From Streptomyces erythrochromogenes (GTDB lineage Bacteria > Actinomycetota > Actinomycetes > Streptomycetales > Streptomycetaceae), in assembly GCF_036170895.1 (NCBI RefSeq), contig NZ_CP108036.1, forward strand, positions 682,001-746,000: a DNA stretch of 64,000 nt. The letters run 5' to 3'. How positions within the stretch are numbered: position 1 is the stretch's first letter; the number at the start of each line of letters is the position of its first letter. A program made the position numbers and the translations under genes. Below, piece after piece: positions 1 through 64,000 of the stretch. The notes beneath the pieces were generated by a model. It made no database searches, had not been told where the DNA came from, and was given only the letters and a program-made list of their open reading frames with translations.

Positions 1-587
1 CGTTCGGCGGTGGCCGCGTCGATGCGGCGGCCCGTGAGGGCCAGGAACTTCGCCCAGCCCGCGCCCGCCTCGCGGGCGATGCGCAGGTCGCCGCCCGCGT
101 CGACCGCCACGCCCAGCCGGGCCTCGGGGAGGGCGAAGACGGCGTCCCGCGCCGCCACTCGGATGTCGGCCATCAGCGCCAGCTCGAAGCCGAAGCCGAG
201 GCAGTAGCCCTGGACGGCGGCCACCACCGGCTGCGGGAGCCGGGCGAGGACCGCGAAGCGCTCGTGGACCCAGCGGATGCCCTCGTAGTAGTTGCGGGTG
301 CGTTCGGCGGCGGATCCGCCGGTGATGCCGCCGCCCGGGGCGCTCACGTCGATGCCCGCACAGAAGGCCCGGCCCTCGGCCCGCAGCAGCACGGCCCGCA
401 CCGAGGGGTCGAAGCGGATCCGGTCCGCGAGCAGACCGAGCTGGCGGCTGGACTCCCAGCTCCAGCCGTTGAGTTTGTCCGGGCGGCAGAGGGTGAGGAC
501 CGCGATGCCGTCCGCGACCTCCAGGCGGATCCGCTCCTCGCCCTCCGCGATCTCCGTGGAGATGGTGTCGATCACCTTGTCCCGCAC
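1..587 (-). CDS. Enoyl-CoA hydratase/isomerase (crotonase) family, 3' end off window
   Basis: Crotonase-fold enzyme expected to hydrate or isomerise a 2-enoyl-CoA in acyl-CoA catabolism. Reading from 587 down, the product has the oxyanion-hole signature FCAGIDV, then GYCLGFGFELALMADIRV and LPEARLGVAVDAGG. Both catalytic glutamates of the family appear to be kept (GFELA and LPEARLG). The GTG at 587 gives a plausible N-terminus; a second GTG at 575 is possible and no strong ribosome site decides. About 195 residues are visible, so roughly the last quarter lies outside the window. The exact substrate cannot be told. Confidence 0.88.
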   Translation of the reverse strand, partial: MRDKVIDTISTEIAEGEERIRLEVADGIAVLTLCRPDKLNGWSWESSRQLGLLADRIRFDPSVRAVLLRAEGRAFCAGIDVSAPGGGITGGSAAERTRNYYEGIRWVHERFAVLARLPQPVVAAVQGYCLGFGFELALMADIRVAARDAVFALPEARLGVAVDAGGDLRIAREAGAGWAKFLALTGRRIDAATAE

Positions 588-644
588 CCCCGACCCCGGC
601 AGCCGCCCGATATCTGATGGACCGTCAGGCTAGGGGTGGGAGGG

Positions 645-1409
645 TCAGCGGGGGAAGACCTCGAACGCGACCGCCGGGCGGCCGCCGAACCGCGCCGCCA
701 CCCGCTCGGCGTTGCCGGTGAGGAAGGTACGGACGTACTCCTCGGGATCCTGGTCCGTCAGCGCCTCGATGTAGGCCTTGTGCTCCATCAGGGACAGCAC
801 CGACCGCTCCAGGCCCGGACCGGCGTCGGCCGCGTGCGTGGGAGTGCTGGTCCCGGCCACCGCCACCCAGCGGACCCTGTTCCACGGCTCCAGGCCCTTC
901 TCGGAGATGAGCTCCGGGAAGATCCACCGGTTGCCCGCGTCGGCGGCCGCGTCCAGGGTGGCCCGGCCGACGGCCTTGTGGTCGGGGGTGTTCCAGTAGC
1001 CGCCGCCCTGCTCCCCGCCCCAGGTGTCGCGGTGGTTGAGGGTGATGACCAGCTCGGGGCGGTGCCGGCGGATGGCCGCCGCGATGTCCCGGCGCAGGCC
1101 GAGCCCGTACTCGACGATCCCGTCGCGGTGGTCGAGGAACTCCACCGCGGACACCCCGACCACGGCGGCGCTCGCGCGCTGCTCCGCCTCGCGCAGCGGG
1201 GCGCAGTCGGCGGGGGCGAGGGAGTCGATGCCCGCCTCGCCGCGGGTGGCCAGGAGGTAGACCACCTCCCTGCCGCCGTCCGTCCAGTCCGCGATGGCGG
1301 CCGCGCACCCGTACTCCAGGTCGTCCGGGTGGGCGACGACGGCGAGGGCGCGGTGCCAGTCGGTGGGCATGGGCTCCAAGGGGGCCTGCTGATCGCGTTG
1401 TTCGGTCAT
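645..1409 (-). CDS. PIG-L family deacetylase
   Basis: A 254-residue zinc-dependent N-acetyl-sugar deacetylase of the LmbE/PIG-L family, the family of MshB and Mca (mycothiol metabolism) and BshB. The family motif AHPDD occurs at about residues 26-30, and a second metal/catalytic histidine lies in TPDHKAVG. Size fits the family. The ATG at 1409 is divergent from the MBL-fold gene starting at 1428, leaving only 18 bp between the two start codons, so their promoters must overlap each other's 5' regions. An in-frame GTG a little upstream would run into the neighbour and is less likely. mscR, a mycothiol-dependent enzyme, lies 2.4 kb away, but the substrate here is not established. Confidence 0.88.
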   Translation of the reverse strand: MTEQRDQQAPLEPMPTDWHRALAVVAHPDDLEYGCAAAIADWTDGGREVVYLLATRGEAGIDSLAPADCAPLREAEQRASAAVVGVSAVEFLDHRDGIVEYGLGLRRDIAAAIRRHRPELVITLNHRDTWGGEQGGGYWNTPDHKAVGRATLDAAADAGNRWIFPELISEKGLEPWNRVRWVAVAGTSTPTHAADAGPGLERSVLSLMEHKAYIEALTDQDPEEYVRTFLTGNAERVAARFGGRPAVAFEVFPR

Positions 1410-1427
1410 GCGTCGCACAATAGGCGA

Positions 1428-2246
1428 ATGGACCGTCACGGACTGGTAGTGGCTCTTCTGGATGCCGGCGGAACGTTCTTCGAGCCCGCCCGTACGGCGT
1501 TCCCCGGCGCGGACGAGGCCGACTGGGCGCGCGCGGCGCTGCTGGATCCCGGCGCGGCCGGTCCCGGCGGTACCTGGCGACTGGACTTCCGCTGTTTCGC
1601 GATCGCGCGGCCGGGGGGCCGGTGGGTGCTGGTGGACGCGGGGGTCGGGCCGGCGGACGGGCCCGCCGCCGGGTGGGCGCCGGTGCCCGGGCGGCTGCCC
1701 GCAGCCCTCGCGGCCGCCGGCATCGCGCCGGCCGACGTGGAGACGGTGGTCCTGACCCATCTGCACGAGGACCACGCGGGCTGGACCTCGGGCCCCGGCG
1801 GGGAATCGTTCTTCCCCTGCGCGCGCCACGTCGTCCAGCGGGCGGAGGTCGCGGCCCTCGACCGGGCCGACCCGGTGTGGGAGTGGACGGTGGCTCCGCT
1901 GCGGGAGACCGGACAGCTGCACGAGGTGGACGGGACGCACCGGCTGGGGACGGGGATCACCCTGCTGCCGACGCCGGGACACACCCCGGGCCACCAGTCG
2001 GTGCTGGTGGAACAGGGCCCGGCGGGCCGGGACGTGCTGGTCACCGGTGACGTGCTGGTGCACGCGGTGCAGTTGGGCAATCCGGCGGTGCCGTACTCGC
2101 ACGAGCGCGACCGGGCCGCCGCGCGCGCCTCCCGCGAGGGCCTGCTGGCGCGGGCGGCCGAGAGCGGAGCCCTGCTGGCCACGGCCCACCTCACCCGTGC
2201 CTTCGTGGAGCCGCCGGACAACGCGGAGCCGGGCCGGCCCCGCTGA
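1428..2246 (+). CDS. MBL-fold metallo-hydrolase
   Basis: A 272-residue metallo-beta-lactamase-fold hydrolase. The metal motif HLHEDH (HxHxDH) sits in VVLTHLHEDHAGW near residue 110; further ligands are in PTPGHTPGHQS and VTGDVLV. The layout matches AttM/AhlD-like and related soluble MBL hydrolases that act on lactones, thioesters or similar substrates. The reading frame stays open far upstream, but that stretch is antisense to the PIG-L gene; the ATG at 1428 is the natural start. No signal peptide is visible, so it is likely cytoplasmic. Substrate unknown. Confidence 0.87.
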   Translation: MDRHGLVVALLDAGGTFFEPARTAFPGADEADWARAALLDPGAAGPGGTWRLDFRCFAIARPGGRWVLVDAGVGPADGPAAGWAPVPGRLPAALAAAGIAPADVETVVLTHLHEDHAGWTSGPGGESFFPCARHVVQRAEVAALDRADPVWEWTVAPLRETGQLHEVDGTHRLGTGITLLPTPGHTPGHQSVLVEQGPAGRDVLVTGDVLVHAVQLGNPAVPYSHERDRAAARASREGLLARAAESGALLATAHLTRAFVEPPDNAEPGRPR

Positions 2247-2268
2247 ATGCGGGTACCGGCCCGGCCGG

Positions 2269-3579
2269 TCACGCCTCGTCGCGTACGAGGGCCAGCAGCC
2301 GGTCCAGTACGCGGGGTCCGCCCGCGCGCAGGCCGTCGTGCTCGAACTCGTCCGTCACCCAGGTCCGCAGGCCCCGGATGGCGCGGGCCGTGCGCAGCGA
2401 GTCCTCCACGTCCACGTACATGTCGTCGTGGTAGACCGCGGCCGCCACCGGAACCTCGTTGGCCGCCAGCCGTTCCGGGTCGTAGAGCGGCTGCCAGCCC
2501 GTACGGGCGGCCAGCAGGTCGGCGGTCTCGCGCAGCGGGGCGAGGGCCGGGTCGGTGGTGAAGTGCCAGGGGTGGATGGTCTCGCCGGTGAAGAGCAGGG
2601 GCTCGTCGCCCGTGAGGGCCTTGCGGGCGTCGAAGCGGGGGTGTTCCGCCCGGACGCGGTCGGCGGCCCAGGCCGTGGGCGCGGCCGGGTCCTGGGCGTA
2701 GATCGCCTCGTGGACCAGCGCGTAGAGGGGGTGTCCGGCGAAGGAGAGGAGGCCGCGGGCGCCTTCCAGGAAGGCGTCGGAGAGGGCCGGCCCGGTGGAG
2801 GTGGGGACGAAGGCGTCCTCCAGCAGGTAGTGGAGCTGGTGGCTGCCGTCGCCGCCGCCGAGGAGGATGCCGAGGGACTGGAAGGCCTCGACGGTCAGGA
2901 CGTGGCCGCCGGGGAGTTCGGCCGGCTGTTCCGCGAGGTGTGCGGCGATCCGGCGGGCCCGCTCGGCGTCCATCGGGTAACGGGCGTAGTGGGCCGCGTT
3001 CTTGCGCTCGATGCGCGGGTAGGCGGCCCGGTAGACCTCGTCGGCGGTGGCGGTCAGCGACGGGAGGCCGCCGGTGATCAGGGCGGCGGTGAGGCCCTCG
3101 GGCGCGCTGGAGAGGTACCGGACCGTGCAGAAGCCGCCGAAGCTCTGGCCGAGTACGGTCCAGGGCGCGCCGCCCGTGAGACCGGGGCGGATCGCCTCGG
3201 CGTCGCGCACGATGGAGTCGGCGCGGAAGTGGGCGAGGTGTTCGGCCTGCTGGGCGGGGGTGCCGCGCAGGGGCAGCGTCTGCCGGTTCACCGGAGTGGA
3301 CCGGCCGGTGCCGCGCTGGTCCAGCAGCAGTACCCGGTAGTCCTGCAGGGCCCGCTCCAGCCAGGCCTGCCGGCCGACGAAGCGGCGGGCGCCGAAGCCC
3401 GGGCCGCCCTCCAGGTACAGCAGCCAGGGCAGGGTCTCCGGGTCCTTGCCGGTGGCGACCACCTCTCGGCCGTACAGCTCGATCCGCTCGCCGTCCGGGC
3501 GCGCGTGGTCCAGGGGGACGGAGAACCGGTGGTCGGTGAGGACCGTGCCGGGCTGGCGGTAGCTGTGGACGATGGTCAC
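2269..3579 (-). CDS. Alpha/beta-hydrolase, proline iminopeptidase-like (S33)
   Basis: A 436-residue alpha/beta-hydrolase resembling prolyl iminopeptidases of family S33. Visible signatures are the oxyanion loop LEGGPGFGA, the strand-loop DQRGTGRS, the nucleophile elbow GQSFGGF (GxSxG serine), an acidic residue in YHDDMY and a histidine in EFEHDGLRAGG close to the C-terminus. Start is GTG at 3579 (VTIVHSYRQPG), giving the usual family length; the longer open frame upstream is antisense to mscR. No export signal is seen, so a cytoplasmic aminopeptidase or esterase releasing N-terminal proline is the likely role. Confidence 0.87.
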   Translation of the reverse strand: MTIVHSYRQPGTVLTDHRFSVPLDHARPDGERIELYGREVVATGKDPETLPWLLYLEGGPGFGARRFVGRQAWLERALQDYRVLLLDQRGTGRSTPVNRQTLPLRGTPAQQAEHLAHFRADSIVRDAEAIRPGLTGGAPWTVLGQSFGGFCTVRYLSSAPEGLTAALITGGLPSLTATADEVYRAAYPRIERKNAAHYARYPMDAERARRIAAHLAEQPAELPGGHVLTVEAFQSLGILLGGGDGSHQLHYLLEDAFVPTSTGPALSDAFLEGARGLLSFAGHPLYALVHEAIYAQDPAAPTAWAADRVRAEHPRFDARKALTGDEPLLFTGETIHPWHFTTDPALAPLRETADLLAARTGWQPLYDPERLAANEVPVAAAVYHDDMYVDVEDSLRTARAIRGLRTWVTDEFEHDGLRAGGPRVLDRLLALVRDEA

Positions 3580-3785
3580 GGACGGCCCCCAGGGATACGA
3601 GGTACGGAGTGCCGCGCCGCGGCCGGGTGAGGCACGGGCCGGCACGGCGGCGGTCCGCCCGAGTCTAGGCCGTGTCCGGGGCACAGGGTGCTGTGGGGCC
3701 TTACCCTTGCCGGCCTTCCGTGCGGCCGCGGCGGACCGCGGCGCACGGAAGGCGGTGGCGGGGCTGACAGGCTGACGGGGCCGGG

Positions 3786-4871
3786 TCAGAACTCGACGAC
3801 CGAGCGGAGGACCTCGCCGCGCTCCATCCGGGCGAAGGCCTCCTCGACCCCGTCGAGCGGGATGGTCTCGGAGACGAACGCGTCCAGGTCGAGCCGGCCC
3901 TGCAGGTAGAGGTCGATCAGCAGGGGGAAGTCGCGCTCGGGCAGGCAGTCGCCGTACCAGGAGGACTTCAGGGCGCCGCCGCGGCCGAAGACGTCCAGGA
4001 GCGGGAGTTCGAGCTTCATCTCCGGGGTCGGCACGCCGACCAGGACCACCGTCCCGGCGAGGTCGCGCGCGTAGAAGGCCTGCTGGTAGGTCTCGGGGCG
4101 GCCCACGGCGTCGATGACGACGTCGGCGCCGTTGCCGCCGGTCAGGGCCTGGACGGCCTTGACGACGTCCTCGGTGCGGCCGTTGACGGTGTGCGTGGCG
4201 CCGAGGCCGCGCGCCCATTCCAGCTTCCGGTCGTCCAGGTCCACCGCGATGATCCGCGAGGCGCCCGCCAGCCTGGCGCCGGCCACGGCCGCGCTGCCCA
4301 CTCCCCCGCAGCCGATGACGGCGACGGAGTCGCCCCGTCCGACGTTCCCGGTGTTGAGGGCTGCGCCGAGGCCTGCCATCACGCCGCAGCCGAGGAGTCC
4401 GGCTGCGGCCGGGGAGGCGGCCGGGTCCACCTTGGTGCACTGGCCGGCCGCGACCAGGGTCTTCTCGGCGAAGGCGCCGATCCCGAGGGCCGGGGAGAGC
4501 GGGGTGCCGTCCTCCAGCGTCATGGGCTGGGTGGCGTTGTGCGTGGCGAAGCAGTACCAGGGGCGTCCGCGCTTGCAGGCACGACAGGTGCCGCACACCG
4601 CGCGCCAGTTGAGGACGACGAAGTCGCCCGGTGCCACGGAGGTGACGTCGGGCCCGACGGACTCGACGATTCCGGCGGCCTCGTGGCCGAGCAGGAAGGG
4701 GAACTCGTCGTTGATCCCGCCTTCGCGGTAGTGCAGGTCGGTGTGGCAGACCCCGCAGGCCTGCACCCGGACGAGTGCCTCGCCCGGCCCCGGGTCGGGC
4801 ACGAGGATCGTCGTCGTCTCCACCGGTGCGCCCTTGCTCCGGGCGATGACCCCTCGTACGCGATGCGTCAC
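3786..4871 (-). CDS. mscR: S-(hydroxymethyl)mycothiol dehydrogenase
   Basis: Zinc- and NAD-dependent medium-chain dehydrogenase that oxidises S-hydroxymethyl-mycothiol (formaldehyde adduct) and can act on S-nitrosomycothiol. From GTG 4871 the product is 361 residues, the normal length of this family. Catalytic-zinc residues are in ACGVCHTD (C42) and GHE (H63); structural-zinc cysteines are C93, C96, C99 and C107; the Rossmann motif is GCGGVGSAA. Long stretches ([51 protein letters not shown]) are typical of MscR. A TTG codon at 4907 opens the frame 12 codons earlier, but GTG 4871 has a GGGG stretch 8 nt upstream and gives the family N-terminus VRGVIA. Confidence 0.93.
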
Positions 4872-4944
4872 GTCGTACCCCGTTCTGATCGGTTCGGTCT
4901 GGATCAACGAACGTACACGGACGGCACCCGGTAAGGGAGTTGTG

Positions 4945-5961
4945 TCACGCTTCGGCGCGCGACCCGGCCAGATCCGGTGGTACGGCGGCGCGGAGCGCCG
5001 CGCCGAAGGCGGCCACGGCCGGGTGGGTGCCCGCTCCGCTGCGGAAGGCGAGGCCGGTGCGCCGCTGCATCACCAGCCGGGTGAGGCGCACGGCCGGGTC
5101 CGCGGGCCCCGCGACCCCGAGCTGGGGTACGACGGCCACGCCCTGGCCCGCGGCGACCAGCGCGAGCACGGTGGCGAACTCGTCCACCTGGTGGCGCACC
5201 CGGGGCGTGAAGCCGGCCGCCTGGCAGGCCCTCGTGGTCATGGTGTGGCAGAGGGTGCCCGGCGTGGCGGTGATCCAGGGCGATCGGGCGTGTGCGCGCA
5301 GGACCGCGTCCTGGTCTGGCCCCGGGGGCGGCTGCGGGAGGTCCCCGGCGGGCGGACGGCCGGCCTCCGGCCCAGGTGTCCCGGCCGCTCCGGGTGCCCC
5401 AGGTGCCCCAGGTGCCTCGGGCGTTCCCCCGGCGGGCTCGGCCAGGTACATCGCCTCGCCGTACAGGGGCTCGGTGGTCAGCCCCGGCTCGCGCTCGGCG
5501 GGTACGAAGTCGTACGAGTGGACCAGGGCGACGTCCAGGTCCCCGGCCCGCAGCGCATGGGCGACCGCCGCCGGGTCGGTCTCGCAGACCATCGGCTCCA
5601 GACCCGGGTGGCGGCGGGCGAGGGCCACCAGGGCGGCCGGGACGATGGCGCGGGTGGCGGTGGGGAAGGCGCCGATCCGCAGGGCTCCGGCGAGGCCTCC
5701 GCGGGCTTCGGCGAGGTCGGCGTCCGCCTGCTCCAGCCGTTCCAGGACTGCCTCGGCGTGCCGGACCAGGTTCTGCCCGGCCGCGGTGAGCCGGACCCGC
5801 CGCCCGGTGCGCTCCAGCAGGGGCAGCCCGGCCTCCCGTTCCAGTACGCCGAGCTGCTGGGACACCGCCGAAGGGCTGAAGGAGAGGGCCTCGGCCACGG
5901 CGGCGATCGTGCCGCGGCGGGCGAGTTCGCGCAGCAGGCGCAGGCGCCGTACGTCGAGCAT
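4945..5961 (-). CDS. LysR-family transcriptional regulator
   Basis: A 338-residue LysR-type regulator. The N-terminal winged helix is clear ([20 protein letters not shown], then [18 protein letters not shown]), followed by a linker helix and a substrate-binding domain. Unusually, about 37 Gly/Pro/Ala-rich residues, including three APG repeats, interrupt the effector domain near residue 190, where typical members have a short loop. It is divergent from the DapA-family gene starting at about 6033, the classic LysR arrangement, so that gene is the likely target. The ATG at 5961 begins [10 protein letters not shown], the normal family N-terminus. Confidence 0.9.
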
Positions 5962-6032
5962 CGGCTCAGCTTACGTGTTGCCTAAGAAACGTGAACTGGA
6001 TTCGGCGCTCGGGGCGGGTCAGGCTCGTGGAC
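5962..6032. promoter_or_regulatory. Divergent LysR/DapA-like control region
   Basis: The 71-bp gap between the LysR start and the ATG at 6033 contains two direct copies of ACGTG, at 5973-5977 and 5989-5993 (16 bp apart). This is a plausible place for LysR binding, but neither an obvious T-N11-A palindrome nor clear promoter boxes stand out. Confidence 0.3.
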
Positions 6033-7016
6033 ATGGCACAGGACATGGCACAGGACACGAAGCGGAACACCACAGAGGACATCGCAGAGGACGTCGCAGG
6101 GGACATCCCGCGGCCGGTCCCGCTCGACGGCATCCACGTACCGCTCGTCACCCCGTTCACACGCACCGGGGAGATCGCCGCCGAGGCCCTGGAGGCGCTC
6201 GCCCACGAGGTGCTCGACCGGGGCGCCACCGGGATCGTCGCCCTCGGCACCACCGGGGAGACGGCCTGCCTCGACGAGGCGGAGCGCGATCTCGTCACCG
6301 GGGTGTGCGCCCGGGTCTGCCGGGAGCGCGGCGCGATGCTGACCGTCGGCGCGGGCGCGGTCGGCACCCGGGCCGCGGAGGCCTCGCTGGCCGCGCTGGC
6401 CCGGTGGCCGCAGGCGGGGGCGGCACTGGTCACCGTCCCCTCGTTCGTACGGCCTTCGGCCGCAGGGGTGTTGGCGCACTTCGGGCGGCTGGCCGAGGTG
6501 AGCCCCGTACCGCTGGTCGTCTATCACATCCCGCACCGCACGGGGCAGCCGCTGGACGCCGCCGCGCTGCGGGCCCTCGGTTCGCTCCCCCGGGTCGCCG
6601 GGGTGAAGTACTCCACCGGCAGCGTCGACCAGGACGCGGTGGAGCTGCTCGGCGACCGGCCCGCCGGCTTCCACGTGCTGGCCGGGGACGACGTGTACGT
6701 GTCGCCGATGCTCGCCATGGGCGCGTCGGGCGGGGTCCTCGCCTCGGCCCACCTGGCGACGGAGCGGTTCGCGGAACTCGCCGCGGCCTGGCGGGCGGGG
6801 GACGTGGTGCGCGCCCGGGCGCTGGGGCACGCCCTGGCCGGGCTTTCGGCGGCGGCTTTCGCCGAGCCCAATCCGGCCGTGGTCAAGGGTGTGCTCCACG
6901 CCCAGGGCCGCATCCCGTCCCCCGACGTCCGGCTCCCCCTGCTCCCGGCCTCCAAGGCGGCGGTGACGGCCGTCCTGGAGCGGCTGGCGGCGCTCGAGGA
7001 GCCCCTCGCCGAATAG
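6033..7016 (+). CDS. DapA/N-acetylneuraminate-lyase family lyase
   Basis: Class I aldolase of the dihydrodipicolinate synthase/NAL superfamily, which condenses or cleaves pyruvate-type substrates through a lysine Schiff base. Numbered from the ATG at 6033 (327 residues): GTTGET at 72-77, tyrosine 154 and arginine 159 in YHIPHRTG, and the Schiff-base lysine 192 in GVKYST. The first 30 residues are an acidic, repeat-like extension (MAQDMAQDTK, TEDIAEDVAGD) before the barrel starts at LDGIHVPLVTPF; an in-frame GTG at 5991 would lengthen it further. The residue after the catalytic tyrosine is His rather than the usual Asn, and a dedicated divergent LysR gene is present, so a catabolic lyase is as likely as lysine biosynthesis. 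Confidence 0.85.
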   Translation: MAQDMAQDTKRNTTEDIAEDVAGDIPRPVPLDGIHVPLVTPFTRTGEIAAEALEALAHEVLDRGATGIVALGTTGETACLDEAERDLVTGVCARVCRERGAMLTVGAGAVGTRAAEASLAALARWPQAGAALVTVPSFVRPSAAGVLAHFGRLAEVSPVPLVVYHIPHRTGQPLDAAALRALGSLPRVAGVKYSTGSVDQDAVELLGDRPAGFHVLAGDDVYVSPMLAMGASGGVLASAHLATERFAELAAAWRAGDVVRARALGHALAGLSAAAFAEPNPAVVKGVLHAQGRIPSPDVRLPLLPASKAAVTAVLERLAALEEPLAE

Positions 7017-7021
7017 GCCTC

Positions 7022-7059
7022 GGGGGAAATGAACGCCGGAGGGGGAAATCGACGCCGGA
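7022..7059. repeat. 19-bp tandem duplication downstream of the DapA-like gene
   Basis: Two adjacent 19-bp copies, GGGGGAAATGAACGCCGGA (7022-7040) and GGGGGAAATCGACGCCGGA (7041-7059), differ at two positions. They lie just after the stop codon of the DapA-like gene. No function is evident. Confidence 0.6.
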
Positions 7060-7210
7060 AAGACTCCCGGATGGGCGATTTACCCCCTACGCACGAGTCG
7101 CCCGAATGAGCCCGTCAGGGGCCGGACTTGCCCCTATTGACCCCGAGGGGCCGACCTGCCCCTGAAACCGTGATGTCAGTCACGCGGAACACGTCAACAT
7201 CATTTCCCGC

Positions 7211-7252
7211 AAGAGGCCGATTCCCTTTTCCCGGAAAGGGAATCGGCCTTTT
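7211..7252 (+). terminator. Strong intrinsic terminator hairpin
   Basis: Perfect 14-bp arms GGCCGATTCCCTTT (7215-7228) and AAAGGGAATCGGCC (7235-7248) with a 6-nt loop, followed by TTTT; flanking A/T bases extend the stem. It lies about 200 nt after the DapA-like stop and 180 nt before the LysM gene, so it probably ends upstream transcription. It could also act on a long leader of the LysM gene. Confidence 0.8.
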
Positions 7253-7350
7253 CGTCGAGATGGCCACAAGGTCATTTTCGGGATGGTTTGCGAGATGTCG
7301 ATCTATCGGTGGAATTCGGGGCTTGTTCCCGCCCGGCGGGCTCACCTACG

Positions 7351-7398
7351 GTCACCTCACTCCAGGTGACGGGCGGCCGAATACGGCCCCGCCACCCG
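7351..7398 (+). promoter_or_regulatory. Leader with two mutually exclusive hairpins before the LysM exoenzyme
   Basis: GTCACCT (7351-7357) pairs perfectly with AGGTGAC (7364-7370). The same GGTGAC block can instead open a longer hairpin, 7365-7379 against 7384-7398, with an AATA loop between GGCCG and CGGCC. Because the two stems share bases they cannot form together, as in RNA switches and attenuators. In Streptomyces, cell-wall hydrolase genes with LysM or Rpf domains are often controlled by c-di-AMP (ydaO-type) riboswitches, but I could not match that consensus here with certainty. Confidence 0.4.
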
Positions 7399-7431
7399 GG
7401 TCTCCCGTCCCCCCACGTGAGGAATTCCGCC

Positions 7432-8175
7432 ATGCCTGCAAAGGGTAAGCACCGCCGGCCGAAGCAGAACCCGATCACCCGCAAACTGGCCCTCGCAGGC
7501 ACAGGCGGCGCGGCTCTCACGCTCCCGCTGATCAGCGCGACCACCGCAGGAGCGGTAGGCACCAGCGCCCCGGCAGCAGCGGTGACGACCGTCACCGCGG
7601 CCACCGTGGTGAACGTGGCGGCAGCCCCTCCCACCACGTATTCCGTGGTCGTCGGCGACACCCTTTCGGAGATCGCCGCGGACCACTCCGTCAGTGGCGG
7701 ATGGAAGCAGCTCTACGAGGCGAACCGCGCGGTGGTCGGCGACAACCCGTCGGTCATCCGGCCCGGTACCAAACTGACCCTCGGCGCCCAGGAGAAGGCC
7801 GCCACGGCCGCCAAGTCCGCGGCGAAGACCGCCGCCAAGCCGGCTTCCTCCTACGCGAACAATCTCGACGGGTGGATCCGCGAGTCCCTCGACGTGATGG
7901 CCAAGCACGGTATTCCCGGAAGCTACAACGGAATTCACCGCAACGTGATGCGGGAGTCCTCGGGCAACCCCAAGGCGATCAACCTGTGGGACATCAACGC
8001 CCGGAACGGAATCCCCTCCAAGGGTCTGCTCCAGGTCATCGACCCGACCTTCAAGGCCTACCACGTGCCCGGCACTTCGCTGGACTCCTACGACCCGGTG
8101 GCCAACATCACCGCGGCCTGCAACTACGCGGCCGCCCGCTACGGCTCCATCGACAACGTCAACGGCGCCTACTAG
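7432..8175 (+). CDS. Secreted LysM plus lytic-transglycosylase-like protein
   Basis: A 247-residue exported peptidoglycan-active protein. The N-terminus is basic then hydrophobic, ending in a likely signal cleavage around TTAGA. One LysM domain follows (about residues 70-117, TYSVVVGDTLSEIAADHSV to RPGTKLTL), then an Ala/Lys-rich linker and a soluble-lytic-transglycosylase-like domain with the catalytic glutamate at about 175 in VMRESSGNP, ending in ACNYAAARYGS. Start ATG 7432 follows GAGGAATTCCGCC. Role: cell-wall binding and cleavage during growth or germination. Its stop overlaps the stop of the convergent gene in a shared CTAG. Confidence 0.9.
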   Translation: MPAKGKHRRPKQNPITRKLALAGTGGAALTLPLISATTAGAVGTSAPAAAVTTVTAATVVNVAAAPPTTYSVVVGDTLSEIAADHSVSGGWKQLYEANRAVVGDNPSVIRPGTKLTLGAQEKAATAAKSAAKTAAKPASSYANNLDGWIRESLDVMAKHGIPGSYNGIHRNVMRESSGNPKAINLWDINARNGIPSKGLLQVIDPTFKAYHVPGTSLDSYDPVANITAACNYAAARYGSIDNVNGAY

Positions 8176-9092
8176 CGGCTGCGGGAGCGGCCCCGACCGG
8201 CCGCCGCGGCGCGCAGCAGGATCCGCAGGGGCGCCGTGAGTCCGTAGCCGACGTCGCGGCGCAGCGCGCCGGCGCCGACCCGCTCGACGGCCGCCAGCTG
8301 GTGCGCCATGAGGTCCGACATGGTGGCGATGACGGGGCGCAGGCCGGGCTCTGCGAGGTCGAGGAAGCCGTGGGTCGCGTCGAGGGCCGCGCGGGCGCGC
8401 CGGGTCTCGGCGGCGAGGAGGGCCCGTACGGCAGGGGTGTCACGGGCCGCTTCCAGGTCGGCCCGGGTCACGGAGTGCTCGTCGAGGCGGGCTCGGGGGA
8501 TGCAGAGCCGCCCGTCGGCCAGATCGCCGTGGAGGTCGGCGAGGAAGTCGACGCGCTGGGCTGCGTCTACGAACCGGCGCCAGCCGGCGGCCTGTTCGGG
8601 ATCCGGGCCGCCCTGGTACTGCAGGCCGGTGAAGACCAGCACCCCGGGCCAGGCGTACGCGTCGAGGTAGGCCTGGAAGTCCGCCTCGTCGGCGAAGCCG
8701 TCGAAGGCGGCCTCCGCCGTGGCGGCGCCCGCGAGGAAGCGGGCCACCCAGTGCTCGGGCAGGCCCCGGGAGTCCACGGCGTGGGCGTAGGCCCGCAGCA
8801 CGGGGTCGGGGCTGTCCCCGGACTTCAGGGCGGCCTCGACGCGCTCGGTCAACGCGGCGAGGCCGGAGGCCCGTTGCTGCGGGGTGCCGGTCTCGGCCAC
8901 GTCGTCGACGAGGTTCATGAAGGCGAGACCGGCTGCGAGGGCCGGTACCAGGGGCGGCGCGGCGAGCAGTCGCAGGGCCAGGTACGGCGCGGGTTCGCGA
9001 CGGAGCACCCGGCGGGCGGCCTGCGTGTAGTCGTCCCGCAGCCGGGTGCCGGATATCCCGGCCGCCGTGAGGGTGGTGCGCCAGCTGGGCAT
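8172..9092 (-). CDS. Squalene/phytoene synthase family protein
   Basis: A 306-residue head-to-head prenyl-synthase-fold protein. The first aspartate-rich motif is FMNLVDDVAETG (DDxxE type) near residue 63; the second is in DFLADLHGDLADGRLCIP, matching the usual LxDxxEDxxxGRxYxP region. It starts at ATG 9092 with AGGAG upstream. No other carotenoid or hopanoid gene is near, so the product is unknown and it stands alone, convergent with the LysM gene. Confidence 0.8.
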   Translation of the reverse strand: MPSWRTTLTAAGISGTRLRDDYTQAARRVLRREPAPYLALRLLAAPPLVPALAAGLAFMNLVDDVAETGTPQQRASGLAALTERVEAALKSGDSPDPVLRAYAHAVDSRGLPEHWVARFLAGAATAEAAFDGFADEADFQAYLDAYAWPGVLVFTGLQYQGGPDPEQAAGWRRFVDAAQRVDFLADLHGDLADGRLCIPRARLDEHSVTRADLEAARDTPAVRALLAAETRRARAALDATHGFLDLAEPGLRPVIATMSDLMAHQLAAVERVGAGALRRDVGYGLTAPLRILLRAAAAGRGRSRSR

Positions 9093-9162
9093 GGTGGGTC
9101 GGGCTCCTCGGTGTACGCCTGGGTGGGGGACGGTACGGGCAAGCGGGCTCAGGGGCCGGGGC

Positions 9163-10857
9163 TCAGCCGTAGACCTTCCTGAGGCTGCCGTCGATGCCCC
9201 AGAGGACGTAGCCGCCGCGCCCGTACTCGTCGCTGAGGTAGGTGCGGATGGAGGGCGTCCGGTCCATCATCCAGGGGTCGATGATGACGTGGCGCGAGGT
9301 CGGCTTCTCGACCTTCAGCTCCTTCTTGGCCTGCTCCAGCAGGCCGGGCAGCGTGTCCCAGTTGACCGCGGCCATGTCGATCAGCGGCTCCCCCTCCTCG
9401 ACCGTGCCGTCCGGGCCGGTGCGGCTGGCCACGCCGTCCCGGTACTGCCAGGAGTCGACGGTCTCGGCGCCGGCGGCCGTGGGGATGGAGGCGAGGATGT
9501 AGCCGTCGTAGAGGGTCATGTCGACGAAGGTGGTCGTGCCCGCCTGCTTCTTGAACGCCTCCAGCGCGGTGCGGACGTTCCCCGGCGTCATCATGCTGCC
9601 GCGGGGCGCGTCCGCCTTCTGCGCGCTCGCCCTCGGGGCGGGGGCCGAGGAGGCCTCCCGCACGGGCGGGGTGGCGGAGGCGGTGGCGGCGCCGCCCTTC
9701 GCCTTGTCGTCGCCGGAGTTCCCGTCGGGCAGCAGTTGGACGATGCCGAACATGCCTGCCGCCAGCACCGCGGTGAGCGCGGCACCGATCAGGGCCGGAC
9801 GCCGGCGCGGCGCGGACGCCACCGGCACGGGCCTGGTGGCGGCCGCGTACGGGGAGGCTCCCGAGCCGTACGGCGGCGGGGTGTGCGGGGTGCCGGCGGG
9901 CGTCGGCGCGTAGGGACCGAACTGCCCGTACGGGCCCGGCACGACCGGGGAGGCGACCGGGGAGGCGACCGGCGGCGCGGCAACGGGCGCGGCACCGGCA
10001 CCGGAACCGAGAGCGGCGCTCGCGTCCCGGAGCAGTCGTTCCAGCTGTGCTCCGTCGGGGCGGGCGGCCGGGTCCCGCACGAGGAGCCGGTCCAGTACGG
10101 GCCCCAGCGCGCCGGAGCGCACCGGCGCGGGGATCGGCTCGTCGAGCACGGCGACGACCGTGGCCAGGCTGGTGGCCCGGCGCAGCGGGTTGGTCCCCTC
10201 CGCGGCCACGTAGAGGAGCATGCCGAGCGACCACAGGTCGGAGGCGGCCAGCCCCTCCTCGCCGCGGACCCGCTCGGGTGCGATGTACTCCGGGGAGCCG
10301 ATCAGCACGCCGGTCGCGGTCAGTCCGGTGGAGTCGTGCAGCGCGGCGATGCCGAAGTCGGTCAGCACGGCCGACCCGTCGGGGCGCAGCAGCACGTTGG
10401 CGGGCTTCACGTCGCGGTGGAGGATCCCCTCGGCGTGCGCGGCGCGCAGCGCGGACAGCACGTCGAGGCCGAGCCGCGCCACCTCGGCGGGCGGCATGGG
10501 TCCGGACTCCAGACGGTCGTGCAGGGAGCCGCCCCGCACCATCTCCATGACGATCCACGGGTGGCCGTCCGTGCCCTCGGCGGGCTCGACGATGTGGTGG
10601 ATGGTCACGACGTGGGGGTGGGCGAGACGGGCGAGGGCGCGCGCCTCGCGGACGGCGCGTTCGCGCATCTGGTCGGCGAGGCCGGGCTGGGCGGCGGCGG
10701 TCGCCGGGTCCGGCGGCCGCACCTCCTTGAGCGCCACCTCGCGGTGCAGGGCGATGTCGCGCGCCCGCCAAACGGTACCCATGCCGCCGCTGCCCAGGGG
10801 CGCGACCAGTTCGAAGCGCCCGTCGATCAGCTGTCTGCCGGCCTCACTCGTGTCCAT
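9163..10857 (-). CDS. PknB-type Ser/Thr protein kinase, membrane-anchored
   Basis: A 564-residue Hanks-type kinase. The glycine loop LGSGGMG is at 21-27, the ATP-binding lysine at 44 (VALKEV), HRDVKPAN with catalytic D149 and N154, and DFG at 167-169. A Pro/Ala-rich linker follows, then a single membrane helix at about 365-385 (ALIGAALTAVLAAGMFGIV), then an extracytoplasmic domain of about 150 residues without PASTA repeats. The start is ATG 10857. The sensor domain (TPGNVRTALEAFKKQAG through SLRKVYG) is not a family I recognise. It is the last intact gene before the rearranged island. Confidence 0.92.
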   Translation of the reverse strand: MDTSEAGRQLIDGRFELVAPLGSGGMGTVWRARDIALHREVALKEVRPPDPATAAAQPGLADQMRERAVREARALARLAHPHVVTIHHIVEPAEGTDGHPWIVMEMVRGGSLHDRLESGPMPPAEVARLGLDVLSALRAAHAEGILHRDVKPANVLLRPDGSAVLTDFGIAALHDSTGLTATGVLIGSPEYIAPERVRGEEGLAASDLWSLGMLLYVAAEGTNPLRRATSLATVVAVLDEPIPAPVRSGALGPVLDRLLVRDPAARPDGAQLERLLRDASAALGSGAGAAPVAAPPVASPVASPVVPGPYGQFGPYAPTPAGTPHTPPPYGSGASPYAAATRPVPVASAPRRRPALIGAALTAVLAAGMFGIVQLLPDGNSGDDKAKGGAATASATPPVREASSAPAPRASAQKADAPRGSMMTPGNVRTALEAFKKQAGTTTFVDMTLYDGYILASIPTAAGAETVDSWQYRDGVASRTGPDGTVEEGEPLIDMAAVNWDTLPGLLEQAKKELKVEKPTSRHVIIDPWMMDRTPSIRTYLSDEYGRGGYVLWGIDGSLRKVYG

Positions 10858-10924
10858 GGCGGATCATCGTAGGCGCCGCCACCGTCAGCAGCGTCGGCGG
10901 TCCACCGTGACCGTGCCCTGGGCG

Positions 10925-11140
10925 GTGGCGACCGTGCGGTCGTAGCATCCGCCGGGCTCGGAGAGACCGAACTGGACTGGCTGCCCGGCTATGAGGACTC
11001 CGCCCCCGTCCGGGTCGGCAACGGCGCCGCCCACCAGCTCCAGCTCGGCGTGTACGGCGAGCTCGCCATGGCCCTGCACGCCGCCCGCCAGGCCGGGCTC
11101 GGCGCATCGGAAACCGCCGCCCACCTCCAGATCAAGCTGT
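10925..11140 (+). pseudogene. GH15 (glucoamylase/trehalase-type) remnant
   Basis: An open stretch without a start codon of its own encodes ETELDWLPGYEDSAPVRVGN, then GAAHQLQLGVYGEL. That is the (E)LPGYxxSxPVRVGNxAxxQxQLDVYGE signature of family-15 glycoside hydrolases. Only about 60 codons remain; the N-terminal barrel half and the rest of the C-terminus are missing. The frame continues directly into the integrase remnant. It marks the left edge of the rearranged region. Confidence 0.75.
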
Positions 11141-11199
11141 GCGCCTACCGCATCCCCCTCAATCCCTGCCGGGGGCTGGATTCTGCTCGACCGCCGAAA

Positions 11200-11913
11200 A
11201 GGCCACCGACGAACAAGGAGGCGTGGGGCCCGTCGGTGTTCCGGGATGTACGTGTGGCCCTCCACCCGCGGTACCGCGCCCTCGCTGATCTCGGCGTCGC
11301 CGCTGGCCTGCGCCCCGGCGAGGCGTTCGCATGGAGCCCCGACGATCTGCGGGACGGCTGGCTGTATGTCGACCGGCAGCTCCAGAGCATCGGGGCGCGG
11401 CACTGGTTCAAGCTGCCGAAGAGGGACAAGACCCGCCGTCTTCCCGTGCCGACGGAGTTGGAGGAGGCCCTGCTCGCCCACATGGAGGAATTCCCATCCG
11501 TAGAGGTGACGCTGCCCTGGGTCGACGCGAGCGAACCCACCATGGCATGGGAGCAGAGGCAGCAGGTGACGGTCCGGTTGCTCACCACTACGGCGTACGG
11601 CAACCCGATCACCAGCAACATCTTCCGGACCGACAACTGGAATCCGGCTCTGGAGGAAGCCGGGCTGGTGAAGCGGCTAAACCGGGCCGACGGGACGCCT
11701 CGGGATGCTTGGAAGGGCACGGAGCCGTTCACATTCCACGCTTTGCGGCACACCTACGCCTCGGTTCAGCTCGGCGCAGGCGAGACGCCGGTGACGGTGG
11801 CGGAGTACATGGGCGACACCGTGGAGACCGTGCTGGAGACCTACGCGCATTTCATCCCCGACGTCGGCGGCCGGGGACTGGAGGCCATGGGCAACTTCAT
11901 GACGGTGGCATGA
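11200..11913 (+). pseudogene. Tyrosine recombinase (integrase) C-terminal remnant
   Basis: Encodes the catalytic domain of an actinobacterial phage/ICE-type integrase: LADLGVAAGLRPGEAF (catalytic Arg), PKRDKTRRLPVP, EVTLPWV, FTFHALRHTYASVQL (HxxR) and VETVLETYAHFIP (nucleophile Tyr region). The core-binding and arm-binding N-terminal domains are missing, and the family LGH/LGD-type histidine position reads MGD. The frame is open back through the GH15 remnant to GTG 11050, so a chimeric 287-residue product could be made, but a functional integrase is unlikely. No excisionase or replication gene is nearby. Confidence 0.8.
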
Positions 11914-12032
11914 TCATGTCTCAACTGCACCGGGCCGCCCCACGCGACCGAGGTCCGGCACGGGACCGGGAAGAGCGGAACCCGCTCCCCCGTGGCCTGG
12001 CTCGGCTGGCTGCACGAGCTGGCCCCTTCATG

Positions 12033-12071
12033 AGAACGGCCTCCCCTAGGAGGATGAGGGGAGGCCGTTCT
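12033..12071. terminator. Bidirectional terminator hairpin
   Basis: Perfect 15-bp arms AGAACGGCCTCCCCT (12033-12047) and AGGGGAGGCCGTTCT (12057-12071) around a 9-nt loop. It sits between the integrase remnant (+) and the chaplin gene (-), where both would need a terminator. The ~245-bp gap around it holds no gene. Confidence 0.8.
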
Positions 12072-12158
12072 ACACCGGGCTGTGCGCTGCGGCTGGTTCA
12101 GATGACGGCGCTGGATGTGCCGGCGCGACGAGCGCGCCGGGTCCAGGACTTGCTGCTG

Positions 12159-12443
12159 TCAGTTCTTGCCGTGGTGGTCGGCCTTGTGGTGCCCGTCCGA
12201 GCCGCTGGCGTTGATGCAGGTGTTGCCGAAGGCCGGGTTGAGGAGCCCGACGATGTTGACGGTGTTGCCGCAGAGGTTGACCGGGATGTGGATGGGCACC
12301 TGGACGACGTTGCCGGACAGGACACCCGGGGAGCCGATGGCAGCGCCCTCTGCCGTGGCGTCGGCGGCGGCCATGCCGGCCCCGCCTGCAAGGACGGCAC
12401 CAGTGGCGGCGGTAACGGCTACGGCCTTGGCGAAACGGAACAT
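12159..12443 (-). CDS. Short chaplin
   Basis: A 94-residue secreted amyloid-forming surface protein. The signal peptide (MFRFAKAVAVTAATGAVLAG, cleaved after AAADA) is followed by one chaplin domain: GSPGVLSGNVVQVPIHIPVN, then the two-cysteine part NLCGNTVNIVGLLNP and NTCIN. The tail GSDGHHKADHHGKN is His/Lys-rich and not part of the domain. Start ATG 12443 follows AAGGAGATCTTG; a TTG one codon earlier is less likely. Short chaplins coat aerial hyphae and spores. This copy lies inside the accessory region, 48 kb from the second one. Confidence 0.92.
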   Translation of the reverse strand: MFRFAKAVAVTAATGAVLAGGAGMAAADATAEGAAIGSPGVLSGNVVQVPIHIPVNLCGNTVNIVGLLNPAFGNTCINASGSDGHHKADHHGKN

Positions 12444-12719
12444 CAAGATCTCCTTGAACTCACTCTGGGGGTACGGACGACGTTCCCCACAACGGCCGAA
12501 TGCGCCCGCCCGTCACGGACGATGGGCCGAACCGGTGAGCTCGAGGAGCGTCCGCTCAGGACCCAGACCGCGACCGCCCGAGCCGTCGGGCCCGCTGACC
12601 GGCGCGGCAACACAGGAGCGAGGCCGTGGGCCGCCATCGTGCAGCCATCGGCCCCCGCACCCGAGCAGGCCGTCGACGCGTCAGGGCCGATGTGGCCGAG
12701 ATCAAGGAGAAGGCACACC

Positions 12720-13184
12720 ATGACCGATCAGCCTCAGGGCGATGAATCCGCACCTACCCCCGAAGAGCTGCGTGAGCAGGTCGAGCACACCCGCCAGGAA
12801 CTCGGCCAGACCGTTGAGGCGCTCGCGGCCAAGGCCGACGTGAAGGCGCAGGCCAAGGAGAGGGTGGCCGAGATCAAGGAGCAGGCCGCCGAGAAGACCA
12901 CGCATGTCACCGGCCGGCTCCGGGAGAAGGCAGGGCAGGCCGCTCAGTTGGTGAAGGACAAGACTCCCGATCCGGTCCTCGACAAGGCAGCCCACGCCGC
13001 GGCGCAGGTACGCGACACCGCGACCCGGGCCGGACACCTCGCCGCCGAGAAGACCCCGGACCCGGTCCGCAAGAAAGCCGCGACGGCCGCGACCATGGTG
13101 CGGGCCAACCGCACCCCGCTGATCGGCGCGGCTGCCGCGCTTGCCGTCTTCCTGCTTCTGCGCCGTAGCCGGAGGCACCGGTGA
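12720..13184 (+). CDS. DUF3618 protein
   Basis: A 154-residue actinobacterial protein of the DUF3618 family. It starts at ATG 12720 after AAGGAGAAGGCACACC. The conserved block EELREQVEHTRQELGQTVEA is followed by long amphipathic, Lys/Ala-rich helices with two related segments (DKTPDPVLDKAA and EKTPDPVRKKAA), and the C-terminus ends in one membrane helix plus Arg-rich anchor (LIGAAAALAVFLLLRRSRRHR, split by the membrane boundary). It overlaps the next gene by four bases (GTGA), so the two are translationally coupled. Such pairs are usually stress-induced envelope proteins; the exact role is unknown. Confidence 0.88.
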   Translation: MTDQPQGDESAPTPEELREQVEHTRQELGQTVEALAAKADVKAQAKERVAEIKEQAAEKTTHVTGRLREKAGQAAQLVKDKTPDPVLDKAAHAAAQVRDTATRAGHLAAEKTPDPVRKKAATAATMVRANRTPLIGAAAALAVFLLLRRSRRHR

Positions 13185-13447
13185 AGGCCGCCAAGATCGT
13201 CTACAAGCCGGTCGGCCTGGCCCTGGGCGCCGAGGGCGGCATGGTCGCCGGCGTGGCCTTCAAACAGGCGTGGAAGATGATCGGCCACGACGACGATGCC
13301 CTTGACGCCACCGACGAGAACCGCACCTGGCAGGAGGTCCTGTCCGCAGCAGGCCTGCAAGGTGCGATCTTCGCCGTCGTCAAGGCCGCCGTCTACCGGG
13401 CAGGATCCGCCACGACCAGGCGCCTGACCGGCACCTGGCCCGGCTGA
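13181..13447 (+). CDS. DUF4235 membrane protein
   Basis: An 88-residue small membrane protein of the DUF4235 family (IVYKPVGLALGAEGGMVAGV, then TWQEVLSAAGLQGAIFAVVK). Two hydrophobic helices are visible. GTG 13181 overlaps the stop of the DUF3618 gene by 4 bp, and DUF3618 with DUF4235 is a common pairing in streptomycetes. Confidence 0.87.
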   Translation: MKAAKIVYKPVGLALGAEGGMVAGVAFKQAWKMIGHDDDALDATDENRTWQEVLSAAGLQGAIFAVVKAAVYRAGSATTRRLTGTWPG

Positions 13448-13526
13448 ACCCTCCAACGGCGGTGCCGGCCCAGAGCTCGAGGGCTGACACCCCAGACCCT
13501 GCAGCCCGAAACCATGGAGGAATGTC

Positions 13527-13829
13527 GTGGCCGCGCACCACCGGCTGCCCGCCATCACCGCCGCCGCTCTCACCACCGCCATGCTGCTCGCCCGCTGGCG
13601 GGCAACCCGCGCGGCCCACGACGCACACGGAGCAAGCGCTGCCAAAGCCCCCTGGCGACGCACAGCACCCCCACCGGCCGCCGCCGGCACTGCGGACGAC
13701 CGCGTGGCCGCCCCGCACACCTCGTTCATGGGGCCCGCCCTGCGGGAAACCGACGCCCACCTCGAGCAGTACTGGAACAAGCTCAAGTTTCTCTACCCTC
13801 AACGCGACGACGAGCGCCGTCACGGGTAG
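13527..13829 (+). CDS. Small hypothetical protein with N-terminal membrane helix
   Basis: A 100-residue protein of unknown function. GTG 13527 has GGAGG seven bases upstream, a good start. The N-terminus (LPAITAAALTTAMLLARW) could be a signal anchor; the middle is Ala/Pro-rich and the C-terminus reads LRETDAHLEQYWNKLKFLYP, an amphipathic helix. It is 79 bp downstream of the DUF4235 gene and likely in the same transcription unit. Confidence 0.55.
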   Translation: MAAHHRLPAITAAALTTAMLLARWRATRAAHDAHGASAAKAPWRRTAPPPAAAGTADDRVAAPHTSFMGPALRETDAHLEQYWNKLKFLYPQRDDERRHG

Positions 13830-13911
13830 AACCAACCGCGCTGCCGCAGGGGACTTCCCCTGCCGCCGCCCGGTTGCCCGGTTCGGCCCGCCAGGGTTGC
13901 CCGGCGGCGGA

Positions 13912-14378
13912 GACGCGTCGAGTATCGAGGAGACCATTCGTGCCAAGCGTGCCTCTGGTGCCAACCGTGCTGACTGAGGAGCCCGGGTGGAAACGTTTCC
14001 GTTCGACAGCTGGGCCCTTCGCTGGGCGGTCCACGCCAAAAGCGTGTCGCACGGCGAGGTGGTCGCCGGGCTCCTGATGGATCTCGCCGCTGACCCGCGC
14101 GGCGTGTACCTCTCTCCATCGGTCGCCTTCCCGCTGGCCCCCGCCGCCCGGGCCCTCGGGGTACCGGCCGTCCTCGTGCGTACGGCCCTGCACCAGCTCT
14201 CGGAAGCCGGCCTGGTCCGCCTCGGCACCGAGGACGACCACGAGGACGGGCCGCGGGTGAGAGTGACCCTCCTTCCACCGTTCCCGGAGGTCACCGCGGG
14301 CGCGGACTCCCTCGCACCGTCTCCCGCCGGCCCACCCGAGCCCGAGGCGGACGACACCGGCCCGTGAGCACGGGTGAC
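13912..14378. repeat. Inverted duplication, copy A
   Basis: This segment carries the winged-helix-like gene with about 70 bp of upstream DNA (GAGACCATTCG, then GTGCCAACCGTG) and reappears in reverse orientation at 19745-20206. The proteins are about 90 percent identical and the non-coding flank is clearly alike with small indels. On the far side both copies have a CBM48 gene pointing back at them. Confidence 0.85.
13987..14367 (+). CDS. Winged-helix-like small regulator, copy A
   Basis: A 126-residue protein, start GTG 13987 behind GAGGAG. The core (SVSHGEVVAGLLMDLAAD, YLSPSVAFPLAPAARALG, VPAVLVRTALHQLSEAGLVR) has the pattern of a winged-helix fold with a recognition helix and a C-terminal wing (RVRVTLLPPFPEV), so DNA binding is inferred. 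A close paralogue lies inverted at 19756-20133. I do not recognise a named family. Confidence 0.65.
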   Translation: METFPFDSWALRWAVHAKSVSHGEVVAGLLMDLAADPRGVYLSPSVAFPLAPAARALGVPAVLVRTALHQLSEAGLVRLGTEDDHEDGPRVRVTLLPPFPEVTAGADSLAPSPAGPPEPEADDTGP

Positions 14379-14479
14379 GGGCCGCCATCGGCCGAAATCC
14401 CCCTCCGCGACGCCACGGCAGCCCGGAAGGCTCATGCCTGCTGACGGGACGGTGAGTTCTCCGACCTGTCACGGCACGC

Positions 14480-14607
14480 CTCAAGCGGGCCTCGCCGGGC
14501 TGCCAGTCGTTGAAATCGCCAGCCCGCTGACATCCCCCGGGCGGGGTGTCGGCGGGAAGGATGAAGGCGACGTCGGCGCGGTCGTTGCGCAGCGTGCGCT
14601 CCAGCAT
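14480..14607 (-). pseudogene. CBM48-type protein, N-terminal half only
   Basis: Starts at ATG 14607 with AGGAG nine bases upstream and reads MLERTLRNDRADVAFILPAD, then RAGDFNDWQPG, the start of a glycogen-binding (isoamylase early-set) domain. After GDFNDWQPG the frame loses all similarity, so only about 32 residues survive. The intact C-terminal part of a homologue is at 18850-19188, which in turn lacks this start. The rest of the 14368-14809 gap contains no gene. Confidence 0.72.
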
Positions 14608-14809
14608 GGGGAGCGGCTCCTGACGGCGCGGGCGGGTGGGTTGCGCTCATCTTCGGCACCGGACCCGCGTCCCGCATACCGACACCTCAGCGCCCCGCCC
14701 GGAAACACCACCTCCCGCCACCTTCCGTGGCAGAAAATGTGCGCAATGTGATGTTTCGTGTGAGCTTGATAGAAGAAATCAGCATCCCACGCATCGAGGA
14801 GTCGCCGTC

Positions 14810-15007
14810 ATGGGCGGTCAGCAGGACAAGCGTCAGGAGCCGGGCAAGGGCCGCGAGGAACAGCAGCGACCCCAGCGGCCCGGCCAGAACCCGGTCCACC
14901 CCGAGCCCGGCGCCCCCTCCCGCGGCGGCCAGCGCCCCGCAGAGATCAAGCGGCGCCGCGAGGAAGACAAACTCCAGGGCGAGCGCGAGCGCGACGAGGG
15001 CGTCTGA
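14810..15007 (+). CDS. Small, highly charged hydrophilic protein
   Basis: A 65-residue product starting at ATG 14810 with GAGGAG eight bases upstream. It is made almost entirely of Gln, Arg, Glu, Lys, Pro and Gly (KGREEQQRPQRPGQNPVHPE; IKRRREEDKLQGERERDEGV), with no hydrophobic core, so it is likely disordered. It is followed by a terminator, which supports its being expressed. Function unknown. Confidence 0.55.
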   Translation: MGGQQDKRQEPGKGREEQQRPQRPGQNPVHPEPGAPSRGGQRPAEIKRRREEDKLQGERERDEGV

Positions 15008-15029
15008 GCGAAAGCGGTACCCACGCGCG

Positions 15030-15070
15030 CAGAGCCCCGGCCGGGCCCGTAGTCACCCGCCGGGGCTCTG
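15030..15070 (+). terminator. Terminator hairpin
   Basis: Perfect 12-bp arms CAGAGCCCCGGC (15030-15041) and GCCGGGGCTCTG (15059-15070), 17-nt loop, 23 bases after the small charged-protein gene. Confidence 0.75.
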
Positions 15071-15274
15071 TCACGCCGCCGACGGCTCGGACAGGCCCGC
15101 CCTACGCCGTACCGGGCCCCCCGACGCGCGGTCCGTCGCTGCCGACCCGCTGCTCCCGTGTCCGGCAAGTCCGACGCGGGGTGGCGGGGCAGCACAACGG
15201 CGCCGTTTCCGCCACCGTTCAGTACTGTACGGAGCGGCCGTCCGTACCGGGCGGAGCTCGGAAGGAGACTTGCG

Positions 15275-16969
15275 ATGGCCGGTCTGAGACTGGGCCCGCT
15301 CCTGCGACACGTGGACTGGGAGTCGGGCACGAGTGCGACGGTGTGGGTCGAGACCGACCAGGCGTGCACGGCAGAGGTCCGGTGCCCGGGCGGCGGCGGT
15401 GGTTCGGCGCCCACGTTCCGCGTCGCCGGCCACCACTACGCACTGGTGGTCGTGACCGGACTCACCCCTGGGTCTGCCACAGCGTACGAGGTGCTGCTCG
15501 ACGGCGAGCGGGTGTGGCCCCTCCCGGACTCGCCCCAGCCGCCCAGCACCATCCACACTCCGCCGGTCCCGGCGACGGGCGCGGTGGTCGCCTTCGGCTC
15601 GTGCCGGTGGGCGGCGCCGGCTGTGGGCGAGTCCGATCCGGTGGGCCCCGATGTCCTCGACACCCTCTCCGCCCGGCTCGCCGCCGACCCGGAGGCCGAG
15701 CGTCCGGACGTTCTCCTCCTCCTCGGCGACCAGGTGTACGCGGACGAGACGTCCGCCGACACCAGGGCCTGGATCGCTCGGCATCGGCGAGCCGCTGGCA
15801 CCGGCTTGGCAGCCCCGCCGGACCAGGTCGCCGACTACGAGGAGTACACCCACCTCTACGACGAGTCCTGGGGGGACCCCGAACTGCGCTGGCTGCTTTC
15901 GACCGTACCCAGCTGCATGATCTTCGACGACCACGACGTCATCGACGACTGGAACACCAGCGCCGCCTGGGTAGCCGACATGCGGGCAACGCCCTGGTGG
16001 CACGAGCGGATCACCAGCGGCCTGATGTCGTACTGGGTCTACCAGCACCTCGGGAACCTCTCCCCCGCCGAGCTCGCCGAGGACCAGCTGTACGCGGCGG
16101 TACTGGCGGCCGACGACGGCACGGAGGTGCTGCGCGCGTTTGCCGAACGCGCCGACGCCGACCCGGCGACGGTGCGCTGGAGCTACCGCAGGGACTTCGG
16201 CCGCACCCGGCTCCTGATGGTCGACACCCGGGCCGCGCGGGTGCTGGAGGAGCAGCACCGGGCGATGCTGGACGCCGAGGAGGCAGCCTGGCTGCGGACG
16301 CAGGCGTTCGACAACCCCGGCGGCGTCGACCACCTGCTGATCGGGACCTCGCTCCCGTGGCTGCTGCCCCCGATGGTCCACTTCGCGGAGGGCTGGCACG
16401 CGGCGCTCTGCCGGGGCGAACGCGGTCCGCGCTGGGCGCGCTTCGGTGAGTGGCTGCGCCGGCGGGCGGACCTGGAGCACTGGGCGGCGTTCACTACCTC
16501 GTTCGAAAGGCTGACGAAGACGGTCGCCGAGGTGGGGAGGGCCGATGCCGCCCCGGCAACCGTGTGCGTGCTCTCCGGGGACGTGCACCACGCGTATGTG
16601 GCGGAGCCTGTCTGGACCACCGGGCGGCAGCCGCGCTCCCGTGTCTTCCAGTTCACCTGCTCACCCCTGCACAACTCTGTGCCCGCAGCCATACGGGTGG
16701 GATTCCGTTTCGGCTGGAGTCGGTTCGCCAAGGGGATCGGACATCTCCTCGCCCGCCACGGACGGGTCGCGAGACCGGCGGTCCGGTGGGGGCGCACCGG
16801 CGGACCGTGGTTCGGCAACCAGTTGATGACGCTGACACTGCGCGGACGTACGGCGCGGCTGCGGCTGGAGAGGGCCTCGCCGGGTGCCAAGCGGGGGCGC
16901 CGCGGGACCGACCGCGCGGGAGCACGGCTCGTCGGCGTCCTCGACCGCAGTCTGACGGACGGAAGCTGA
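15275..16969 (+). CDS. PhoD-like metallophosphatase, no export signal
   Basis: A 564-residue protein of the alkaline phosphatase D/PhoD-like family, with metal-binding blocks LLLLGDQVYADE, SCMIFDDHDVIDDWN and CVLSGDVHHAY and an N-terminal fibronectin-like segment (GPLLRHVDWESGTSATVWVE). Start ATG 15275 follows GAAGGAGACTTGCG. Unlike classic PhoD it has no Tat or Sec signal, so it should work in the cytoplasm, on an unknown phosphoester. It is the largest intact gene in the left half of the island. Confidence 0.88.
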   Translation: MAGLRLGPLLRHVDWESGTSATVWVETDQACTAEVRCPGGGGGSAPTFRVAGHHYALVVVTGLTPGSATAYEVLLDGERVWPLPDSPQPPSTIHTPPVPATGAVVAFGSCRWAAPAVGESDPVGPDVLDTLSARLAADPEAERPDVLLLLGDQVYADETSADTRAWIARHRRAAGTGLAAPPDQVADYEEYTHLYDESWGDPELRWLLSTVPSCMIFDDHDVIDDWNTSAAWVADMRATPWWHERITSGLMSYWVYQHLGNLSPAELAEDQLYAAVLAADDGTEVLRAFAERADADPATVRWSYRRDFGRTRLLMVDTRAARVLEEQHRAMLDAEEAAWLRTQAFDNPGGVDHLLIGTSLPWLLPPMVHFAEGWHAALCRGERGPRWARFGEWLRRRADLEHWAAFTTSFERLTKTVAEVGRADAAPATVCVLSGDVHHAYVAEPVWTTGRQPRSRVFQFTCSPLHNSVPAAIRVGFRFGWSRFAKGIGHLLARHGRVARPAVRWGRTGGPWFGNQLMTLTLRGRTARLRLERASPGAKRGRRGTDRAGARLVGVLDRSLTDGS

Positions 16970-17029
16970 CGCCCCACCGGAAGGTCCCTCATGACCTTAT
17001 TGGAGGCCCCGCAGTGAGGCCGCCCCGCC

Positions 17030-17440
17030 GCCAACAGCGAGTCCAAGCTTCGCGAGATGTTCGGGAGGCTGCAGGCCAAGCACGGGACCGTCTCGGTCCC
17101 GCCACCGCCAGCCGGCCTCCGTCGGTACCCCTCCCGCTGGCGGGCCGGCGTTGGAGGGCTTCGAAGGACAGCCGTCCGGCTGTGGTGTGCCCGACGACGA
17201 GCTCGCCGTCGAGGACCAGGCCCTCGGGGAGTTGGTTGCTCGGCGGCCGTGAAAGGTCGGGGAAGCGGTCCTGAACCAGGGAGCCGAGCCGGGTCTGCAG
17301 AGCAGCCGGCCGCTGAGACCGGCGAAGAGGATCGGGCGGTGGCCGTCGAACTTCTGCTCTGCCGCGAAGCCGCTCGCCAGGACGCCGGAGCCAGGAACGT
17401 ACTCGGCGGCCTGGGCGAGCATCGGCTCGAAGGGCGGGGT
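17030..17440 (-). pseudogene. ATP-dependent DNA ligase, broken N-terminal part
   Basis: Reads PFEPMLAQAA and GFAAEQKFDGHRPILFA (nucleotidyl-transferase motif I, KFDG), then needs a frame change to continue as LVLDGELVVGHTTAGRLSFE and ALQRR (motif III region). Later motifs (IV, V) and the OB fold are absent. At least one frameshift plus truncation makes it non-functional. ATP-dependent ligases of this kind often serve non-homologous end joining. Confidence 0.75.
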
Positions 17441-17629
17441 GAGAACCCCTCGGGGATGGCCTCCTTGACCGCCGCTTCGGGCCTGGCACCCGACAGCCTC
17501 CCCCGGCCAGGCATGTATGGCGCGTGGATACGGCCAAAGGGCCCTGCTGAGTCAAGCTCCGGGGCGGGCGGGGTGGGGCTGTGACGACGAGCCGGCGCAC
17601 AGCTGGCCCGCTGCCGCTCTCCGAGTGGC

Positions 17630-17671
17630 GCAGGGCCCGGCCGGTGTGGCTACCGGGTAGCCGGGCCCTGC
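17630..17671. terminator. GC-rich hairpin, probable terminator
   Basis: Perfect 12-bp arms GCAGGGCCCGGC (17630-17641) and GCCGGGCCCTGC (17660-17671) with an 18-nt loop. It lies between the ligase remnant and the IS element; the remaining DNA from 17441 to 17825 holds no gene that I can support. Confidence 0.5.
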
Positions 17672-17825
17672 CTGCATGGGGCAACCTGTCGTCCGGTCTT
17701 CCCATCTGGACTGTCACACGCGGGGGTGCCTGGGTCGTGCCGGGTGTGGCGGGTGGGTGACCCGGTGGCCGGTACGGCGACGTCATCGGGCCCAGCTCAT
17801 GCCCGACGTGGAGCACGGGTCCGTT

Positions 17826-18779
17826 AGGCCGTGTATCGAAAGTGGATCTTGGGCTGTGAATGATCACACGTCATGGGGCGGGGAAATCTCACGGACGAGC
17901 AGTGGGCGGCGCTGGAGCCGCTGTTGCCGAAGGGCATCAGGGCGGGGAGGCCGCCCGTCTGGCCTCGACGCCAGTTGATCGACGGCATACGGTTCCGGGT
18001 CCGAACCGGTGTTCCATGGCGGGATATCCCGGTCGAATACGGACCGTGGAACCGGGTCTACGACCTATTCCGCCGGTGGCAGCGGGACGGCACCTGGCAC
18101 CGGATCCTCACCCGCCTCCAGTCCCTGGCCGAGGCGAAGGGTGCGATCACGTGGGACCTGAGCGTCGACTCCACGGTCTGCCGCGCCCATCAGCACGCGG
18201 CCGGGGCCCGCAAGCAGGGCGACCTGCAGAAGGAACCACCGGGCGGCATCTTCACCGAGCCTTGTGATCACGGGCTGGGGCGCTCGCACGGCGGGTTCAC
18301 CACCAAGCTCCACTTGGCCGTCGAGCAGGGCCAGAAGCCCATGTCGATCGTGATCACGGCAGGACAGCGCGGGGACTCGCCGCAGTTCGAACCCGTGCTG
18401 GAGAAGGTCCGCGTGCCCCGCATCGGGCCGGGCCGGCCACGCGTCCGCCCCGATCGGGTCCGCGCAGACAAGGCGTACGCCTCCCGCAAAAACCGTTCCT
18501 ACCTGCGCCGCCGTGGGATCCGCTGCACCATCCCGGACAAGGCCGACCAGGCACGCAACCGCCAGAAGCTCGGCTCCCGCGGGGGCCGGCCGCCGCATTT
18601 CGACCCGGCCGACTACCGCCAGCGCCACGCGGTCGAGTGCGGCATCAACCGCCTCAAGAGACACCGCGCTGTCGCCACGCGCTACGACAAGCTCGCCGTC
18701 CGCTACGAGGCAACGGTCCTGGTCGCAACCATCAACGAATGGCTGTGACCAGGGTCTTCAAGACCCATAAGGGCCGCCC
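17826..18779 (+). mobile_element. IS5-type insertion sequence, right terminal repeat not found
   Basis: The left end (AGGCCGTGTATCGAAAGTGG from 17826) resembles the start of many streptomycete IS5-group elements. After the transposase stop at 18748 the sequence runs CAGGGTCTTCAAGACCC without the expected inverted copy of the left end, so the right terminus appears altered or deleted and the element is probably immobile. It sits between the two halves of the island's inverted duplication. Confidence 0.75.
17873..18748 (+). CDS. IS5-family DDE transposase
   Basis: A 291-residue full-length transposase. The N-terminal DUF4096-like domain ([31 protein letters not shown]) is followed by an RNase-H-like catalytic domain with the triad D99 (LSVDST), D199 ([11 protein letters not shown]) and E255 ([20 protein letters not shown]). 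It begins at ATG 17873 about 45 bp inside the left end and is a single, uninterrupted frame, so no programmed frameshift is needed. Confidence 0.93.
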
Positions 18780-18849
18780 CTGAAGTACATACTCCTGTGC
18801 ACTCGGGGACGGTCACCGCGCCCGTGCGCGGCATCGGAGCGGTCGCCAG

Positions 18850-19188
18850 GTGCCATCCGTTCGGCCAGCGCCCGCAGCGTCTCCAGGCCGGCCAGCACCT
18901 CCGCGCGATGGTCCGAGACCTTCCGCCCTGCGCAAGAACTCCGCCAAGGTCACCTTCGTCCTGCCCGCCGACACCCCCGCGGCCGAGGTCAGCGTCGTCG
19001 GCGACTTCAACGACTGGCGCCCCGGCGTTCACGCCCTCACCCCGCGCAAGGACGGCAACCGGGCCGTCACCGTCGAACTTCCCAAGGACAGCACCCACTC
19101 CTTCCGTTACCTCGCCGCCGGCGGCCACTGGTTCAACGACGACACCGCCGACGACCAGGACGGCCCCAACAGCCGCATCCACACCTGA
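18850..19188 (+). CDS. CBM48 (isoamylase early-set) protein, native start lost
   Basis: The last ~88 residues form a complete glycogen-binding early-set domain: VTFVLPADTPAAEVSVVGDF, NDWRPG, then FRYLAAGGHWFNDDTADDQD. Homologues begin with a short MLxRxxLRN segment just before the first strand, as seen in the remnant at 14607. Here that segment is replaced by unrelated DNA, and the only in-frame start is GTG 18850 without a good ribosome site. Small free-standing proteins of this type are thought to bind alpha-glucans. Whether it is still expressed is doubtful. Confidence 0.6.
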   Translation: MPSVRPAPAASPGRPAPPRDGPRPSALRKNSAKVTFVLPADTPAAEVSVVGDFNDWRPGVHALTPRKDGNRAVTVELPKDSTHSFRYLAAGGHWFNDDTADDQDGPNSRIHT

Positions 19189-19249
19189 CGCGCGCGGCCT
19201 CGGGCATCCACGGGACCAGCCCATGACGACTGGCCCCGGCCTGAAGGCC

Positions 19250-19586
19250 AGTCGCCGTCTCAGGAGCCGGCTGTCGGTGTCCGGCCGTCGCGCAACGTGA
19301 CAGCCCCAGCGCCCCCGTGATCTCCAGCAGCCGCTGCGGCTGGTGCGGCAGCGGCCCGGCCAGGGCCAGGGAGCGGCCGTTGTTCAGCCGGATGGGGACG
19401 TTCAGGAACGACGAGTCGGCAAACGTCACCCCGGCGACGTCGACCACCAGGAGGCGCGCCCCAGCGGCGTCGTGATCACAGGCGGCCGCCAGCTTCCCCG
19501 TCGCGTCCAGGTTGGAACTCACCGGTGCAGACGACCACCCACACGCCGTCCGGCTCGGGCCTCACCGCCACCCTCGGCGACTCCAT
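19250..19586 (-). pseudogene. STAS-domain (anti-anti-sigma-like) protein, frameshifted
   Basis: From ATG 19586 the frame reads SPRVAVRPEPDGVWVVVCTG, then EF and goes out of phase. One base over (CAAC where a 3-base codon is expected, near 19525) it resumes as LDATGKLAAACDHDAAGARL, LVVDVAGVTFADSSFLNV, the canonical STAS core with the phosphorylatable serine region DSS. A single extra base explains the break. STAS proteins switch partner anti-sigma factors in stress-sigma networks. Confidence 0.72.
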
Positions 19587-19744
19587 GCGTACCTCCCACA
19601 GGCCAAGCCCCCGTTGAGCCGCTGCGCCGCAGGGCTCGGCAGTCGGAACACCACGCCGGGCCAGCAGCTGCGGGCCGAAAGAGGGCCGGGGCCGCGCCTC
19701 CTCCCGCCCCCGATCTGCGAATCGGCGTGTCGCTGGAGGAGCAT

Positions 19745-20206
19745 GGCGCCCGTGCTCATGAGCCGACGGTATCGTCCGCCTCGCGCCGGTCGGCGGGAGA
19801 CGGCGCGAGGGAGTCCGCGCCCGCGGTGACCTCCGGGAACGGTGGAAGGAGGGTCACCCTCACCCGGGGCCCGTCCTCGTGGTCGTCCTCGGTGCCGATA
19901 CGGACCAGGCCGGCTTCCGAGAGCTGGTGCAGTGCCGTACGCACCAGGACGGCCGGCACCCCCAGGGCCCGGGCCGCAGGAGCCAGCGGGAAGGCAACCG
20001 ACGGAGCGAGGTACACCCCGCGTGGATCAGCAGCGAGATCCACCAGCAGAGCGGCCACCACCTCGCCGTGCGACACGCTCCGGGCATGGACCGCCCACCG
20101 GCCCGCCCAGCTGTCGAACGGAAACGTTTCCACCTCAGGCCCCTCAGGTAGGCACGGCGGCACCGCAAGCACGCCCGGCGCGAATGGTCTCGACCCTCGA
20201 GCGTCC
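19745..20206. repeat. Inverted duplication, copy B
   Basis: Reverse-oriented counterpart of 13912-14378, carrying the winged-helix-like gene and its upstream flank. The copies are about 5.4 kb apart and enclose the PhoD-like gene, the ligase remnant and the IS element. Confidence 0.85.
19756..20133 (-). CDS. Winged-helix-like small regulator, copy B
   Basis: A 125-residue paralogue of the gene at 13987. It begins at GTG 20133 (ETFPFDSWAGRWAVHARSVS) and shares nearly every residue through LLPPFPEVTAGADSLAPSPA; the last few residues differ. Upstream GAGGGG could serve as ribosome site. No catalytic motif; DNA binding is inferred from the winged-helix-like pattern. Confidence 0.65.
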   Translation of the reverse strand: METFPFDSWAGRWAVHARSVSHGEVVAALLVDLAADPRGVYLAPSVAFPLAPAARALGVPAVLVRTALHQLSEAGLVRIGTEDDHEDGPRVRVTLLPPFPEVTAGADSLAPSPADRREADDTVGS

Positions 20207-20337
20207 TGGGAACAGGGCAACCTCGGCGAGCTGAAACCGCGCAGGCCGACGGCGGTGAAACGCCTCGTTCGTCCAGGCCGCAATCGCCGCATCGACCTTG
20301 GTGATCCGTTGTCAGGGCGCAGGTGCGGTCGGGCGTC

Positions 20338-20928
20338 TCAGTGCGTGGGGCTCCAGTGGCGCACCACGTAGGGGGCCAGGGTGCGGGCGCGTCGCAACAT
20401 TCCGTAGAGCTGCTGGGCGGGGCGTTGTTGCTCGCTGTGGACGGCGTTGAGGACGATCAGCCCGCAGGTCAGGGCCGGCACGGCCCACTGGGCGTAGGAC
20501 AGGCGGCGCTCGGCCTGTCCGGTGTCGACGGGGATGTGTTCGGCCTTCTCGGCGTCCTGGGGGTTGCCGGAGGAGGCGAGTTCGATCGTCTTGCCGAGGA
20601 CGCGGGTGTAGGCGGTTGCGGCCAGTGCGGCGCCGGTCAGGACGGTCTTGGCGATGGTGGAGGCGGCGACGCCCTGCTGGGTGACCACCCGTGTGGCGTT
20701 GGCCGCGAGCAGGCCGGTGGAGCCGACGAGATGCACGCCGATCGCGGCGGCGCCCACGGGCACCCACATCGCCCACCCTGTGCTGGCGATCCTGGCACCT
20801 TCCTCCCAGCTGTTGCCCTGGGCCTTCGCGGCGCCGTTGAGGCCGACAGCGCCCATCAGGGATCCTCCGAACCAGGCGGCCAGACCCACGTCGTGGAGGC
20901 TGCGCAGGACGGTGTTGCGTTCCGACAT
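20338..20928 (-). CDS. Conserved membrane protein of unknown function
   Basis: A 196-residue protein starting at ATG 20928 behind GAGGAG. Three or more hydrophobic stretches (HDVGLAAWFGGSLMGAVG; WAMWVPVGAAAIGVHLVG; TIAKTVLTGAALAATAYTRV; WAVPALTCGLIVLNAVHSEQ) separated by a soluble loop (SSGNPQDAEKAEHIPVDTG). I do not recognise a family; similar proteins occur in streptomycete stress-type islands. Monocistronic, convergent with nothing close. Confidence 0.7.
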   Translation of the reverse strand: MSERNTVLRSLHDVGLAAWFGGSLMGAVGLNGAAKAQGNSWEEGARIASTGWAMWVPVGAAAIGVHLVGSTGLLAANATRVVTQQGVAASTIAKTVLTGAALAATAYTRVLGKTIELASSGNPQDAEKAEHIPVDTGQAERRLSYAQWAVPALTCGLIVLNAVHSEQQRPAQQLYGMLRRARTLAPYVVRHWSPTH

Positions 20929-21450
20929 GGGTGACTCCTCGCGCGTGGAAGTGCCGACAGGCCGCGGGCACTCCCGCCACCGTCACCCCGCGAGCCTGTC
21001 CGTGCCAGTGCGGCTGGCCCGAACGGCCGCGCGCACGTACGCCCGGCCCCGAGGACGGTTCCGCGGATGGCGGAGGCCGACTTCGCCGCCGACTGGCTGC
21101 CACGCGCTTGCCGGCCAGCGGCGGGTCGGGCTCGGCTTTGGGGCGTGCCACGCTCATCCCCGCGGTCGACGCCACCTGCGCCCTCCTGACCAACGGGCAT
21201 CGGAGAGGGTGTGGAAGGCGAGCTGACCGTTTGGCGTGGAAGGTCGGTCCGCCCAGGCTGGGGCCCGGGGCTTGGATCGATCGGGCCCGGGTGTACAGGG
21301 CCCGAACCTCGCCAGGGCACGCACCCGAACTGAAGTTGTGGTCCTGCGGTTCGGTACCCGTCTGTCCGGTGGCAAGGCCCCGGCGGCTGGGAAGCCCGGG
21401 GCCCGAGCCTTCCGGGCATCGCCCCGTCCCGTTGGGAGGGCGGGCCCGCG
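20929..21450. other. Gap without a supportable gene
   Basis: About 520 bp of GC-rich DNA upstream of the membrane-protein gene. Long frames on both strands have no recognisable domains, atypical composition (many Arg/Pro) and no ribosome sites, so none is called. Confidence 0.5.
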
Positions 21451-21494
21451 TTCCCGGTGCCTTGGTGGCGAACGCCGCCAAGGCACCGGGAACA
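21451..21494 (-). terminator. 44-bp near-perfect palindrome downstream of the decarboxylase
   Basis: Arms 21451-21471 (begins GTTCCCGGTGCC) and 21474-21494 (ends GGCACCGGGAAC) pair over 21 bp with one wobble and a 2-base centre. It lies 135 bp beyond the stop of the decarboxylase gene, the normal place for its terminator; its symmetry means it would work both ways. Confidence 0.65.
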
Positions 21495-21628
21495 CCCGGA
21501 AGGGGGCCAGGGCCGGGTGTGTGTCAGGCCCGGATCATTGATGAATTTTGGCAGTGGCCGGTGACTCCGCCGACTGGCGGAGAGCGCTACTCGAACTGCC
21601 CGGGCCAGAGGACGACACGACGTGAGGC

Positions 21629-23962
21629 TCACGTCATCTGGATGCCCAGGCGTACGCATTCGATGAGGTAGTCCCCGGTGTCGGCATCGATGGTGACACC
21701 GTGGGCCTCGCTGTGGAATCCGGGGAAGGCCCGGTCGAACGCCTCCAGCGCGGACAGGTAGCGCAGGACCGGGCCGTTGAATGCGCCGAGCGCTTCTCCG
21801 GGCATCAGGACGGGGATCCCCGGGGGAGTCACGGTCACCATGGCCGCGGCCACCCGGCCGGCGGCCTGGGCGAGGGGGAGCCGTTCGGTGCCGCCCCGGA
21901 TCAGCTGCCGGTAGCACGCCTGGGGCGGGGCGACGGGTTCCGGCAGCTGCTGGAAGGCGGTGTCCAGGGCGTCGATCAGTTCCGCCCGGGTGAGGTGTTC
22001 GTGCATGTCCTGGCAGAGACCGCGCAGGGTCGTGCCGCTGTAACGCTGCGGGTAGCGTTCGACGAGGTCCGGCAGTACTTGGCGCAGCGGGGTGTCGGCG
22101 TCATGGAGGGCCTTGAAGTCCATGAGTGCGTCCATCAGGGTGCCCCACTTGCCCTTGGTGATGCCCATGGAGAACAGGACGAGGGTGGTGTAGGTGTCGG
22201 TCTTCTCCACGACGATGCCGCGGCCGGCCAGGTACGCGGTGAGGATGCGGGCGGGGATGCCCCAGGAGTCCGCCTCACCGCGCGCGTTGACGCCGGGGCA
22301 GGTCAGCGTCACCTTGATGGGGTCCAGGAGACACTGGCCCTCGCTGAGTCCCTTGAAGCCGTGCCAGTCCGCCTCCGGGACGAGCTCCCAGCAGCGGGGA
22401 TCGGAGGCCAGGAGTGCCGGGGAGGCGTCTGCGAAAGCGACGCTGGTTCCGTCGGCCGGGTCGGTGACGGTGTCGGGCTGCCAGACGCCGAAGAACCACG
22501 GCAGCCGGTCCCCGGCCTCCGCGATCCGGCGCCCGGTACGGACGAGGGCCTGCCGGAACCGCACGGCCTCGGTCACCGCCTCGTTCACCAGCCACTCCCC
22601 CTGCGGTCCGTCCATCATCGCCGCGGCCACGTCCAGCGAGGCGATCACCGGGTACAGCGCCGAGGTGGTGCCGTGCATCATGAACGTCTCGTTGAACCGG
22701 TGGTGCTCGACCGGCGCTCGGGGTGAGGACTTCACGTGGACCATGGCGCTCTGCGACAGGGCGGCCAGCAGCTTGTGCGTCGACTGGGTCGCGAAGACCG
22801 TGGGACGCTCGTCACCCTCGAAGGTGTCCGGACCCACGGCCATGCCGTACCGGCCCGCGTACAGCGGGGAGAAGCGCGCGTAGGCGAACCAGGCCTCGTC
22901 GAAGTGCAGACGGGGCGTACTGGGAGCCAGGGCGCGCGCCGTCTGCACGGTGTCGTAGCACAGGCCGTCGTACGTCGAGTTCGTGATCACCGCGTACTGG
23001 GCCTCGGGGGACACTGCTCCCGGAGTCAGGGGGTGGGCGGCGATCCGGGCGGCGACCGCGGCGGGCGCCGTCTCGCGCGCAGGGAGCGGTCCGGCCAGCC
23101 CGTATCCGTTGCGGGTAGGGACGAGGTAGACCGGACGCGCACCCGAGATGACCAGGCCGTGCAGCACCGACTTGTGGCAGTTGCGGTCCACGAGGGCGAT
23201 CTCGTCGGCGGTGACGCAGTAGTGGCCGACCATACGGTCCGCGGTGGAGTCGCCGTGGAGCACGAAGTACGTCCGGTCGGCGCCGAAGATGCGGGCGGCA
23301 TTGCGCTCGGCTTCCCCGATGGGGCCGCTGTGCTCGAAGAGGGAACCCAGTTCCTCCACCGAGATCGACAGGTCGGTGCGGAAGAGCCGCTCACCGTAGT
23401 AGTCGAAGAAGGCCCGGCCGACAGGCGACTTCAAGAAGGCTACGCCGCCCGAGTGCGCCGGCGTGTGCCAGGAGTATTCATGGGCGTCGTCGAACCGGCG
23501 CAGCGCTTTGAAGAACGGGGGCAGGACGGAGTCGCCGTACTCCCGGGCGGCGTTGAAGACCCGGCCCGCGATGAAGGACGGCGTGTCCTCCAGCGGCCAG
23601 ATGTATCCGACGGCGGTCTCCGCCACCCACAGGGGAAGGCGGTCCAGGCCGTGGTCCGATTCCTCGCTCATGACGACGAAGACGGGCAGGGCCGTGAACC
23701 GGCGGGTGATCTGACGCAAGACGGCCGCTCCCCGGCCGTCGCTGTCCTCACCGGTCTCGGACGGCAGGTCCCAGGCGACGACCGCAGCCGACAGGCCCGC
23801 CTCCGTACGCAGGGCGGCGCACGCCGCCTCGACGGTCCGCGCCCACCGCACCTCCAGGCCGCGATTCTCCAACTCCTTGCCGATCCGGCGCAGTTGGTCA
23901 CCGCCGACACCCCGGCCCAACGGGTCCTCGCGCAAAGCCAGCAGGACACTACCGTTTGCCAT
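21629..23962 (-). CDS. PLP-dependent Orn/Lys/Arg decarboxylase (large, inducible type)
   Basis: A 777-residue fold-type I amino acid decarboxylase like the acid-inducible lysine/arginine enzymes, converting the amino acid to its diamine with uptake of a proton. The N-terminal wing (1-130) is receiver-like; the PLP domain has HGDST (236-240), HKS (263-265), DEAW (D355, pyridine nitrogen) and the Schiff-base lysine K397 in QSTHKLLAALSQ; a C-terminal domain follows. Start ATG 23962 follows GGAGAGTGTC. It stands alone, with no antiporter next to it. Lysine, arginine and ornithine cannot be told apart from sequence. Confidence 0.88.
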   Translation of the reverse strand: MANGSVLLALREDPLGRGVGGDQLRRIGKELENRGLEVRWARTVEAACAALRTEAGLSAAVVAWDLPSETGEDSDGRGAAVLRQITRRFTALPVFVVMSEESDHGLDRLPLWVAETAVGYIWPLEDTPSFIAGRVFNAAREYGDSVLPPFFKALRRFDDAHEYSWHTPAHSGGVAFLKSPVGRAFFDYYGERLFRTDLSISVEELGSLFEHSGPIGEAERNAARIFGADRTYFVLHGDSTADRMVGHYCVTADEIALVDRNCHKSVLHGLVISGARPVYLVPTRNGYGLAGPLPARETAPAAVAARIAAHPLTPGAVSPEAQYAVITNSTYDGLCYDTVQTARALAPSTPRLHFDEAWFAYARFSPLYAGRYGMAVGPDTFEGDERPTVFATQSTHKLLAALSQSAMVHVKSSPRAPVEHHRFNETFMMHGTTSALYPVIASLDVAAAMMDGPQGEWLVNEAVTEAVRFRQALVRTGRRIAEAGDRLPWFFGVWQPDTVTDPADGTSVAFADASPALLASDPRCWELVPEADWHGFKGLSEGQCLLDPIKVTLTCPGVNARGEADSWGIPARILTAYLAGRGIVVEKTDTYTTLVLFSMGITKGKWGTLMDALMDFKALHDADTPLRQVLPDLVERYPQRYSGTTLRGLCQDMHEHLTRAELIDALDTAFQQLPEPVAPPQACYRQLIRGGTERLPLAQAAGRVAAAMVTVTPPGIPVLMPGEALGAFNGPVLRYLSALEAFDRAFPGFHSEAHGVTIDADTGDYLIECVRLGIQMT

Positions 23963-23990
23963 GACACTCTCCACGTGCGTCAACCCATCC

Positions 23991-24016
23991 CGACCCGCCA
24001 AGCATCGAGTTCAAAC
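23991..24016 (-). promoter_or_regulatory. Possible SigB-type promoter of the decarboxylase gene
   Basis: On the minus strand GTTT (24016-24013), 16 bases, then GGGTCG (23996-23991), 29 bp before the start codon. This approaches the Streptomyces SigB-family consensus GTTT-N14-16-GGGTA(C/T), differing in the last bases of the -10. Confidence 0.35.
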
Positions 24017-24145
24017 ACCACGGACCGGGTCGAAATCCGGCGCCCCTCACCCGTTCGGCGGGGGCGCACGACAGGGCGCCCCGCGTTCCGCAGACCTAAG
24101 GCCGAGCGAATGACGGCTCGCGCAGGTCTGGTTGTCCGATATCCG

Positions 24146-24862
24146 TTATCCGGGTCGGGCGCCGCCGGGGCCTCTTCCACGACCCTGAAACTCCGCGGCG
24201 CATCGCCGCAGCCGACCGGGGGCAGCGGTCCGCGCTGTCACCCGAGGGCGCAGGCCCAGGCGGGCCTGGACCACGAATGTTGAACACATCCATGCGGCTT
24301 GGGCCCGGGCAGTTGTCACTCCAGCCCACAACGCTCCACACCACCGCGAAGGTAACCCTCGGCGACCGCTCCCCAAGATCTGCCAGACTCCGCTGGACTC
24401 CGTCGCAGACAGGAGGGCGATGGAGGAGGAGGCGGGTGCGTTCCGGACGATGCCAGTGAGGAACACGGCGAGGACCAGGACTCCGAAAGCCCGGCACCAG
24501 CGAGCCGGCTCGGACAGGATCACCCACGCGCCCCGGTACGACCGCCAGAACCGGCGGAAGGCCACGACCGAAGCCCACAGCACCATCCAGACCGCCACGG
24601 TGACCAGCACCCTCGTGAGGCCGGAGCCGCCGAGCAGGGAGCCGGTCACCGCCGACGTGGCGAGCATGGCCGCCGCGGTGACCTCCAGAGCGCCGACGCC
24701 ACGCACGGCCCGGTCCGGGTCGAACGCACACAAGGCTGAACGCGCATCCTGAACGGCTTCAAAGCGGTGGCCGACCGGGCCCCGGTGGCCGAGGGACGCG
24801 CTCGACGCCCGGTCCTGGTCCCAGGGATGTCGTGACTGATCCCCCCGGGGCCCGGGGTGCAC
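24146..24862 (-). CDS. Possible membrane-protein gene or remnant
   Basis: The open frame contains three convincing hydrophobic segments (ALEVTAAAMLATSAVTGSLL; LVTVAVWMVLWASVVAFRRF; FGVLVLAVFLTGIVRNA), but its first 50 and last 80 residues look non-coding and no start has a good ribosome site. It may be the core of a decayed membrane protein. Identity unknown. Confidence 0.35.
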   Translation of the reverse strand: MHPGPRGDQSRHPWDQDRASSASLGHRGPVGHRFEAVQDARSALCAFDPDRAVRGVGALEVTAAAMLATSAVTGSLLGGSGLTRVLVTVAVWMVLWASVVAFRRFWRSYRGAWVILSEPARWCRAFGVLVLAVFLTGIVRNAPASSSIALLSATESSGVWQILGSGRRGLPSRWCGALWAGVTTARAQAAWMCSTFVVQARLGLRPRVTARTAAPGRLRRCAAEFQGRGRGPGGARPG

Positions 24863-24946
24863 TGGGCGGTGGGCAGGGTGCGGGCGGGGGCGGGGGCGGC
24901 GCGATCAGGGCGGTCAGCCGGCATCGCGGTTGATCGGCTGCTCTGG

Positions 24947-25804
24947 CTAAGCGTCGTGTTCAGGGGCTTTACGCCAGCGGGCCTCGCAGAACGAGTACAG
25001 GCCGAACATCAGAAGGCCGACCGCCGCGGCGATCAGCAGCACCGGCCCGGCTGGCGTATCGGCGAACGAGCGCAGCGTCTCGTCCAGGCCCTTTGCCTCG
25101 CTGGCGTCGAAGCGCACCGCGGCCAGGAGAATGAACAGGCCGGTCGCCACCGCGACCACTCCGCACGCCACGCCGCCGATGATGCCCAGCGCCGCGACGA
25201 TACGCCGCGTCGTCCGGCTCATCCGCTCCGTACGGAGGTTCTTCTCGAACTTCCGCATCAGGCTGCGCACCACGATCACCACGCCCACGATGGCCAGCAC
25301 GGCCCCGAACACGCCGACGAGTACCCGGCCATAGGGCCATTCCAGCACGCGCGCGGTGTAGTCCTTCGACGACTCGTCACCGCCGCGGACCCCGCCGGAC
25401 CCGCCGACCAGCGCGGTCTGCACCACGCCGACACAGATCACCAGGTAGAAGACGGCCAGCCCCAGGGAGCCCAGGCGCCGGGTCCACTTGTCACCACCTT
25501 CCGTCGCCTGCCCGAAGGCGGCTTCGGAAAAGCGCCACAGCGCCATCGCCGCCAGCCCCACCACCAGCGCCCACAGCAGCACCTGGCCGTACGACTGCTC
25601 ACCGATGGTCCGCACGGCCCCGGACCGGTCGGCCTCCTTGTCACTGCCGCCGCCGAAACCGATCCGCACGGCGAGGAGCCCGACCAGAACGTAGATCACT
25701 CCCCGCGCGCAGAGCCCGACCCGGGAGGCAACCTCCATGGCGCGGCTGTCGGCCACACGCTGCCCCCGGGTCTTGGCCTGGGCGGCATCCTTCTCGGTCG
25801 CCAT
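24947..25804 (-). CDS. DUF1206 membrane protein
   Basis: A 285-residue six-helix membrane protein of the DUF1206 family: three repeated two-helix units, each starting with an Arg-Gly-(V/F) pattern (SRVGLCARGVIYVLVGLLAV; RRLGSLGLAVFYLVICVGVV; RRIVAALGIIGGVACGVVAV). ATG 25804 has GGAGG eight bases upstream and is preferred over GTG 25813. DUF1206 proteins are common next to other small stress proteins in actinobacteria; biochemical role unknown. Confidence 0.85.
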   Translation of the reverse strand: MATEKDAAQAKTRGQRVADSRAMEVASRVGLCARGVIYVLVGLLAVRIGFGGGSDKEADRSGAVRTIGEQSYGQVLLWALVVGLAAMALWRFSEAAFGQATEGGDKWTRRLGSLGLAVFYLVICVGVVQTALVGGSGGVRGGDESSKDYTARVLEWPYGRVLVGVFGAVLAIVGVVIVVRSLMRKFEKNLRTERMSRTTRRIVAALGIIGGVACGVVAVATGLFILLAAVRFDASEAKGLDETLRSFADTPAGPVLLIAAAVGLLMFGLYSFCEARWRKAPEHDA

Positions 25805-26499
25805 ACCCGACACCTCCCGGTGCGCGAACAGCTGCTAACCCCACCATGGCACCACGCAGCGCACCCGACCAGCGCAGTCCGTCGCTTCCAGGTGATAGGG
25901 GTCATGTCATTGGGTGAACTCTGCTCGGGCAGGGCACGCGGCTGCACTCGCGCGACGGGACACTCGCCGTGTCGGGACGGTTCCCCATCATCGACTTCCC
26001 AGACGCCCCCCGCTGCAGGTCACTGCCTGCACGACAGGCCGGCGAAGCGGCACGCTCGCGTGCACCGGTAGCCCCGCCGGCCCGGAGAGCACAGTGCCTG
26101 CTGACGCGGGAAGGGGATCCACGGGACGGGTTCTCGTGGAAGGGGCGGTGTCAGCGTCGGGCGTCAACGCCAGCACCCGCGTTTCACACAGGATGCCGAA
26201 CTCTGTGGTCGTGCTGCGCGGTGCTGGCCGGCCGCGGCTATGGTCGGGCGCAGTCCGCGCCGATAAGGCGTGCGCGGGCGAGGCCCGGTGACCAGAGCGC
26301 TCTGGCGGCAGTAGCCCGCGGGAGGGGTGGTGGTGGCTCCGGTTGTGCCAGGCTATCGGGCAATGACGACTCAGCTGATCGGCTTCGGCCCTGCAAATAT
26401 CACTTCGGCGAGCACCCGGTGCGCCCATGTGCCCGATCAGTGCCCGACTGCGCCTGCTGCGAGCCTTTCACCTGCGGGAACGTTTTTCCCCAACCCGTA
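25805..26499. other. Right-hand part of the island without a supportable gene
   Basis: Nearly 700 bp between DUF1206 and the truncated amidase. Open frames on both strands lack domain motifs and ribosome sites. The segment 26340-26500 differs in style from its neighbours and abuts the point where the amidase homology stops (about 26505), so it is probably where foreign or rearranged DNA joins the chromosome. Confidence 0.45.
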
Positions 26500-27296
26500 C
26501 CAGAGGAACGGGTTGGACCAGCCGCCGGTCCAGACGGTGGGGAAGAGCGCGGCGATGCCGGCGAGCCGCCCGTCGACCAGGAGTACGGGGCTCCGGCGGG
26601 GGTGGTCATGTACCAGTACTCCTCGCAGCCGCCGCCGGAGCCGGTGGCGTACACCTCGGCCAGCAGCCGTTCGGTGTTGCGGGGCGTGGTGACCGTCGGG
26701 GTCGTGAGGGGCAGGACCCGGTCGGGGGCGTCGGGAGCGGGGGTGCGCCCTTCGGCGGCGTAGAAGGTGAGGGTCACCTTGACGTCGATGACGCCGGTGT
26801 AGGTCTCGTTCACGACGTTGCCGATGAGCATCTCGACGGGCTGCGGGCGGGCGAGGGCGTCGCGGTAGCGGGTGACGTCCTTCTCGACGGCCCAGGTGAT
26901 GCCGTCGGGCGAGGGCTGGGGCGTCGAGGTGCGCAGGATCTCCACGCCGCCCAGGGAGAGGTGGCCCAGGCGGTCGTACTGGCGGCCCTTGACCTTGCCT
27001 TCGAGGCGGAGCACCACCGCCGCCCAGTCGGCCGCACCGCAGTCGGTGGGGGGCGCGTAGTCGCCGCGGTAGGGGGTGAAGTCGCGGAACTGCGCCTCGG
27101 CGAGGCCCACCTGGCAGGACCGGGTCGCGGGCCGCGCGACGGGCGGCGCGGCGGTGAGGGGGTCGTGCCAGTCGGTGCCGAACTCGGCGGGCGGCGGGTC
27201 GGCCCGGGGCAGGCCGTGCGCGGGTCCCGCGGCGGCCAGGGTGCCGGCGGCCAGCGCGATCGCGCCGAGCAGGCCCGTGATCCTGTGTCGTCTCAT
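26500..27296 (-). pseudogene. Secreted PNGase A-like amidase, internal deletion and truncated 3' end
   Basis: Starts at ATG 27296 with a signal peptide (ITGLLGAIALAAGTLAAAG) and continues as a peptide-N-glycosidase A-type domain: GTDWHDPLTAAPPVARPATR, QFRDFTPYRGDY, VKGRQYDRLGHLSLGGVEIL, YTGVIDVKVTLTFYAAEG, GSGGGCEEYWYMTTP. After GAPYS the frame shifts; one frame over it resumes as VDGRLAGIAALFPTVWTGGW, SNPFLWY, then homology ends at about 26505. Roughly 40 bp are missing inside and the C-terminal half is gone. Such enzymes release N-glycans from glycopeptides. Confidence 0.78.
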
Positions 27297-27368
27297 GGAC
27301 CGGCAGTGAAACCCGGTGCGCCGGGCGGTGGCCAGGGCCGGTGGGCCGGACCGGGCCGGTTCTCGTCG

Positions 27369-27848
27369 TCAGCCGCGCAGGACGACCACGCCGTCGTCGT
27401 CCGCGTGGACGGTGTCCCCGACGCGGAAGGTGACCTCGCCGATGGTGACGGGCTCGTCCACGGCGCCGGCGCCGGTCTTGCCGCTCTTGCGGGGGACGGT
27501 GCCCAGGGCCTGCACGCCGAGGTCGAGGCCTCCGAGGGCGACGCTGTCGCGGACCGAGCCGTTGATGATCAGGCCCGCCCAGCCGTTGCGTTCGGCCGCT
27601 CCGGCGATGAGGTCGCCGACCAGGGCGGTGCGCGGCGAGCCGCCGCCGTCCACGACGAGGACGGCGCCCTCGCCCGGGGTGTGGAGGAGTTCGCGCAGCA
27701 GGGCGTTGTCCTCGTGACAGCGGACGGTCCGCACGGGGCCGGCGAAGAGCCGGCGGCCGCCGAACTGCCGGAAGCCGGTGGTGCAGATGTCGAGGGCTTC
27801 GCCGTGCTCGTCGTACAGGTCGGCGGTGGGGACGGGGGTGATGCTCAT
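27369..27848 (-). CDS. RraA-like protein (RNase E regulator / HMG aldolase family)
   Basis: A 159-residue RraA-family protein, the normal length. It starts ATG 27848 and shows PTADLYDEHGEALDICTTGF, VVDGGGSPRTALVGDLIAG and NGWAGLIINGSVRDSVALGG. Family members either inhibit RNase E or act as divalent-metal HMG/CHA aldolases; the aldolase motif Gly-X-X-Arg-Asp (SVRDS) is present, so an aldolase activity is possible. No operon partner. Confidence 0.87.
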   Translation of the reverse strand: MSITPVPTADLYDEHGEALDICTTGFRQFGGRRLFAGPVRTVRCHEDNALLRELLHTPGEGAVLVVDGGGSPRTALVGDLIAGAAERNGWAGLIINGSVRDSVALGGLDLGVQALGTVPRKSGKTGAGAVDEPVTIGEVTFRVGDTVHADDDGVVVLRG

Positions 27849-28041
27849 GTCGGTACCGGTTCCTCGCTGCTCGTTCTCGTACGTCGCGCCGTGCGGCCAG
27901 GGTAGTGGGCCCGGCTCCGGCGGCGGCCGGGGTGGGGCGGGAGGCCCGGACAACGGCCGGAATCCGACGGGCCGGACGGTGGCGTGCCGGGGATCGTCGA
28001 CAGGCGGAACGTTTCAGCATGGCGCCGCGCGGTCCCCGGGA

Positions 28042-28941
28042 TCAGACGGGCACCCGTCCCCCGGGTACGGCCAGTTCGGGCGCGGCGGACGGCACCCGGG
28101 CCGCCGGGGCGCCCGTCGGGGCGGCCGGCGCGCGGGTCAGCAGGACCACGCCCCACGCCGCCACGAGTGCTCCGGCCCCCGCCAGCAGCAGCCCCGTCGG
28201 CCCGCCCTGGAGTCGTTCGCCGAGCAGGACCGCGCCGATGGCGGCCGCGGCGAGGGGATTGGCCAGGTTCACCACGGCGAGCGGGGCGCCGAGCCCGCCG
28301 CCCCGGTAGGCCCGCTGCGACAGGAGCATCCCGCCGACCGCGAACACCACGACGAGCAGGGCCACGGCGACGACCCGCACGCTCAGCAGGGATACGCCGC
28401 GGCCGCCGACGACGGCCACGGTCTGCGTCAGCGCGGAGGCCACGGCGGAGGCCAGCCCGGAGGCCGTGGCGTGCCGCAGGCCCGCGCCCGGGTCCTTGAC
28501 CGCGGTCAGGAGCAGGATGGCGGCCGCGGTCGCCCCGGAGACGGCCAGCGCCTCGGCCAGCGTGAGGGTGTCGTCGGGGGCCGGCCCGGAGGCGGGGAGC
28601 AGCAGCAGGCCGAGCCCGGCGACGGTCGCGAGGGTGCCGCGCCATTCGGTGGCCGCGACGCGGCGTCCGGCCCGGCGCGCCCCCATCGGCACGGCGGCCA
28701 CCAGGGTGAGCGCGCCGAGCGGCTGCACCAGGGTGAGGGGCCCGTACCGCAGGGCCGCCGCGTGCAGCAGGGCCGCGGCCGCGTTCAGTCCGGCCGACCA
28801 CCACCAGACGCCGGAGCCCAGCAGCGCCCCGGCGCTGCGCGCGACGCCGGCGCGGGCGAGTCGCTCCTGGGCGACGGCGCCGGCCGCGTAGGTCACGGCC
28901 GAGGCGAGGCAGATCCCGACGGCGAGGGCGGTGTCGTTCAC
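28042..28941 (-). CDS. EamA/DMT-family membrane transporter
   Basis: A 299-residue protein with about ten hydrophobic helices in two related halves, as in drug/metabolite (EamA) transporters; GPLTLVQPLGALTLVAAVPM and VVNLANPLAAAAIGAVLLGE are typical of the second helix pairs of each half. GTG 28941 overlaps the stop of the PAP2 gene by four bases (GTGA), so expression is coupled. Substrate unknown. Confidence 0.82.
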   Translation of the reverse strand: MNDTALAVGICLASAVTYAAGAVAQERLARAGVARSAGALLGSGVWWWSAGLNAAAALLHAAALRYGPLTLVQPLGALTLVAAVPMGARRAGRRVAATEWRGTLATVAGLGLLLLPASGPAPDDTLTLAEALAVSGATAAAILLLTAVKDPGAGLRHATASGLASAVASALTQTVAVVGGRGVSLLSVRVVAVALLVVVFAVGGMLLSQRAYRGGGLGAPLAVVNLANPLAAAAIGAVLLGERLQGGPTGLLLAGAGALVAAWGVVLLTRAPAAPTGAPAARVPSAAPELAVPGGRVPV

Positions 28942-29843
28942 TTTCCCGCTCCCACGGCCGCGGCGGTGCTCTTCTGGCGCGGCAGTCCGCGTACCGCGCC
29001 CTCCGCGCCGGCGCCGACGTCCGCGCCTGTGCCCGCCTCGCTGTCCGTGCCCGTGTCCCTGCCCGCGCCCGTGTCGTCCCGGTCGCCCGCGCGCGGCCGC
29101 GGCACCACCAGCAGGGCGAGCCCGAGCAGGGCGGCGGCGACGACCGCGTCGAGCCAGTAGTGGTTGGCGGTGCCGACTATCACCAGGAGCGTCACCAGCG
29201 GGTGCAGCAGCCACAGCAGCCGCCAGGGCGAGCCCTTGCCGCCCTTCGCGCCCCTCCCGCCACGGGTCGCGACGATCACGCCGATCGCGAGCATCAGCGC
29301 CCAGCCGAAGTGCAGGGAGGGCATCGCGGCGAACTGGTTGGCCAGGGTGTCGGCGTCCGGCGCGGCTCGGTAGACCGTGGGCCCGTAGACCTGGCCGGTG
29401 TCGATGAGCCGGGCGGCGGGGAGCATCCGCGGGGGCGCCAGGGGGTAGGCGAGGTGCAGGACGAGCGCGGCTCCGGTGAGCACGGCGAGCACCCGGCGGG
29501 TCCACAGGTAGTGCGCGGGACGGCGGATGTAGAGCCAGATCAGGAAGAGCGCGGTGGCGGGGAAGTGGACGGCCGCGTAGTAGGTGTTCGCGGTGGTCAC
29601 GAGGGCGTCCCCGTGGAGCAGCAGCCGCTGCACCGCGCCCTCGCCGGGCAGGTGCAGGAGGCGCTCGGCGTCCCAGATCCGGTCCGCGTTGCGGAAGGCC
29701 TCGCCGGTGCGGTCGGTCGAGAGCAGCCGTCCCGCCTTGTAGACGGTGAAGAAGCCCGCGACGAGCAGCAGCTCGCGTATGAGGCGCCGGCGTGCTGCTC
29801 TCGGTCCGGCTGCCGGCCCGGCAGGCGTGGTGTGGGCGGTCAT
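28938..29843 (-). CDS. PAP2-superfamily membrane phosphatase
   Basis: A 301-residue integral membrane phosphatase/phosphotransferase of the inositol-phosphotransferase-like PAP2 branch. The active-site blocks MPSLHFGWALM and NHYWLDAVVAA hold the two catalytic histidines and the aspartate; about six helices are visible. The C-terminal tail after the last helix is Gly/Asp/Thr/Ala-rich (GAGRDTGTDSEAGTGADV) and probably disordered. Start ATG 29843. It heads a two-gene operon with the EamA transporter and is divergent from the TetR gene. Confidence 0.87.
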   Translation of the reverse strand: MTAHTTPAGPAAGPRAARRRLIRELLLVAGFFTVYKAGRLLSTDRTGEAFRNADRIWDAERLLHLPGEGAVQRLLLHGDALVTTANTYYAAVHFPATALFLIWLYIRRPAHYLWTRRVLAVLTGAALVLHLAYPLAPPRMLPAARLIDTGQVYGPTVYRAAPDADTLANQFAAMPSLHFGWALMLAIGVIVATRGGRGAKGGKGSPWRLLWLLHPLVTLLVIVGTANHYWLDAVVAAALLGLALLVVPRPRAGDRDDTGAGRDTGTDSEAGTGADVGAGAEGAVRGLPRQKSTAAAVGAGK

Positions 29844-29887
29844 CCCCCGGTCTCTCTTCTCTGTTGCGCGCACAGCGACACGCCAGT

Positions 29888-29945
29888 GTATCGATACATT
29901 GGCGTATCGATACGCTGGTGTACCGATACGGTCGCGTTCCCGTAC
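29888..29945. promoter_or_regulatory. Operator array: four 10-bp repeats on an exact 16-bp pitch
   Basis: GTATCGATAC at 29888-29897, GTATCGATAC at 29904-29913, GTACCGATAC at 29920-29929 and GTTCCCGTAC at 29936-29945. The first two are perfect palindromes (extending to 12 and 14 bp). A weaker fifth match lies at 29872-29881. The array fills the space between the divergent PAP2 and TetR genes, so the TetR protein very likely binds it and controls both directions. Confidence 0.8.
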
Positions 29946-29996
29946 ACTTCACGGCGGAACCAGTAGCCGAGGCGCCCCCGAGGAGAGCCGCAGCCC

Positions 29997-30629
29997 ATGA
30001 CGTCGACGCCGACCCCCGCGCGCCGCTCCAAGATCACCCCGGAGCGGGAGCAGGAGTTCTACGACGCCGTCCTGGACCAGCTGCGCGAGCACGGCTACGA
30101 GGCCCTGACGATGGAGGGCGTCGCCGCCCGCGCCAGCTGCGGCAAGTCCACGCTCTACCGGCAGTGGAAGACCAAGCCCCAGCTGGTGGCCGCCGCCCTG
30201 CGCTCCGCCCGGCGGGGCACCCTCGCCGCGGTGGACACGGGCACCCTGGCGGGCGACCTGCGCGAGGCGGCCCGGATCGCGGCCGGCACCTCGGGCCGGG
30301 ACACCCGCCTGACGCAGGCCCTCGGGCACGCCGTACTCAGTGACGAGGCACTCCAGGCCGCCCTGCGCGAGGCCCTGGTCGACCCCGAACTGGCCGCCTT
30401 CGACGCGATGGTGGAGCGGGCCGTGGCCCGCGGCGAGATCACCGCGGACCATCCCGCCGTGGAGTTCCTGCCGGCCCAGCTGATGGGCGTGCTCCGCATC
30501 CGGCCGGTGCTGGAAGGACAGTACGCGGACGCCGACTACCTGATCCGGTTCGTGGAGGCCGTCATGCTCCCGTCCCTGGGTCTCGCGCCCGGCCGCCCCG
30601 TCCGCCCGACGGCCGGCCAGGCCCCCTGA
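29997..30629 (+). CDS. TetR-family transcriptional regulator
   Basis: A 210-residue regulator. The N-terminal TetR HTH is clear (FYDAVLDQLREHGYEALTME; GVAARASCGKSTLYRQWKTK; PQLVAAAL), then an all-helical ligand-binding domain of the TetR_C-type (ADHPAVEFLPAQLMGVLRIR). ATG 29997 with AGGAG about ten bases upstream. It faces the PAP2-EamA operon across the 16-bp-pitch operator array, so it is the likely local repressor. Confidence 0.92.
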   Translation: MTSTPTPARRSKITPEREQEFYDAVLDQLREHGYEALTMEGVAARASCGKSTLYRQWKTKPQLVAAALRSARRGTLAAVDTGTLAGDLREAARIAAGTSGRDTRLTQALGHAVLSDEALQAALREALVDPELAAFDAMVERAVARGEITADHPAVEFLPAQLMGVLRIRPVLEGQYADADYLIRFVEAVMLPSLGLAPGRPVRPTAGQAP

Positions 30630-30711
30630 ACCGGCGGGCCGTCGTCCCGGTGACCGGACGACGCCCCGCCCGCGCTGCCTCGTGGGGACGGCGGCAGCGC
30701 GCCACCCGGAC

Positions 30712-30747
30712 CGGGCGGCGGCCACTCACCCGAGTGGCCGCCGCCCG
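30712..30747. terminator. Bidirectional terminator between TetR and TerD genes
   Basis: Perfect 16-bp arms CGGGCGGCGGCCACTC (30712-30727) and GAGTGGCCGCCGCCCG (30732-30747) with a 4-nt loop, between convergent genes. Confidence 0.85.
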
Positions 30748-30780
30748 CTCTGAGCGGCCCCGCGCCGGTTTGCGCCGCAT

Positions 30781-31320
30781 TCAGCGGATCCCGCCCATGG
30801 CCCGGGTGAACTCCTCCGGGTCGGCTTCGAAGCCCTCCAGCCGTACGTCGAACGACCAGGCGCCCGAGGCGTCCCGGGTGAACTCGGCGACGGTGGCCGC
30901 CGTGGCGCCCGGCACGCCCGCGAAGTCGCCCTGGGCGAGGTCGGTGTGACCCTCCCGGATCCGGAACCCCGTGCCCGCGACATCGGCGAAGGTCTTCGCG
31001 CCGCCCGCGCCGCCCCCGGTGTTCTGGATGACCACGCCGATCACCACACGGCCCTTGTCCGGGGACATCCTGTGCAGTTCGACGGTCATCACCTCGTCGA
31101 AGCCGAAGCCCTGGCCGGTATGGCTGTCCCGGTTGAGGGTGATGGTTCCGTCCGGCGACCGGCTGCCGAAGTGCACGAGCTGGACGGGCGTCCCGTGCGG
31201 ATCCGCGGCCCCGTAGACCGCGGCGACGATGTCGAGGTCGTTCGCGGGAGTGCCGGCCGGGCTGGGGTCCCACCGCAGCGCGACCTCCACCTTGGCCAGT
31301 CCTTTGCGTACACCGTTCAC
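30781..31320 (-). CDS. TerD-family protein
   Basis: A 179-residue TerD/CABP-type beta-sandwich protein: VEVALRWDPS, NDLDIVAAVYGA, then DSHTGQGFGFDEVMTVEL, VVIGVVIQNTGGG, FRIREG and AEFTRDASGAWSFDV. Acidic residues of the calcium sites (NDLDIVA; RDSHTG) are present. Start GTG 31320 follows AGGGGGAGTTCG. TerD proteins bind calcium and support tellurite/stress resistance and, in Streptomyces, development. It is downstream of the unknown 371-residue gene on the same strand. Confidence 0.88.
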   Translation of the reverse strand: MNGVRKGLAKVEVALRWDPSPAGTPANDLDIVAAVYGAADPHGTPVQLVHFGSRSPDGTITLNRDSHTGQGFGFDEVMTVELHRMSPDKGRVVIGVVIQNTGGGAGGAKTFADVAGTGFRIREGHTDLAQGDFAGVPGATAATVAEFTRDASGAWSFDVRLEGFEADPEEFTRAMGGIR

Positions 31321-31474
31321 CGAACTCCCCCTTCGTCTGCGGGTATTGCCCGCCCATGATCCCACGGGCCTCCCCTCCCGGCCCGAACGACCGCACGTTC
31401 CCGGCCAGTCGGGCCGGATCGGACACCGGGCGCCGCGCGCCCGGCCCGACCGCCGGGCCGCCCGCGCCGGCCGG

Positions 31475-32590
31475 CTACCAGTCGCCGTCCTGTACGGGTT
31501 TGCCCGGCCTCGGGGCGTTGCCCAGCGGTTTGACCTGGCCCGGGGCGGGCTCCGCCCACGGGGTGTGGTCGTCGCCGAGCCACTCCCCCACCGGCTTCAC
31601 CCCGCTCAGGGTGTCGGTCGGCGCCAGATCGGCGGCCGAATCGTCGTAGTAGTCGAACCAGGGCAGCCCGGCCTTGGTGTAGGCGGCCCGGTCGACGGGC
31701 GAGGGCGGAGCGTCCTCCCCGGTGATGCGGCGCCACGCGGGCGGGGTCACCAGGTGCACGAAGATCCGCGCGCCCGGCTCCTCGGCCCAGTCGGACAGCG
31801 GGCGCTCGTCCCGGTAGACCTCCTGGTGCATGCTGCCGCCGACGCCGAGCCCCATCGCGGGAGCCGCCGGCGGGCCCGACCGGCCGCCGCCCGGGCGGGC
31901 GCCGCGGGGCGCCGCGCCCGGTGCGGGCGGAGCCATCATCGGCGCGGGCACCGGGCCGCCGAAGCCCCCGCCCATGGGCGCCTGGACGGGCGGAGCCCCG
32001 TAGAGCCCCTCGCCCCCGGCCGGCGGCGGGGGCGGGGTCAGCCGCGCCCGTTCGGCCCGGTGCCACTGCGCCAGCGCCTCGCGGCCCAGCGGGAACGCCT
32101 GGAGCTGCACGCCGCCGGTGGTCTCCTCCCCGGTGACCTGCCCCTCGACCGTGGCGCCCAGCCCCAGCGGCACCGCGACGAACTGGCGCACCGTGCCGTT
32201 CCCGGAGTTGATCCCGTCAAGCCAGGGCTGCCGGGGAAGCACCACGTAGTTCTGCGGGGTGCGCGCCAGGCGGCCGCTCCACCGCTCGCCGGAGACGGCG
32301 CACACCTTGCCGACGCCGACCTGGAGCGCGGTGGGCGTCCGGGTCCCGCCGAAGCTCAGCCACATCGCCTCGCGCAGGTGGACGGGCAGCATCACGCCGC
32401 CCTTCGCCAGCCACTCCGGCGGAACCGTGTCGGGGTGGTCCTCGACCCTGCGCAGCGGGAATTCCCCCAGCCCCGGCGGCAGTGAATGCGTTCCGGATTC
32501 GGGCAGGCGCAAGGTCCGTATGAACCGGATCTGCACCCCTTCTCCCACATGCAGCGCATTTCCGTCCACCCGTACCGAACCTGTTCCCAC
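31475..32590 (-). CDS. Conserved protein of unknown function next to terD
   Basis: A 371-residue protein from GTG 32590, which has AAAGGGG upstream. The N-terminal half (VGEGVQIRFIRTLRLPESG; LREAMWLSFGGTRTPTALQV; VRQFVAVPLGLGATVEGQVT) looks like a beta-rich globular domain. A Pro/Gly/Ala-rich linker (about 210-270) joins it to a conserved tail (ARIFVHLVTPPAWRRITGED; AGLPWFDYYDDSAADLAP). No catalytic motif is recognised. The 154-bp spacing to terD and shared strand suggest co-regulation. Confidence 0.7.
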   Translation of the reverse strand: MGTGSVRVDGNALHVGEGVQIRFIRTLRLPESGTHSLPPGLGEFPLRRVEDHPDTVPPEWLAKGGVMLPVHLREAMWLSFGGTRTPTALQVGVGKVCAVSGERWSGRLARTPQNYVVLPRQPWLDGINSGNGTVRQFVAVPLGLGATVEGQVTGEETTGGVQLQAFPLGREALAQWHRAERARLTPPPPPAGGEGLYGAPPVQAPMGGGFGGPVPAPMMAPPAPGAAPRGARPGGGRSGPPAAPAMGLGVGGSMHQEVYRDERPLSDWAEEPGARIFVHLVTPPAWRRITGEDAPPSPVDRAAYTKAGLPWFDYYDDSAADLAPTDTLSGVKPVGEWLGDDHTPWAEPAPGQVKPLGNAPRPGKPVQDGDW

Positions 32591-32807
32591 ACCCGCCCCT
32601 TTCTGCTGTTCAGACCCGGTTTTGCCGAAGAAGTTACGGTAGAGCCGGATCGTTATCCTCAAGTTTCGCTCAAATGTAGTGACGCTACGGCCGCCCTCTT
32701 CCTAGCTTCCTCGTACACATGTGTCGACGTGTCGTACGTTCCCGCGGTTCCACACGCCCGGCGATCCCGGTGACGCGTCCCGCGTTCCCCCAGGAAAGAG
32801 TGCAAGC
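32591..32807. promoter_or_regulatory. Divergent promoter region with ACACATGTGT palindrome
   Basis: The gap between the unknown gene (-) and the solute-binding protein gene (+) is AT-richer than its surroundings and contains the perfect 10-bp palindrome ACACATGTGT at 32715-32724, a candidate regulator site. Confidence 0.35.
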
Positions 32808-33620
32808 ATGAAGGTTCCCCAGGCCGGCGCGGTCGCCGCAGTGATCGCCCTCGCCCTGACCGCCTCCGGGTGCGGTGGTGGAGAAGAGGACAAGGGGACC
32901 CTTCCCATCGGCATCAAGTTCGACCAGCCGGGCATCGGCATGCGGGAGACCGGCGGTACGTTCACCGGCTTCGACGTGGACGTCGCCACGTATGTGGCCA
33001 AGGAGCTCGGCTACAAGCCGGATCAGATCGAGTTCAAGCAGGTCTTGAGCAACGACCGCGAACTGCTGCTCCAGTACAACGAGGTCGAGTTCGTCGTCGC
33101 GAGCTACTCGATCAACGAGAAGCGCAAGGAGAAGGTCGATTTCGCCGGCCCGTACTTCGTGGCCCACCAAGATCTGCTGACCCGCGCCAACGACACCTCG
33201 ATCACCAAGGCCGAGGACCTCAATTCGAAGACGATGTGCTCGGTGACCGGCTCCACCTCCGCCGAGAACCTCAAGAAGAACCTCGCCCCCAAGGCGGCGC
33301 TGCTGGAGCTCAGCGGCTACTCGGACTGCCTCGTCGCCCTGCAGGAGGGCCGCGTCGACGCCATGACGACCGACAACGCGATCCTGGCCGGGTACGCCGC
33401 ACGCAAGGGCAACGAGGGCAAGTTCAAGCTGACGGGCCAGAGCCTCAGCAACGAGAACTACGGCATCGGTGTCAAGAAGGGCGAGAAGGAACTTCAGGGC
33501 AAGATCAACGACGCTCTGAAGAAAATGGTCCAGGACGGCTCCTGGGAAGCGGCAGTGAAGAAGAACTTCGGCGCGGGCTACAAGTACGAGCCGGCTCCGG
33601 CGATCACCACCGGCAGCTGA
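32808..33620 (+). CDS. Glutamate/polar-amino-acid-binding lipoprotein, orphan
   Basis: A 270-residue family-3 extracellular solute-binding protein. Lipoprotein signal with lipobox LTASGC, then LPIGIKFDQPGIGMRETGGT, FTGFDVDVATYVAKELG, VVASYSINEKRKEKVDFAGP and YFV, very like GluB-type glutamate binders. Start ATG 32808 after AGGAAAGAG. No permease or ATPase gene adjoins it, and a terminator follows, so it must work with a transporter encoded elsewhere or as a sensor. Confidence 0.9.
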   Translation: MKVPQAGAVAAVIALALTASGCGGGEEDKGTLPIGIKFDQPGIGMRETGGTFTGFDVDVATYVAKELGYKPDQIEFKQVLSNDRELLLQYNEVEFVVASYSINEKRKEKVDFAGPYFVAHQDLLTRANDTSITKAEDLNSKTMCSVTGSTSAENLKKNLAPKAALLELSGYSDCLVALQEGRVDAMTTDNAILAGYAARKGNEGKFKLTGQSLSNENYGIGVKKGEKELQGKINDALKKMVQDGSWEAAVKKNFGAGYKYEPAPAITTGS

Positions 33621-33633
33621 CGCCCGTCGCACG

Positions 33634-33671
33634 GGTGGCCGTGACCCCTCTCCGCCTGGGTCACGGCCACC
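33634..33671. terminator. Terminator between SBP and DJ-1 genes
   Basis: Perfect 14-bp arms GGTGGCCGTGACCC (33634-33647) and GGGTCACGGCCACC (33658-33671), 10-nt loop, between convergent genes. Confidence 0.85.
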
Positions 33672-33696
33672 GTTGCGTTCCGGCGCCGGGTCAGGG

Positions 33697-34263
33697 TCAG
33701 ACCACTGGGGCCTTGCCGCGCAGCACGGTCAGGAACTCCCTCATCCAGCCGGAGTGGTCGGGCCAGGCCCTGGCCGAGACCAGGGTGCCGTCGACCACCG
33801 TCTCGGAGTCCTCGAACTCCGCCCCCGCGGCCTTCATGTCCAGCTCCAGCGCCGGGTACGCGGTCACCCGGCGGCCGGCCAGGCCCCCGGCTGCGGCGGT
33901 GATGAGCGGGCCGTGGCAGATCTGCGCGATCGGCTTGTCGGCTTCCGCGAAGGCGGCCAGGATCCGCCGCACCTCGGGGTCGTTGCGCAGGTACTCGGGG
34001 GCCCGGCCGCCCGGGACGACCAGGGCCGCGTAGTCCTCCGTCACCACGTCCGCGAAGGCCAGGTCGGCAGGCCAGGTGTAGCCGGGCTTCTCGGTGTAGG
34101 TGTCGAAACCGTCCTCGAAGTCGTGGACCACGAAGCGCAGCTTCTTCACCTGCGGTGCCGCGATGTGGACTTCGTACCCCTCCTCGCGCAGACGCTGGTA
34201 CGGATACAGCACCTCCAGCGACTCGGCCGCGTCGCCGGTCACGATGAGGATCTTCACTGCCAT
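33697..34263 (-). CDS. DJ-1/PfpI-family protein
   Basis: A 188-residue DJ-1/PfpI/YhbO-like protein. The nucleophile cysteine lies in the elbow AQICHGPLITAAAGGLAGR, the preceding VVPGGRAPEYLRNDP carries the usual acidic partner region, and the N-terminus (KILIVTGDAAESLEVLYPYQ) is typical. Start ATG 34263. Roles in the family include deglycase/glyoxalase-type stress protection. Monocistronic. Confidence 0.9.
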   Translation of the reverse strand: MAVKILIVTGDAAESLEVLYPYQRLREEGYEVHIAAPQVKKLRFVVHDFEDGFDTYTEKPGYTWPADLAFADVVTEDYAALVVPGGRAPEYLRNDPEVRRILAAFAEADKPIAQICHGPLITAAAGGLAGRRVTAYPALELDMKAAGAEFEDSETVVDGTLVSARAWPDHSGWMREFLTVLRGKAPVV

Positions 34264-34482
34264 GGGCTGCTCCAGATGGGTCTGTTCACGGTCGGGCCGG
34301 CCCCGCCGGGGCCACCGCTACCCTGCCCGCGGCCATCGGGGCGCACACCCGGGCTTCCACGTCCCGGACACATGTTTTTTGCCTGATGGGCACATGACAA
34401 TGCAATCCTCTTCCCTGCCACCTGATCCCCCGCCAATTCCCCGGGCGGGGACGGTGCGTACGGAGAGGTACCCCCCCACCCG

Positions 34483-35307
34483 ATGAGAATCTCGCGCCTG
34501 ACCCCCTGGGCGGCCGGCCTCGCCGCCGTCGCCCTGGTCGCCGTACCGGCGGCCGCGTCCGCCGGCCAGCAGGGCACGGCCGCGCCCCGGACCCCCGGGG
34601 CCGCCCCCGCCGCGGCCGCCTCGTACGACGCGTACTACGCGCCCGCCGAGGGCAAGACCGGTGCCGCGCTGAAGGCGGCCCTGCACGACATCGTCAAGTC
34701 GCAGTCCAAGGTCAGCTACGACGGGGTGTGGAACGCCCTGAAGGCGACCGACCAGGACCCGGCGAACCCGAACAACGTCATCCTGCTCTACTCCGGCCGC
34801 TCGCAGTCGAAGTCGTCGAACGGCGGCGGCGCCAACGACTGGAACCGCGAGCACGTCTGGGCCAAGAGCCACGGTGACTTCGGCACGGCCACCGGCCCGG
34901 GCACCGACCTGCACCACCTGCGGCCCGAGGACGTCACCGTCAACAGCACCCGCGGCAACAAGGACTTCGACAAGGGCGGCAGCCCGGTGAGCGAGGCCCC
35001 GGGCAGCCTGACCGACGCCGACTCCTTCGAGCCCCGCGACGCGGTCAAGGGCGACGTGGCCCGCATGCTGCTCTACATGGCCGTCCGCTACGACGGCGGC
35101 GACGGCTTCGCGAACCTGGAGCTGAACGACGTGGTCAACAACGGCTCCGCCCCGCTCTTCGGCCGGATCAGCCTGCTGAAGCAGTGGAACCTGATGGACC
35201 CGCCGGACGCCTTCGAGCAGCGCCGCAACCAGGTCATATTCGACGTGTACCAGCACAACCGCAACCCGTTCATCGACCACCCGGAGTGGGTCGACTCCAT
35301 CTGGTGA
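34483..35307 (+). CDS. Secreted endonuclease I family nuclease
   Basis: A 274-residue exported nuclease. Signal peptide (LTPWAAGLAAVALVAVPAAA), then the endonuclease-I/beta-beta-alpha-Me core: WNREHVWAKSHGDFG, TDLHHLRPEDVTVNSTRGNK, with the catalytic His and metal-binding Asn/His residues, and the C-terminal VYQHNRNPFIDHPEWVDSIW. Start ATG 34483. Such nucleases degrade extracellular DNA and RNA for nutrition. No inhibitor gene is adjacent, consistent with export in a folded-outside form. Confidence 0.9.
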   Translation: MRISRLTPWAAGLAAVALVAVPAAASAGQQGTAAPRTPGAAPAAAASYDAYYAPAEGKTGAALKAALHDIVKSQSKVSYDGVWNALKATDQDPANPNNVILLYSGRSQSKSSNGGGANDWNREHVWAKSHGDFGTATGPGTDLHHLRPEDVTVNSTRGNKDFDKGGSPVSEAPGSLTDADSFEPRDAVKGDVARMLLYMAVRYDGGDGFANLELNDVVNNGSAPLFGRISLLKQWNLMDPPDAFEQRRNQVIFDVYQHNRNPFIDHPEWVDSIW

Positions 35308-35417
35308 CGCCGGAGGGCAGCTCGGCGGCCTCCGGGGGTTGACGCGCGTCAGGCCGGGTATTCGCAGGCCAGAGGCTGCGGACCGCGCCCGACGGCGGCA
35401 GCCCACGGAGGTACGTC

Positions 35418-35723
35418 GTGATGGACGGAGCCGGCCTCTCCGATCGCGAACAGCGCGCCCTCTCCGCGATCGAGGCAGAACTCAAGGGTGACCGTGCCCT
35501 CGACCGGATGCTGCGGTCGGGGCGCCGACGACGCCGTGCCACCTGGGCTGGGGTGTGGGGAGCCGCGACGACAGCGTTGTTCGTCGCGGCTTCGGTCACC
35601 GTCTCCGAGCCGCTGCTCTGGGCCTGCGCCGCCGCCTGGACCCTGACGGTGGTCACAGCCCTGCCGCCGGCCGTCGAGTGGGCCCACCGCCGCAGACGGA
35701 TCCCCAGACGCCCGGAAGAATGA
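35418..35723 (+). CDS. DUF3040 membrane protein
   Basis: A 101-residue small protein with the DUF3040 signature LSDREQRALSAIEAELKGD and two membrane helices. GTG 35418 lies six bases after GGAGG; ATG 35421 nine bases after, so either may be used. Convergent with the hexosaminidase gene only 10 bp away. Confidence 0.85.
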   Translation: MMDGAGLSDREQRALSAIEAELKGDRALDRMLRSGRRRRRATWAGVWGAATTALFVAASVTVSEPLLWACAAAWTLTVVTALPPAVEWAHRRRRIPRRPEE

Positions 35724-35733
35724 ACGAACGGAC

Positions 35734-37356
35734 TCAGAGCCGGCCGGCGAGGGCCTGGAATTCGGACCAGGGCAGCTGCGGCGTCCGCGCGTCCCACACC
35801 TTCTGCGACAGCGCTGCCAGCGGCATGCGGATGCCCGCCGCCACCTGGTCCTGGGTCTGCGCGCCGGACAGGTCGGCCCAGACGGCGAGGCGCCCGCCGA
35901 GGATCTGGCCGTCGTAGGAGGCCGGCACGGGGGTGGTGCCGCGCAGGACCAGCGGGGTCCACTGCTCGTAGATGCGCCGGCCGGTGGGGTAGGTGAACTG
36001 GTTCGGCTCGCCGAGCACGTAGTACAGGTACTCGTCGTTGAGGTTCACGAGCTTGCGGCCCTCGCGCAGGTACTCCAGCGGCGGGCGGGCGCCGATCTCC
36101 TTGCCGGTCCAGTACTCGACCTGGATGTCCTTGGCGGCGCCGGCGACCCCGCCGGCGAAGAACCCGTCGTTCCACGCCTTGAGCGCCTTGCCGGACGGGC
36201 GGACCACGTCGGCGCGGTCGTTCAGCCACCCCGTGGCCAGGTCCTGCACGCGCGCCGAGGGCCCGTAGCGCTGCTGCGCCGCGCGGGCGAGCTGGGGGAA
36301 GGACGCCTGCGGGTCGCGGACGACCAGCGCCTGGTACTCGTCGGCGCCCAGGTGCCAGGCTCCGCCGGGGAAGAGCGGCCGGTACTCGCGCAGCAGGTCG
36401 TCGATCAGCTTGGCCGAGGCCGGGTTGGATATGTCCACCGCGCCCTTGACGGCCCTGCCGTTCACGTCGCGCAGTTGCAGGTCGGGGTGGGCGCGCAGCA
36501 CCGCGCCGAGGTGTCCGGGCGAGTCGATCTCCGGAACCACCGTGATGTGCAGCCGGGAGGCGAGCGCCGTGATGTCGCGTACCTGCGCCTTGGTGAGGTG
36601 CGGGGTGGAGACGATCTCGGGGTGGCTGTCGGACTGGATCCGGAAGGCCTGGTCGTCGGAGAAGTGCAGGCCGAGCTGGTTGAGTTTGAGGTCCGCCATC
36701 TCGCGCAGCCGGCTCTTTATCCACTCGGGCGTGAAGTGCTTGCGCGCTATGTCGAGGTTGAGGCCGCGCTGCGGCTTGGCCGGGGCGTCGCGCACGGTTC
36801 CCTCGGGCGCCGAGCCGGAGGCGCGCACGGCCTGCTTGAGGGTGCGGGTGCCGTAGAAGACCCCGGCCTCGTCGGGGCCGTTGATGCGTACGCGGCCGTC
36901 CTTGACGGTGAGGGTGTACGACTCGGGGTTGCCCGCGCCCTCGACGGAGAGCTCCACGTCGCCGGCGCGCGGCGCCGCCGACTCGCCGTACTTGATGCCC
37001 AGTTCCCCGGCGAGCAGTCGGGCCTCGTCGGAGAGCGCGGCCGTGTCGCCCTGCGCGACGACCACGCGGGCGTCGGGGGCGGGTTTCCAGCCGGGGCCGC
37101 GGGCCGCCTCGTGTTCGCGCACGGCCGGGATGGTGCGCGGGGCGGTGGACAGGGCGTAGGTCGGTGACGGAGCCGGCGGGGTGGGGGCTGCGGCCGGGGC
37201 GGTCGTCGTGCCGGCGGCGCCCTGGGCGGTGGGGCTGGGGGCGCGTACCTCGTCGGATGCGGCCGTGCACCCAGGAAGGGCAAGGGCGACCATCGCGGCG
37301 ACACCTGCCGTCGCGATCGCGTGGACCCTCCTGCACTTCATCGGTTTCCGCATCAT
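35734..37356 (-). CDS. GH20 beta-N-acetylhexosaminidase lipoprotein
   Basis: A 540-residue secreted glycosidase removing terminal GlcNAc/GalNAc. Lipobox ALALPGC anchors it to the membrane. A GH20b-like N-terminal domain is followed by the GH20 barrel: GLNLDIARKHFTPEWIKSRL, LGLHFSDDQAFRI, TVVPEIDSPGHL and the catalytic pair in WHLGADEYQAL. Start ATG 37356 (or 37353) just before RKPMKCRRVHAI. A hairpin lies 6 bp upstream and pairs away the GGGGG ribosome-site candidate. Fits chitin or peptidoglycan scavenging together with the chitinase at 56.6 kb. Confidence 0.9.
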   Translation of the reverse strand: MMRKPMKCRRVHAIATAGVAAMVALALPGCTAASDEVRAPSPTAQGAAGTTTAPAAAPTPPAPSPTYALSTAPRTIPAVREHEAARGPGWKPAPDARVVVAQGDTAALSDEARLLAGELGIKYGESAAPRAGDVELSVEGAGNPESYTLTVKDGRVRINGPDEAGVFYGTRTLKQAVRASGSAPEGTVRDAPAKPQRGLNLDIARKHFTPEWIKSRLREMADLKLNQLGLHFSDDQAFRIQSDSHPEIVSTPHLTKAQVRDITALASRLHITVVPEIDSPGHLGAVLRAHPDLQLRDVNGRAVKGAVDISNPASAKLIDDLLREYRPLFPGGAWHLGADEYQALVVRDPQASFPQLARAAQQRYGPSARVQDLATGWLNDRADVVRPSGKALKAWNDGFFAGGVAGAAKDIQVEYWTGKEIGARPPLEYLREGRKLVNLNDEYLYYVLGEPNQFTYPTGRRIYEQWTPLVLRGTTPVPASYDGQILGGRLAVWADLSGAQTQDQVAAGIRMPLAALSQKVWDARTPQLPWSEFQALAGRL

Positions 37357-37361
37357 GCAGC

Positions 37362-37396
37362 CGTGTCCCCCGTACCAACCTGGCACGGGGGACACG
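37362..37396 (-). terminator. Hairpin that ends the HbpS-like unit and covers the hexosaminidase RBS
   Basis: Perfect 12-bp arms CGTGTCCCCCGT (37362-37373) and ACGGGGGACACG (37385-37396). It is 20 bp past the HbpS-like stop and 6 bp before the GH20 start codon, so it can act as terminator and also sequester the GGGGG Shine-Dalgarno candidate. Confidence 0.65.
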
Positions 37397-37415
37397 GGCG
37401 CGCGACCCGGCGGTC

Positions 37416-37844
37416 TCAGAGCAGGGCGTCGAGCGCCGCGGTGGCGAAGGCGTGGTCCTGGTCGGGTGCGCCGCCGCCGACGCCCACGGCGCCGATGAGC
37501 CGGCCGTCGCGGTGGACGGGCAGCCCGCCCGCGATGAACAGCAGGGGACGGTCGAGGGCGGTGGGGAGCGTGTGGAAGGGGCCCTCGGGCCGGACGGCGT
37601 CGACGAGGTCGGCGGTGGGCGCGTCCAGCTGGAGGGCCGTGTAGGCCTTGCGGGTGCTGGTCTCGCCGGAGATCAGGACGGCGCGGTCGTCGCGCCGGAA
37701 GGCGAGCAGGTGGCCGCCGGCGTCGAGGACGGTGACGCTGACCGCGGCTCCGGCCGCCTCGGCGGCGGTCCGGGCGGCGGCGACGAGCAGCTCGGCGTCC
37801 TCGGTGATCAGGGGCGCGACGGCGGTGCGGGTGGCGGTGGACAT
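37416..37844 (-). CDS. GlcG/HbpS-family heme-binding protein
   Basis: A 142-residue GlcG/HbpS-like protein: ELLVAAARTAAEAAGAAVSV, VLDAGGHLLAFRRDD, TSTRKAYTALQLDAPT, AGGLPVHRDGRLIGAVGVGG, DQDHAFATAAL. Start ATG 37844 after AAGGAG. It has no signal peptide, so it is a cytoplasmic member. HbpS in Streptomyces binds heme and signals redox stress, but this gene has no SenS/SenR partner; it follows the MFS gene by 40 bp and may share its transcript. Confidence 0.85.
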   Translation of the reverse strand: MSTATRTAVAPLITEDAELLVAAARTAAEAAGAAVSVTVLDAGGHLLAFRRDDRAVLISGETSTRKAYTALQLDAPTADLVDAVRPEGPFHTLPTALDRPLLFIAGGLPVHRDGRLIGAVGVGGGAPDQDHAFATAALDALL

Positions 37845-37884
37845 GCCGGTTTCTCCTTGCGGGGGGTGTACGGGGAGGGGTGGA

Positions 37885-39114
37885 TCAGTGGCCGGCGGGT
37901 GCGGCGGCGGTCGCCTCGCGGGCCGCGGCGGCGGCGACCACGCGGCCGCCGGGGGCGGTGCGTCCGGCCGTACGGCGTTCCAGTGCGCCCGACACGAGGG
38001 CCAGCACCAGGGCCGATGCGGCGAGCGCGGCACCGACCCAGTTGGGGGCGGTCCAGCCGAGGCCGGCGGCGATCACGAGCCCGCCGAGCCAGGCGGCGAG
38101 GGCGTTGCCGAGGTTGAAGGCGCCGATGTTGACGGCGGAGGCCAGGGTGGGCGCGCCGGCGGCCTGGTCGAGGACGCGCTTCTGGAGCGGGGGCACGGTC
38201 GCGAAGCCGAGGGCGCCGATCAGTACGACGGTGACGGCGGCGCCGGCCTTGGTGTGGGCGGTGAGGGTGAAGACGGCGAGGGTGACGGCGAGGGCGCCCA
38301 GCGCCACATAGAGCATGGGCATCAGCGCGCGGTCGGCGTAGCGGCCGCCGATGAGGTTGCCGGCGACCATGCCGAGGCCGAAGAGGACGAGGAGCCAGGT
38401 GACGGAGGAGTCCGCGAATCCGGCGACTTCGGTCATCATCGGCGTGATGTAGGTGATCGCTGCGAAGACGCCGCCGAAGCCGAGGACGGTCATGGCCATC
38501 GCGAGCAGCACCTGGACGTTGCGGAAGGCGGCGAGTTCGCTGCGGATGCGCACCCCGCCCTCGGGGCGGGGCAGCTCGGGCACGAGGCGGGCGATGCCGA
38601 GCAGGCCGGCGACGCCGAGCGCGGCGACGATCAGGAACGTGACCCGCCAGCCGAGGGTCTGCCCGACGAGGGTGCCGAGGGGCACGCCGACGACGTTGGC
38701 CACGGTCAGGCCGGTGAACATCATGGCGATCGCGCCTGCCTTCTTCTCGGGGGCGACGAGTTCGGCGGCGACGACGGCGCCGATGCCGAAGAAGGCTCCG
38801 TGGGCGAGCGAGGCGACGACGCGGCCGGTGAGCATGAGGCCGAAGGCGGGGGCGAGTGCCGAGAGCACGTTTCCGGCGATGAAGAAGCCCATGAGCAGCA
38901 TCAGCATGCGCTTGCGGGGGATGCGGGTGCCGAGCACGGTCATGAGCGGGGCGCCGAGGACGACGCCGAGGGCGTAGCCGGTGACCAGGAAGCCCGCGGT
39001 GGGGATCGAGACGCCGTAGTCGGCGGCTACCTCGGGGAGCAGGCCCATGATGACGAATTCGGTGGTGCCGATCCCGAAGGCCCCGACGGCGAGGGCGAGA
39101 AGTGCGAGAGGCAT
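37885..39114 (-). CDS. MFS efflux transporter (AraJ/YdhP-like)
   Basis: A 409-residue, 12-helix major facilitator. The N-terminal signature LALAVGAFGIGTTEFVIMGL, then VSIPTAGFLVTGYALGVVLG and ASLAHGAFFGIGAVVAAELV is characteristic of the AraJ/drug-H+ antiporter group. Start ATG 39114. A divergent MarR gene 215 bp away, with repeated sites between, points to drug- or aromatic-compound-inducible control. The downstream HbpS-like gene is probably co-transcribed. Confidence 0.9.
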   Translation of the reverse strand: MPLALLALAVGAFGIGTTEFVIMGLLPEVAADYGVSIPTAGFLVTGYALGVVLGAPLMTVLGTRIPRKRMLMLLMGFFIAGNVLSALAPAFGLMLTGRVVASLAHGAFFGIGAVVAAELVAPEKKAGAIAMMFTGLTVANVVGVPLGTLVGQTLGWRVTFLIVAALGVAGLLGIARLVPELPRPEGGVRIRSELAAFRNVQVLLAMAMTVLGFGGVFAAITYITPMMTEVAGFADSSVTWLLVLFGLGMVAGNLIGGRYADRALMPMLYVALGALAVTLAVFTLTAHTKAGAAVTVVLIGALGFATVPPLQKRVLDQAAGAPTLASAVNIGAFNLGNALAAWLGGLVIAAGLGWTAPNWVGAALAASALVLALVSGALERRTAGRTAPGGRVVAAAAAREATAAAPAGH

Positions 39115-39201
39115 GGGGAGGTGCCCTTCAGGGGGGAGGTGGTGGTGCGGGTGCGGCCTGCGCTCATCGATGCTGCCGCCGTTTACGTGCGTCCACATTA
39201 A

Positions 39202-39250
39202 TTGCAGACGCGGGTTATTTGCAAGCGCGGGCTATTGCAGGGGTGGCATA
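39202..39250. promoter_or_regulatory. Three direct repeats between MFS and MarR genes
   Basis: TTGCAGACGCGGGTTAT (from 39202), TTGCAAGCGCGGGCTAT (from 39219) and TTGCAGGGGTGGCATAT (from 39235) follow each other at 16-17 bp. They sit centrally between the divergent genes and are the best candidate operators for the MarR protein. Confidence 0.65.
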
Positions 39251-39328
39251 TCCTGGGGTGGTCGGGTGGTCACACGCCCGCACGGCACGCCCCGCACGGC
39301 ATGCTTCGATGCTTCGATGGAGGAGCCC

Positions 39329-39784
39329 ATGACGGCCACGGACAGCGCGCTGACCGCCCTCTCCCAGGGCTGGTGCGCCCTCTCGCTCCTGCACGGCCGG
39401 ATCGAGGCGCACATCGAACGGGCCCTGCAGGCCGGCCACGGCCTCAGCGTGCGCGAGTACTCGCTGCTCGACGTCCTCAGTCGGCAGCACGACGGGCCGG
39501 GCGGACACCTGCGCATGCACCAGGTCGCCGATTCGGTGGTGCTCAGCCAGAGCGCGACGACCCGGCTGGTCAGCAGGCTGGAGGACCGCGGCCTGCTCAA
39601 CCGCTACATCTGCGACACGGACCGGCGCGGCATCTACACCGACGTCAGCGGGTCCGGCCTGGCCCTGCTGGCCGCCGCCCGCCCCACGAACGACGCCGCC
39701 CTGCGCGAGGCCCTGGACGAGGCCGCGGGCAATCCGGAACTGGCTCCCCTGGTGGCGGCCGTGGAGAACCTCCGCAGGCCGTAG
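39329..39784 (+). CDS. MarR-family transcriptional regulator
   Basis: A 151-residue MarR-type winged-helix regulator: GLSVREYSLLDVLSRQHDGP, MHQVADSVVLSQSATTRLVS (recognition helix), RLEDRGLLNRY and the wing CDTDRRGIYTDVSGSG. ATG 39329 sits five bases after GGAGG; ATG 39317 lacks a site. It probably represses the divergent MFS gene and itself through the repeats at 39202-39250. Confidence 0.92.
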   Translation: MTATDSALTALSQGWCALSLLHGRIEAHIERALQAGHGLSVREYSLLDVLSRQHDGPGGHLRMHQVADSVVLSQSATTRLVSRLEDRGLLNRYICDTDRRGIYTDVSGSGLALLAAARPTNDAALREALDEAAGNPELAPLVAAVENLRRP

Positions 39785-39810
39785 GGGGTGTCTTCGCCGA
39801 GACACCCCCT
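39783..39810. terminator. Bidirectional terminator
   Basis: Perfect 10-bp arms AGGGGGTGTC (39783-39792) and GACACCCCCT (39801-39810) with an 8-nt loop, between the convergent MarR gene and the sigma-factor operon. Confidence 0.8.
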
Positions 39811-39828
39811 GGGCCCACCGCCTGGCGC

Positions 39829-40344
39829 CTACCGCCCGGGGGACGGCGGGGACGAGGTGACGGCCGCGCCCGGCGTGCCGGACGAGCCGTGCGACGGCGT
39901 CACCGACGGCCGCTGCGGGGACGCCTGAGCCGTCGGGCCCGCCGACCGGGTGGGCGCAGGGGATCCGGACGGGCCCTGCGACGTGTCCCCGCTCGGGGTA
40001 GGGCCCGGCCTGCTCGGCGAGGGTGACGGCGGAGCCCCGGTCGACGGGCTCGGAGTCGTCACCCGCGGCGGGGTGGCGGGCAGCTGAGGGCCGGGCTCGG
40101 CGTCCGGGGCGAACAGCAGGTACCCGATCCCGGCGGCCGCGGCCGCCGCCAGACCCGCGAGCGGCAGCGCGAACCGCCGCAGCCGCTCCATCGGCCGCCG
40201 TCCGGCCCGCCCCCCGGGCGGGCTCGCCGGGCGCAGCCGGCGGACGTCGATGCTGTCGGCGCGCGCGTCGAGCGCCTGCCGCAGCCTGCGCTCCACGGGG
40301 CGCTCGCCCGGGTGTTCGCCGGGGCGTTCGCCGTCGGGCGTCAT
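39829..40344 (-). CDS. Single-span membrane protein coupled to the sigma factor
   Basis: A 171-residue protein whose ATG 40344 overlaps the sigma-factor stop (ATGA). About 55 Arg-rich cytoplasmic residues (ERRLRQALDARADSIDVRRL) precede one membrane helix (FALPLAGLAAAAAAGIGYLL) and an outside Pro/Ser/Thr-rich tail. Position and topology are those of an anti-sigma factor, but no zinc ASD motif (HxxxCxxC) is present, so this role is only inferred. Confidence 0.72.
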   Translation of the reverse strand: MTPDGERPGEHPGERPVERRLRQALDARADSIDVRRLRPASPPGGRAGRRPMERLRRFALPLAGLAAAAAAGIGYLLFAPDAEPGPQLPATPPRVTTPSPSTGAPPSPSPSRPGPTPSGDTSQGPSGSPAPTRSAGPTAQASPQRPSVTPSHGSSGTPGAAVTSSPPSPGR

Positions 40345-41024
40345 ATCCGTCCCTCCAGATTCCGTTCCAGCGCGTCCAGGCCGCGGCTCGCGTTGGACTT
40401 CACCGCGCCCCGGCTGATGCCCAGCGTGGTCGCGATCTCCGCCTCGCTGAGGTCGGCCCAGTACCGCAGCACGAGGACCTGCCGACGGCGGGGTGTCAGC
40501 CGGGCCAGGGCGGCGAGCACCTCGCGGTGCGCCTCGTCCAGGACCACGTGGTCCTCGGCGGACGGTAGGTCGACCGCCGGCGGCGGGGTCCAGGCCCGTG
40601 CGGTGCGCCTGCGGCGCAGGACGGAGCGCGCGGTGTTGACGACCGAGGTGCGCAGGTAGCCGAGGGCGTTGTCGACCTCGGTGATCTGCTCCCCGTGGCG
40701 CCGGTACAGGGCGGTGAAGGCGTCCTGGACCACGTCCTCGGCGGTGGCGAGGTCGTCGACGAGCAGCACCGCCAGCCGGACCAGGCCCAGCCGGTGCGCG
40801 TGGTAGAGCTCGGTGACGGTGGGCGGTCCCGGGTCCCCGTCGCCCGTGTGGTCGTGGGCGGGGGCGTGGGACGCCCCGTACGAGGAGCCGTACGCCGGAC
40901 CGTACGGCCGGGGGGAGACCCGTGGGGCGGTGGAGCGCTCGCGGCGCAGCCACGACCACAGGCCCCGCCACGCCCGGCCGAGGCCGGGCGTGAGGGGGCC
41001 GACGGGTGGTGCGAGTTGGTGCAC
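40341..41024 (-). CDS. SigE-family ECF RNA polymerase sigma factor
   Basis: A 227-residue ECF sigma factor of the SigE (streptomycete) group. Region 2 reads LVRLAVLLVDDLATAEDVVQ, DAFTALYRRHG; region 4 is LARLTPRRRQVLVLRYWADL, SEAEIATTLGISRGAVKSNA. The N-terminus has an extra ~60 residues rich in Pro/Tyr/Ser. GTG 41024 follows GAGGAACCCC and lies 8 bp after the sortase-substrate stop; the next gene overlaps by 4 bp. The three genes form one operon. Confidence 0.92.
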   Translation of the reverse strand: MHQLAPPVGPLTPGLGRAWRGLWSWLRRERSTAPRVSPRPYGPAYGSSYGASHAPAHDHTGDGDPGPPTVTELYHAHRLGLVRLAVLLVDDLATAEDVVQDAFTALYRRHGEQITEVDNALGYLRTSVVNTARSVLRRRRTARAWTPPPAVDLPSAEDHVVLDEAHREVLAALARLTPRRRQVLVLRYWADLSEAEIATTLGISRGAVKSNASRGLDALERNLEGRI

Positions 41025-41032
41025 GGGGTTCC

Positions 41033-41488
41033 TCAGCTGTTCGCGCGGCGCCGCACGGCGTAGAGGGTTCCGGCGCCGGCCAGGACCAGACCGGTCGCCC
41101 CCGCCCCCATCGCGACGGTCGTCGCCGAGGAGCCAGTATGCGCGAGCTCGGCGCCCTCGCCGGCCTCGGGGGCCGCGGCGGGCGACGAGGTGGACGCGCT
41201 GGGCTTGGCACCGCCGCCAGCGGCGCTCGGGGAGGCACTGGGGGCGGCGCTGGGAGACGCGCTGTTCGCGTCCTTGCCGGTGGCCGAAGGGGTGCTGACC
41301 GAGGGGGAGGGCCTGGGGCCGCCCGCGCTGGGCGAGGCACTGGCCGGGACGCTGACCGACGGGGAGGGCGCGGCCGAGCTGCCGCTCGCGGCGTACGCCG
41401 GGCCGGCCAGGGCGACGGCCGTCCCTGCGGCGGCTGCGGCCAAAGCCGTGCGGCGGACGGCCAGGGGGACACGCTTCAGGTTCTTCAC
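41033..41488 (-). CDS. LAXTG sortase-anchored Ser/Pro/Ala-rich surface protein
   Basis: A 151-residue wall protein. Signal peptide (RTALAAAAAGTAVALAGPAY), then a low-complexity Ser/Ala/Pro stalk, then the class-E sortase signal LAHTG, a hydrophobic helix (TTVAMGAGATGLVLAGAGTL) and the RRRANS charged tail. GTG 41488 has GGAG seven bases upstream. It leads an operon with a sigma factor and a membrane protein, suggesting the sigma factor responds to envelope state or controls surface display. Confidence 0.85.
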   Translation of the reverse strand: MKNLKRVPLAVRRTALAAAAAGTAVALAGPAYAASGSSAAPSPSVSVPASASPSAGGPRPSPSVSTPSATGKDANSASPSAAPSASPSAAGGGAKPSASTSSPAAAPEAGEGAELAHTGSSATTVAMGAGATGLVLAGAGTLYAVRRRANS

Positions 41489-41532
41489 GGTGGTTCTCCA
41501 CGGTCGGGTCGGGGGCGCGGGACTGCGCCCCT

Positions 41533-42570
41533 TCACCCCCGCACGACGCGCGACCCTCCGGGAGGTTGCCGCCGACGCGGAAAAACTTTCCCCTCGCCGT
41601 ACGGCAGGCCGCTCAGGGCCGTGCCCAGGGTGGCGATGCCGTCCTCGATCTCCCCCGCGGTGCCCGCCGCGTAGCCGAGGATCAGGCCCGGCGGGCCGGG
41701 CCGGTGGCGGTGCCAGGACAGCGGGTGGGTCTTGACCCCGAGGTCGAGGGCCGCCGAGGCCAGGTCGGTGTCGTCGAATCCGGCGCCGTCGAAGGTGACC
41801 ATCAGGTGCAGGCCGGCGGCGGCTCCGTGCACGCGGGCCCCCGGGAGGCGCTCGGCGACGGCCCGGAGCATGGCGTCGCGGCGGCGGCGGTGGCGGCGCC
41901 GGACGAAGCGCAGGTGCCGCTCCAGCTCGCCCGAGTCCATGAGCCGGGCGAGGACCAGCTGGGCGAGGACCGGATTGCCGAGGTCCGCGTAGCGTTTGGC
42001 GGCGGTCACGGCGTCGCGCAGGCGCGGCGGGACCAGCAGCCAGCCCAGGCGCAGCGCGGGCGCGAGGAGCTTGGACACGCTTCCGGCGTAGCAGACCCCC
42101 TCGGGCACCAGGGCGCGGAGCGCGGGGACGGGCGCACGGTCGTAGCGGTGTTCGGCGTCGTAGTCGTCCTCGATGACCAGCCCTCCCCCGGCCGCCCAGG
42201 CGAGCAGGTCCCGGCGGCGTTCGCCGTCGAGGACGACGCCGGTGGGGAACTGGTGCGCGGGGGTGAGCAGGACGGCGCCGGCCCCGCTCTCCCGCAGCCC
42301 CGCCACGTCCAGCCCTGCCTCGTCCACGCGGACGGGGACCGTCTCCATCCGCCCGTACTCGAGCTGCTGGCGGGCGCCGAGCGAGCCGGGATCCTCGACC
42401 GCGATCCGGTGCACGCCCTCTTCGCGCAGGACCTGCGCGAGCAGCCCCAGGGCCTGGGCGACACCCGCGACGATCACCACCTCGTCCGGGTCGGCGCGGA
42501 TCCCGCGGTTGCGGGCCAGCCAGCCGACGACGGCCTCCCGCAGCGCGGGCGCGCCGTACCGGCCGGGTGA
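41533..42570 (-). pseudogene. MocR/PdxR-type regulator lacking its GntR DNA-binding domain
   Basis: The C-terminal aminotransferase-like domain is intact from YGAPALREAVVGWLARNRGI through VVIVAGVAQALGLLA, VIEDDYDAEHRYDRAP, AGSVSKLLAPALRLGWLLVP (PLP lysine region) to LGYAAGTAGEIEDGIA. MocR proteins carry an N-terminal GntR winged helix and about 80 linker residues before this; here upstream DNA shows neither, and the frame meets the methyltransferase end 40 bp away. GTG 42480 could still start a shorter product. Truncation has removed the gene's regulatory function. Confidence 0.75.
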
Positions 42571-42628
42571 CCGGCGACGACCGGGCGCGCACCGCCCCTT
42601 GAGGGCCCCCGGCCGCCTCCGGAGCGGG

Positions 42629-43258
42629 TCAGGGCCTGCGCCGGGCGTAGCAGAACAGGTGCTCCTCGGGGCCCGCCAGGTCGTCCGCGGGGTGGAACGT
42701 CGCGGTGTGGTGGTGCAGTACCTCCAGGCCCCGGTCGGCGAGCCTGGCCAGGTGGTCCTCCGTGGAGAGGCTGCTGACGGTGACCTCGTGGCCCATCCAC
42801 TCGATGTCCAGGCCCCGGATGTCCCCCGGCACCGTGGCCATCACGAAGTACCCGCCGGGAGCGGTCCACGAGGCCATCCGGTCCAGTGCGGCCGCGACCT
42901 CCGGCTGGTCCATGACCAGCAGCGGGAAGAAGGAGCACACGGCGTCGAAGCCGCCGGTCGGCGGCGTGTAGGTGCGCACGTCGGCCTGTTCGAAGCGGGC
43001 TGCCGGGACCCTGGTGCGGGCCAGGGCGACCATGGCCGGCGATACGTCGATGCCGGTCACGTCGCAGCCGGCGCGGACCAGTGCCTCGGCGGTGGGCCGT
43101 CCGGTACCGCTGCCCACGTCCAGTACGTGGGCTCCCGCGGGCAGCCGGGCGGTGAGCCATTCGAGCGCCTCGATCTGGCCCGGGACCTGCCCGAACAGCT
43201 CCTCGTAGCGCTCCCCCAGAGCGTCGAACACCTCTGCCGCTGACTTGCGCCGACTCAT
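42629..43258 (-). CDS. Class I SAM-dependent methyltransferase
   Basis: A 209-residue Rossmann methyltransferase: HVLDVGSGTGRPTAEALVRA (motif I), DVTGIDVSPAMVALAR, FEQADVRTYTPPTGGFDAVC, APGGYFVMATVPG. Start ATG 43258. Substrate unknown. It abuts the truncated MocR gene, whose N-terminal part would have lain here. Confidence 0.88.
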   Translation of the reverse strand: MSRRKSAAEVFDALGERYEELFGQVPGQIEALEWLTARLPAGAHVLDVGSGTGRPTAEALVRAGCDVTGIDVSPAMVALARTRVPAARFEQADVRTYTPPTGGFDAVCSFFPLLVMDQPEVAAALDRMASWTAPGGYFVMATVPGDIRGLDIEWMGHEVTVSSLSTEDHLARLADRGLEVLHHHTATFHPADDLAGPEEHLFCYARRRP

Positions 43259-43303
43259 CGGGCCGCCCCCTTCGCCTCCGGAGCAACCACCGTACAGGGA
43301 CGG

Positions 43304-43678
43304 TCAGGTGGAGGCGGGGACGAGGACGACGGCCGTTCCGTAGGCGCAGACCTCGGTCCCGACGTCGGCGGCGTCGGTGACGTCGAAGCGCATCATCAGC
43401 ACGGCGTTCGCGCCGCGCGCCTTGGCCTGTTCGACGAGCCGGTCCATGGCCTGGTTCCGGGTCTGCACCAGGGTCTTGGTGAGGCCCTTCAGCTCGCCGC
43501 CGATCATCGACTTGAGTCCGGCGCCGATCTGGCTGCCCAGGTGGCGGGAGCGCACGGTGAGGCCGAAGACCTCGCCGATGACGCGCTCGACCCGGTAGCC
43601 GGGGACGTCGTTGGTCGTCACGACGAGGACGCCGCTCTCGTGCGCGCCGGCTCCGCCGCCGTAGTCATCGATACCCAT
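43304..43678 (-). CDS. YbjQ family (DUF74) heavy-metal-binding-like protein
   Basis: A 124-residue YbjQ-type protein forming pentamers in known structures: VLVVTTNDVPGYRVERVIGE, VFGLTVRSRHLGSQIGAGLK, GELKGLTKTLVQTRNQAMDR, ARGANAVLMMRFDV. Start ATG 43678. Function unknown beyond suggested metal binding. Monocistronic. Confidence 0.87.
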   Translation of the reverse strand: MGIDDYGGGAGAHESGVLVVTTNDVPGYRVERVIGEVFGLTVRSRHLGSQIGAGLKSMIGGELKGLTKTLVQTRNQAMDRLVEQAKARGANAVLMMRFDVTDAADVGTEVCAYGTAVVLVPAST

Positions 43679-43749
43679 GGGACCCACTCTTGCGCCGCCC
43701 GCCCGCGACCGCATCCGGGAAGCACCGTGAACAGGGCATTCGGGCGGCC

Positions 43750-43787
43750 GGTGCCGTGACCCGGTGGGCATTGCGGGTCACGGCACC
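43750..43787 (-). terminator. Terminator overlapping the response-regulator stop
   Basis: Perfect 14-bp arms GGTGCCGTGACCCG (43750-43763) and CGGGTCACGGCACC (43774-43787). The stop codon of the response regulator (43778-43780) is inside the right arm, so translation and termination overlap. Confidence 0.75.
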
Positions 43788-44437
43788 ATGCCGAACTCGT
43801 GGGCGACGACGACGGCCTGGGCGCGGCTGGAGAGGGCGAGCTTGCTCATGCAGCGGTGTACGTGGGTCTTGACGGTGGCCGCGCTGAGGACGAGCCGCCC
43901 CGCGATGTCGGTGTTGGACAGTCCGGCGCCGACCAGGGCGAGCACCTCGCGCTCGCGCGGGGTCAGCGCGTCCAGGCCGGCGTGCGGGGTGCGGGCGGGC
44001 GCCGGGACGGCGTAGGTGTCGATCAGTCCGCGCAGGGCCCCGGGGCTGAACAGCATCTCACCGGCGTGCACGGTGGCGATGGCGGCGAGGAGCCGTTCGG
44101 GCGGGGTGTCCTTGACGAGGAAGCCGCTGGCGCCGGCCCGCAGGGCGTGGAAGACGTACTCGTCGGAGTCGAAGGTGGTCAGGACGAGGACCTTGGGCCC
44201 GCCGTCCGCACGGTCCCCGACGTCGGCGAGGATGCGCCGGGTGGCGGTGATGCCGTCGGTGCCGGGCATGCGGATGTCCATGAGGACGACGTCGGGCCGG
44301 GTCTCGGCGGCGAGCCGGACGGCCTCCTCGCCGTCGGCCGCCTCGCCCGCGATCTCGTAGCCGGGGGCGGCGTTCAGCAGGGCGACGAGGCCGGACCGGA
44401 TCAGGAACTGGTCATCGACGACGAGTACGGACGGCAT
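43778..44437 (-). CDS. NarL/LuxR-type response regulator
   Basis: A 219-residue two-component regulator. Receiver domain with VLVVDDQFLIRSGLVALL, phospho-acceptor Asp in DVVLMDIRMPGTDG, conserved Thr/Lys in LVLTTFDSDEYV and GFLVKDTPPERL; then a LuxR HTH (LTPREREVLALVGAGLSNTD; SAATVKTHVHRCMSKLALSS). Start ATG 44437. It overlaps the 3' end of the broken kinase gene, so its natural partner has been lost. Confidence 0.93.
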   Translation of the reverse strand: MPSVLVVDDQFLIRSGLVALLNAAPGYEIAGEAADGEEAVRLAAETRPDVVLMDIRMPGTDGITATRRILADVGDRADGGPKVLVLTTFDSDEYVFHALRAGASGFLVKDTPPERLLAAIATVHAGEMLFSPGALRGLIDTYAVPAPARTPHAGLDALTPREREVLALVGAGLSNTDIAGRLVLSAATVKTHVHRCMSKLALSSRAQAVVVAHEFGMVP

Positions 44438-45217
44438 CCGCGTCTTCCCCTCCCGGTCGCGGCACGGGGACACGCAGGCCGACCTCGAAGCCGCCCCCGG
44501 GGGCGGGTCCGGCTGTCACCGCGCCCCGGTAGATCGTCGCCCGCTCGCGCATGCCGATCACCCCTGACCGGCCCCTTTCACGGCGGCCGCGCCGGCGGCC
44601 GGCGCCGGGCCCGCCGAGGGGCGCCCGGCGGACCGTCCGCTCCCCGCGTTCTCGACGCGTACGCGGACCTCGTCCTCCCCGTAGTGGACGCGGACGGTGG
44701 TGCGCGCCCCGGGCGCGTGCTTGATCACGTTCGTGAGGGCCTCCTGGACCACGCGGTAGGCGCACAGGTCGATCCCGGCCGGCAGCTCGTACGCCGTCCC
44801 CGTGACGCGTACGTCGACGGGCACCCCCGCATCCGCGACCCGTTCGGCCAGCTCGTCCAGGCGCGCGAACCCGGCGACCGGGGCGGCGGACTCCGCGGCG
44901 GGCGCCGTGTCCCCGTCGCGCAGGACCAGCCCGGCGACGACGTGGTAGTAGCCGAGCGTGAAGTAGGTGGCGACGCAGATCCCGGTGCTCACCAGGATGG
45001 CGACGGGGAAGCGGCGGCGCAGCGCGAGCGGCAGGTAGACCGCGGCGAGCAGGGCGTAGGCGAGGGGGTCCGTGTCCCGCCAGTACCCGTTCGGATCGGG
45101 CCAGTTGCGCAGCATGGCCGCCGAGATCCAGAGCGAGCCGACGGCGTACACGATCTCGGCGGCGACCGGAAGCGCGGTGCGGACCCGGAGCGCCGCCGGA
45201 TGTCTGGCGAATCGCAC
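44412..45217 (-). pseudogene. Histidine kinase: H-box deleted and frameshifted
   Basis: From GTG 45217 (AAGGGGGG upstream) it encodes membrane helices (EIVYAVGSLWISAAMLRNWP; LAYALLAAVYLPLALRRRFP; VAILVSTGICVATYFTLGYY). It then jumps to the ATPase N-box (LCAYRVVQEALTNVIKHAPG). The HisKA_3 dimerisation helix with the phospho-accepting histidine, expected between them, is absent. Near 44570 a stop appears; one base over, the G-box continues (VIGMRERATIYRGAVTAGPA, PGGGFEVGL) to 44412. Two lesions make it inactive. Confidence 0.82.
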
Positions 45218-45573
45218 GTCAACCCCCCTTGAGTACCACCCTGGTTGTATAGCGTCCCCACCCGGCGTGGTAGGCCGGTCTCAACCCTTGGATGGGCGCG
45301 GCCCGATGCGTCGCGGCCGTACATTGCTGCTCTGCCGGCCGCACGGCCGGCAGCGGCCCCGTCCCCCCGGGGCCCCGCTGCGCGGCCGTGCCCGTACGGG
45401 GGCGGGCACGGTCGCCGCACTCCAGTGGACAGATTGGTCATATCGGGCTAAAAGCCGGTGAGTCATCGGGGTTGTGCGTCCCGTCCTCGTCATAGTCGTC
45501 CGTGGCAACCGCCTGTTGCCATCCCGCGCCGCGTGCAGCGGCCGGTCGGACGTCTTCACAGAGGAGTCGGCTC
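45218..45573. other. Divergent intergenic region with palindrome
   Basis: The 356-bp gap between the broken kinase (-) and the SH3-like exoprotein (+) holds no gene. CTGCCGGCCG (45332-45341) and CGGCCGGCAG (45344-45353) form a perfect 22-bp palindrome, followed by further GC-rich dyads; function unknown. Confidence 0.45.
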
Positions 45574-46116
45574 ATGCTGAAGCCCACCAGAACCATCCTC
45601 GCTCTCGCCGCAGGAAGCCTGGTTCTCGGTCTGGTCGGGGTGGGCGCCGCCGTCGCGGACGAGGGCCCGCAGGAGATCATCGTCGGCGAGGTGCCCGCGT
45701 CCGCGCAGCCGGGCGAGTACCCGTACGAGAAGTACGCGTTCGGCAAGGTCGTCTCCAAGGGGCCGCTGAAGGTCCGCAGCAAGCCGACCACCGATTCCCG
45801 CGCGATCGGCTACGTGAAGCCGAACAGCAAGGTCGAGATCGAGTGCAAGAAGTACGGTGAGAAGGTCGACGGGAACCGCATCTGGTACCGCCTGCACGTC
45901 GAGCGCGAGGACTGGGAGAACGGCTCCGGCCGTGAGGACCGCGAGGACCGCGAGGACCGCGAGGAGCGCGAGGATCGCGAGGAGCGCCAAGATCGCGAGG
46001 AGCGCCAAGACCGCGAGGAGCGCCAGGAGCCGAACCGCGCGAAGGCCTACGAGAAGGAGCAGTGGGTCTCCGCCCGCTACGTCAAGAACCTCTCCGAGGT
46101 GAAGTACTGCCGCTGA
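45574..46116 (+). CDS. Secreted SH3-like protein with acidic/basic repeat insert
   Basis: A 180-residue exported protein. Signal peptide (TRTILALAAGSLVLGLVGVG, cleaved after AVADE), then a bacterial SH3-like domain (VSKGPLKVRSKPTTDSRAIG, YVKPNSKVEIECKKYGEKVD, WYRL...WVSARYVKNLSEVKYC). The domain is interrupted by ~35 residues of RED/REER/RQD repeats encoded by near-perfect 9-bp units (GAGGACCGC, GAGGAGCGC) at about 45930-46030. The insert should form a charged single alpha-helix. ATG 45574 after GAGGAG. Confidence 0.8.
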   Translation: MLKPTRTILALAAGSLVLGLVGVGAAVADEGPQEIIVGEVPASAQPGEYPYEKYAFGKVVSKGPLKVRSKPTTDSRAIGYVKPNSKVEIECKKYGEKVDGNRIWYRLHVEREDWENGSGREDREDREDREEREDREERQDREERQDREERQEPNRAKAYEKEQWVSARYVKNLSEVKYCR

Positions 46117-46132
46117 CCCCTGGTCGGCACGG

Positions 46133-46489
46133 TCAGCCCACCGGGCGTACGGCACGCGGTCCCACGCACCGCGCACCGTGCGCCCGGACCCGTTCGCGCA
46201 GTTCGCGGTCGGCCGTGACCACGACCACGGAGCAGCCGTCGTGCACACTGGCCGCGGCCAGCTCCACGATCAGGTCGTCACCGCTGCCGGGCGCCTCCTC
46301 GACCCGTACGCCGGGCACGGACCCGACGCCGCGGGCGGCGCCTTCGACGACGAGGACGATCTCCTCGCCGTCGTCCCGGGCGGCCAGCCGGTCGCGCAAC
46401 CGTTCGGCCGCGCCGCGCCGGTCTCGCCACCAGCCGTCCGGCACCGAGCCGACGACGTTCGCGGCATCGACGATCAGCACGTTCCTCAC
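46133..46489 (-). CDS. NYN/PIN-like domain protein (putative RNase)
   Basis: A 118-residue protein with the pattern of a NYN/PIN-like nuclease fold: VLIVDAANVVGSVPDGWWRD (acidic site and strand 1), AARDDGEEIVLVVEGAARGV, PGSGDDLIVELAAA (second acidic pair) and VVVVTADRELRERVRAHGAR. This fold cleaves RNA with metal-bound aspartates, and D8, D72-D73 and D94 (approximate) are in the expected places. GTG 46489 begins 9 bp after the stop of the RNA ligase-kinase gene, so the two form an operon. Streptomycete homologues are sometimes labelled NTP pyrophosphohydrolase; the nuclease reading is my inference. Confidence 0.7.
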   Translation of the reverse strand: MRNVLIVDAANVVGSVPDGWWRDRRGAAERLRDRLAARDDGEEIVLVVEGAARGVGSVPGVRVEEAPGSGDDLIVELAAASVHDGCSVVVVTADRELRERVRAHGARCVGPRAVRPVG

Positions 46490-46498
46490 ACGGGCGCT

Positions 46499-48820
46499 CT
46501 AGAAGTCGCCGTAGTTGACCTGCCAGGTGGGCAGGCCCATGCGGCGCCAGATGGCGACGACCCGGTCGCGGTCGTCCAGCGACACCCGCACCGCGTAGCG
46601 ATGGCGCACGTGCGCGTCGAACAGCTCCGCCTTGACCACGTCGTCGCGGCGCGTGTCCCCCTTCGCGCGCATCCAGAGCTCGTCGTACGGCACCTGGTGG
46701 CGGCGCAGCCAGGACTCGGTCTGCTGCCGGTGCTCCTCGCTGCGGCCCGACAGGAGCACGATGACGTCGCCGTCCGCGCGCCGGAAGGCGTCCAGCGCGT
46801 GCCGCACCGGCTCGTTGAGCAGGTCGAGCTCGCAGCGCGTGAAGTCGTACGGACCCCGGTCGCCGGTCAGTGCGAGCGTGCCGTCGATGTCGCACATCAC
46901 CGCCGCCGGCAGCGCCGGGTCGGGGACGTACGGCGTCACGGGCGGCGCGGCCACCGCGCCCGAAGTCCCGTTCATCCACTCCGCCGTCAGCCGCCAGCCG
47001 CCCTTGCGGGCCTTGCGGTGCTTCTCGTCCAGGATGCGGATGACCTCCTCGCCGACCTGGCGTTCGCGGGCGGCGTCCCGGCGCAGGCACTCCTCCAGCG
47101 GGACGTCGGTGAAGTCGTGCACGACGAAGGTCGCGAGACCGCCGACTGCCGCCTTCAGCCGCTTCGGGATGTTCTTGGTCAGGTGGGTGTTGTCGACGAC
47201 CACGTCGAAACCGCCGTCGACGGCCGCGCGGACGGCCGCGTCCTGGATCGCCAGGACCGTCTGCTCGTGGGCGAAGCTGCGGCCCCGCCCGGGGTCCGGC
47301 AGGTCGAGCATGGCCCGAAGGTCGTCGAGGTTGACGCGGCGCATGCGGCCGCCGGCCTCGGCCTGGAGTGCGCGCGCGGCCGTCGTCTTGCCGGAGGCCG
47401 GCAGACCCGTCATGACGTGGACGACGGGCAGCGGTGCCTCCCGCTCCGCGGGACGGTCGGGCCGGTCCGCCGCCGGCGCCGGGATCCGTGGCGCCGGCTG
47501 CGGGGCGCGGGCGGGCGCGGCGGCGGGCGTCCGCTCGGTCGCGGGCGTCCGCTCGGTCGCGGGCGTCTGCTCGGTCGCGGGCGCGGTCCGGTCGTCCTCC
47601 TCGGACACGGTCCTGTTCTCCTCGTCGGTGATGTACGGGTCGGCGGCGTCCGGCCGGACCTGGCGCCAGGTCGTGAGGTCGGTCGGCCGGCCGTCGAGCC
47701 GCATGAACATCGCGGGCCGGACGGCGCGGTCGGGCAGCTGCGCGACCGCGCGGGCGAAGGCCCCCCGGTCGGCGGTCAGGTGTGCGAGGCCCGCGTAGGC
47801 CTCGTCGATCGCCCGCTCGTGGCGGGCGGCGGCCTGCTCCAGGCCGGCGATGACCCCGCGCACCCAGTGGTCGAACTCGTCGGGCACCTGCTCCAGCAGG
47901 GCGTCGAGCGGCTTTCCGCCCCAGGCGTCGATGTCGGCGACGGTGCAGTTCAGGCCCTGGGCGAGCTGCTTGGCGGGCAGGCCGGCGAAGCGCTGGACGC
48001 CGTGGCCGCGCCAGATGTCCCGCGCGGTCACGCCGGTGAGCACCTTGTGGAGCCGTACGTACTCGGACAGCTTGGCCTTGGCGCGCACGCCGGAGGCGAA
48101 GCGCAGGACGAAGCCCTCCGCGTCCATGCCGTTGGCGGCGGATCCACCGGGCAGGGTGTTGGACTCGGCCAGTGCGAGCAGCTCGTCGAGGGGCATGGCG
48201 GGCCACACCGTGACGACGGAACCGATCCCGTCCCAGTGGGTCGCGGCCTCGGCGAGCGGGACCTCGGTGCCGTCCGTGCGGAAGGCCGCGAGGAGGACGA
48301 GGTCGCGCCGGTCGCCGTAGTCGACGACGATGCGGTTCTGCGGGTAGAGGATCTCCGCGAGGTAGGTGGTGCCCGGGTGCAGGGCCGCGGTGTCCGCGCC
48401 GTCGAGCCGGCGCTGTGCCCAGGTGGCCTGGGCGCTGATGAAGGACCCCTTGGAGGCGACCCGCCAGCGGCCCGCGTAGTGGAAGACGATCGCGAGGCTG
48501 CCGTCGACCTTGTCGTACACCTCGAACGGCTCGTCGGGGAGGGCCGGGGCGTACGGCTGGCCGGACTCGTGCTCGCCGACGTTGAAGAACTTCGGCAGCG
48601 GCAGGGCGACGATCGCGCCGGTCTCGTCGTCGGCGACGAGACCGCGGCAGCGCGTGGTGACCTCGTCCCAGACGCGCTCGTACTGGGCCGTCCGCGTGTA
48701 CGTGTAGATGGACAGCGGCAGCTCGGGGTGCGACTTTCGGGTCACGTACCCGGCGTCGATCGAGTCCGCCAGCGCCTGGGCGGGCAGCAGGTCATGCAGA
48801 GTCAGGGTCTCCTGGCTCAT
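46499..48820 (-). CDS. Trifunctional RNA ligase - polynucleotide kinase - 3'-phosphatase
   Basis: A 773-residue RNA-repair fusion. Residues ~1-260 are a T4 Rnl1-like ligase: motif I YDKVDGSL (adenylated Lys104), RWRVASKGSF, motif IV AEGFVLRF (E235) and motif V KAKLSEY (K248/K250); a helical domain follows to ~395. A disordered ATERTP-repeat linker (405-465) leads to a T4 Pnkp-like kinase with P-loop GLPASGKTT (472-480) and NLDDLR (D499/D500), then a HAD phosphatase with CDIDGTLA (D644, D646) and VIVLLSGRS. The order kinase-phosphatase matches T4 Pnkp. Start ATG 48820 behind GGGAGG. Predicted to heal and seal cleaved RNA in one polypeptide; the next gene is a NYN-type protein. Confidence 0.9.
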   Translation of the reverse strand: MSQETLTLHDLLPAQALADSIDAGYVTRKSHPELPLSIYTYTRTAQYERVWDEVTTRCRGLVADDETGAIVALPLPKFFNVGEHESGQPYAPALPDEPFEVYDKVDGSLAIVFHYAGRWRVASKGSFISAQATWAQRRLDGADTAALHPGTTYLAEILYPQNRIVVDYGDRRDLVLLAAFRTDGTEVPLAEAATHWDGIGSVVTVWPAMPLDELLALAESNTLPGGSAANGMDAEGFVLRFASGVRAKAKLSEYVRLHKVLTGVTARDIWRGHGVQRFAGLPAKQLAQGLNCTVADIDAWGGKPLDALLEQVPDEFDHWVRGVIAGLEQAAARHERAIDEAYAGLAHLTADRGAFARAVAQLPDRAVRPAMFMRLDGRPTDLTTWRQVRPDAADPYITDEENRTVSEEDDRTAPATEQTPATERTPATERTPAAAPARAPQPAPRIPAPAADRPDRPAEREAPLPVVHVMTGLPASGKTTAARALQAEAGGRMRRVNLDDLRAMLDLPDPGRGRSFAHEQTVLAIQDAAVRAAVDGGFDVVVDNTHLTKNIPKRLKAAVGGLATFVVHDFTDVPLEECLRRDAARERQVGEEVIRILDEKHRKARKGGWRLTAEWMNGTSGAVAAPPVTPYVPDPALPAAVMCDIDGTLALTGDRGPYDFTRCELDLLNEPVRHALDAFRRADGDVIVLLSGRSEEHRQQTESWLRRHQVPYDELWMRAKGDTRRDDVVKAELFDAHVRHRYAVRVSLDDRDRVVAIWRRMGLPTWQVNYGDF

Positions 48821-48877
48821 GGGGTCCTCCCGGTTTGAGATGGCTCATTCTCGCCTGCGGGAGGGTGTGCCCGGTAC

Positions 48878-49564
48878 TCAATTATGCCTGGTCGGGGCGC
48901 CTCCCAGGCGGTTGATGTCAGCGGGCCGCAGGATGTGGCCGGGCACCTCGGTGCCGGGAGTGGCGACGGCGATCATGGCGCGGCCGAAGGCCTCGGAGGT
49001 GATGACGAGGTCCGGCGCGAACCGCCGCAGCAGCGGGACCAGCGGTGCGGTGACGGCGTAGAGGACGCGGTAGAGCCGGGTCCTGGACGGGACCCCGCGT
49101 ACCGGCTGGACGATGCCGGGGCGGAACATGTAGGCGCGGAAGGGGAGTTCCAGCAGGTCGTTCTCGGTCTTCCCCTTGACGCGGGCCCACATGGAACGGC
49201 CCCGTCCGGTGCTGTCCGTGCCCTCCCCGGAGACGTAGACGAAGGTCATGCCCGGGTTGGCCGCTGCGAGCGGCCGGGCGACCGCGAGGGTCAGGCCGTG
49301 GGTGACGCGCCGGTAGTCCTCCTCCTTCATGCCGACGGAGGAGGCGCCCAGGCAGAAGAAGCAGGCGTCGTAGGCGGCCGGGTCGACCCCGGCGGCGGAC
49401 AGGTCGGACGGGTCGTCCTGCACCCGCTCGCGCAGCTTGGGGTGGGTGACTCCGAGCGGGGAGCGCCCGATGGCCAGGACGCTGTCGACCGAGTCGTCGC
49501 GCAGGCATTCGCGCAGGACGCCCCGGCCGAGCATCCCGGTCGCGCCGAAGAGGATGACGTTCAC
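48878..49564 (-). CDS. NAD(P)-binding SDR-like oxidoreductase (NmrA/YwnB type)
   Basis: A 228-residue Rossmann protein: NVILFGATGMLGRGVLRECL (GxxGxxG), CFFCLGASSVGM, TFVYVSGEGTDSTGRGRSMW, ARVKGKTENDLLELPFRAYM (YxxxK-like region replaced by KGKTE), FRPGIVQP. Start GTG 49564, no strong ribosome site. It lacks the classic SDR YxxxK, so a dehydratase or redox-sensing role is as likely as dehydrogenase activity. Confidence 0.82.
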   Translation of the reverse strand: MNVILFGATGMLGRGVLRECLRDDSVDSVLAIGRSPLGVTHPKLRERVQDDPSDLSAAGVDPAAYDACFFCLGASSVGMKEEDYRRVTHGLTLAVARPLAAANPGMTFVYVSGEGTDSTGRGRSMWARVKGKTENDLLELPFRAYMFRPGIVQPVRGVPSRTRLYRVLYAVTAPLVPLLRRFAPDLVITSEAFGRAMIAVATPGTEVPGHILRPADINRLGGAPTRHN

Positions 49565-49652
49565 CCGTGGAAGCGTAGGGGCTGTCGGACCTCGGCGCGC
49601 GGGGGCGGGCGGGGCGGGCTGCGCCGTGGGACCCGGCGGAGCCTCGTACGGG

Positions 49653-50087
49653 TCAGTGGGAGACGCAGAGTTCGTTGCCCTGGGGGTCGGCGAGGGTCGT
49701 CCACGTGCTGGGGCCCTGGCGGCCCTCGTGGAGGTGCTTCGCCCCCTTGGCGACGAGGCGCTCGACCAGCTCCTTCGGGTCGTCGTCACCGGTGCGGACG
49801 TCGAGGTGCACCCGGTTCTTGACGGTCTTGGGCTCCTGGACGAGCTGGAAGAGGATGCGCGGCGCGCCTGCCAGGCCCTCGGGGTGGCGGATCGCCGCGC
49901 CCGACTTCCAGACGAGGATGCCGCGGTGGGTGGTGGTGTCGTCCTCGGTCGCGTGCCCCGCCGCGATCAGGCCGCGGATGAACGGCTCGTCGCTGGGCTC
50001 CACTTCCCAGCCGAGGGCGTCGGCCCACCAGTCGGCGAGCGGGTGCGGGTCGGGCGAGTCGATGGTCACCTGGAACGTGTACGCCAT
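49653..50087 (-). CDS. VOC-superfamily (glyoxalase-like) protein
   Basis: A 144-residue vicinal-oxygen-chelate fold protein: VTIDSPDPHPLADWWADALG, WEVEP, NRVHLDVRTGDDDPKELVER, STWTTLADPQGNELCVSH. Start ATG 50087. One of two VOC proteins in this part of the window; dioxygenase, glyoxalase or antibiotic-binding roles are possible. Confidence 0.85.
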   Translation of the reverse strand: MAYTFQVTIDSPDPHPLADWWADALGWEVEPSDEPFIRGLIAAGHATEDDTTTHRGILVWKSGAAIRHPEGLAGAPRILFQLVQEPKTVKNRVHLDVRTGDDDPKELVERLVAKGAKHLHEGRQGPSTWTTLADPQGNELCVSH

Positions 50088-50136
50088 GCCGGGACCCTAC
50101 TGACCGGGCGCAGGCCGCGCCACAGGAAGGGCGCCG

Positions 50137-51105
50137 TCACGCCGGCGGGCCGCCCCGGTGGGGCGGGCGCCGGGCGGCGGCGTGGGAGGAGACGAGAACG
50201 GCGACGGTGACCACCCAGGCCACCACGGCGATCCAGAGCAGGAACTCCCCCAGCGGCACCAGCCAGGCGATGCCGGCCGGTCCGGCGACGGAGAGGCAGG
50301 CGGTGGCCGTCATACCGAGGGGGAAGACGGTGGCCCAGCGCCGGATGTCGTAGCGCGGCCGGGGGTGGCGCAGCTCGGCGGCCAAGAGGACGACGTACCA
50401 GACGAGGGACAGGGCGAGCGTGACGAGCGTGACGGTACGCAGGGCCGCGTGCGCCGAACCCGACCATACGGGGGACGCGGTGAGCTTGGAGCCGGCCAGG
50501 GCGGAGATGGAGAGCGCCCCGCCCGCCACCCAGTGGTCGCCCGCACCGCCGACCACCTCGCGCAGGTCGAACCTGAAGAGGGCGGCCACGTACAGCAGCA
50601 GCCCGAGGCAGAAGGCGGCCAGCGCCGCCCGGGCCGGCCAGTCCTGGTGGCAGGCGGCCGCGAGGACGGCAGCGAGCACCGCGAGCCCCTGTGTGGCCAC
50701 GCAGCCGAGGAAGGCACCTCCGGGCATGCGCCGGCGCCAGTGCCGTACGACGTTGAACAGGAGACCGGGCCAGAGCACCGCGGCCAGTGCGAGCAGGGCG
50801 GCGGCCGCGGTCTGCCAGCCGAGGAGGGAGAGCCGGGTGCCGATGACGGTGGTCGCGGCGACGGCCGTCAGGGCGGCCGGGGTGTCGGCCTCGGCACGGA
50901 ACCGCCCGTGGTCGCCCACGAGCCGGGCCGTGAAGTCGACGGCGAGTACGAGCCACAGGGCGACGGCGATGACCAGGGCGACCAGCGACGAGGTCTCGTG
51001 TCCCGTCATGTGCAGGGCTACGGAGATGATGCCCGTGGCCATGACGGCGGCTCCCGCCGCCGGCGGGAGACCGGCCCACCAGCCCGGGCCAGGGAGGATG
51101 CTCAC
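50137..51105 (-). CDS. TDT/SLAC1-family membrane transporter
   Basis: A 322-residue, ten-helix protein of the tellurite-resistance/dicarboxylate transporter family: GWWAGLPPAAGAAVMATGII, LFNVVRHWRRRMPGGAFLGC, VATQGLAVLAAVLAAACHQD, YDIRRWATVFPLGMTATACL. Start GTG 51105. Members act as anion channels or transporters (SLAC1, TehA, Mae1). Confidence 0.85.
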   Translation of the reverse strand: MSILPGPGWWAGLPPAAGAAVMATGIISVALHMTGHETSSLVALVIAVALWLVLAVDFTARLVGDHGRFRAEADTPAALTAVAATTVIGTRLSLLGWQTAAAALLALAAVLWPGLLFNVVRHWRRRMPGGAFLGCVATQGLAVLAAVLAAACHQDWPARAALAAFCLGLLLYVAALFRFDLREVVGGAGDHWVAGGALSISALAGSKLTASPVWSGSAHAALRTVTLVTLALSLVWYVVLLAAELRHPRPRYDIRRWATVFPLGMTATACLSVAGPAGIAWLVPLGEFLLWIAVVAWVVTVAVLVSSHAAARRPPHRGGPPA

Positions 51106-51505
51106 GTCTCCAGCGGACCCCACGGGTCGGCGGGCCGCCAGCGGGCTGGGCCGACCGGTGCCCAAACCTCTTGCGCGGAAGATCAACGGAACGTGCGCGC
51201 GATGCACAGGGCGGGATGCGGCCCGGTCCTAGGCTCGGGGTGGGACGAAGACCTGCCGGTCCGTCACAGGGGAACGGACCGGCGGGTCCCCCTCGTCGGC
51301 GTCCCCCTCCGCGTCCTTGCCCTCGCCTTCGCCTTCGCCTTCGCCTTCGCCTTCGTACGCGTCGTCGCCGTCGCCGTCGTCGTCCGCGGTGGCCGGAACT
51401 CGCGCTTGTCACGCCTGTTAGGGCTACCTAACCTGTGGCTCGCTCGCGCTCAAGCACGTTCGGCACGACTTCGGGACCCGTCCCCGACCGAAGGAGCCTC
51501 CCCCC
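51106..51505. other. Divergent gap with (CGCCTT)n microsatellite
   Basis: 400 bp between the TDT gene (-) and the DoxX gene (+) without a gene. It contains about five copies of the hexamer CGCCTT at 51324-51354, followed by GTC/GTCG-rich repeats, and presumably both promoters. Confidence 0.5.
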
Positions 51506-51961
51506 ATGAACGCACGTCTCGACCACGCCCAGCCCTACGCCGTCGGCCTGTTCCGGATCGTCACGGGCCTGCTGTTCGCCTCGCACGGGGCGGCCTCCCT
51601 CTTCGGCGTCCTCGGCGGCGCCCACGGCGGCGGCACCGTCGCGGCCGGCACCTGGCCCGGCTGGTACGCGGCCGCCATCCAGCTGGTCGCCGGCGCCCTG
51701 GTCCTCCTGGGCCTGGGCACCCGCGCGGCCGCCTTCGTCGCCTCCGGATCCATGGCGTACGCGTACTTCACGGTGCATCAGCCCGGTGCGCTCTGGCCGC
51801 TGCAGAACGGCGGCGAGGCCTCCGCGATGTTCTGCTGGGCCTTCCTGCTCCTGGTGTTCACCGGACCCGGCGCGCTCGCGCTGGACTCCCTGTTCGCGTC
51901 GCGCACCTCGCCCTCCTCCGGGCACCGCGACGAGTCCCGCCCGGAGACCGTGACCGCCTAA
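51506..51961 (+). CDS. DoxX-family membrane protein
   Basis: A 151-residue four-helix membrane protein with the DoxX pattern: AVGLFRIVTGLLFASHGAAS, WPGWYAAAIQLVAGALVLLG, GTRAAAFVASGSMAYAYFTV, then EASAMFCWAFLLLVFTGPGA. Start ATG 51506. DoxX proteins contribute to redox or thiosulfate-linked membrane complexes; no partner gene here. Confidence 0.88.
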   Translation: MNARLDHAQPYAVGLFRIVTGLLFASHGAASLFGVLGGAHGGGTVAAGTWPGWYAAAIQLVAGALVLLGLGTRAAAFVASGSMAYAYFTVHQPGALWPLQNGGEASAMFCWAFLLLVFTGPGALALDSLFASRTSPSSGHRDESRPETVTA

Positions 51962-52005
51962 GGAATCGATTCTGCGACAGATGGGCGGCCGATAGCCTGT
52001 CGCGC

Positions 52006-52581
52006 ATGGACGAACTCAACGGGGTGGAGATCGTCGGCTTCGAGGACGCCGAGGCGTTCGAGAGCTGGCTCGCCGAGCACCACACGCGCCAGGAAGGGGT
52101 GTGGATCAAGCTCGCGAAGAAGAAGTCCGGCATCCCGTCGGTCACCGATGACGAACTCGTCGACATCGGGCTCTGCTACGGCTGGATCTCCGGGCAGCGC
52201 CGCTCTCTCGACGAGCTCCACTACCTGCAGAAGTACGTGCCCCGCCGGCCGAGGAGCCTGTGGTCCCAGGTCAACGTGGACAAGGTGGCGGCGCTGACCG
52301 CCGCGGGCCGGATGCGTGAACCGGGGCTCGCCGAGGTCCGCAGGGCGCAGGCGGACGGCCGCTGGGTCGCCGCCTACGCCTCGCAGCGGACCGCGGGGGT
52401 GCCGCAGGACCTCGAGGCGGCACTCGAAGCGCGCCCCGAGGCCCGTGCGGCCTTCGAGGCGCTGGACCGGACCGGGCGCTACCTGGTGGCCCTGCCCCTG
52501 CTCCAGGCGCTGACGCCGGAGACCAGGCAGACCCGGCTGGAGCGGGCCGTGCGCCTGCTGGCCGGTGACCCTCCGCAGTGA
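52006..52581 (+). CDS. YdeI/OmpD-associated family protein
   Basis: A 191-residue cytoplasmic protein: FESWLAEHHTRQEGVWIKLA, KKKSGIPSVTDDELVDIGLC, YGWISGQRRSLDELHYLQKY, VPRRPRSLWSQVNVDKVAAL, with a C-terminal helical part (LEAALEARPEARAAFEALDR). Start ATG 52006. The family is widespread; a link to peptide/polymyxin resistance is reported for some members. Confidence 0.88.
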   Translation: MDELNGVEIVGFEDAEAFESWLAEHHTRQEGVWIKLAKKKSGIPSVTDDELVDIGLCYGWISGQRRSLDELHYLQKYVPRRPRSLWSQVNVDKVAALTAAGRMREPGLAEVRRAQADGRWVAAYASQRTAGVPQDLEAALEARPEARAAFEALDRTGRYLVALPLLQALTPETRQTRLERAVRLLAGDPPQ

Positions 52582-52612
52582 TCCGGTGCGCCTGCCCGGC
52601 CCGGGACAAGGC

Positions 52613-52653
52613 GTCAGGCCCGGCCTCCCCCGCGAGGGGAGGCCGGGCCTGAC
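52613..52653. terminator. Bidirectional terminator
   Basis: Perfect 18-bp arms GTCAGGCCCGGCCTCCCC (52613-52630) and GGGGAGGCCGGGCCTGAC (52636-52653) with a 5-nt loop, between convergent genes. Confidence 0.88.
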
Positions 52654-52684
52654 GGGAATCCGAGGAAATCCGGACCGCGGCGGG

Positions 52685-53086
52685 TCAGGACTCCTGGTTG
52701 CGCTTCTCGGCCCGCTCCGCGTTGCGCTCCTTGATCCGCACCGCTTCCTTGCGGACGTCGGCCTGGGTGGCCCGCTCCCGCTGGAGCCACTCGGGGGACT
52801 CCTGCTTCAGCGCTTCGATCTGTTCGGTGGTGAGGGGCTCGGTGACTCCGCCACGGGCGAGGCCCGCGATGGAGACGCCCAGCTTGGAGGCGACCACCGG
52901 GCGGGGGTGCGGACCGTTGCGGCGCAGCTCCTGGAGCCACTCGGGCGGGTCGGCCTGGAGCGCACTCAATTCACTGCGCGAGACGACACCCTCCTGGAAC
53001 TCTGCGGGGGTGGCCTCGAGGTACACGCCCAGCTTCTTCGCCGCGGTCGCGGGCTTCATCGTCTGGGTGTTCTGGTGCGACGTCAT
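52685..53086 (-). CDS. DUF5997 protein
   Basis: A 133-residue protein of the actinobacterial DUF5997 family: KPATAAKKLGVYLEATPAEF, two similar EWLQ-containing segments (DPPEWLQELRRNGPHPRPVV; SPEWLQRERATQADVRKEAV). Start ATG 53086. It is divergent from the LysR-type effector-domain gene, 58 bp away, a conserved pairing in streptomycetes. Function unknown. Confidence 0.85.
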   Translation of the reverse strand: MTSHQNTQTMKPATAAKKLGVYLEATPAEFQEGVVSRSELSALQADPPEWLQELRRNGPHPRPVVASKLGVSIAGLARGGVTEPLTTEQIEALKQESPEWLQRERATQADVRKEAVRIKERNAERAEKRNQES

Positions 53087-53144
53087 GGGGTCAAGGGTAT
53101 CGAGCGTGTGCACGGGTTCCGACCACGCCCGGTAACCTTGCGGG

Positions 53145-53966
53145 GTGACAGGCTCGGAAGTACCCCATGCGTTTCGGCTCGCTTATGTCCCGGGCGTGAC
53201 CCCTGCCAAGTGGGTACGGATCTGGAACGAGCGGCTGCCCGACGTCCCGCTGACCCTCTCCCAGGTTTCCTCCGCCGAGGTGTTCGGCGTCCTGCGCGCC
53301 GGTGACGCCGACGCGGGATTCGTCCGGCTCCCGGTGGACCGTACGGACCTCAGCGCGATCCCCCTCTACACCGAGACCACCGTGGTCGTCGTCCCCAAGG
53401 ACCATCTCGTGGCGGCGGCCGAGGAGGTCACCACCGCGGACCTCGCCGACGAGGTCGTGTGGCATCCCCTCGACGACACCCTCGCCTGGGACGAGCTGCC
53501 GGGACAGCCCGCGATCGAGCGGCCCGCCACGACGGCGGACGCGATCGAGCTGGTGGCGGCGGGCGTGGGCGTACTCGTCGTACCCCAGTCCCTGGCCCGT
53601 CTGCACCACCGCAGGGACCTCACCTACCGGCCGGTCTCGGACGCGCCCACGTCGCGGGTCGCGCTGTCGTGGCCGCAGGAGGAGCCCACTCCCGATCTGG
53701 TGGAGGAGTTCATCGGGATCGTCCGCGGCCGGACGGTGAACAGCACGCGGGGCCGTCAGCCGACGCCTGCGCAGCCGAAGGCGAAGCGCAAGCCGTCGGA
53801 GAAGGCCACGGGTACGGGCAAGGGCGGCGGCGCCGGTGCCCGGCGCGGGTCCGGAGCCGGAAAGCCCGCGTCCGGGAAGTCGGCGGGGAAGAATCCGCGC
53901 GGTGGCTCCGGCGGGGCCAAGGGCAGCGGCGGAGCCAAGGGCGGCAAGCCCCGCCGGCGTCCGTAG
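53145..53966 (+). CDS. LysR-type effector domain without HTH, histone-like tail
   Basis: A 273-residue protein. Residues 1-200 form a LysR substrate-binding domain (FRLAYVPGVTPAKWVRIWNE; LRAGDADAGFVRLPVDRTDL; TTVVVVPKDHLVAAAEEVTT; AAGVGVLVVPQSLARLHHRR). There is no winged helix. The last ~70 residues are Lys/Gly/Ala/Pro/Ser repeats (AGARRGSGAGKPASGKSAGK), like a histone-H1 or nucleoid-protein tail, which could provide non-specific DNA or RNA binding. GTG 53145. Confidence 0.82.
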   Translation: MTGSEVPHAFRLAYVPGVTPAKWVRIWNERLPDVPLTLSQVSSAEVFGVLRAGDADAGFVRLPVDRTDLSAIPLYTETTVVVVPKDHLVAAAEEVTTADLADEVVWHPLDDTLAWDELPGQPAIERPATTADAIELVAAGVGVLVVPQSLARLHHRRDLTYRPVSDAPTSRVALSWPQEEPTPDLVEEFIGIVRGRTVNSTRGRQPTPAQPKAKRKPSEKATGTGKGGGAGARRGSGAGKPASGKSAGKNPRGGSGGAKGSGGAKGGKPRRRP

Positions 53967-54084
53967 GACCGGGGCGCGGAGGCCCTCGCCGGGGGGCGGG
54001 CCGACTGAACCGTCGGTGGACCGGCCGGTCCACCGACGGCCTGGCTTCGGGGACCACGATCGCTTCGCGGTGTATGCAGGTGGG

Positions 54085-55206
54085 ATGGATCTCCGGCCGC
54101 CGCTCACGCGTCACCACCGGTCCCGGCAGCTGAGCCACGCCCAGCTGGCGGCCCCGTTCGTGCTCATCGCCGTCGTGACGGTGGTCGACGTCCTCGCTCC
54201 GCCAGAGGTGCACCTCGGGCCGTTCCTGGCCGCCGCACCGGCCATGACGGCTTCGTTCGCGGGGCCCCGGATGACGGGGTTCGTGGGTCTGGTGGCCGTG
54301 CTGGCCCAGGTGATCGTCTCGGTGACGCGCACCACCCTGACCGACCTGAACCACACCTTCCAGATCATCGCGCTCGTCATGATCTCGGTCTTCGTGACCT
54401 TCTTCGCCCACCTGCGGGAGGTGCACGAGAAGGAGGTGGTGCAGCTGCGCACGGTGGCCGAGACCGCCCAGCAGGTGGTCCTGCGGCCGCTGCGCGACCG
54501 GATCGGCCCGCTGGGCGTCGCGTCGGTGTACCTGGCCGCGGCGGCGGAGGCCCAGATCGGCGGCGACCTGTACGCGGCCGCCCGTACGGCCACGGGGACG
54601 CGGCTGATCATCGGCGATGTCCGCGGCAAGGGCCTCGAGGCGGTCGGGGACGCCGCGCTCGTGCTCGGCGCCTTCCGGGCCTCCGCCCACCAGGAGGCCG
54701 AGCTCTCCGGCCTGGTGGACTACCTGGAGGCCGCGGTCTCCGCGGACCTGGACGGCGGGGACGAGGGCGAGAGCTTCGTGACCGCGGCCGTGCTGGAGAT
54801 CCCGGACGACGAACCGGTGCTGCGCCTGGTCAGCTGCGGGCATCCGCCGCCGCTGGTCCTGCTCCGGGACGGCGGAGCCGTGGGGCTCGAGGTGGCCCGG
54901 TCCGCGCCGCCGCTGGGTCTCGCCGGGCTCGTGGCCGGGGCGGTCACCGCCCAGACCTTTGCCTTCGGGCCCGGTGACGTCCTGCTCCTGTACACGGACG
55001 GCGTCCTGGAGGCGCGCGACCGGGCGGGCACCTTCTACCCCCTCGCGGAGCGCGCCGCCGCGTGGACCGGCATGCACCCGCAGGCGCTGCTGGACCACCT
55101 GTGCGAGGACCTGCTCGCGCACGCGGCCGGGAACACCCTCGACGACGACGCCGCGATGGTCGCGGTCGAGCGCCCCGCGGGGCCCGCGGGGCCTGCGCAG
55201 CCCTGA
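54085..55206 (+). CDS. SpoIIE/RsbU-type membrane PP2C phosphatase
   Basis: A 373-residue phosphatase. Four hydrophobic segments (FVLIAVVTVVDVLA; FLAAAPAMTASFAG; GLVAVLAQVIVSVT; IIALVMISVFVTFFAHL), then a PP2C SpoIIE domain: IGGDLYAAARTATGTRLIIG, DVRGKGLEAVGDAALVLGAF, LVSCGHPPPLVLL, LLLYTDGVLEARDRAGTFYP, DDDAAMVAVE. Start ATG 54085. It likely dephosphorylates an anti-anti-sigma (STAS) protein; the only STAS gene in the window is the broken one at 19.3 kb. Confidence 0.9.
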   Translation: MDLRPPLTRHHRSRQLSHAQLAAPFVLIAVVTVVDVLAPPEVHLGPFLAAAPAMTASFAGPRMTGFVGLVAVLAQVIVSVTRTTLTDLNHTFQIIALVMISVFVTFFAHLREVHEKEVVQLRTVAETAQQVVLRPLRDRIGPLGVASVYLAAAAEAQIGGDLYAAARTATGTRLIIGDVRGKGLEAVGDAALVLGAFRASAHQEAELSGLVDYLEAAVSADLDGGDEGESFVTAAVLEIPDDEPVLRLVSCGHPPPLVLLRDGGAVGLEVARSAPPLGLAGLVAGAVTAQTFAFGPGDVLLLYTDGVLEARDRAGTFYPLAERAAAWTGMHPQALLDHLCEDLLAHAAGNTLDDDAAMVAVERPAGPAGPAQP

Positions 55207-55252
55207 TCCACCGGAGACGACCTGACCGGCCGGGGTTTGCCAGAATCGGATC

Positions 55253-55624
55253 ATGCTGACCATCGGAACGATCGTCATGGGCGCCGCGGACGTGCGGCGG
55301 GCCGCGGAATTCTGGTCCGGGGCGCTGGGTTACGTACCGCGCGACGGCGAGGTGGACGACGGCTGGACCGTCCTGGTCCCGGCCGACGGCGGCGGGCCCG
55401 GACTGGCGCTCGGGCGCAGCACCACGCCCGTTCAGGAACGCCCCCGCGTCCACCTCGACCTGTACGCGGCGGACGCGGCCCAGCAGGCGGCGGAGGTGGC
55501 GCGCCTGGTGGCGCTGGGGGCCCGGCACGTGGACTGGGACTCGTACCCGCAGGACCCGGACTTCGTGGTGCTGGCGGACCCTGAGGGCAACCGCTTCTGC
55601 GTGATCGACGCGACCCACGGCTGA
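55253..55624 (+). CDS. VOC-superfamily protein
   Basis: A 123-residue glyoxalase/bleomycin-resistance fold protein: GTIVMGAADVRRAAEFWSGA, LGYVPRDGEVDDGW, RPRVHLDLYAADAAQQAAEV, DFVVLADPEGNRFCVIDATH. Start ATG 55253, 46 bp after the phosphatase, same strand. Confidence 0.87.
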   Translation: MLTIGTIVMGAADVRRAAEFWSGALGYVPRDGEVDDGWTVLVPADGGGPGLALGRSTTPVQERPRVHLDLYAADAAQQAAEVARLVALGARHVDWDSYPQDPDFVVLADPEGNRFCVIDATHG

Positions 55625-55754
55625 TTCGGCCGGGGTGGGGGAGCCGGGCCGGGCCGGGCCGCGGATCAGAGGGCGAGCGTGCGCCAGCCCTGGGTGGTCT
55701 GGTCCCGGACCGCGCGCGGATCGGGCAGCGGGGTCCGCGGCTCCTGGTGCGCCG

Positions 55755-55913
55755 TCAGGAGCTCGACGAGGGCCGCGCCGTCGGTGCGGCCGGCTCGGGT
55801 CCGGCCTGCTGGGCCCGTGGCAGCAGCGGCAGCGACACCAGCCGGAGCACCAGCGCCGAACCCGCCACGGCCAGGACGCCCAGACTCAGTGATGTGTCCG
55901 TGTACTCCGCCAT
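55755..55913 (-). CDS. Small membrane protein, possibly frameshifted
   Basis: A 52-residue product from ATG 55913 (GGTGGAGAC upstream) with one helix (LGVLAVAGSALVLRLVSLPL). In a neighbouring frame just past its end (to 55666) the sequence reads ALVELLTAHQEPRTPLPDPR, AVRDQTTQGWRTLAL, which looks like the C-terminus of a protein, so the gene may have suffered a frameshift and originally been about 80 residues. Confidence 0.4.
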   Translation of the reverse strand: MAEYTDTSLSLGVLAVAGSALVLRLVSLPLLPRAQQAGPEPAAPTARPSSSS

Positions 55914-56090
55914 GTCTCCACCGAGTTGCCCTGCACGTGCCGACGGCCGAGGAGGTGGAGTACAGATCCCCCGGAACGCCGCCCCCCGCACTCAGCGCCG
56001 GCGTGTGGTCACGATGGGAAGTCCTCCCCCGCCGAGGGTACAAGCCAGCGCCACAACGCCGTTGCCGCTCGCCCTGCTTACCCCGCGCCG

Positions 56091-56366
56091 CTAGCGCGGT
56101 TCGTGGGCCGCGAGGCGGCAGGCGCCGCTCGCGGCGCCGCCCGGGACTCCGGCTTCGGTGAGGCCGATCACGCAGCCCTGGAGGTCTCCCACCACGCCGC
56201 GCCGGCAGGCGGCCGTGACGGCGTCGGTGGTCTCCGTGCCGGATTGCGCGGCCATCTGCGTGCAGGCGGGGATGTCCGCCGGAGCGGTCGGAGCGGCGGC
56301 GACGATGCCGCCGAGCGTGAGGACCAGGCCGGTGAGGACCCCGGCGGTTCGGATGGGCCTTCGCAT
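56091..56366 (-). CDS. Small secreted cysteine-containing protein
   Basis: A 91-residue exported protein from ATG 56366 (GAGGTG upstream). Signal peptide (TAGVLTGLVLTLGGIVAAAP), then a ~60-residue mature part with four cysteines (DIPACTQMAAQSG; VTAACRRGVVGDLQGCVIGL; ASGACRLAAHEPR), probably two disulfides. Family not recognised. Confidence 0.65.
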   Translation of the reverse strand: MRRPIRTAGVLTGLVLTLGGIVAAAPTAPADIPACTQMAAQSGTETTDAVTAACRRGVVGDLQGCVIGLTEAGVPGGAASGACRLAAHEPR

Positions 56367-56504
56367 GGAACACACCTCGCCCGCGGTCGTTTCCGTGCCC
56401 CCTTCCACCGTACGACCGACGGCACCACCCCACACCGCGAGCCGGCCGCCGCTTCCTGATGTCCCGCTTTCCCCTGCCTTAAGCGGAACCTAAGGCTCAT
56501 CAGG

Positions 56505-56542
56505 GCCGCACCGAAACGAACGAATGTCCGTTTCGGTGCGGC
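56505..56542. promoter_or_regulatory. Palindrome upstream of the chitinase
   Basis: Perfect 14-bp arms GCCGCACCGAAACG (56505-56518) and CGTTTCGGTGCGGC (56529-56542), 10-nt spacer, 51 bp before the chitinase start. Either a regulator-binding dyad or an mRNA hairpin in the chitinase leader. A smaller dyad, CCTTA/TAAGG, lies just upstream. Confidence 0.55.
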
Positions 56543-56593
56543 TAGCGTGCTGCCGCAACCCCAACTCCCCAGTAACACAGAGGCAGGCACGCG

Positions 56594-58078
56594 ATGGGCA
56601 GCACAGTCGGTCACCGGCGCAGGACGAGTCGTACGGCGAGGGTCACGGGCGCGATCGTGGCGGCGGCGGTGATCGGCGGTGCGGCCTTCGCGCTCACCGG
56701 GACCGCCCACGCCGGCTCCGTCGGCGCCGTCTACACGAAGTCCAGCTCCTGGAGCGGTGGTTACACCGGGCAGTACGTCATCACCAACAGCACCGGGCAG
56801 GCGCAGTCGGGCTGGACGCTGGAGTTCGACCTGCCGCCGGGCACGAAGATCGACTCGCTCTGGAACGGCACCCACACCGCCGCCGGGCAGCGCGTCACCG
56901 TGAAGCCCGCGAGCTGGAACGGGCAGCTGGCGGCCGGCGCCTCCGTCACCGTCGGCTTCGTCGCGAGCGGCTCCGGGGCGCCGGGCGACCCGACCGGCTG
57001 CCGCATCAACGGGGTGAAGTGCTCCGTGGACCAGGGCGCGACGGCCCAGCCGAGCGGGCGCCCCACCGCCCGTCCCACCGCCACCGCGGCTCCGACCACG
57101 GCCCCGACCGCGTCACCCACCTCCGCCGCGCCGACCCGGACCGCGTCGCCCTCCCCCACGGCGACCGCCCCCGCCCCCGTCGGCGGCGGGGCGCGCTTCG
57201 CCCCGTACGTGGACACCTCGCTGTACCCCGCGTACGACCTGCTGGACACCGCCGCGCAGACCGGCGTGAAGGAGTTCCACCTGGCCTTCATCACCTCCGG
57301 CGGAAGCTGCGCACCGAAGTGGGGCGGCGTCACCGATCTCGCGAACGACAAGGTCGCCGCGCAGATCGGCGCGCTGCGCGCCAAGGGCGGCGACGTCCGG
57401 GTGTCCTTCGGCGGAGCCGCCGGGCACGAACTCGCCCTGAACTGCGCCACCGTGGACGACCTCGCCGCCGCCTACGCAAAGGTCGTCGACCACTACCGAC
57501 TCACCAAGGTCGACTTCGACATCGAGGGCGCGGCCCTGCCGGACACGGCCGCCAACGCCCGCCGCGCGCAGGCCATCGCCAAGCTCCAGAAGGCCCACCC
57601 GGGCCTCGACGTGGCCTTCACCCTGCCCGTGATGCCCGAGGGCCTGACCCAGCCGGGCGTGGCGCTGCTGGCCGACGCCCGGAAGAACGGCGTCCGCGTC
57701 GACGCCGTCAACATCATGGCGATGGACTACGGTCCCGCGTACAGCGGGGACATGGGGCAGTACGCGATCCAGGCCGCGACGGCCACCCAGGCCCAGATCA
57801 AGGGGGTGCTCGGGCTCTCCGACGCCGCGGCGTGGAAGGCCGTGGCCGTCACGCCGATGATCGGCGTCAACGACGTGACCAGCGAGATCTTCACCGTCGC
57901 GGACGCGACGCAGCTCGTGGAGTTCGCGGCGTCGAAGGGGATCGGCAGGCTGGCGATGTGGTCCTCCACGCGTGACAAGCAGTGCGCGGCCGGAGCCGTC
58001 AACCACGCGGACGCCACGTGCAGTTCGATCCTCCAGCAGCCGCTGGCCTTCACCAGGGCGTTCGCCGCCCTCAAGTAG
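56594..58078 (+). CDS. Secreted chitinase: CBM2 plus GH18
   Basis: A 494-residue exoenzyme. Signal peptide to about residue 41 (GTAHA), a CBM2-type cellulose/chitin-binding module (YTKSSSWSGGYTGQYVITNS; GWTLEFDLPPGTKIDSLWNG), a Pro/Thr/Ala linker (about 150-195), and a GH18 barrel with the catalytic DxDxE in TKVDFDIEGAAL and VRVSFGGAAGHELAL, NIMAMDYGPAYSG. The start is ATG 56594. Degrades chitin; the GH20 lipoprotein at 35.7 kb would finish the oligomers. Confidence 0.93.
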   Translation: MGSTVGHRRRTSRTARVTGAIVAAAVIGGAAFALTGTAHAGSVGAVYTKSSSWSGGYTGQYVITNSTGQAQSGWTLEFDLPPGTKIDSLWNGTHTAAGQRVTVKPASWNGQLAAGASVTVGFVASGSGAPGDPTGCRINGVKCSVDQGATAQPSGRPTARPTATAAPTTAPTASPTSAAPTRTASPSPTATAPAPVGGGARFAPYVDTSLYPAYDLLDTAAQTGVKEFHLAFITSGGSCAPKWGGVTDLANDKVAAQIGALRAKGGDVRVSFGGAAGHELALNCATVDDLAAAYAKVVDHYRLTKVDFDIEGAALPDTAANARRAQAIAKLQKAHPGLDVAFTLPVMPEGLTQPGVALLADARKNGVRVDAVNIMAMDYGPAYSGDMGQYAIQAATATQAQIKGVLGLSDAAAWKAVAVTPMIGVNDVTSEIFTVADATQLVEFAASKGIGRLAMWSSTRDKQCAAGAVNHADATCSSILQQPLAFTRAFAALK

Positions 58079-58105
58079 CGGACGCCCTGGCCGGCTTCGG
58101 CCGGA

Positions 58106-58753
58106 TCAGGCCAGGATGCCCGCGCGGGTGGCAATGCCGAGCGCCACGTCGACGCGCGGCGCGGGGCGGCCTTCGGCGCCGGGCGCGGTCAGCAGCGCCG
58201 TCACCGCGTCGGCGTCGGCCTTGCCCTCCCGTACGAGTGCCGCGAACCGGTCGACGGTCTCGGTGAGGGCCCGCTCGTGCACGTAGGGGACGTCGAAGGA
58301 GGAAGCCGTCAGCCCGAGGAACTCCTCGTGCGAGCCGACCCAGGGCGCGGCTCCCTCCAGCCCGTCCTCGCGCACCTCCTGCGGGTACGGGATGCGGTGC
58401 CAGGCGCCGTTCTCCCACCAGTAGACGAAGCCGAACATGTTGCCGGCGGCGTCGTCCCGCAGGAGGTCCCAGGGCAGCCAGTCGGGCCCGCCCGCCAGGA
58501 AGTCGATCTGCTCACCGCCGACGTGCGTGTGGCTGCCGTCGGGGTCCTGTCCGCAGAACACCGCGCGTCCTTCGTCGAACACGCTGAGGCGCCACCAGCC
58601 GTCGCCGCCCGTGCTGTGGCACCACAGGCCGTCCTCGTCGAGGGCGAACTCCGTGCGGGTGGAGCAGGCGGCGTCGACCATGGCCATGATCACCGCCCTG
58701 GCCCACAACTGCTCGGGGTGGTCGAGGTCTTCGGGCCGGCTCGGCGTGTGCAT
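58106..58753 (-). CDS. Conserved protein of unknown function
   Basis: A 215-residue soluble protein with ATG 58753 behind GGAAGGAG. It is rich in Trp/Asp/Gly (LDEDGLWCHSTGGDGWWRLS; VFDEGRAVFCGQDPDGSHTH; FGFVYWWENGAWHRIPYPQE). The style recalls streptomycete immunity-like or SUKH-adjacent proteins, but no family is recognised and no toxin gene is adjacent. Confidence 0.7.
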   Translation of the reverse strand: MHTPSRPEDLDHPEQLWARAVIMAMVDAACSTRTEFALDEDGLWCHSTGGDGWWRLSVFDEGRAVFCGQDPDGSHTHVGGEQIDFLAGGPDWLPWDLLRDDAAGNMFGFVYWWENGAWHRIPYPQEVREDGLEGAAPWVGSHEEFLGLTASSFDVPYVHERALTETVDRFAALVREGKADADAVTALLTAPGAEGRPAPRVDVALGIATRAGILA

Positions 58754-58972
58754 CTGTGATCTCCTTCCGGGTGTCGGGCAAGCCTCGCACGCCCATGGCT
58801 CGACGCCGCACGAGGGTCAGCCGCGGCGGCGCGGTCCCCCGGACCGTCCGTTCGGCCGCGGGCGGTCGGCCGAGATGCCGATGGCCACGCGGACCCGGCC
58901 GCTGGGACCCTGATTGCGGGCCGTTTCGTCCCGCTTCCTGCCCTTTCCGCCTCCTGAGAAGGAGCTGCTCCC

Positions 58973-59331
58973 ATGCTGGTTCCCGACTCCTCCCGCCCGG
59001 TCCGGCGGTGCGGCGACCCGGAGAACGGGGCGGCTTCGGCTGGGACATCGCACAGGAGGCCGGAACCCTGTGCGAGGGCGAGGTCCTGCCGCGGCTCGGC
59101 ACGCTGTACGGGGTACTGGACCGGCTATCGGCCGAAGGCCTCATCGAACCGGACCACGACGAGGTGCACCGCGGGCGGCTGCGCCGGTACTACCGCCTGA
59201 CCGGAGAAGGGGAAGGGGCGCTGGCTGCGGAGGCGCGGCGCATGGCGGCGGCGCAGGTCGCGGCGCGGCGCCTCGACGCCCGGCGGGCTCTCCGCGGCAC
59301 CCGCCCGGAAGCCGCCCCGAGAGCCTCGTGA
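58973..59331 (+). pseudogene. PadR-family regulator, internal deletion with frameshift
   Basis: ATG 58973 follows GAGAAGGAG and begins MLVPDSSRPV, a PadR-like N-terminus, but this frame does not reach the rest. One frame over, the winged helix resumes as GGFGWDIAQEAGTLCEGEVL, PRLGTLYGVLDRLSAEGLIE and RRYYRLTGEGEGALAAEARR to the stop at 59331. About 20 codons (the first helix) and the phase were lost together near 59010. Confidence 0.75.
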
Positions 59332-59451
59332 GACGGACGCCGCCCGCAGGGTGAGAGGATCCCGCCCCCATCCGGCCCGGCTCGCGAGCGATCGCGCCAT
59401 TGTGTCCGCCGGAACAACTACCGCGCACACGGCCCGGGTTAGGGTCCGCCC

Positions 59452-60198
59452 ATGTTTTCGAACCCGCGAACTCCCCCAGCAGCGGCGCAGAGTCGACGCG
59501 CCCTGCTGCGCACCGCCGTCGCCGGTACGGCCACCGCTGCCGGCGCGGGTCTGGCACTCGGTTCGGCCGCTCCCGCTTCCGCCGCCTCACGGGAGGCCGA
59601 GAGCACCGAACCCGTCACCACGCCCGAGCAGGCGCTGCGCCGGCTGGCCGCCGGCAACCACCGCTGGCGGACCCGGCACCAGGAACACCCGCACGAGTCC
59701 GCGTCCCTGCGCCGCCGGCTCGTCCAGGGCCAGCACCCGTTCGCGGTCGTGCTGGGCTGCGTCGACTCGCGCGTGTCGCCCGAACTGGTCTTCGACCAGG
59801 GGCTGGGAGATCTGCTGACCGTCCGGTCGGCGGGCGAGGTGCTGGACGAGGCCGTGCTCGGGAGCATCGCGTACGGGGTGCTGGAGCTGCACGTACCGCT
59901 GGTGCTCGTACTGGCCCACCAGTCCTGCGGGGCCGTGGCCGCGGCGGTCCACGCGGACGAGACGGGCGAGCCGCTCCCCGCCCACGTCCAGTACCTGGCG
60001 GAGCAGATCCGACCGTCCATAGACCGGGGCCAGGAGGGTGACGCCCGGGTCGACGCGACGATCAACGCGCACGTGCTCGGCGTCCGCCGACGACTGGCCG
60101 CGGAGCCCGACCTCGCGGGGAAGGTGGCGACGGGTGGACTGGCCGTCGTCGCAGCCCGCTACGAACTGCGCGACCAGCGGGTACGCACCCTGTCCTGA
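59452..60198 (+). CDS. Tat-exported beta-carbonic anhydrase
   Basis: A 248-residue zinc enzyme interconverting CO2 and bicarbonate. Twin-arginine signal (QSRRALLRTAV, then hydrophobic helix, APASA cleavage). The zinc/active-site set is complete: C103-x-D105-x-R107 in LGCVDSRVSP and H156/C159 in AHQSCGAV. The start is ATG 59452. Export through Tat in folded, metal-loaded form is plausible. Confidence 0.92.
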   Translation: MFSNPRTPPAAAQSRRALLRTAVAGTATAAGAGLALGSAAPASAASREAESTEPVTTPEQALRRLAAGNHRWRTRHQEHPHESASLRRRLVQGQHPFAVVLGCVDSRVSPELVFDQGLGDLLTVRSAGEVLDEAVLGSIAYGVLELHVPLVLVLAHQSCGAVAAAVHADETGEPLPAHVQYLAEQIRPSIDRGQEGDARVDATINAHVLGVRRRLAAEPDLAGKVATGGLAVVAARYELRDQRVRTLS

Positions 60199-60215
60199 CG
60201 CGGACCGGACGTACG

Positions 60216-60249
60216 GCCCGTCCCGGCCGGAGGTCCGACCGGGACGGGC
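60216..60249. terminator. Bidirectional terminator
   Basis: Perfect 11-bp arms GCCCGTCCCGG (60216-60226) and CCGGGACGGGC (60239-60249) between the convergent carbonic anhydrase and chaplin genes. Confidence 0.8.
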
Positions 60250-60264
60250 TCGGCGCTACGACCC

Positions 60265-60504
60265 TCAGGTGTTGATGCAGATGTTGCCGGCGGCCGGGTT
60301 GAGCGCGCCGATCACATTGACGCTGTTCCCGCACACGTTGATCGGAATGTGGATCGGGATCTGGACGACGTTGCCCGAGAGGACGCCCGGCGAGCCGACC
60401 GCGTAGCCCTCCGCGACGGAGTCCGCCGAGGCCGAGGACGCACCGCCGATGACCGCCAGGCCCATCACCAGGGCGAGGCCCGCACTCTTCCAAACACGCG
60501 ACAC
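60265..60504 (-). CDS. Short chaplin
   Basis: A 79-residue secreted chaplin. GTG 60504 has AAGGAG eight bases upstream. Signal peptide (SAGLALVMGLAVIGGASSAS), then one chaplin domain: GYAVGSPGVLSGNVVQIPIH, IPINVCGNSVNVIGALNP, NICINT with the usual two cysteines. Core nearly identical to the island chaplin at 12.2 kb, without its His-rich tail. Confidence 0.93.
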   Translation of the reverse strand: MSRVWKSAGLALVMGLAVIGGASSASADSVAEGYAVGSPGVLSGNVVQIPIHIPINVCGNSVNVIGALNPAAGNICINT

Positions 60505-60937
60505 GTGGAATCTCCTTGTCGTGCACGACGGTGCCGGAGCACCGCACGGCCCCGAGGGGGGCCGCCCCTCCTTCTTCGGCAGCCGACCACCGCCGACCGA
60601 AGCCCGGACGGCCCCGTTCGCTCGAAGAGGTGCCCCCGCGGCCTCCGTTTGGAGGTATCCGCGGCGCGGCGCGGGGGCGACGCGCCTGCGGCACCGGCTC
60701 GAATTTCCTGTTCGAACACACCAGTTCGGGCCTCTGCCCCGGAGACCGGGACATCCCCCCACCCCTTGGGGCCGGCCGGGCCGTCGCCGGATCAGCGGAT
60801 CCGACACGAACTCCGCTTCCACATGGGCCACTTGGCCGAGCCCGCGAGCGACGGCGCAGTCCAGCACCCGGGAGCGGAACCCGGGCGCCGTCGCGAGCAC
60901 GGGCCGCGGCCGGCGGCGCCGCTCCCGAACGCGCCGG
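60505..60937. other. Gap without a supportable gene
   Basis: Some 430 bp between the chaplin start and the operator of the radical-SAM cluster. Frames on both strands have no recognisable domain or ribosome site. It must contain the chaplin promoter. Confidence 0.5.
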
Positions 60938-60938
60938 A

Positions 60939-60957
60939 TGGTGACTCAAAGTCACCA
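60939..60957. promoter_or_regulatory. Perfect operator-like palindrome before the radical-SAM cluster
   Basis: TGGTGACT and AGTCACCA, 8-bp perfect arms around CAA. It is 80 bp upstream of the first gene of the cluster, followed by an AT-richer stretch (TACTTTTGATTACG) that could hold the promoter. Likely binding site for a dimeric regulator encoded elsewhere. Confidence 0.6.
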
Positions 60958-61036
60958 GTGCTGTACTTTTGATTACGCAGCGCTGTCATGTCGCGCCGTG
61001 CTCCCTCCCCTCCGTACCGATCACAAGGAGATGCCG

Positions 61037-62467
61037 GTGATCGAACGACTCTGGATCCAGCCACCCCTCGCCTTCGCCCGTCTGGGCCCCTCCCCCGTGC
61101 CGTGCGACAACTACCGCTACGGACCGAGCGACCTCACACCGCGCGGCACCGGCAAGACCACCGTCCTTCCGGATCTGACGCTGGACCTCGACGAGGACGG
61201 CGGACTCAGCGAGCGCCCTTCACAACGCGTGCAGTTCAAGGACGACATCGGCTGGCGGCCGGTGTGCCCCTACTTCGAGGTGCACGGCGAATGGACCATC
61301 GACGGGGAGTCCGGCACCGGCCCCGTGACCGAACAGGTGCTCACGCGCTCCGGGCTGCGTCTGGAGGACGTCCGGTGGGAAGTCTCCGTCGCGAACCTCA
61401 AAGCACACCACATCACCCAGCAGGCCGGTGACCGGATCGAGGCCCGGGTCGACCTGACCGGCGACGACCACCGGCGGCACGTCCTGGAAGGCCGGTCGCC
61501 ACAGGACGCACAGCAGCCCCTCGTCCCGGCCGGTGAAATCCTGCCGCTCGGTTCCGTTCAACTGCCCGCGCCCAATGCCGAGCTGCCCGAGCTGCGGCTG
61601 CGGTTCACCCCGGCGGTGGGCGCCGTCTACGGCCCCCGTGGCCTCGATCCCGACACCGGCTACGAACCTCCGGCCGAGTGTTTGATCCTCAATCCCGACG
61701 CGGCCTGGTGCGGCTTCAGGGTCGGCAGCGCCGACATCCGGACCGCTCCCGGTCTGCTCTTCGCGGGCGCCGAGAACGGGTGGCGCAGCGTCGGCCTCGT
61801 CGACGACGTGTGCGACGGCACGGTGACCGTCGCACTCCCGGCCGCCGGGCTGACGGCCACCGCGCGGATCGTGGCCGCCCCGCCCCGCTTCTCCCCCGAC
61901 CGCAGGCCGTTCGTGTCCCTGGCCGACGGGCTGGCCGACCGCGTGCAGCGCGCGGACGTGCACCGGCCCGACTACGTGGAGGACGAGAAGCAGACCGCCC
62001 AGGAGGTGCGCGACCTGTTCGAGCGGGTCCTGGAAACGATGGGCGCGGTCAACGTGGACGTCCAGAACGAGCGGTCCACCGCGGAGAACGCGTACCTGGC
62101 CCGCTTGCTGAACCTGGCCCCTGCCGACGCCCGCGCCCTGACCTTCGATCCCCCCGAGCCGCTGCTCGGCCTGTTGCTCGGGCTCACCGAGCGGGGCCGG
62201 CGCCGCCACCGCCGCTTCCCGGCCCTGGAGGTGCTGGAGGACATGATCCGCGAAGATCCCGACCTGATCCGCGAGCAGGTCCGCGCGCCCGCCCGGTCCG
62301 GCGGATCGGGGAGCGTCACGCTGGACTCACCGCGGTTCTACACCCGGCAGATGCCCAGCAACATGCGCGGATCCGACGCGTATCCGATGCATCTGACACG
62401 CCGGCAGTACGACCTCCTGGTGCGCTGGGCGGAGAAGCTGCGCGAGGACACGGAGCCGGAATCATGA
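61037..62467 (+). CDS. Unknown protein with LodA-like traits, partner of radical SAM enzyme
   Basis: A 476-residue cytoplasmic protein. AAGGAG at 61025-61030 is six bases before GTG 61037; the in-frame ATG at 61031 is too close to it. N-terminus IQPPLAFARLGPSPVPCDNY and YRYGP, the segments QRVQFKDDIGWRPVCPYFEV and WEVSVANLKAHH, and the C-terminus QMPSNMRGSDAYP with HLTRRQYDLLVRWAEK loosely recall LodA/GoxA cysteine-tryptophylquinone oxidases (IARVGNSP; FKDxxGxIKRQ; LTxTQYxxLxxWA). The Cys and Trp that form the quinone in LodA's C-terminal half are absent here; cysteines are only at 23, 77, 195, 205 and 239. Its stop overlaps the next start (ATGA). Function unknown. Confidence 0.72.
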   Translation: MIERLWIQPPLAFARLGPSPVPCDNYRYGPSDLTPRGTGKTTVLPDLTLDLDEDGGLSERPSQRVQFKDDIGWRPVCPYFEVHGEWTIDGESGTGPVTEQVLTRSGLRLEDVRWEVSVANLKAHHITQQAGDRIEARVDLTGDDHRRHVLEGRSPQDAQQPLVPAGEILPLGSVQLPAPNAELPELRLRFTPAVGAVYGPRGLDPDTGYEPPAECLILNPDAAWCGFRVGSADIRTAPGLLFAGAENGWRSVGLVDDVCDGTVTVALPAAGLTATARIVAAPPRFSPDRRPFVSLADGLADRVQRADVHRPDYVEDEKQTAQEVRDLFERVLETMGAVNVDVQNERSTAENAYLARLLNLAPADARALTFDPPEPLLGLLLGLTERGRRRHRRFPALEVLEDMIREDPDLIREQVRAPARSGGSGSVTLDSPRFYTRQMPSNMRGSDAYPMHLTRRQYDLLVRWAEKLREDTEPES

Positions 62468-63891
62468 CCGTACTGCTCCAGATCGGACGGCGGCCCCCGG
62501 ATCCGCCACCGGAGGGGCCCGCCGCGCCGGCCCCCGGGCCGCCGCCCCCTTCCGCCGAGGCCAAGGTCTTCCGCAGCGCCCACGGCGCCCACCTGTTCGT
62601 GGCGGACGGCAGCCGCGTGTACGACCTGCCCGAGCCCCTCGCCGCCCGGGTGGAGCGGTGGACGGCCGCGCCGGACGCCTCGCTCCCGGACCTCGCCCGC
62701 GATCTGGACCTTCCGCTGTGGTCGCGGCCCCGGATCGACGGCACGCCCGCCGAGCCGCCCCCGCTGGCCTCGCTCTCCCTCAACGTGATGCAGGCGTGCA
62801 ACCTGAGCTGCGGGCACTGCTACGCCGACGAGGGACGGTTCGGCGGATCCGCCCGCTCCATGCCGCGCCACACCGCCCACGCGGCGGTCGACCGGCTGCT
62901 GGCGGAGGCGGCTCCCGGGGCGGACGTGGTGGTCGGCTTCATGGGCGGCGAGCCGCTGCTCGCCCGGGACCTGGTCCACGACGTGGTCGGGTACGCGACG
63001 CGGGCCGGGGCCCGGACCGGCCACCCGGTCCGGTTCTCCGTCACCACCAATCTGACCACCGTGCGGCCCGAGGACGCCCGGTTGTTCGCCGCGCACCCGT
63101 TCACGGTCACCGTCAGTCTGGACGGGGACCGGGCCGGACACGACGCGCTGCGGCGCGCTCCGGGCGGCGCGAGCGCGTACGACCGGTTGCGGGCGGGTCT
63201 GGAGGTGCTCGCCCGGCACGGCCGCCCCCGCCGCCTGTCCGCCCGGGTCAGCGTGACCCCGCGTACCGGCCGCCTGCTGGACGTCCTGGACCACGGCATC
63301 GGGCTCGGCTTCGACGAGGTCGGCTTCGCCGCCGTGGTCAGCGCGCCCGACCCGGCGTACGAGATCACCGCGCGGACCTTCGACGGCTTCCTGGAACAGA
63401 TGGTCGAGTGCGGGGAGCGCGCCCTGGCCGAGCTGTCGGCGGGCCGGAGCTACCCCTTCGGGAACTTCCTGACCGCCCTGCGGGAACTGCACCGGGGCAC
63501 CCATCGTCCGTACCCGTGCGGCGCCGGCGCCGGGTACCTGAGCGCTTCCGCCGAGGGCGGCCTGTACGCCTGCCACCGGCTCGTCGACGATCCGGCCTTC
63601 GCGATGGGTTCGGTCGCCGACGGACCGGACCGGGAGGCCCGGCAGCGCCATCTGGCGGCGGGGCACGTCGACCGGGCGGAGCCGTGCCGCTCCTGCTGGG
63701 CCCGGTACCTGTGCGGCGGCGGCTGCTACCACGAGGTGAGCCGGCGCGGCCGGCCCGGCTGCGACTACATCCGCGGCTGGCTGGCCTTCTGCCTGCGGGC
63801 CTACGTCGAACTGTCCCAGGCCTCGCCCGAGTTCTTCCGGCTCCCCCCGGAGCCCGCCGCCACGACCGCCGGCGCCACCGGCCTCGTCTGA
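62464..63891 (+). CDS. Radical SAM/SPASM peptide-modifying enzyme
   Basis: A 475-residue radical SAM enzyme. N-terminal recognition-like segment (FRSAHGAHLFVADGSRVYDL), then the [4Fe-4S]/SAM motif CNLSCGHC (C112, C116, C119), GGEPLL (161-166), and a C-terminal SPASM region with C352, C370, C408, C411, C417, C421, C433 and C443 for auxiliary clusters. This architecture (QhpD, AlbA, SkfB, anSME-like) modifies peptides or proteins, often making thioether cross-links. Translationally coupled to the LodA-like gene before it and 11 bp ahead of the next gene, so one of those products is the probable substrate. Confidence 0.92.
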   Translation: MTVLLQIGRRPPDPPPEGPAAPAPGPPPPSAEAKVFRSAHGAHLFVADGSRVYDLPEPLAARVERWTAAPDASLPDLARDLDLPLWSRPRIDGTPAEPPPLASLSLNVMQACNLSCGHCYADEGRFGGSARSMPRHTAHAAVDRLLAEAAPGADVVVGFMGGEPLLARDLVHDVVGYATRAGARTGHPVRFSVTTNLTTVRPEDARLFAAHPFTVTVSLDGDRAGHDALRRAPGGASAYDRLRAGLEVLARHGRPRRLSARVSVTPRTGRLLDVLDHGIGLGFDEVGFAAVVSAPDPAYEITARTFDGFLEQMVECGERALAELSAGRSYPFGNFLTALRELHRGTHRPYPCGAGAGYLSASAEGGLYACHRLVDDPAFAMGSVADGPDREARQRHLAAGHVDRAEPCRSCWARYLCGGGCYHEVSRRGRPGCDYIRGWLAFCLRAYVELSQASPEFFRLPPEPAATTAGATGLV

Positions 63892-63902
63892 AGGAGCCGT
63901 CC

Positions 63903-64000
63903 ATGCCCGACCTCCCACCCCCCGCCGGGAAGTTCTTCCCCCGCAACCTCACCGCCCGCGCCGACTACCAGGTCCGCGGCAACCCGTCCGGCAGCCGTCC
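63903..64000 (+). CDS. Third gene of the radical-SAM cluster, cut by window end
   Basis: ATG 63903 follows GAAGGAGCCGTCC. Only 32 codons are visible (PDLPPPAGKFFPRNLTARAD, YQVRGNPSGSR). No domain can be named. Its tight spacing makes it part of the operon and a candidate substrate or flavoprotein partner. Confidence 0.6.
   Translation, partial: MPDLPPPAGKFFPRNLTARADYQVRGNPSGSR

What the first reader, a model, noticed from the sequence alone, without database searches (positions are those of the whole stretch)
46133..48820. Single-polypeptide RNA ligase-kinase-phosphatase in an operon with a NYN/PIN-like protein
One 773-residue frame contains, in order, a T4 Rnl1-like ligase (Lys104 motif YDKVDGSL), a T4 Pnkp-like kinase (P-loop 472-480) and a HAD 3'-phosphatase (CDIDGTLA). 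T4 needs two proteins, Rnl1 and Pnkp, for this job. Nine bp downstream starts a NYN/PIN-like protein, a fold of metal-dependent RNases. Established: Rnl1 and Pnkp jointly repair tRNA cut by anticodon nucleases. Inference: this is a self-contained RNA break-and-repair or RNA-processing unit, possibly answering tRNA-cleaving toxins or phage.
Basis: partly seen in the sequence, partly recalled or inferred. Interest (0 to 1): 0.82.

Follow-up and report, generated by a model that had tools for sequence, protein, structure and literature searches.

The report
Fused T4-type RNA repair enzyme
A Streptomyces-like bacterium carries, as one recently fused protein, the cut-RNA repair enzymes that its relatives and some phages make from two neighbouring genes; the enzyme type is known, but this fusion and the changing RNA-acting genes beside it are worth testing.

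Summary
One 773-residue frame contains a T4 Rnl1-type RNA ligase (1-402), a disordered linker (about 403-460) and a T4 Pnkp-type kinase-phosphatase (464-773), with active-site motifs intact. Nine bp downstream lies a gene with the Rae1/YacP (NYN) fold and intact acids.

Comparison changes the reading. In 71 of 80 loci compared, nearly all Streptomyces, the enzyme is two adjacent genes. The fusion (9 of 80) is recent, by loss of the ligase stop, with at least two origins on the tree. Unfused pairs occur in phages and viral contigs, and chromosomal copies nest among those. A single-chain kinase/ligase is already annotated in an iridovirus.

NYN is not a fixed partner. It is in 14 of 16 sampled genomes of the genus, often near dxs, and sits behind the pair in one clade only (29 of 32 rows). 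In the window's genome its usual place is empty. Two other clades have an RNase H (8 of 8) or a DEAD-box helicase (8 of 10) in that slot.

Best reading: a phage-related healing-and-sealing module that repairs RNA cut by metal-independent ribotoxins, beside the genome's own Pnkp-Hen1. "Self-contained break-and-repair unit" is not supported.

The parts
46499..48820 (-). fused RNA ligase / polynucleotide kinase / 3'-phosphatase gene, 773 aa, ATG start behind a GGGAGG Shine-Dalgarno-like stretch
47615..48820 (-). T4 Rnl1-type ligase part, aa 1-402, ending DEEN where the unfused relatives have their stop codon
47441..47614 (-). Pro/Ala-rich linker, about aa 403-460, predicted disordered (pLDDT under 50 at 392-457); AGG at aa 403 stands where relatives have TGA
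46502..47431 (-). T4 Pnkp-type P-loop kinase (P-loop 472-480) and HAD 3'-phosphatase (D644, D646), aa 464-773
46133..46489 (-). NYN (Rae1/YacP-like, PIN-fold) protein, 118 aa, acids D8, E49, D71, D72, D94 invariant in 29 sequences; clade-specific neighbour

Best explanation
The protein is an RNA end-healing and sealing enzyme. The HAD domain removes the 2',3'-cyclic or 3'-phosphate of a broken RNA, the P-loop kinase phosphorylates the 5'-OH, and the Rnl1-type ligase joins the ends through Lys104-AMP; a disordered linker of about 60 residues tethers the two halves. It descends from a two-gene operon shared with phages that became resident in Streptomyces chromosomes, and in the window's clade the stop between the genes was lost. 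Its likely job is repair of tRNA or other RNA cut by metal-independent ribotoxins from competitors, from toxin systems or during phage attack. The NYN protein is a widespread RNase-like gene of the genus that moved in behind the module in one clade and may be co-expressed with it. Shown by computation: domains, motifs, fold, fusion history, phage kinship, purifying selection. Inferred: activity, RNA (tRNA) as substrate, the ribotoxin context, any role of NYN.
For: Domains and motifs. In 35 aligned ligases K104, D106, G107, E156, E235, K248, K250 are invariant; in 35 aligned kinases the P-loop and both HAD aspartates are invariant; each alignment holds 35 of the 80 rows. The kinase part aligns end to end with Pnkp1 4xrp (1.5e-42) and nearly so with T4 Pnkp 1ltq (2.2e-29). 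Model: mean pLDDT 85.9, pTM 0.50; Foldseek finds Pnkp1 and T4 Pnkp first, then T4 Rnl1 2c5u (1.3e-14) over 411 columns, gaps included, of a 375-residue chain, so the alignment very likely runs into its C-terminal domain. dN/dS of the window against 12 chosen relatives: ligase 0.11-0.37, kinase 0.12-0.27, so both halves are kept. Fusion: 9 of 80; a sense codon stands exactly at the TGA position in seven of the nine; at least two changes on the tree. Phage kin: 2,199 phage records match, and in Arthrobacter phage Bauer the ligase and kinase genes overlap by 4 bases. Chromosomal rows nest among viral-contig rows in both gene trees.
Against: No activity, expression or substrate data. T4-type kinases and ligases also act on DNA (general knowledge). 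The one toxin family sought, PrrC/RloC-like AAA_13, is over its cut-off in 0 of 16 sampled genomes (only part of the first-look candidates was scored, 37 of 52 in the window's genome). The genome already has the standard bacterial repair pair Pnkp (1355 bits, cut-off 750) and Hen1 (681 bits, cut-off 340), so need for a second system is not shown. The ligase's C-terminal domain is not matched to T4 Rnl1 by sequence (matches end by about aa 270), and the T4 Rnl1 equivalog cut-off is missed by far (35.9 vs 242 bits). Phage origin rests on midpoint-rooted quick trees with long branches.
Confidence: 0.68

Rival explanations
1. Break-and-repair unit: NYN cuts RNA and the fused enzyme reseals it, as a dedicated processing or splicing-like pair.
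For: Same strand, gap 2-561 bp (9 in the window) in all 29 rows that have it; NYN acids intact; in this genome NYN is single-copy and absent from the place it has in other genomes.
Against: NYN in 14 of 16 sampled genomes, ligase in 6; adjacent in 2 of the 5 with both. None of 48 rows outside one clade shows NYN beside the pair (L052 cannot tell); 3 of 32 inside lack it, and L019 keeps only a C-terminal remnant. NYN is under weaker constraint here than the enzyme (dN/dS 0.22-0.72 against 10 relatives). PIN/NYN-type products (5'-P, 3'-OH; general knowledge) need no kinase or phosphatase.
Confidence: 0.08
2. Passenger: a captured phage module kept for superinfection or mobile-element conflicts, with neighbours that are chance.
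For: Patchy: 6 of 16 in the genus sample; 2 of 60 in the class sample, 0 of the 56 from other genera; flanking genes differ between clades.
Against: Purifying selection on both halves and long residence across a 32-row clade with largely shared flanks; three RNA-acting downstream partners in three clades.
Confidence: 0.14
3. DNA end repair: the enzyme heals 3'-phosphate/5'-OH ends of single-stranded DNA rather than RNA.
For: T4 Pnkp and Rnl1 accept DNA in vitro (general knowledge).
Against: The ligase is of the Rnl1 family, named for RNA; downstream partners in three clades look RNA-acting (NYN, RNase H, DEAD helicase), though RNase H and helicases also serve DNA metabolism.
Confidence: 0.06

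Closest known systems
Phage T4 Pnkp + Rnl1 tRNA repair (PDB 1ltq, 2c5u; two proteins)
   Same: same ligase and kinase-phosphatase families, same chemistry expected
   Different: one polypeptide with a linker, in a bacterial chromosome; ligase C-terminal domain matched by fold only
Single-chain viral kinase/ligase: Iridovirus Liz-CrIV 'putative polynucleotide kinase/ligase' (A0A5B8RI79); baculovirus AcNPV ORF86 (Martins and Shuman 2004, recalled, not seen)
   Same: one chain; the iridovirus model is the best viral structure match, 823 columns, 6.7e-38, 699 residues
   Different: 18% identity; here the fusion is recent, with unfused sister species, so it arose independently
Actinobacteriophage RNA ligase + polynucleotide kinase gene pairs (Arthrobacter phages Bauer and Seahorse; viral contigs such as L103)
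   Same: same two genes, same order, adjacent
   Different: unfused, 38% identity in the best phage records, 62%/72% in viral contig L103
Bacterial Pnkp-Hen1 and Pnkp1-Rnl-Hen1 (PMC4411300: abstract, outline, sections 3 and 5 read)
   Same: bacterial RNA repair; Pnkp1 is the closest solved relative of the kinase part; bacterial Pnkp joins kinase, phosphatase and ligase in one chain
   Different: no Hen1 beside this gene (the genome's Hen1 is about 1.45 Mb away beside its own Pnkp); the ligase is Rnl1-like
Fungal tRNA ligase Trl1 (9r3w)
   Same: ligase then kinase in one chain
   Different: Trl1 ends in a 2H cyclic phosphodiesterase, not a HAD phosphatase (passages of PMC3400036)
Rae1/YacP (5mq8, 5mq9)
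   Same: fold and acidic residues of the NYN neighbour
   Different: 118 aa against 159-174 in the solved chains; ribosome dependence untested

Membership tests
T4 Rnl1 RNA ligase family | nucleotidyltransferase motifs with KxDG lysine, motif IV Glu and motif V Lys pair (motif names recalled) | tested here: met
   Pfam PF09511 over cut-off (57.3 vs 28.3); K104, E235, K248, K250 invariant in 35. TIGR02308 equivalog cut-off NOT reached (35.9 vs 242), so a distant member
T4 Rnl1 RNA ligase family | Rnl1-specific C-terminal helical domain | tested here: inconclusive
   fold alignment with 2c5u spans 411 columns, gaps included; no sequence match beyond about aa 270
T4 Pnkp kinase-phosphatase | P-loop kinase followed by HAD DxDGT phosphatase | tested here: met
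T4 Pnkp kinase-phosphatase | 5'-kinase and 3'-phosphatase activity on RNA | not testable with these tools
   needs assay
Pnkp1-Rnl-Hen1 repair complex | Rnl related to the bacterial Pnkp ligase, working with Hen1 | tested here: not met
   the ligase is Rnl1-like; the genome's one Hen1 over the cut-off sits at C1:2184076 beside its own Pnkp
Trl1-type tRNA ligase | C-terminal 2H cyclic phosphodiesterase | tested here: not met
   the C-terminal domain is HAD_PNKP
NYN/YacP (Rae1) RNases | PIN-like fold with conserved acids | tested here: met
   top three PDB matches are Rae1; acids invariant in 29; Pfam NYN_YacP just below cut-off, 24.3 vs 24.6
Conserved ligase-kinase-NYN operon | three-part order kept across relatives | tested here: not met
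   29 of 80 rows, one clade; 2 of 5 sampled genomes with both

The most novel reading that the evidence does not exclude
Streptomyces have domesticated a phage T4-type RNA repair pair as a chromosomal shield against RNA-cutting toxins, alongside their Pnkp-Hen1 system. The module recruits a different RNA-acting helper in each lineage into the slot behind it (a Rae1-like NYN nuclease in one clade, an RNase H in another, a DEAD-box helicase in a third), and within one of these clades the enzyme itself fused at least twice into a single healing-and-sealing protein. The helpers would unwind, trim or clear broken RNA so that the enzyme can reseal it.
Probability: 0.3. Interest if true: 0.75.

Novelty: new variant of a known kind. 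Interest (0 to 1): 0.5.

Why it matters
The unfused operon, the operon with an extended kinase N-terminus, and the fusion all survive in near relatives, so one can test directly what joining healing to sealing gains. It also shows T4-type RNA repair as a resident gene in bacterial chromosomes, beside Pnkp-Hen1, and gives a small set of candidate helper genes to test. What these bacteria must repair is open.

Tried and rejected
Considered and rejected: (1) chance domain resemblance: E-values to 1e-78 and fold matches rule it out. (2) Fusion as a sequencing error: seen in 9 genomes with different codons at the stop position. (3) Fusion as the ancestral state: 71 of 80 loci are split, including the two longest-branched rows L055 and L033; among viral loci held, 0 of 19 with both genes had them in one frame, i.e. 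14 distinct viral contigs and one phage record once four duplicates are removed; in 6 of those 14 contigs and in the phage record the two genes are neighbours. (4) Membership in Pnkp1-Rnl-Hen1 or Trl1: not met. (5) A PrrC/RloC-type nuclease: none over the cut-off in 16 genomes; the control set of 14 genomes had 3 over it; not all candidates were scored. (6) Stop-codon readthrough giving the fused protein in split relatives: only 33 of 71 split loci have both genes in one frame, so not general; not pursued. (7) A defence-system label: PADLOC gave only a weak BrxF match, 0.036. (8) Promoter and terminator scan at 45900-49900: nothing found.

Led nowhere: no RNA family over its threshold in the window. 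Paper searches listed nothing, by title and the start of the abstract, on a streptomycete ligase-kinase fusion; some lists were cut (20 of 21, 15 of 34 and 10 of 113), and most subscription papers are not held. Baculovirus PMC4895240 (passages) speaks of a pnk gene fused to thymidylate kinase, not to a ligase. Other same-strand downstream genes scanned were not RNA-acting: LuxR-type regulator (L022; L025 by similarity), carbonic anhydrase (L028), S11 peptidase (L033), acetyltransferase (L078, further downstream), methyltransferase (L056, 966 bp away), one without family (L069); two upstream genes scanned (L033, L043) were a beta-lactamase-family and a transporter-like protein. Opposite-strand downstream genes were not scanned. 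RNase H relatives are common elsewhere (718 plasmid records match), and L035 has one 6 kb away on the other strand.
Full report
What is there. The minus strand at 46499-48820 encodes one 773-residue protein. Pfam places RNA_lig_T4_1 at 58-243, an AAA_33 P-loop kinase at 467-593 and HAD_PNKP at 638-773; PHROGs gives RNA ligase 22-270 and polynucleotide kinase 467-773. An AlphaFold2 model from 82 sequences has mean pLDDT 85.9, pTM 0.50, two well-folded halves and a stretch under 50 at 392-457. Foldseek ranks Pnkp1 and T4 Pnkp first, then T4 Rnl1 over 411 columns, and further down fungal Trl1. Among viral models the best match is an iridovirus protein named kinase/ligase. In 35 aligned relatives K104, D106, G107, E156, E235, K248 and K250 of the ligase and the P-loop and HAD aspartates of the kinase are invariant.

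The fusion is recent. A scan of public genomes with this protein reported 119 relatives; the best 80 were kept and 79 distinct loci returned. Of these 76 are titled Streptomyces, one Kitasatospora (L055), one Microtetraspora (L068) and one only Actinobacteria bacterium (L021). The scan favours close relatives, and the remaining 39 were not fetched. With the window that makes 80 rows. In 71 the ligase frame ends in a stop, typically GAC GAG GAG AAC TGA, and the kinase gene begins a few bases later by nearest start codon; in 9 (window, L001, L003, L004, L009, L010, L031, L032, L036) the two are one frame. At the stop position the fused genes read AGG (window, L031), GGG (L001), AGC (L009), ACG (L032), CGG (L036) and GCG (L010); L003 and L004 have altered junctions. 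Close unfused relatives already have kinase frames with in-frame extensions (310-360 aa against about 304 in distant ones), so the steps appear to be: adjacent genes, kinase N-terminal extension, loss of the stop. On a quick tree of 80 rows fusion needs at least two changes, L010 being separate from the other eight. dN/dS between the window and 12 chosen relatives is 0.11-0.37 (ligase) and 0.12-0.27 (kinase), and 0.22-0.72 for NYN in the 10 of them that have it. Of the 71 split loci, 33 have both genes in one frame and 38 do not.

Phage kinship. tblastn finds 2,199 phage records, 125 with 80% or more of the query covered in one place; the best, Arthrobacter phages Seahorse and Bauer (38% identity), carry ligase and kinase as neighbouring genes, overlapping by 4 bases in Bauer. 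Viral contigs hold ligases up to 64% identical (468 reported, 80 kept) and adjacent unfused pairs, for example L103 at 62% and 72%. In both gene trees 19 of the 20 chosen chromosomal rows form one group among viral rows (support 96 for the ligase, 92 for the kinase), with the Kitasatospora row elsewhere among viral rows (quick trees, midpoint-rooted, long branches). Five Streptomyces plasmids carry ligase relatives at 50-55% without the kinase. In a class-wide sample the ligase is in 2 of 60 genomes, both of the window's genus (2 of 4 of that genus, 0 of 56 others); in the genus sample it is in 6 of 16, and only the window's own is one long frame by the open-frame lengths.

The NYN neighbour. 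Its model (pLDDT 92.5) matches B. subtilis Rae1/YacP best, and D8, E49, D71, D72 and D94 are invariant in 29 aligned sequences. It follows the pair on the same strand in 29 of 80 rows (28 loci and the window), all in one 32-row clade, with gaps of 2-561 bp; on the tree this needs four changes, such as one gain and three losses. Of the three clade members without it, L019 keeps a C-terminal remnant and L002 and L061 show none. None of the other 48 rows shows it within the DNA held, but L052 has only 66 bases and L034 586 after the kinase. In the 16-genome sample NYN is in 14, the ligase in 6, both in 5, adjacent in 2. I fetched 7 of the 14 NYN places: one is adjacent to the pair, and 5 of the other 6 lie near dxs, four of these also near an amino-acid permease. 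In the window's genome that region is present at 2.09-2.11 Mb with no NYN hit; the LytR-family and permease matches lie about 90 bp apart, and the only NYN copy found is the one in the window. So NYN most simply moved from there to behind the repair gene. That is one event, and noticed after the fact, but it was kept.

Changing partners. The slot behind the pair holds an RNase H gene in 8 of 8 rows of another clade (match starts 55-78 bp after the kinase stop) and a DEAD-box helicase in 8 of 10 rows of a third (match starts 76-235 bp; L052's contig ends, L051 lacks it). Other same-strand downstream genes scanned were not RNA-acting (listed under tried and rejected). No background rate was measured, so this is a lead, not a test.

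Second repair system. The same genome has the canonical Pnkp (TIGR04075, 1355 bits) next to Hen1 (TIGR04074, 681 bits) at C1:2.18 Mb; 14 of 16 sampled genomes have Hen1 over the cut-off, against 1 of 14 control genomes. The T4-type enzyme is therefore an addition. PrrC/RloC-type AAA_13 is over its cut-off in none of 16, with only part of the candidates scored, so the damaging agent is unknown; other ribotoxin families were not searched.

Mechanism. By T4 precedent (PMC3400036, passages; PMC4411300, abstract, outline and sections 3 and 5) metal-independent ribotoxins leave 5'-OH and 2',3'-cyclic phosphate, Pnkp heals both ends, and Rnl1 seals. I infer the same here, with a flexible linker handing the RNA between sites. 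Names of ligase motifs and T4 residue numbers are recalled; the kinase-phosphatase correspondence is from the alignment. A jumbo-phage survey (PMC7824862, passages) describes polynucleotide kinase fused to HAD phosphatase alongside ATP-grasp RNA ligases, serving repair of host self-attack on tRNA. That NYN domains belong to the metal-dependent PIN-like superfamily with essential acids is from PMC11346440 (passages); the end chemistry of PIN/NYN cleavage is recalled.

Verdict. Observation confirmed; interpretation partly supported. A one-chain kinase/ligase is not new to biology (iridovirus annotation; baculovirus ORF86, recalled), the families are known, and the bacterial fusion with its history and partner changes is a new variant.

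Noticed in passing
L075:8194-8895 and 7 further loci (L034, L071, L073, L074, L076, L077, L078): RNase H gene directly behind the unfused ligase-kinase pair in a whole clade
   Followed up: partly
L043:8286-9704 and 7 further loci (L044, L045, L048, L049, L057, L065, L066): DEAD-box helicase gene directly behind the unfused pair in another clade
   Followed up: partly
L087 (plasmid of Streptomyces sp. NBC_01456): a ligase relative without kinase (53.9%) lies next to a DUF4007 gene with N-6 DNA methylases upstream, possibly a defence island
   Followed up: no
L191 (G000:C1:2180000-2191000): the same genome has a complete Pnkp-Hen1 RNA repair pair
   Followed up: yes
L081 (G000:C1:1190532-1190927): a second, distant match to the phosphatase domain alone (37% identity, open frame of 168 aa)
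   Followed up: no
L062 near 7188-7221: the usual ligase stop is lost but the kinase is in another frame, so the ligase runs a few codons further to a TAG
   Followed up: no
phage record MT836529.1, 5525-5869: a 9.9-kb 'Bacteriophage sp.' record from human faecal samples holds a 59% NYN match, the only one among the phage records; possibly a misassigned bacterial contig
   Followed up: no
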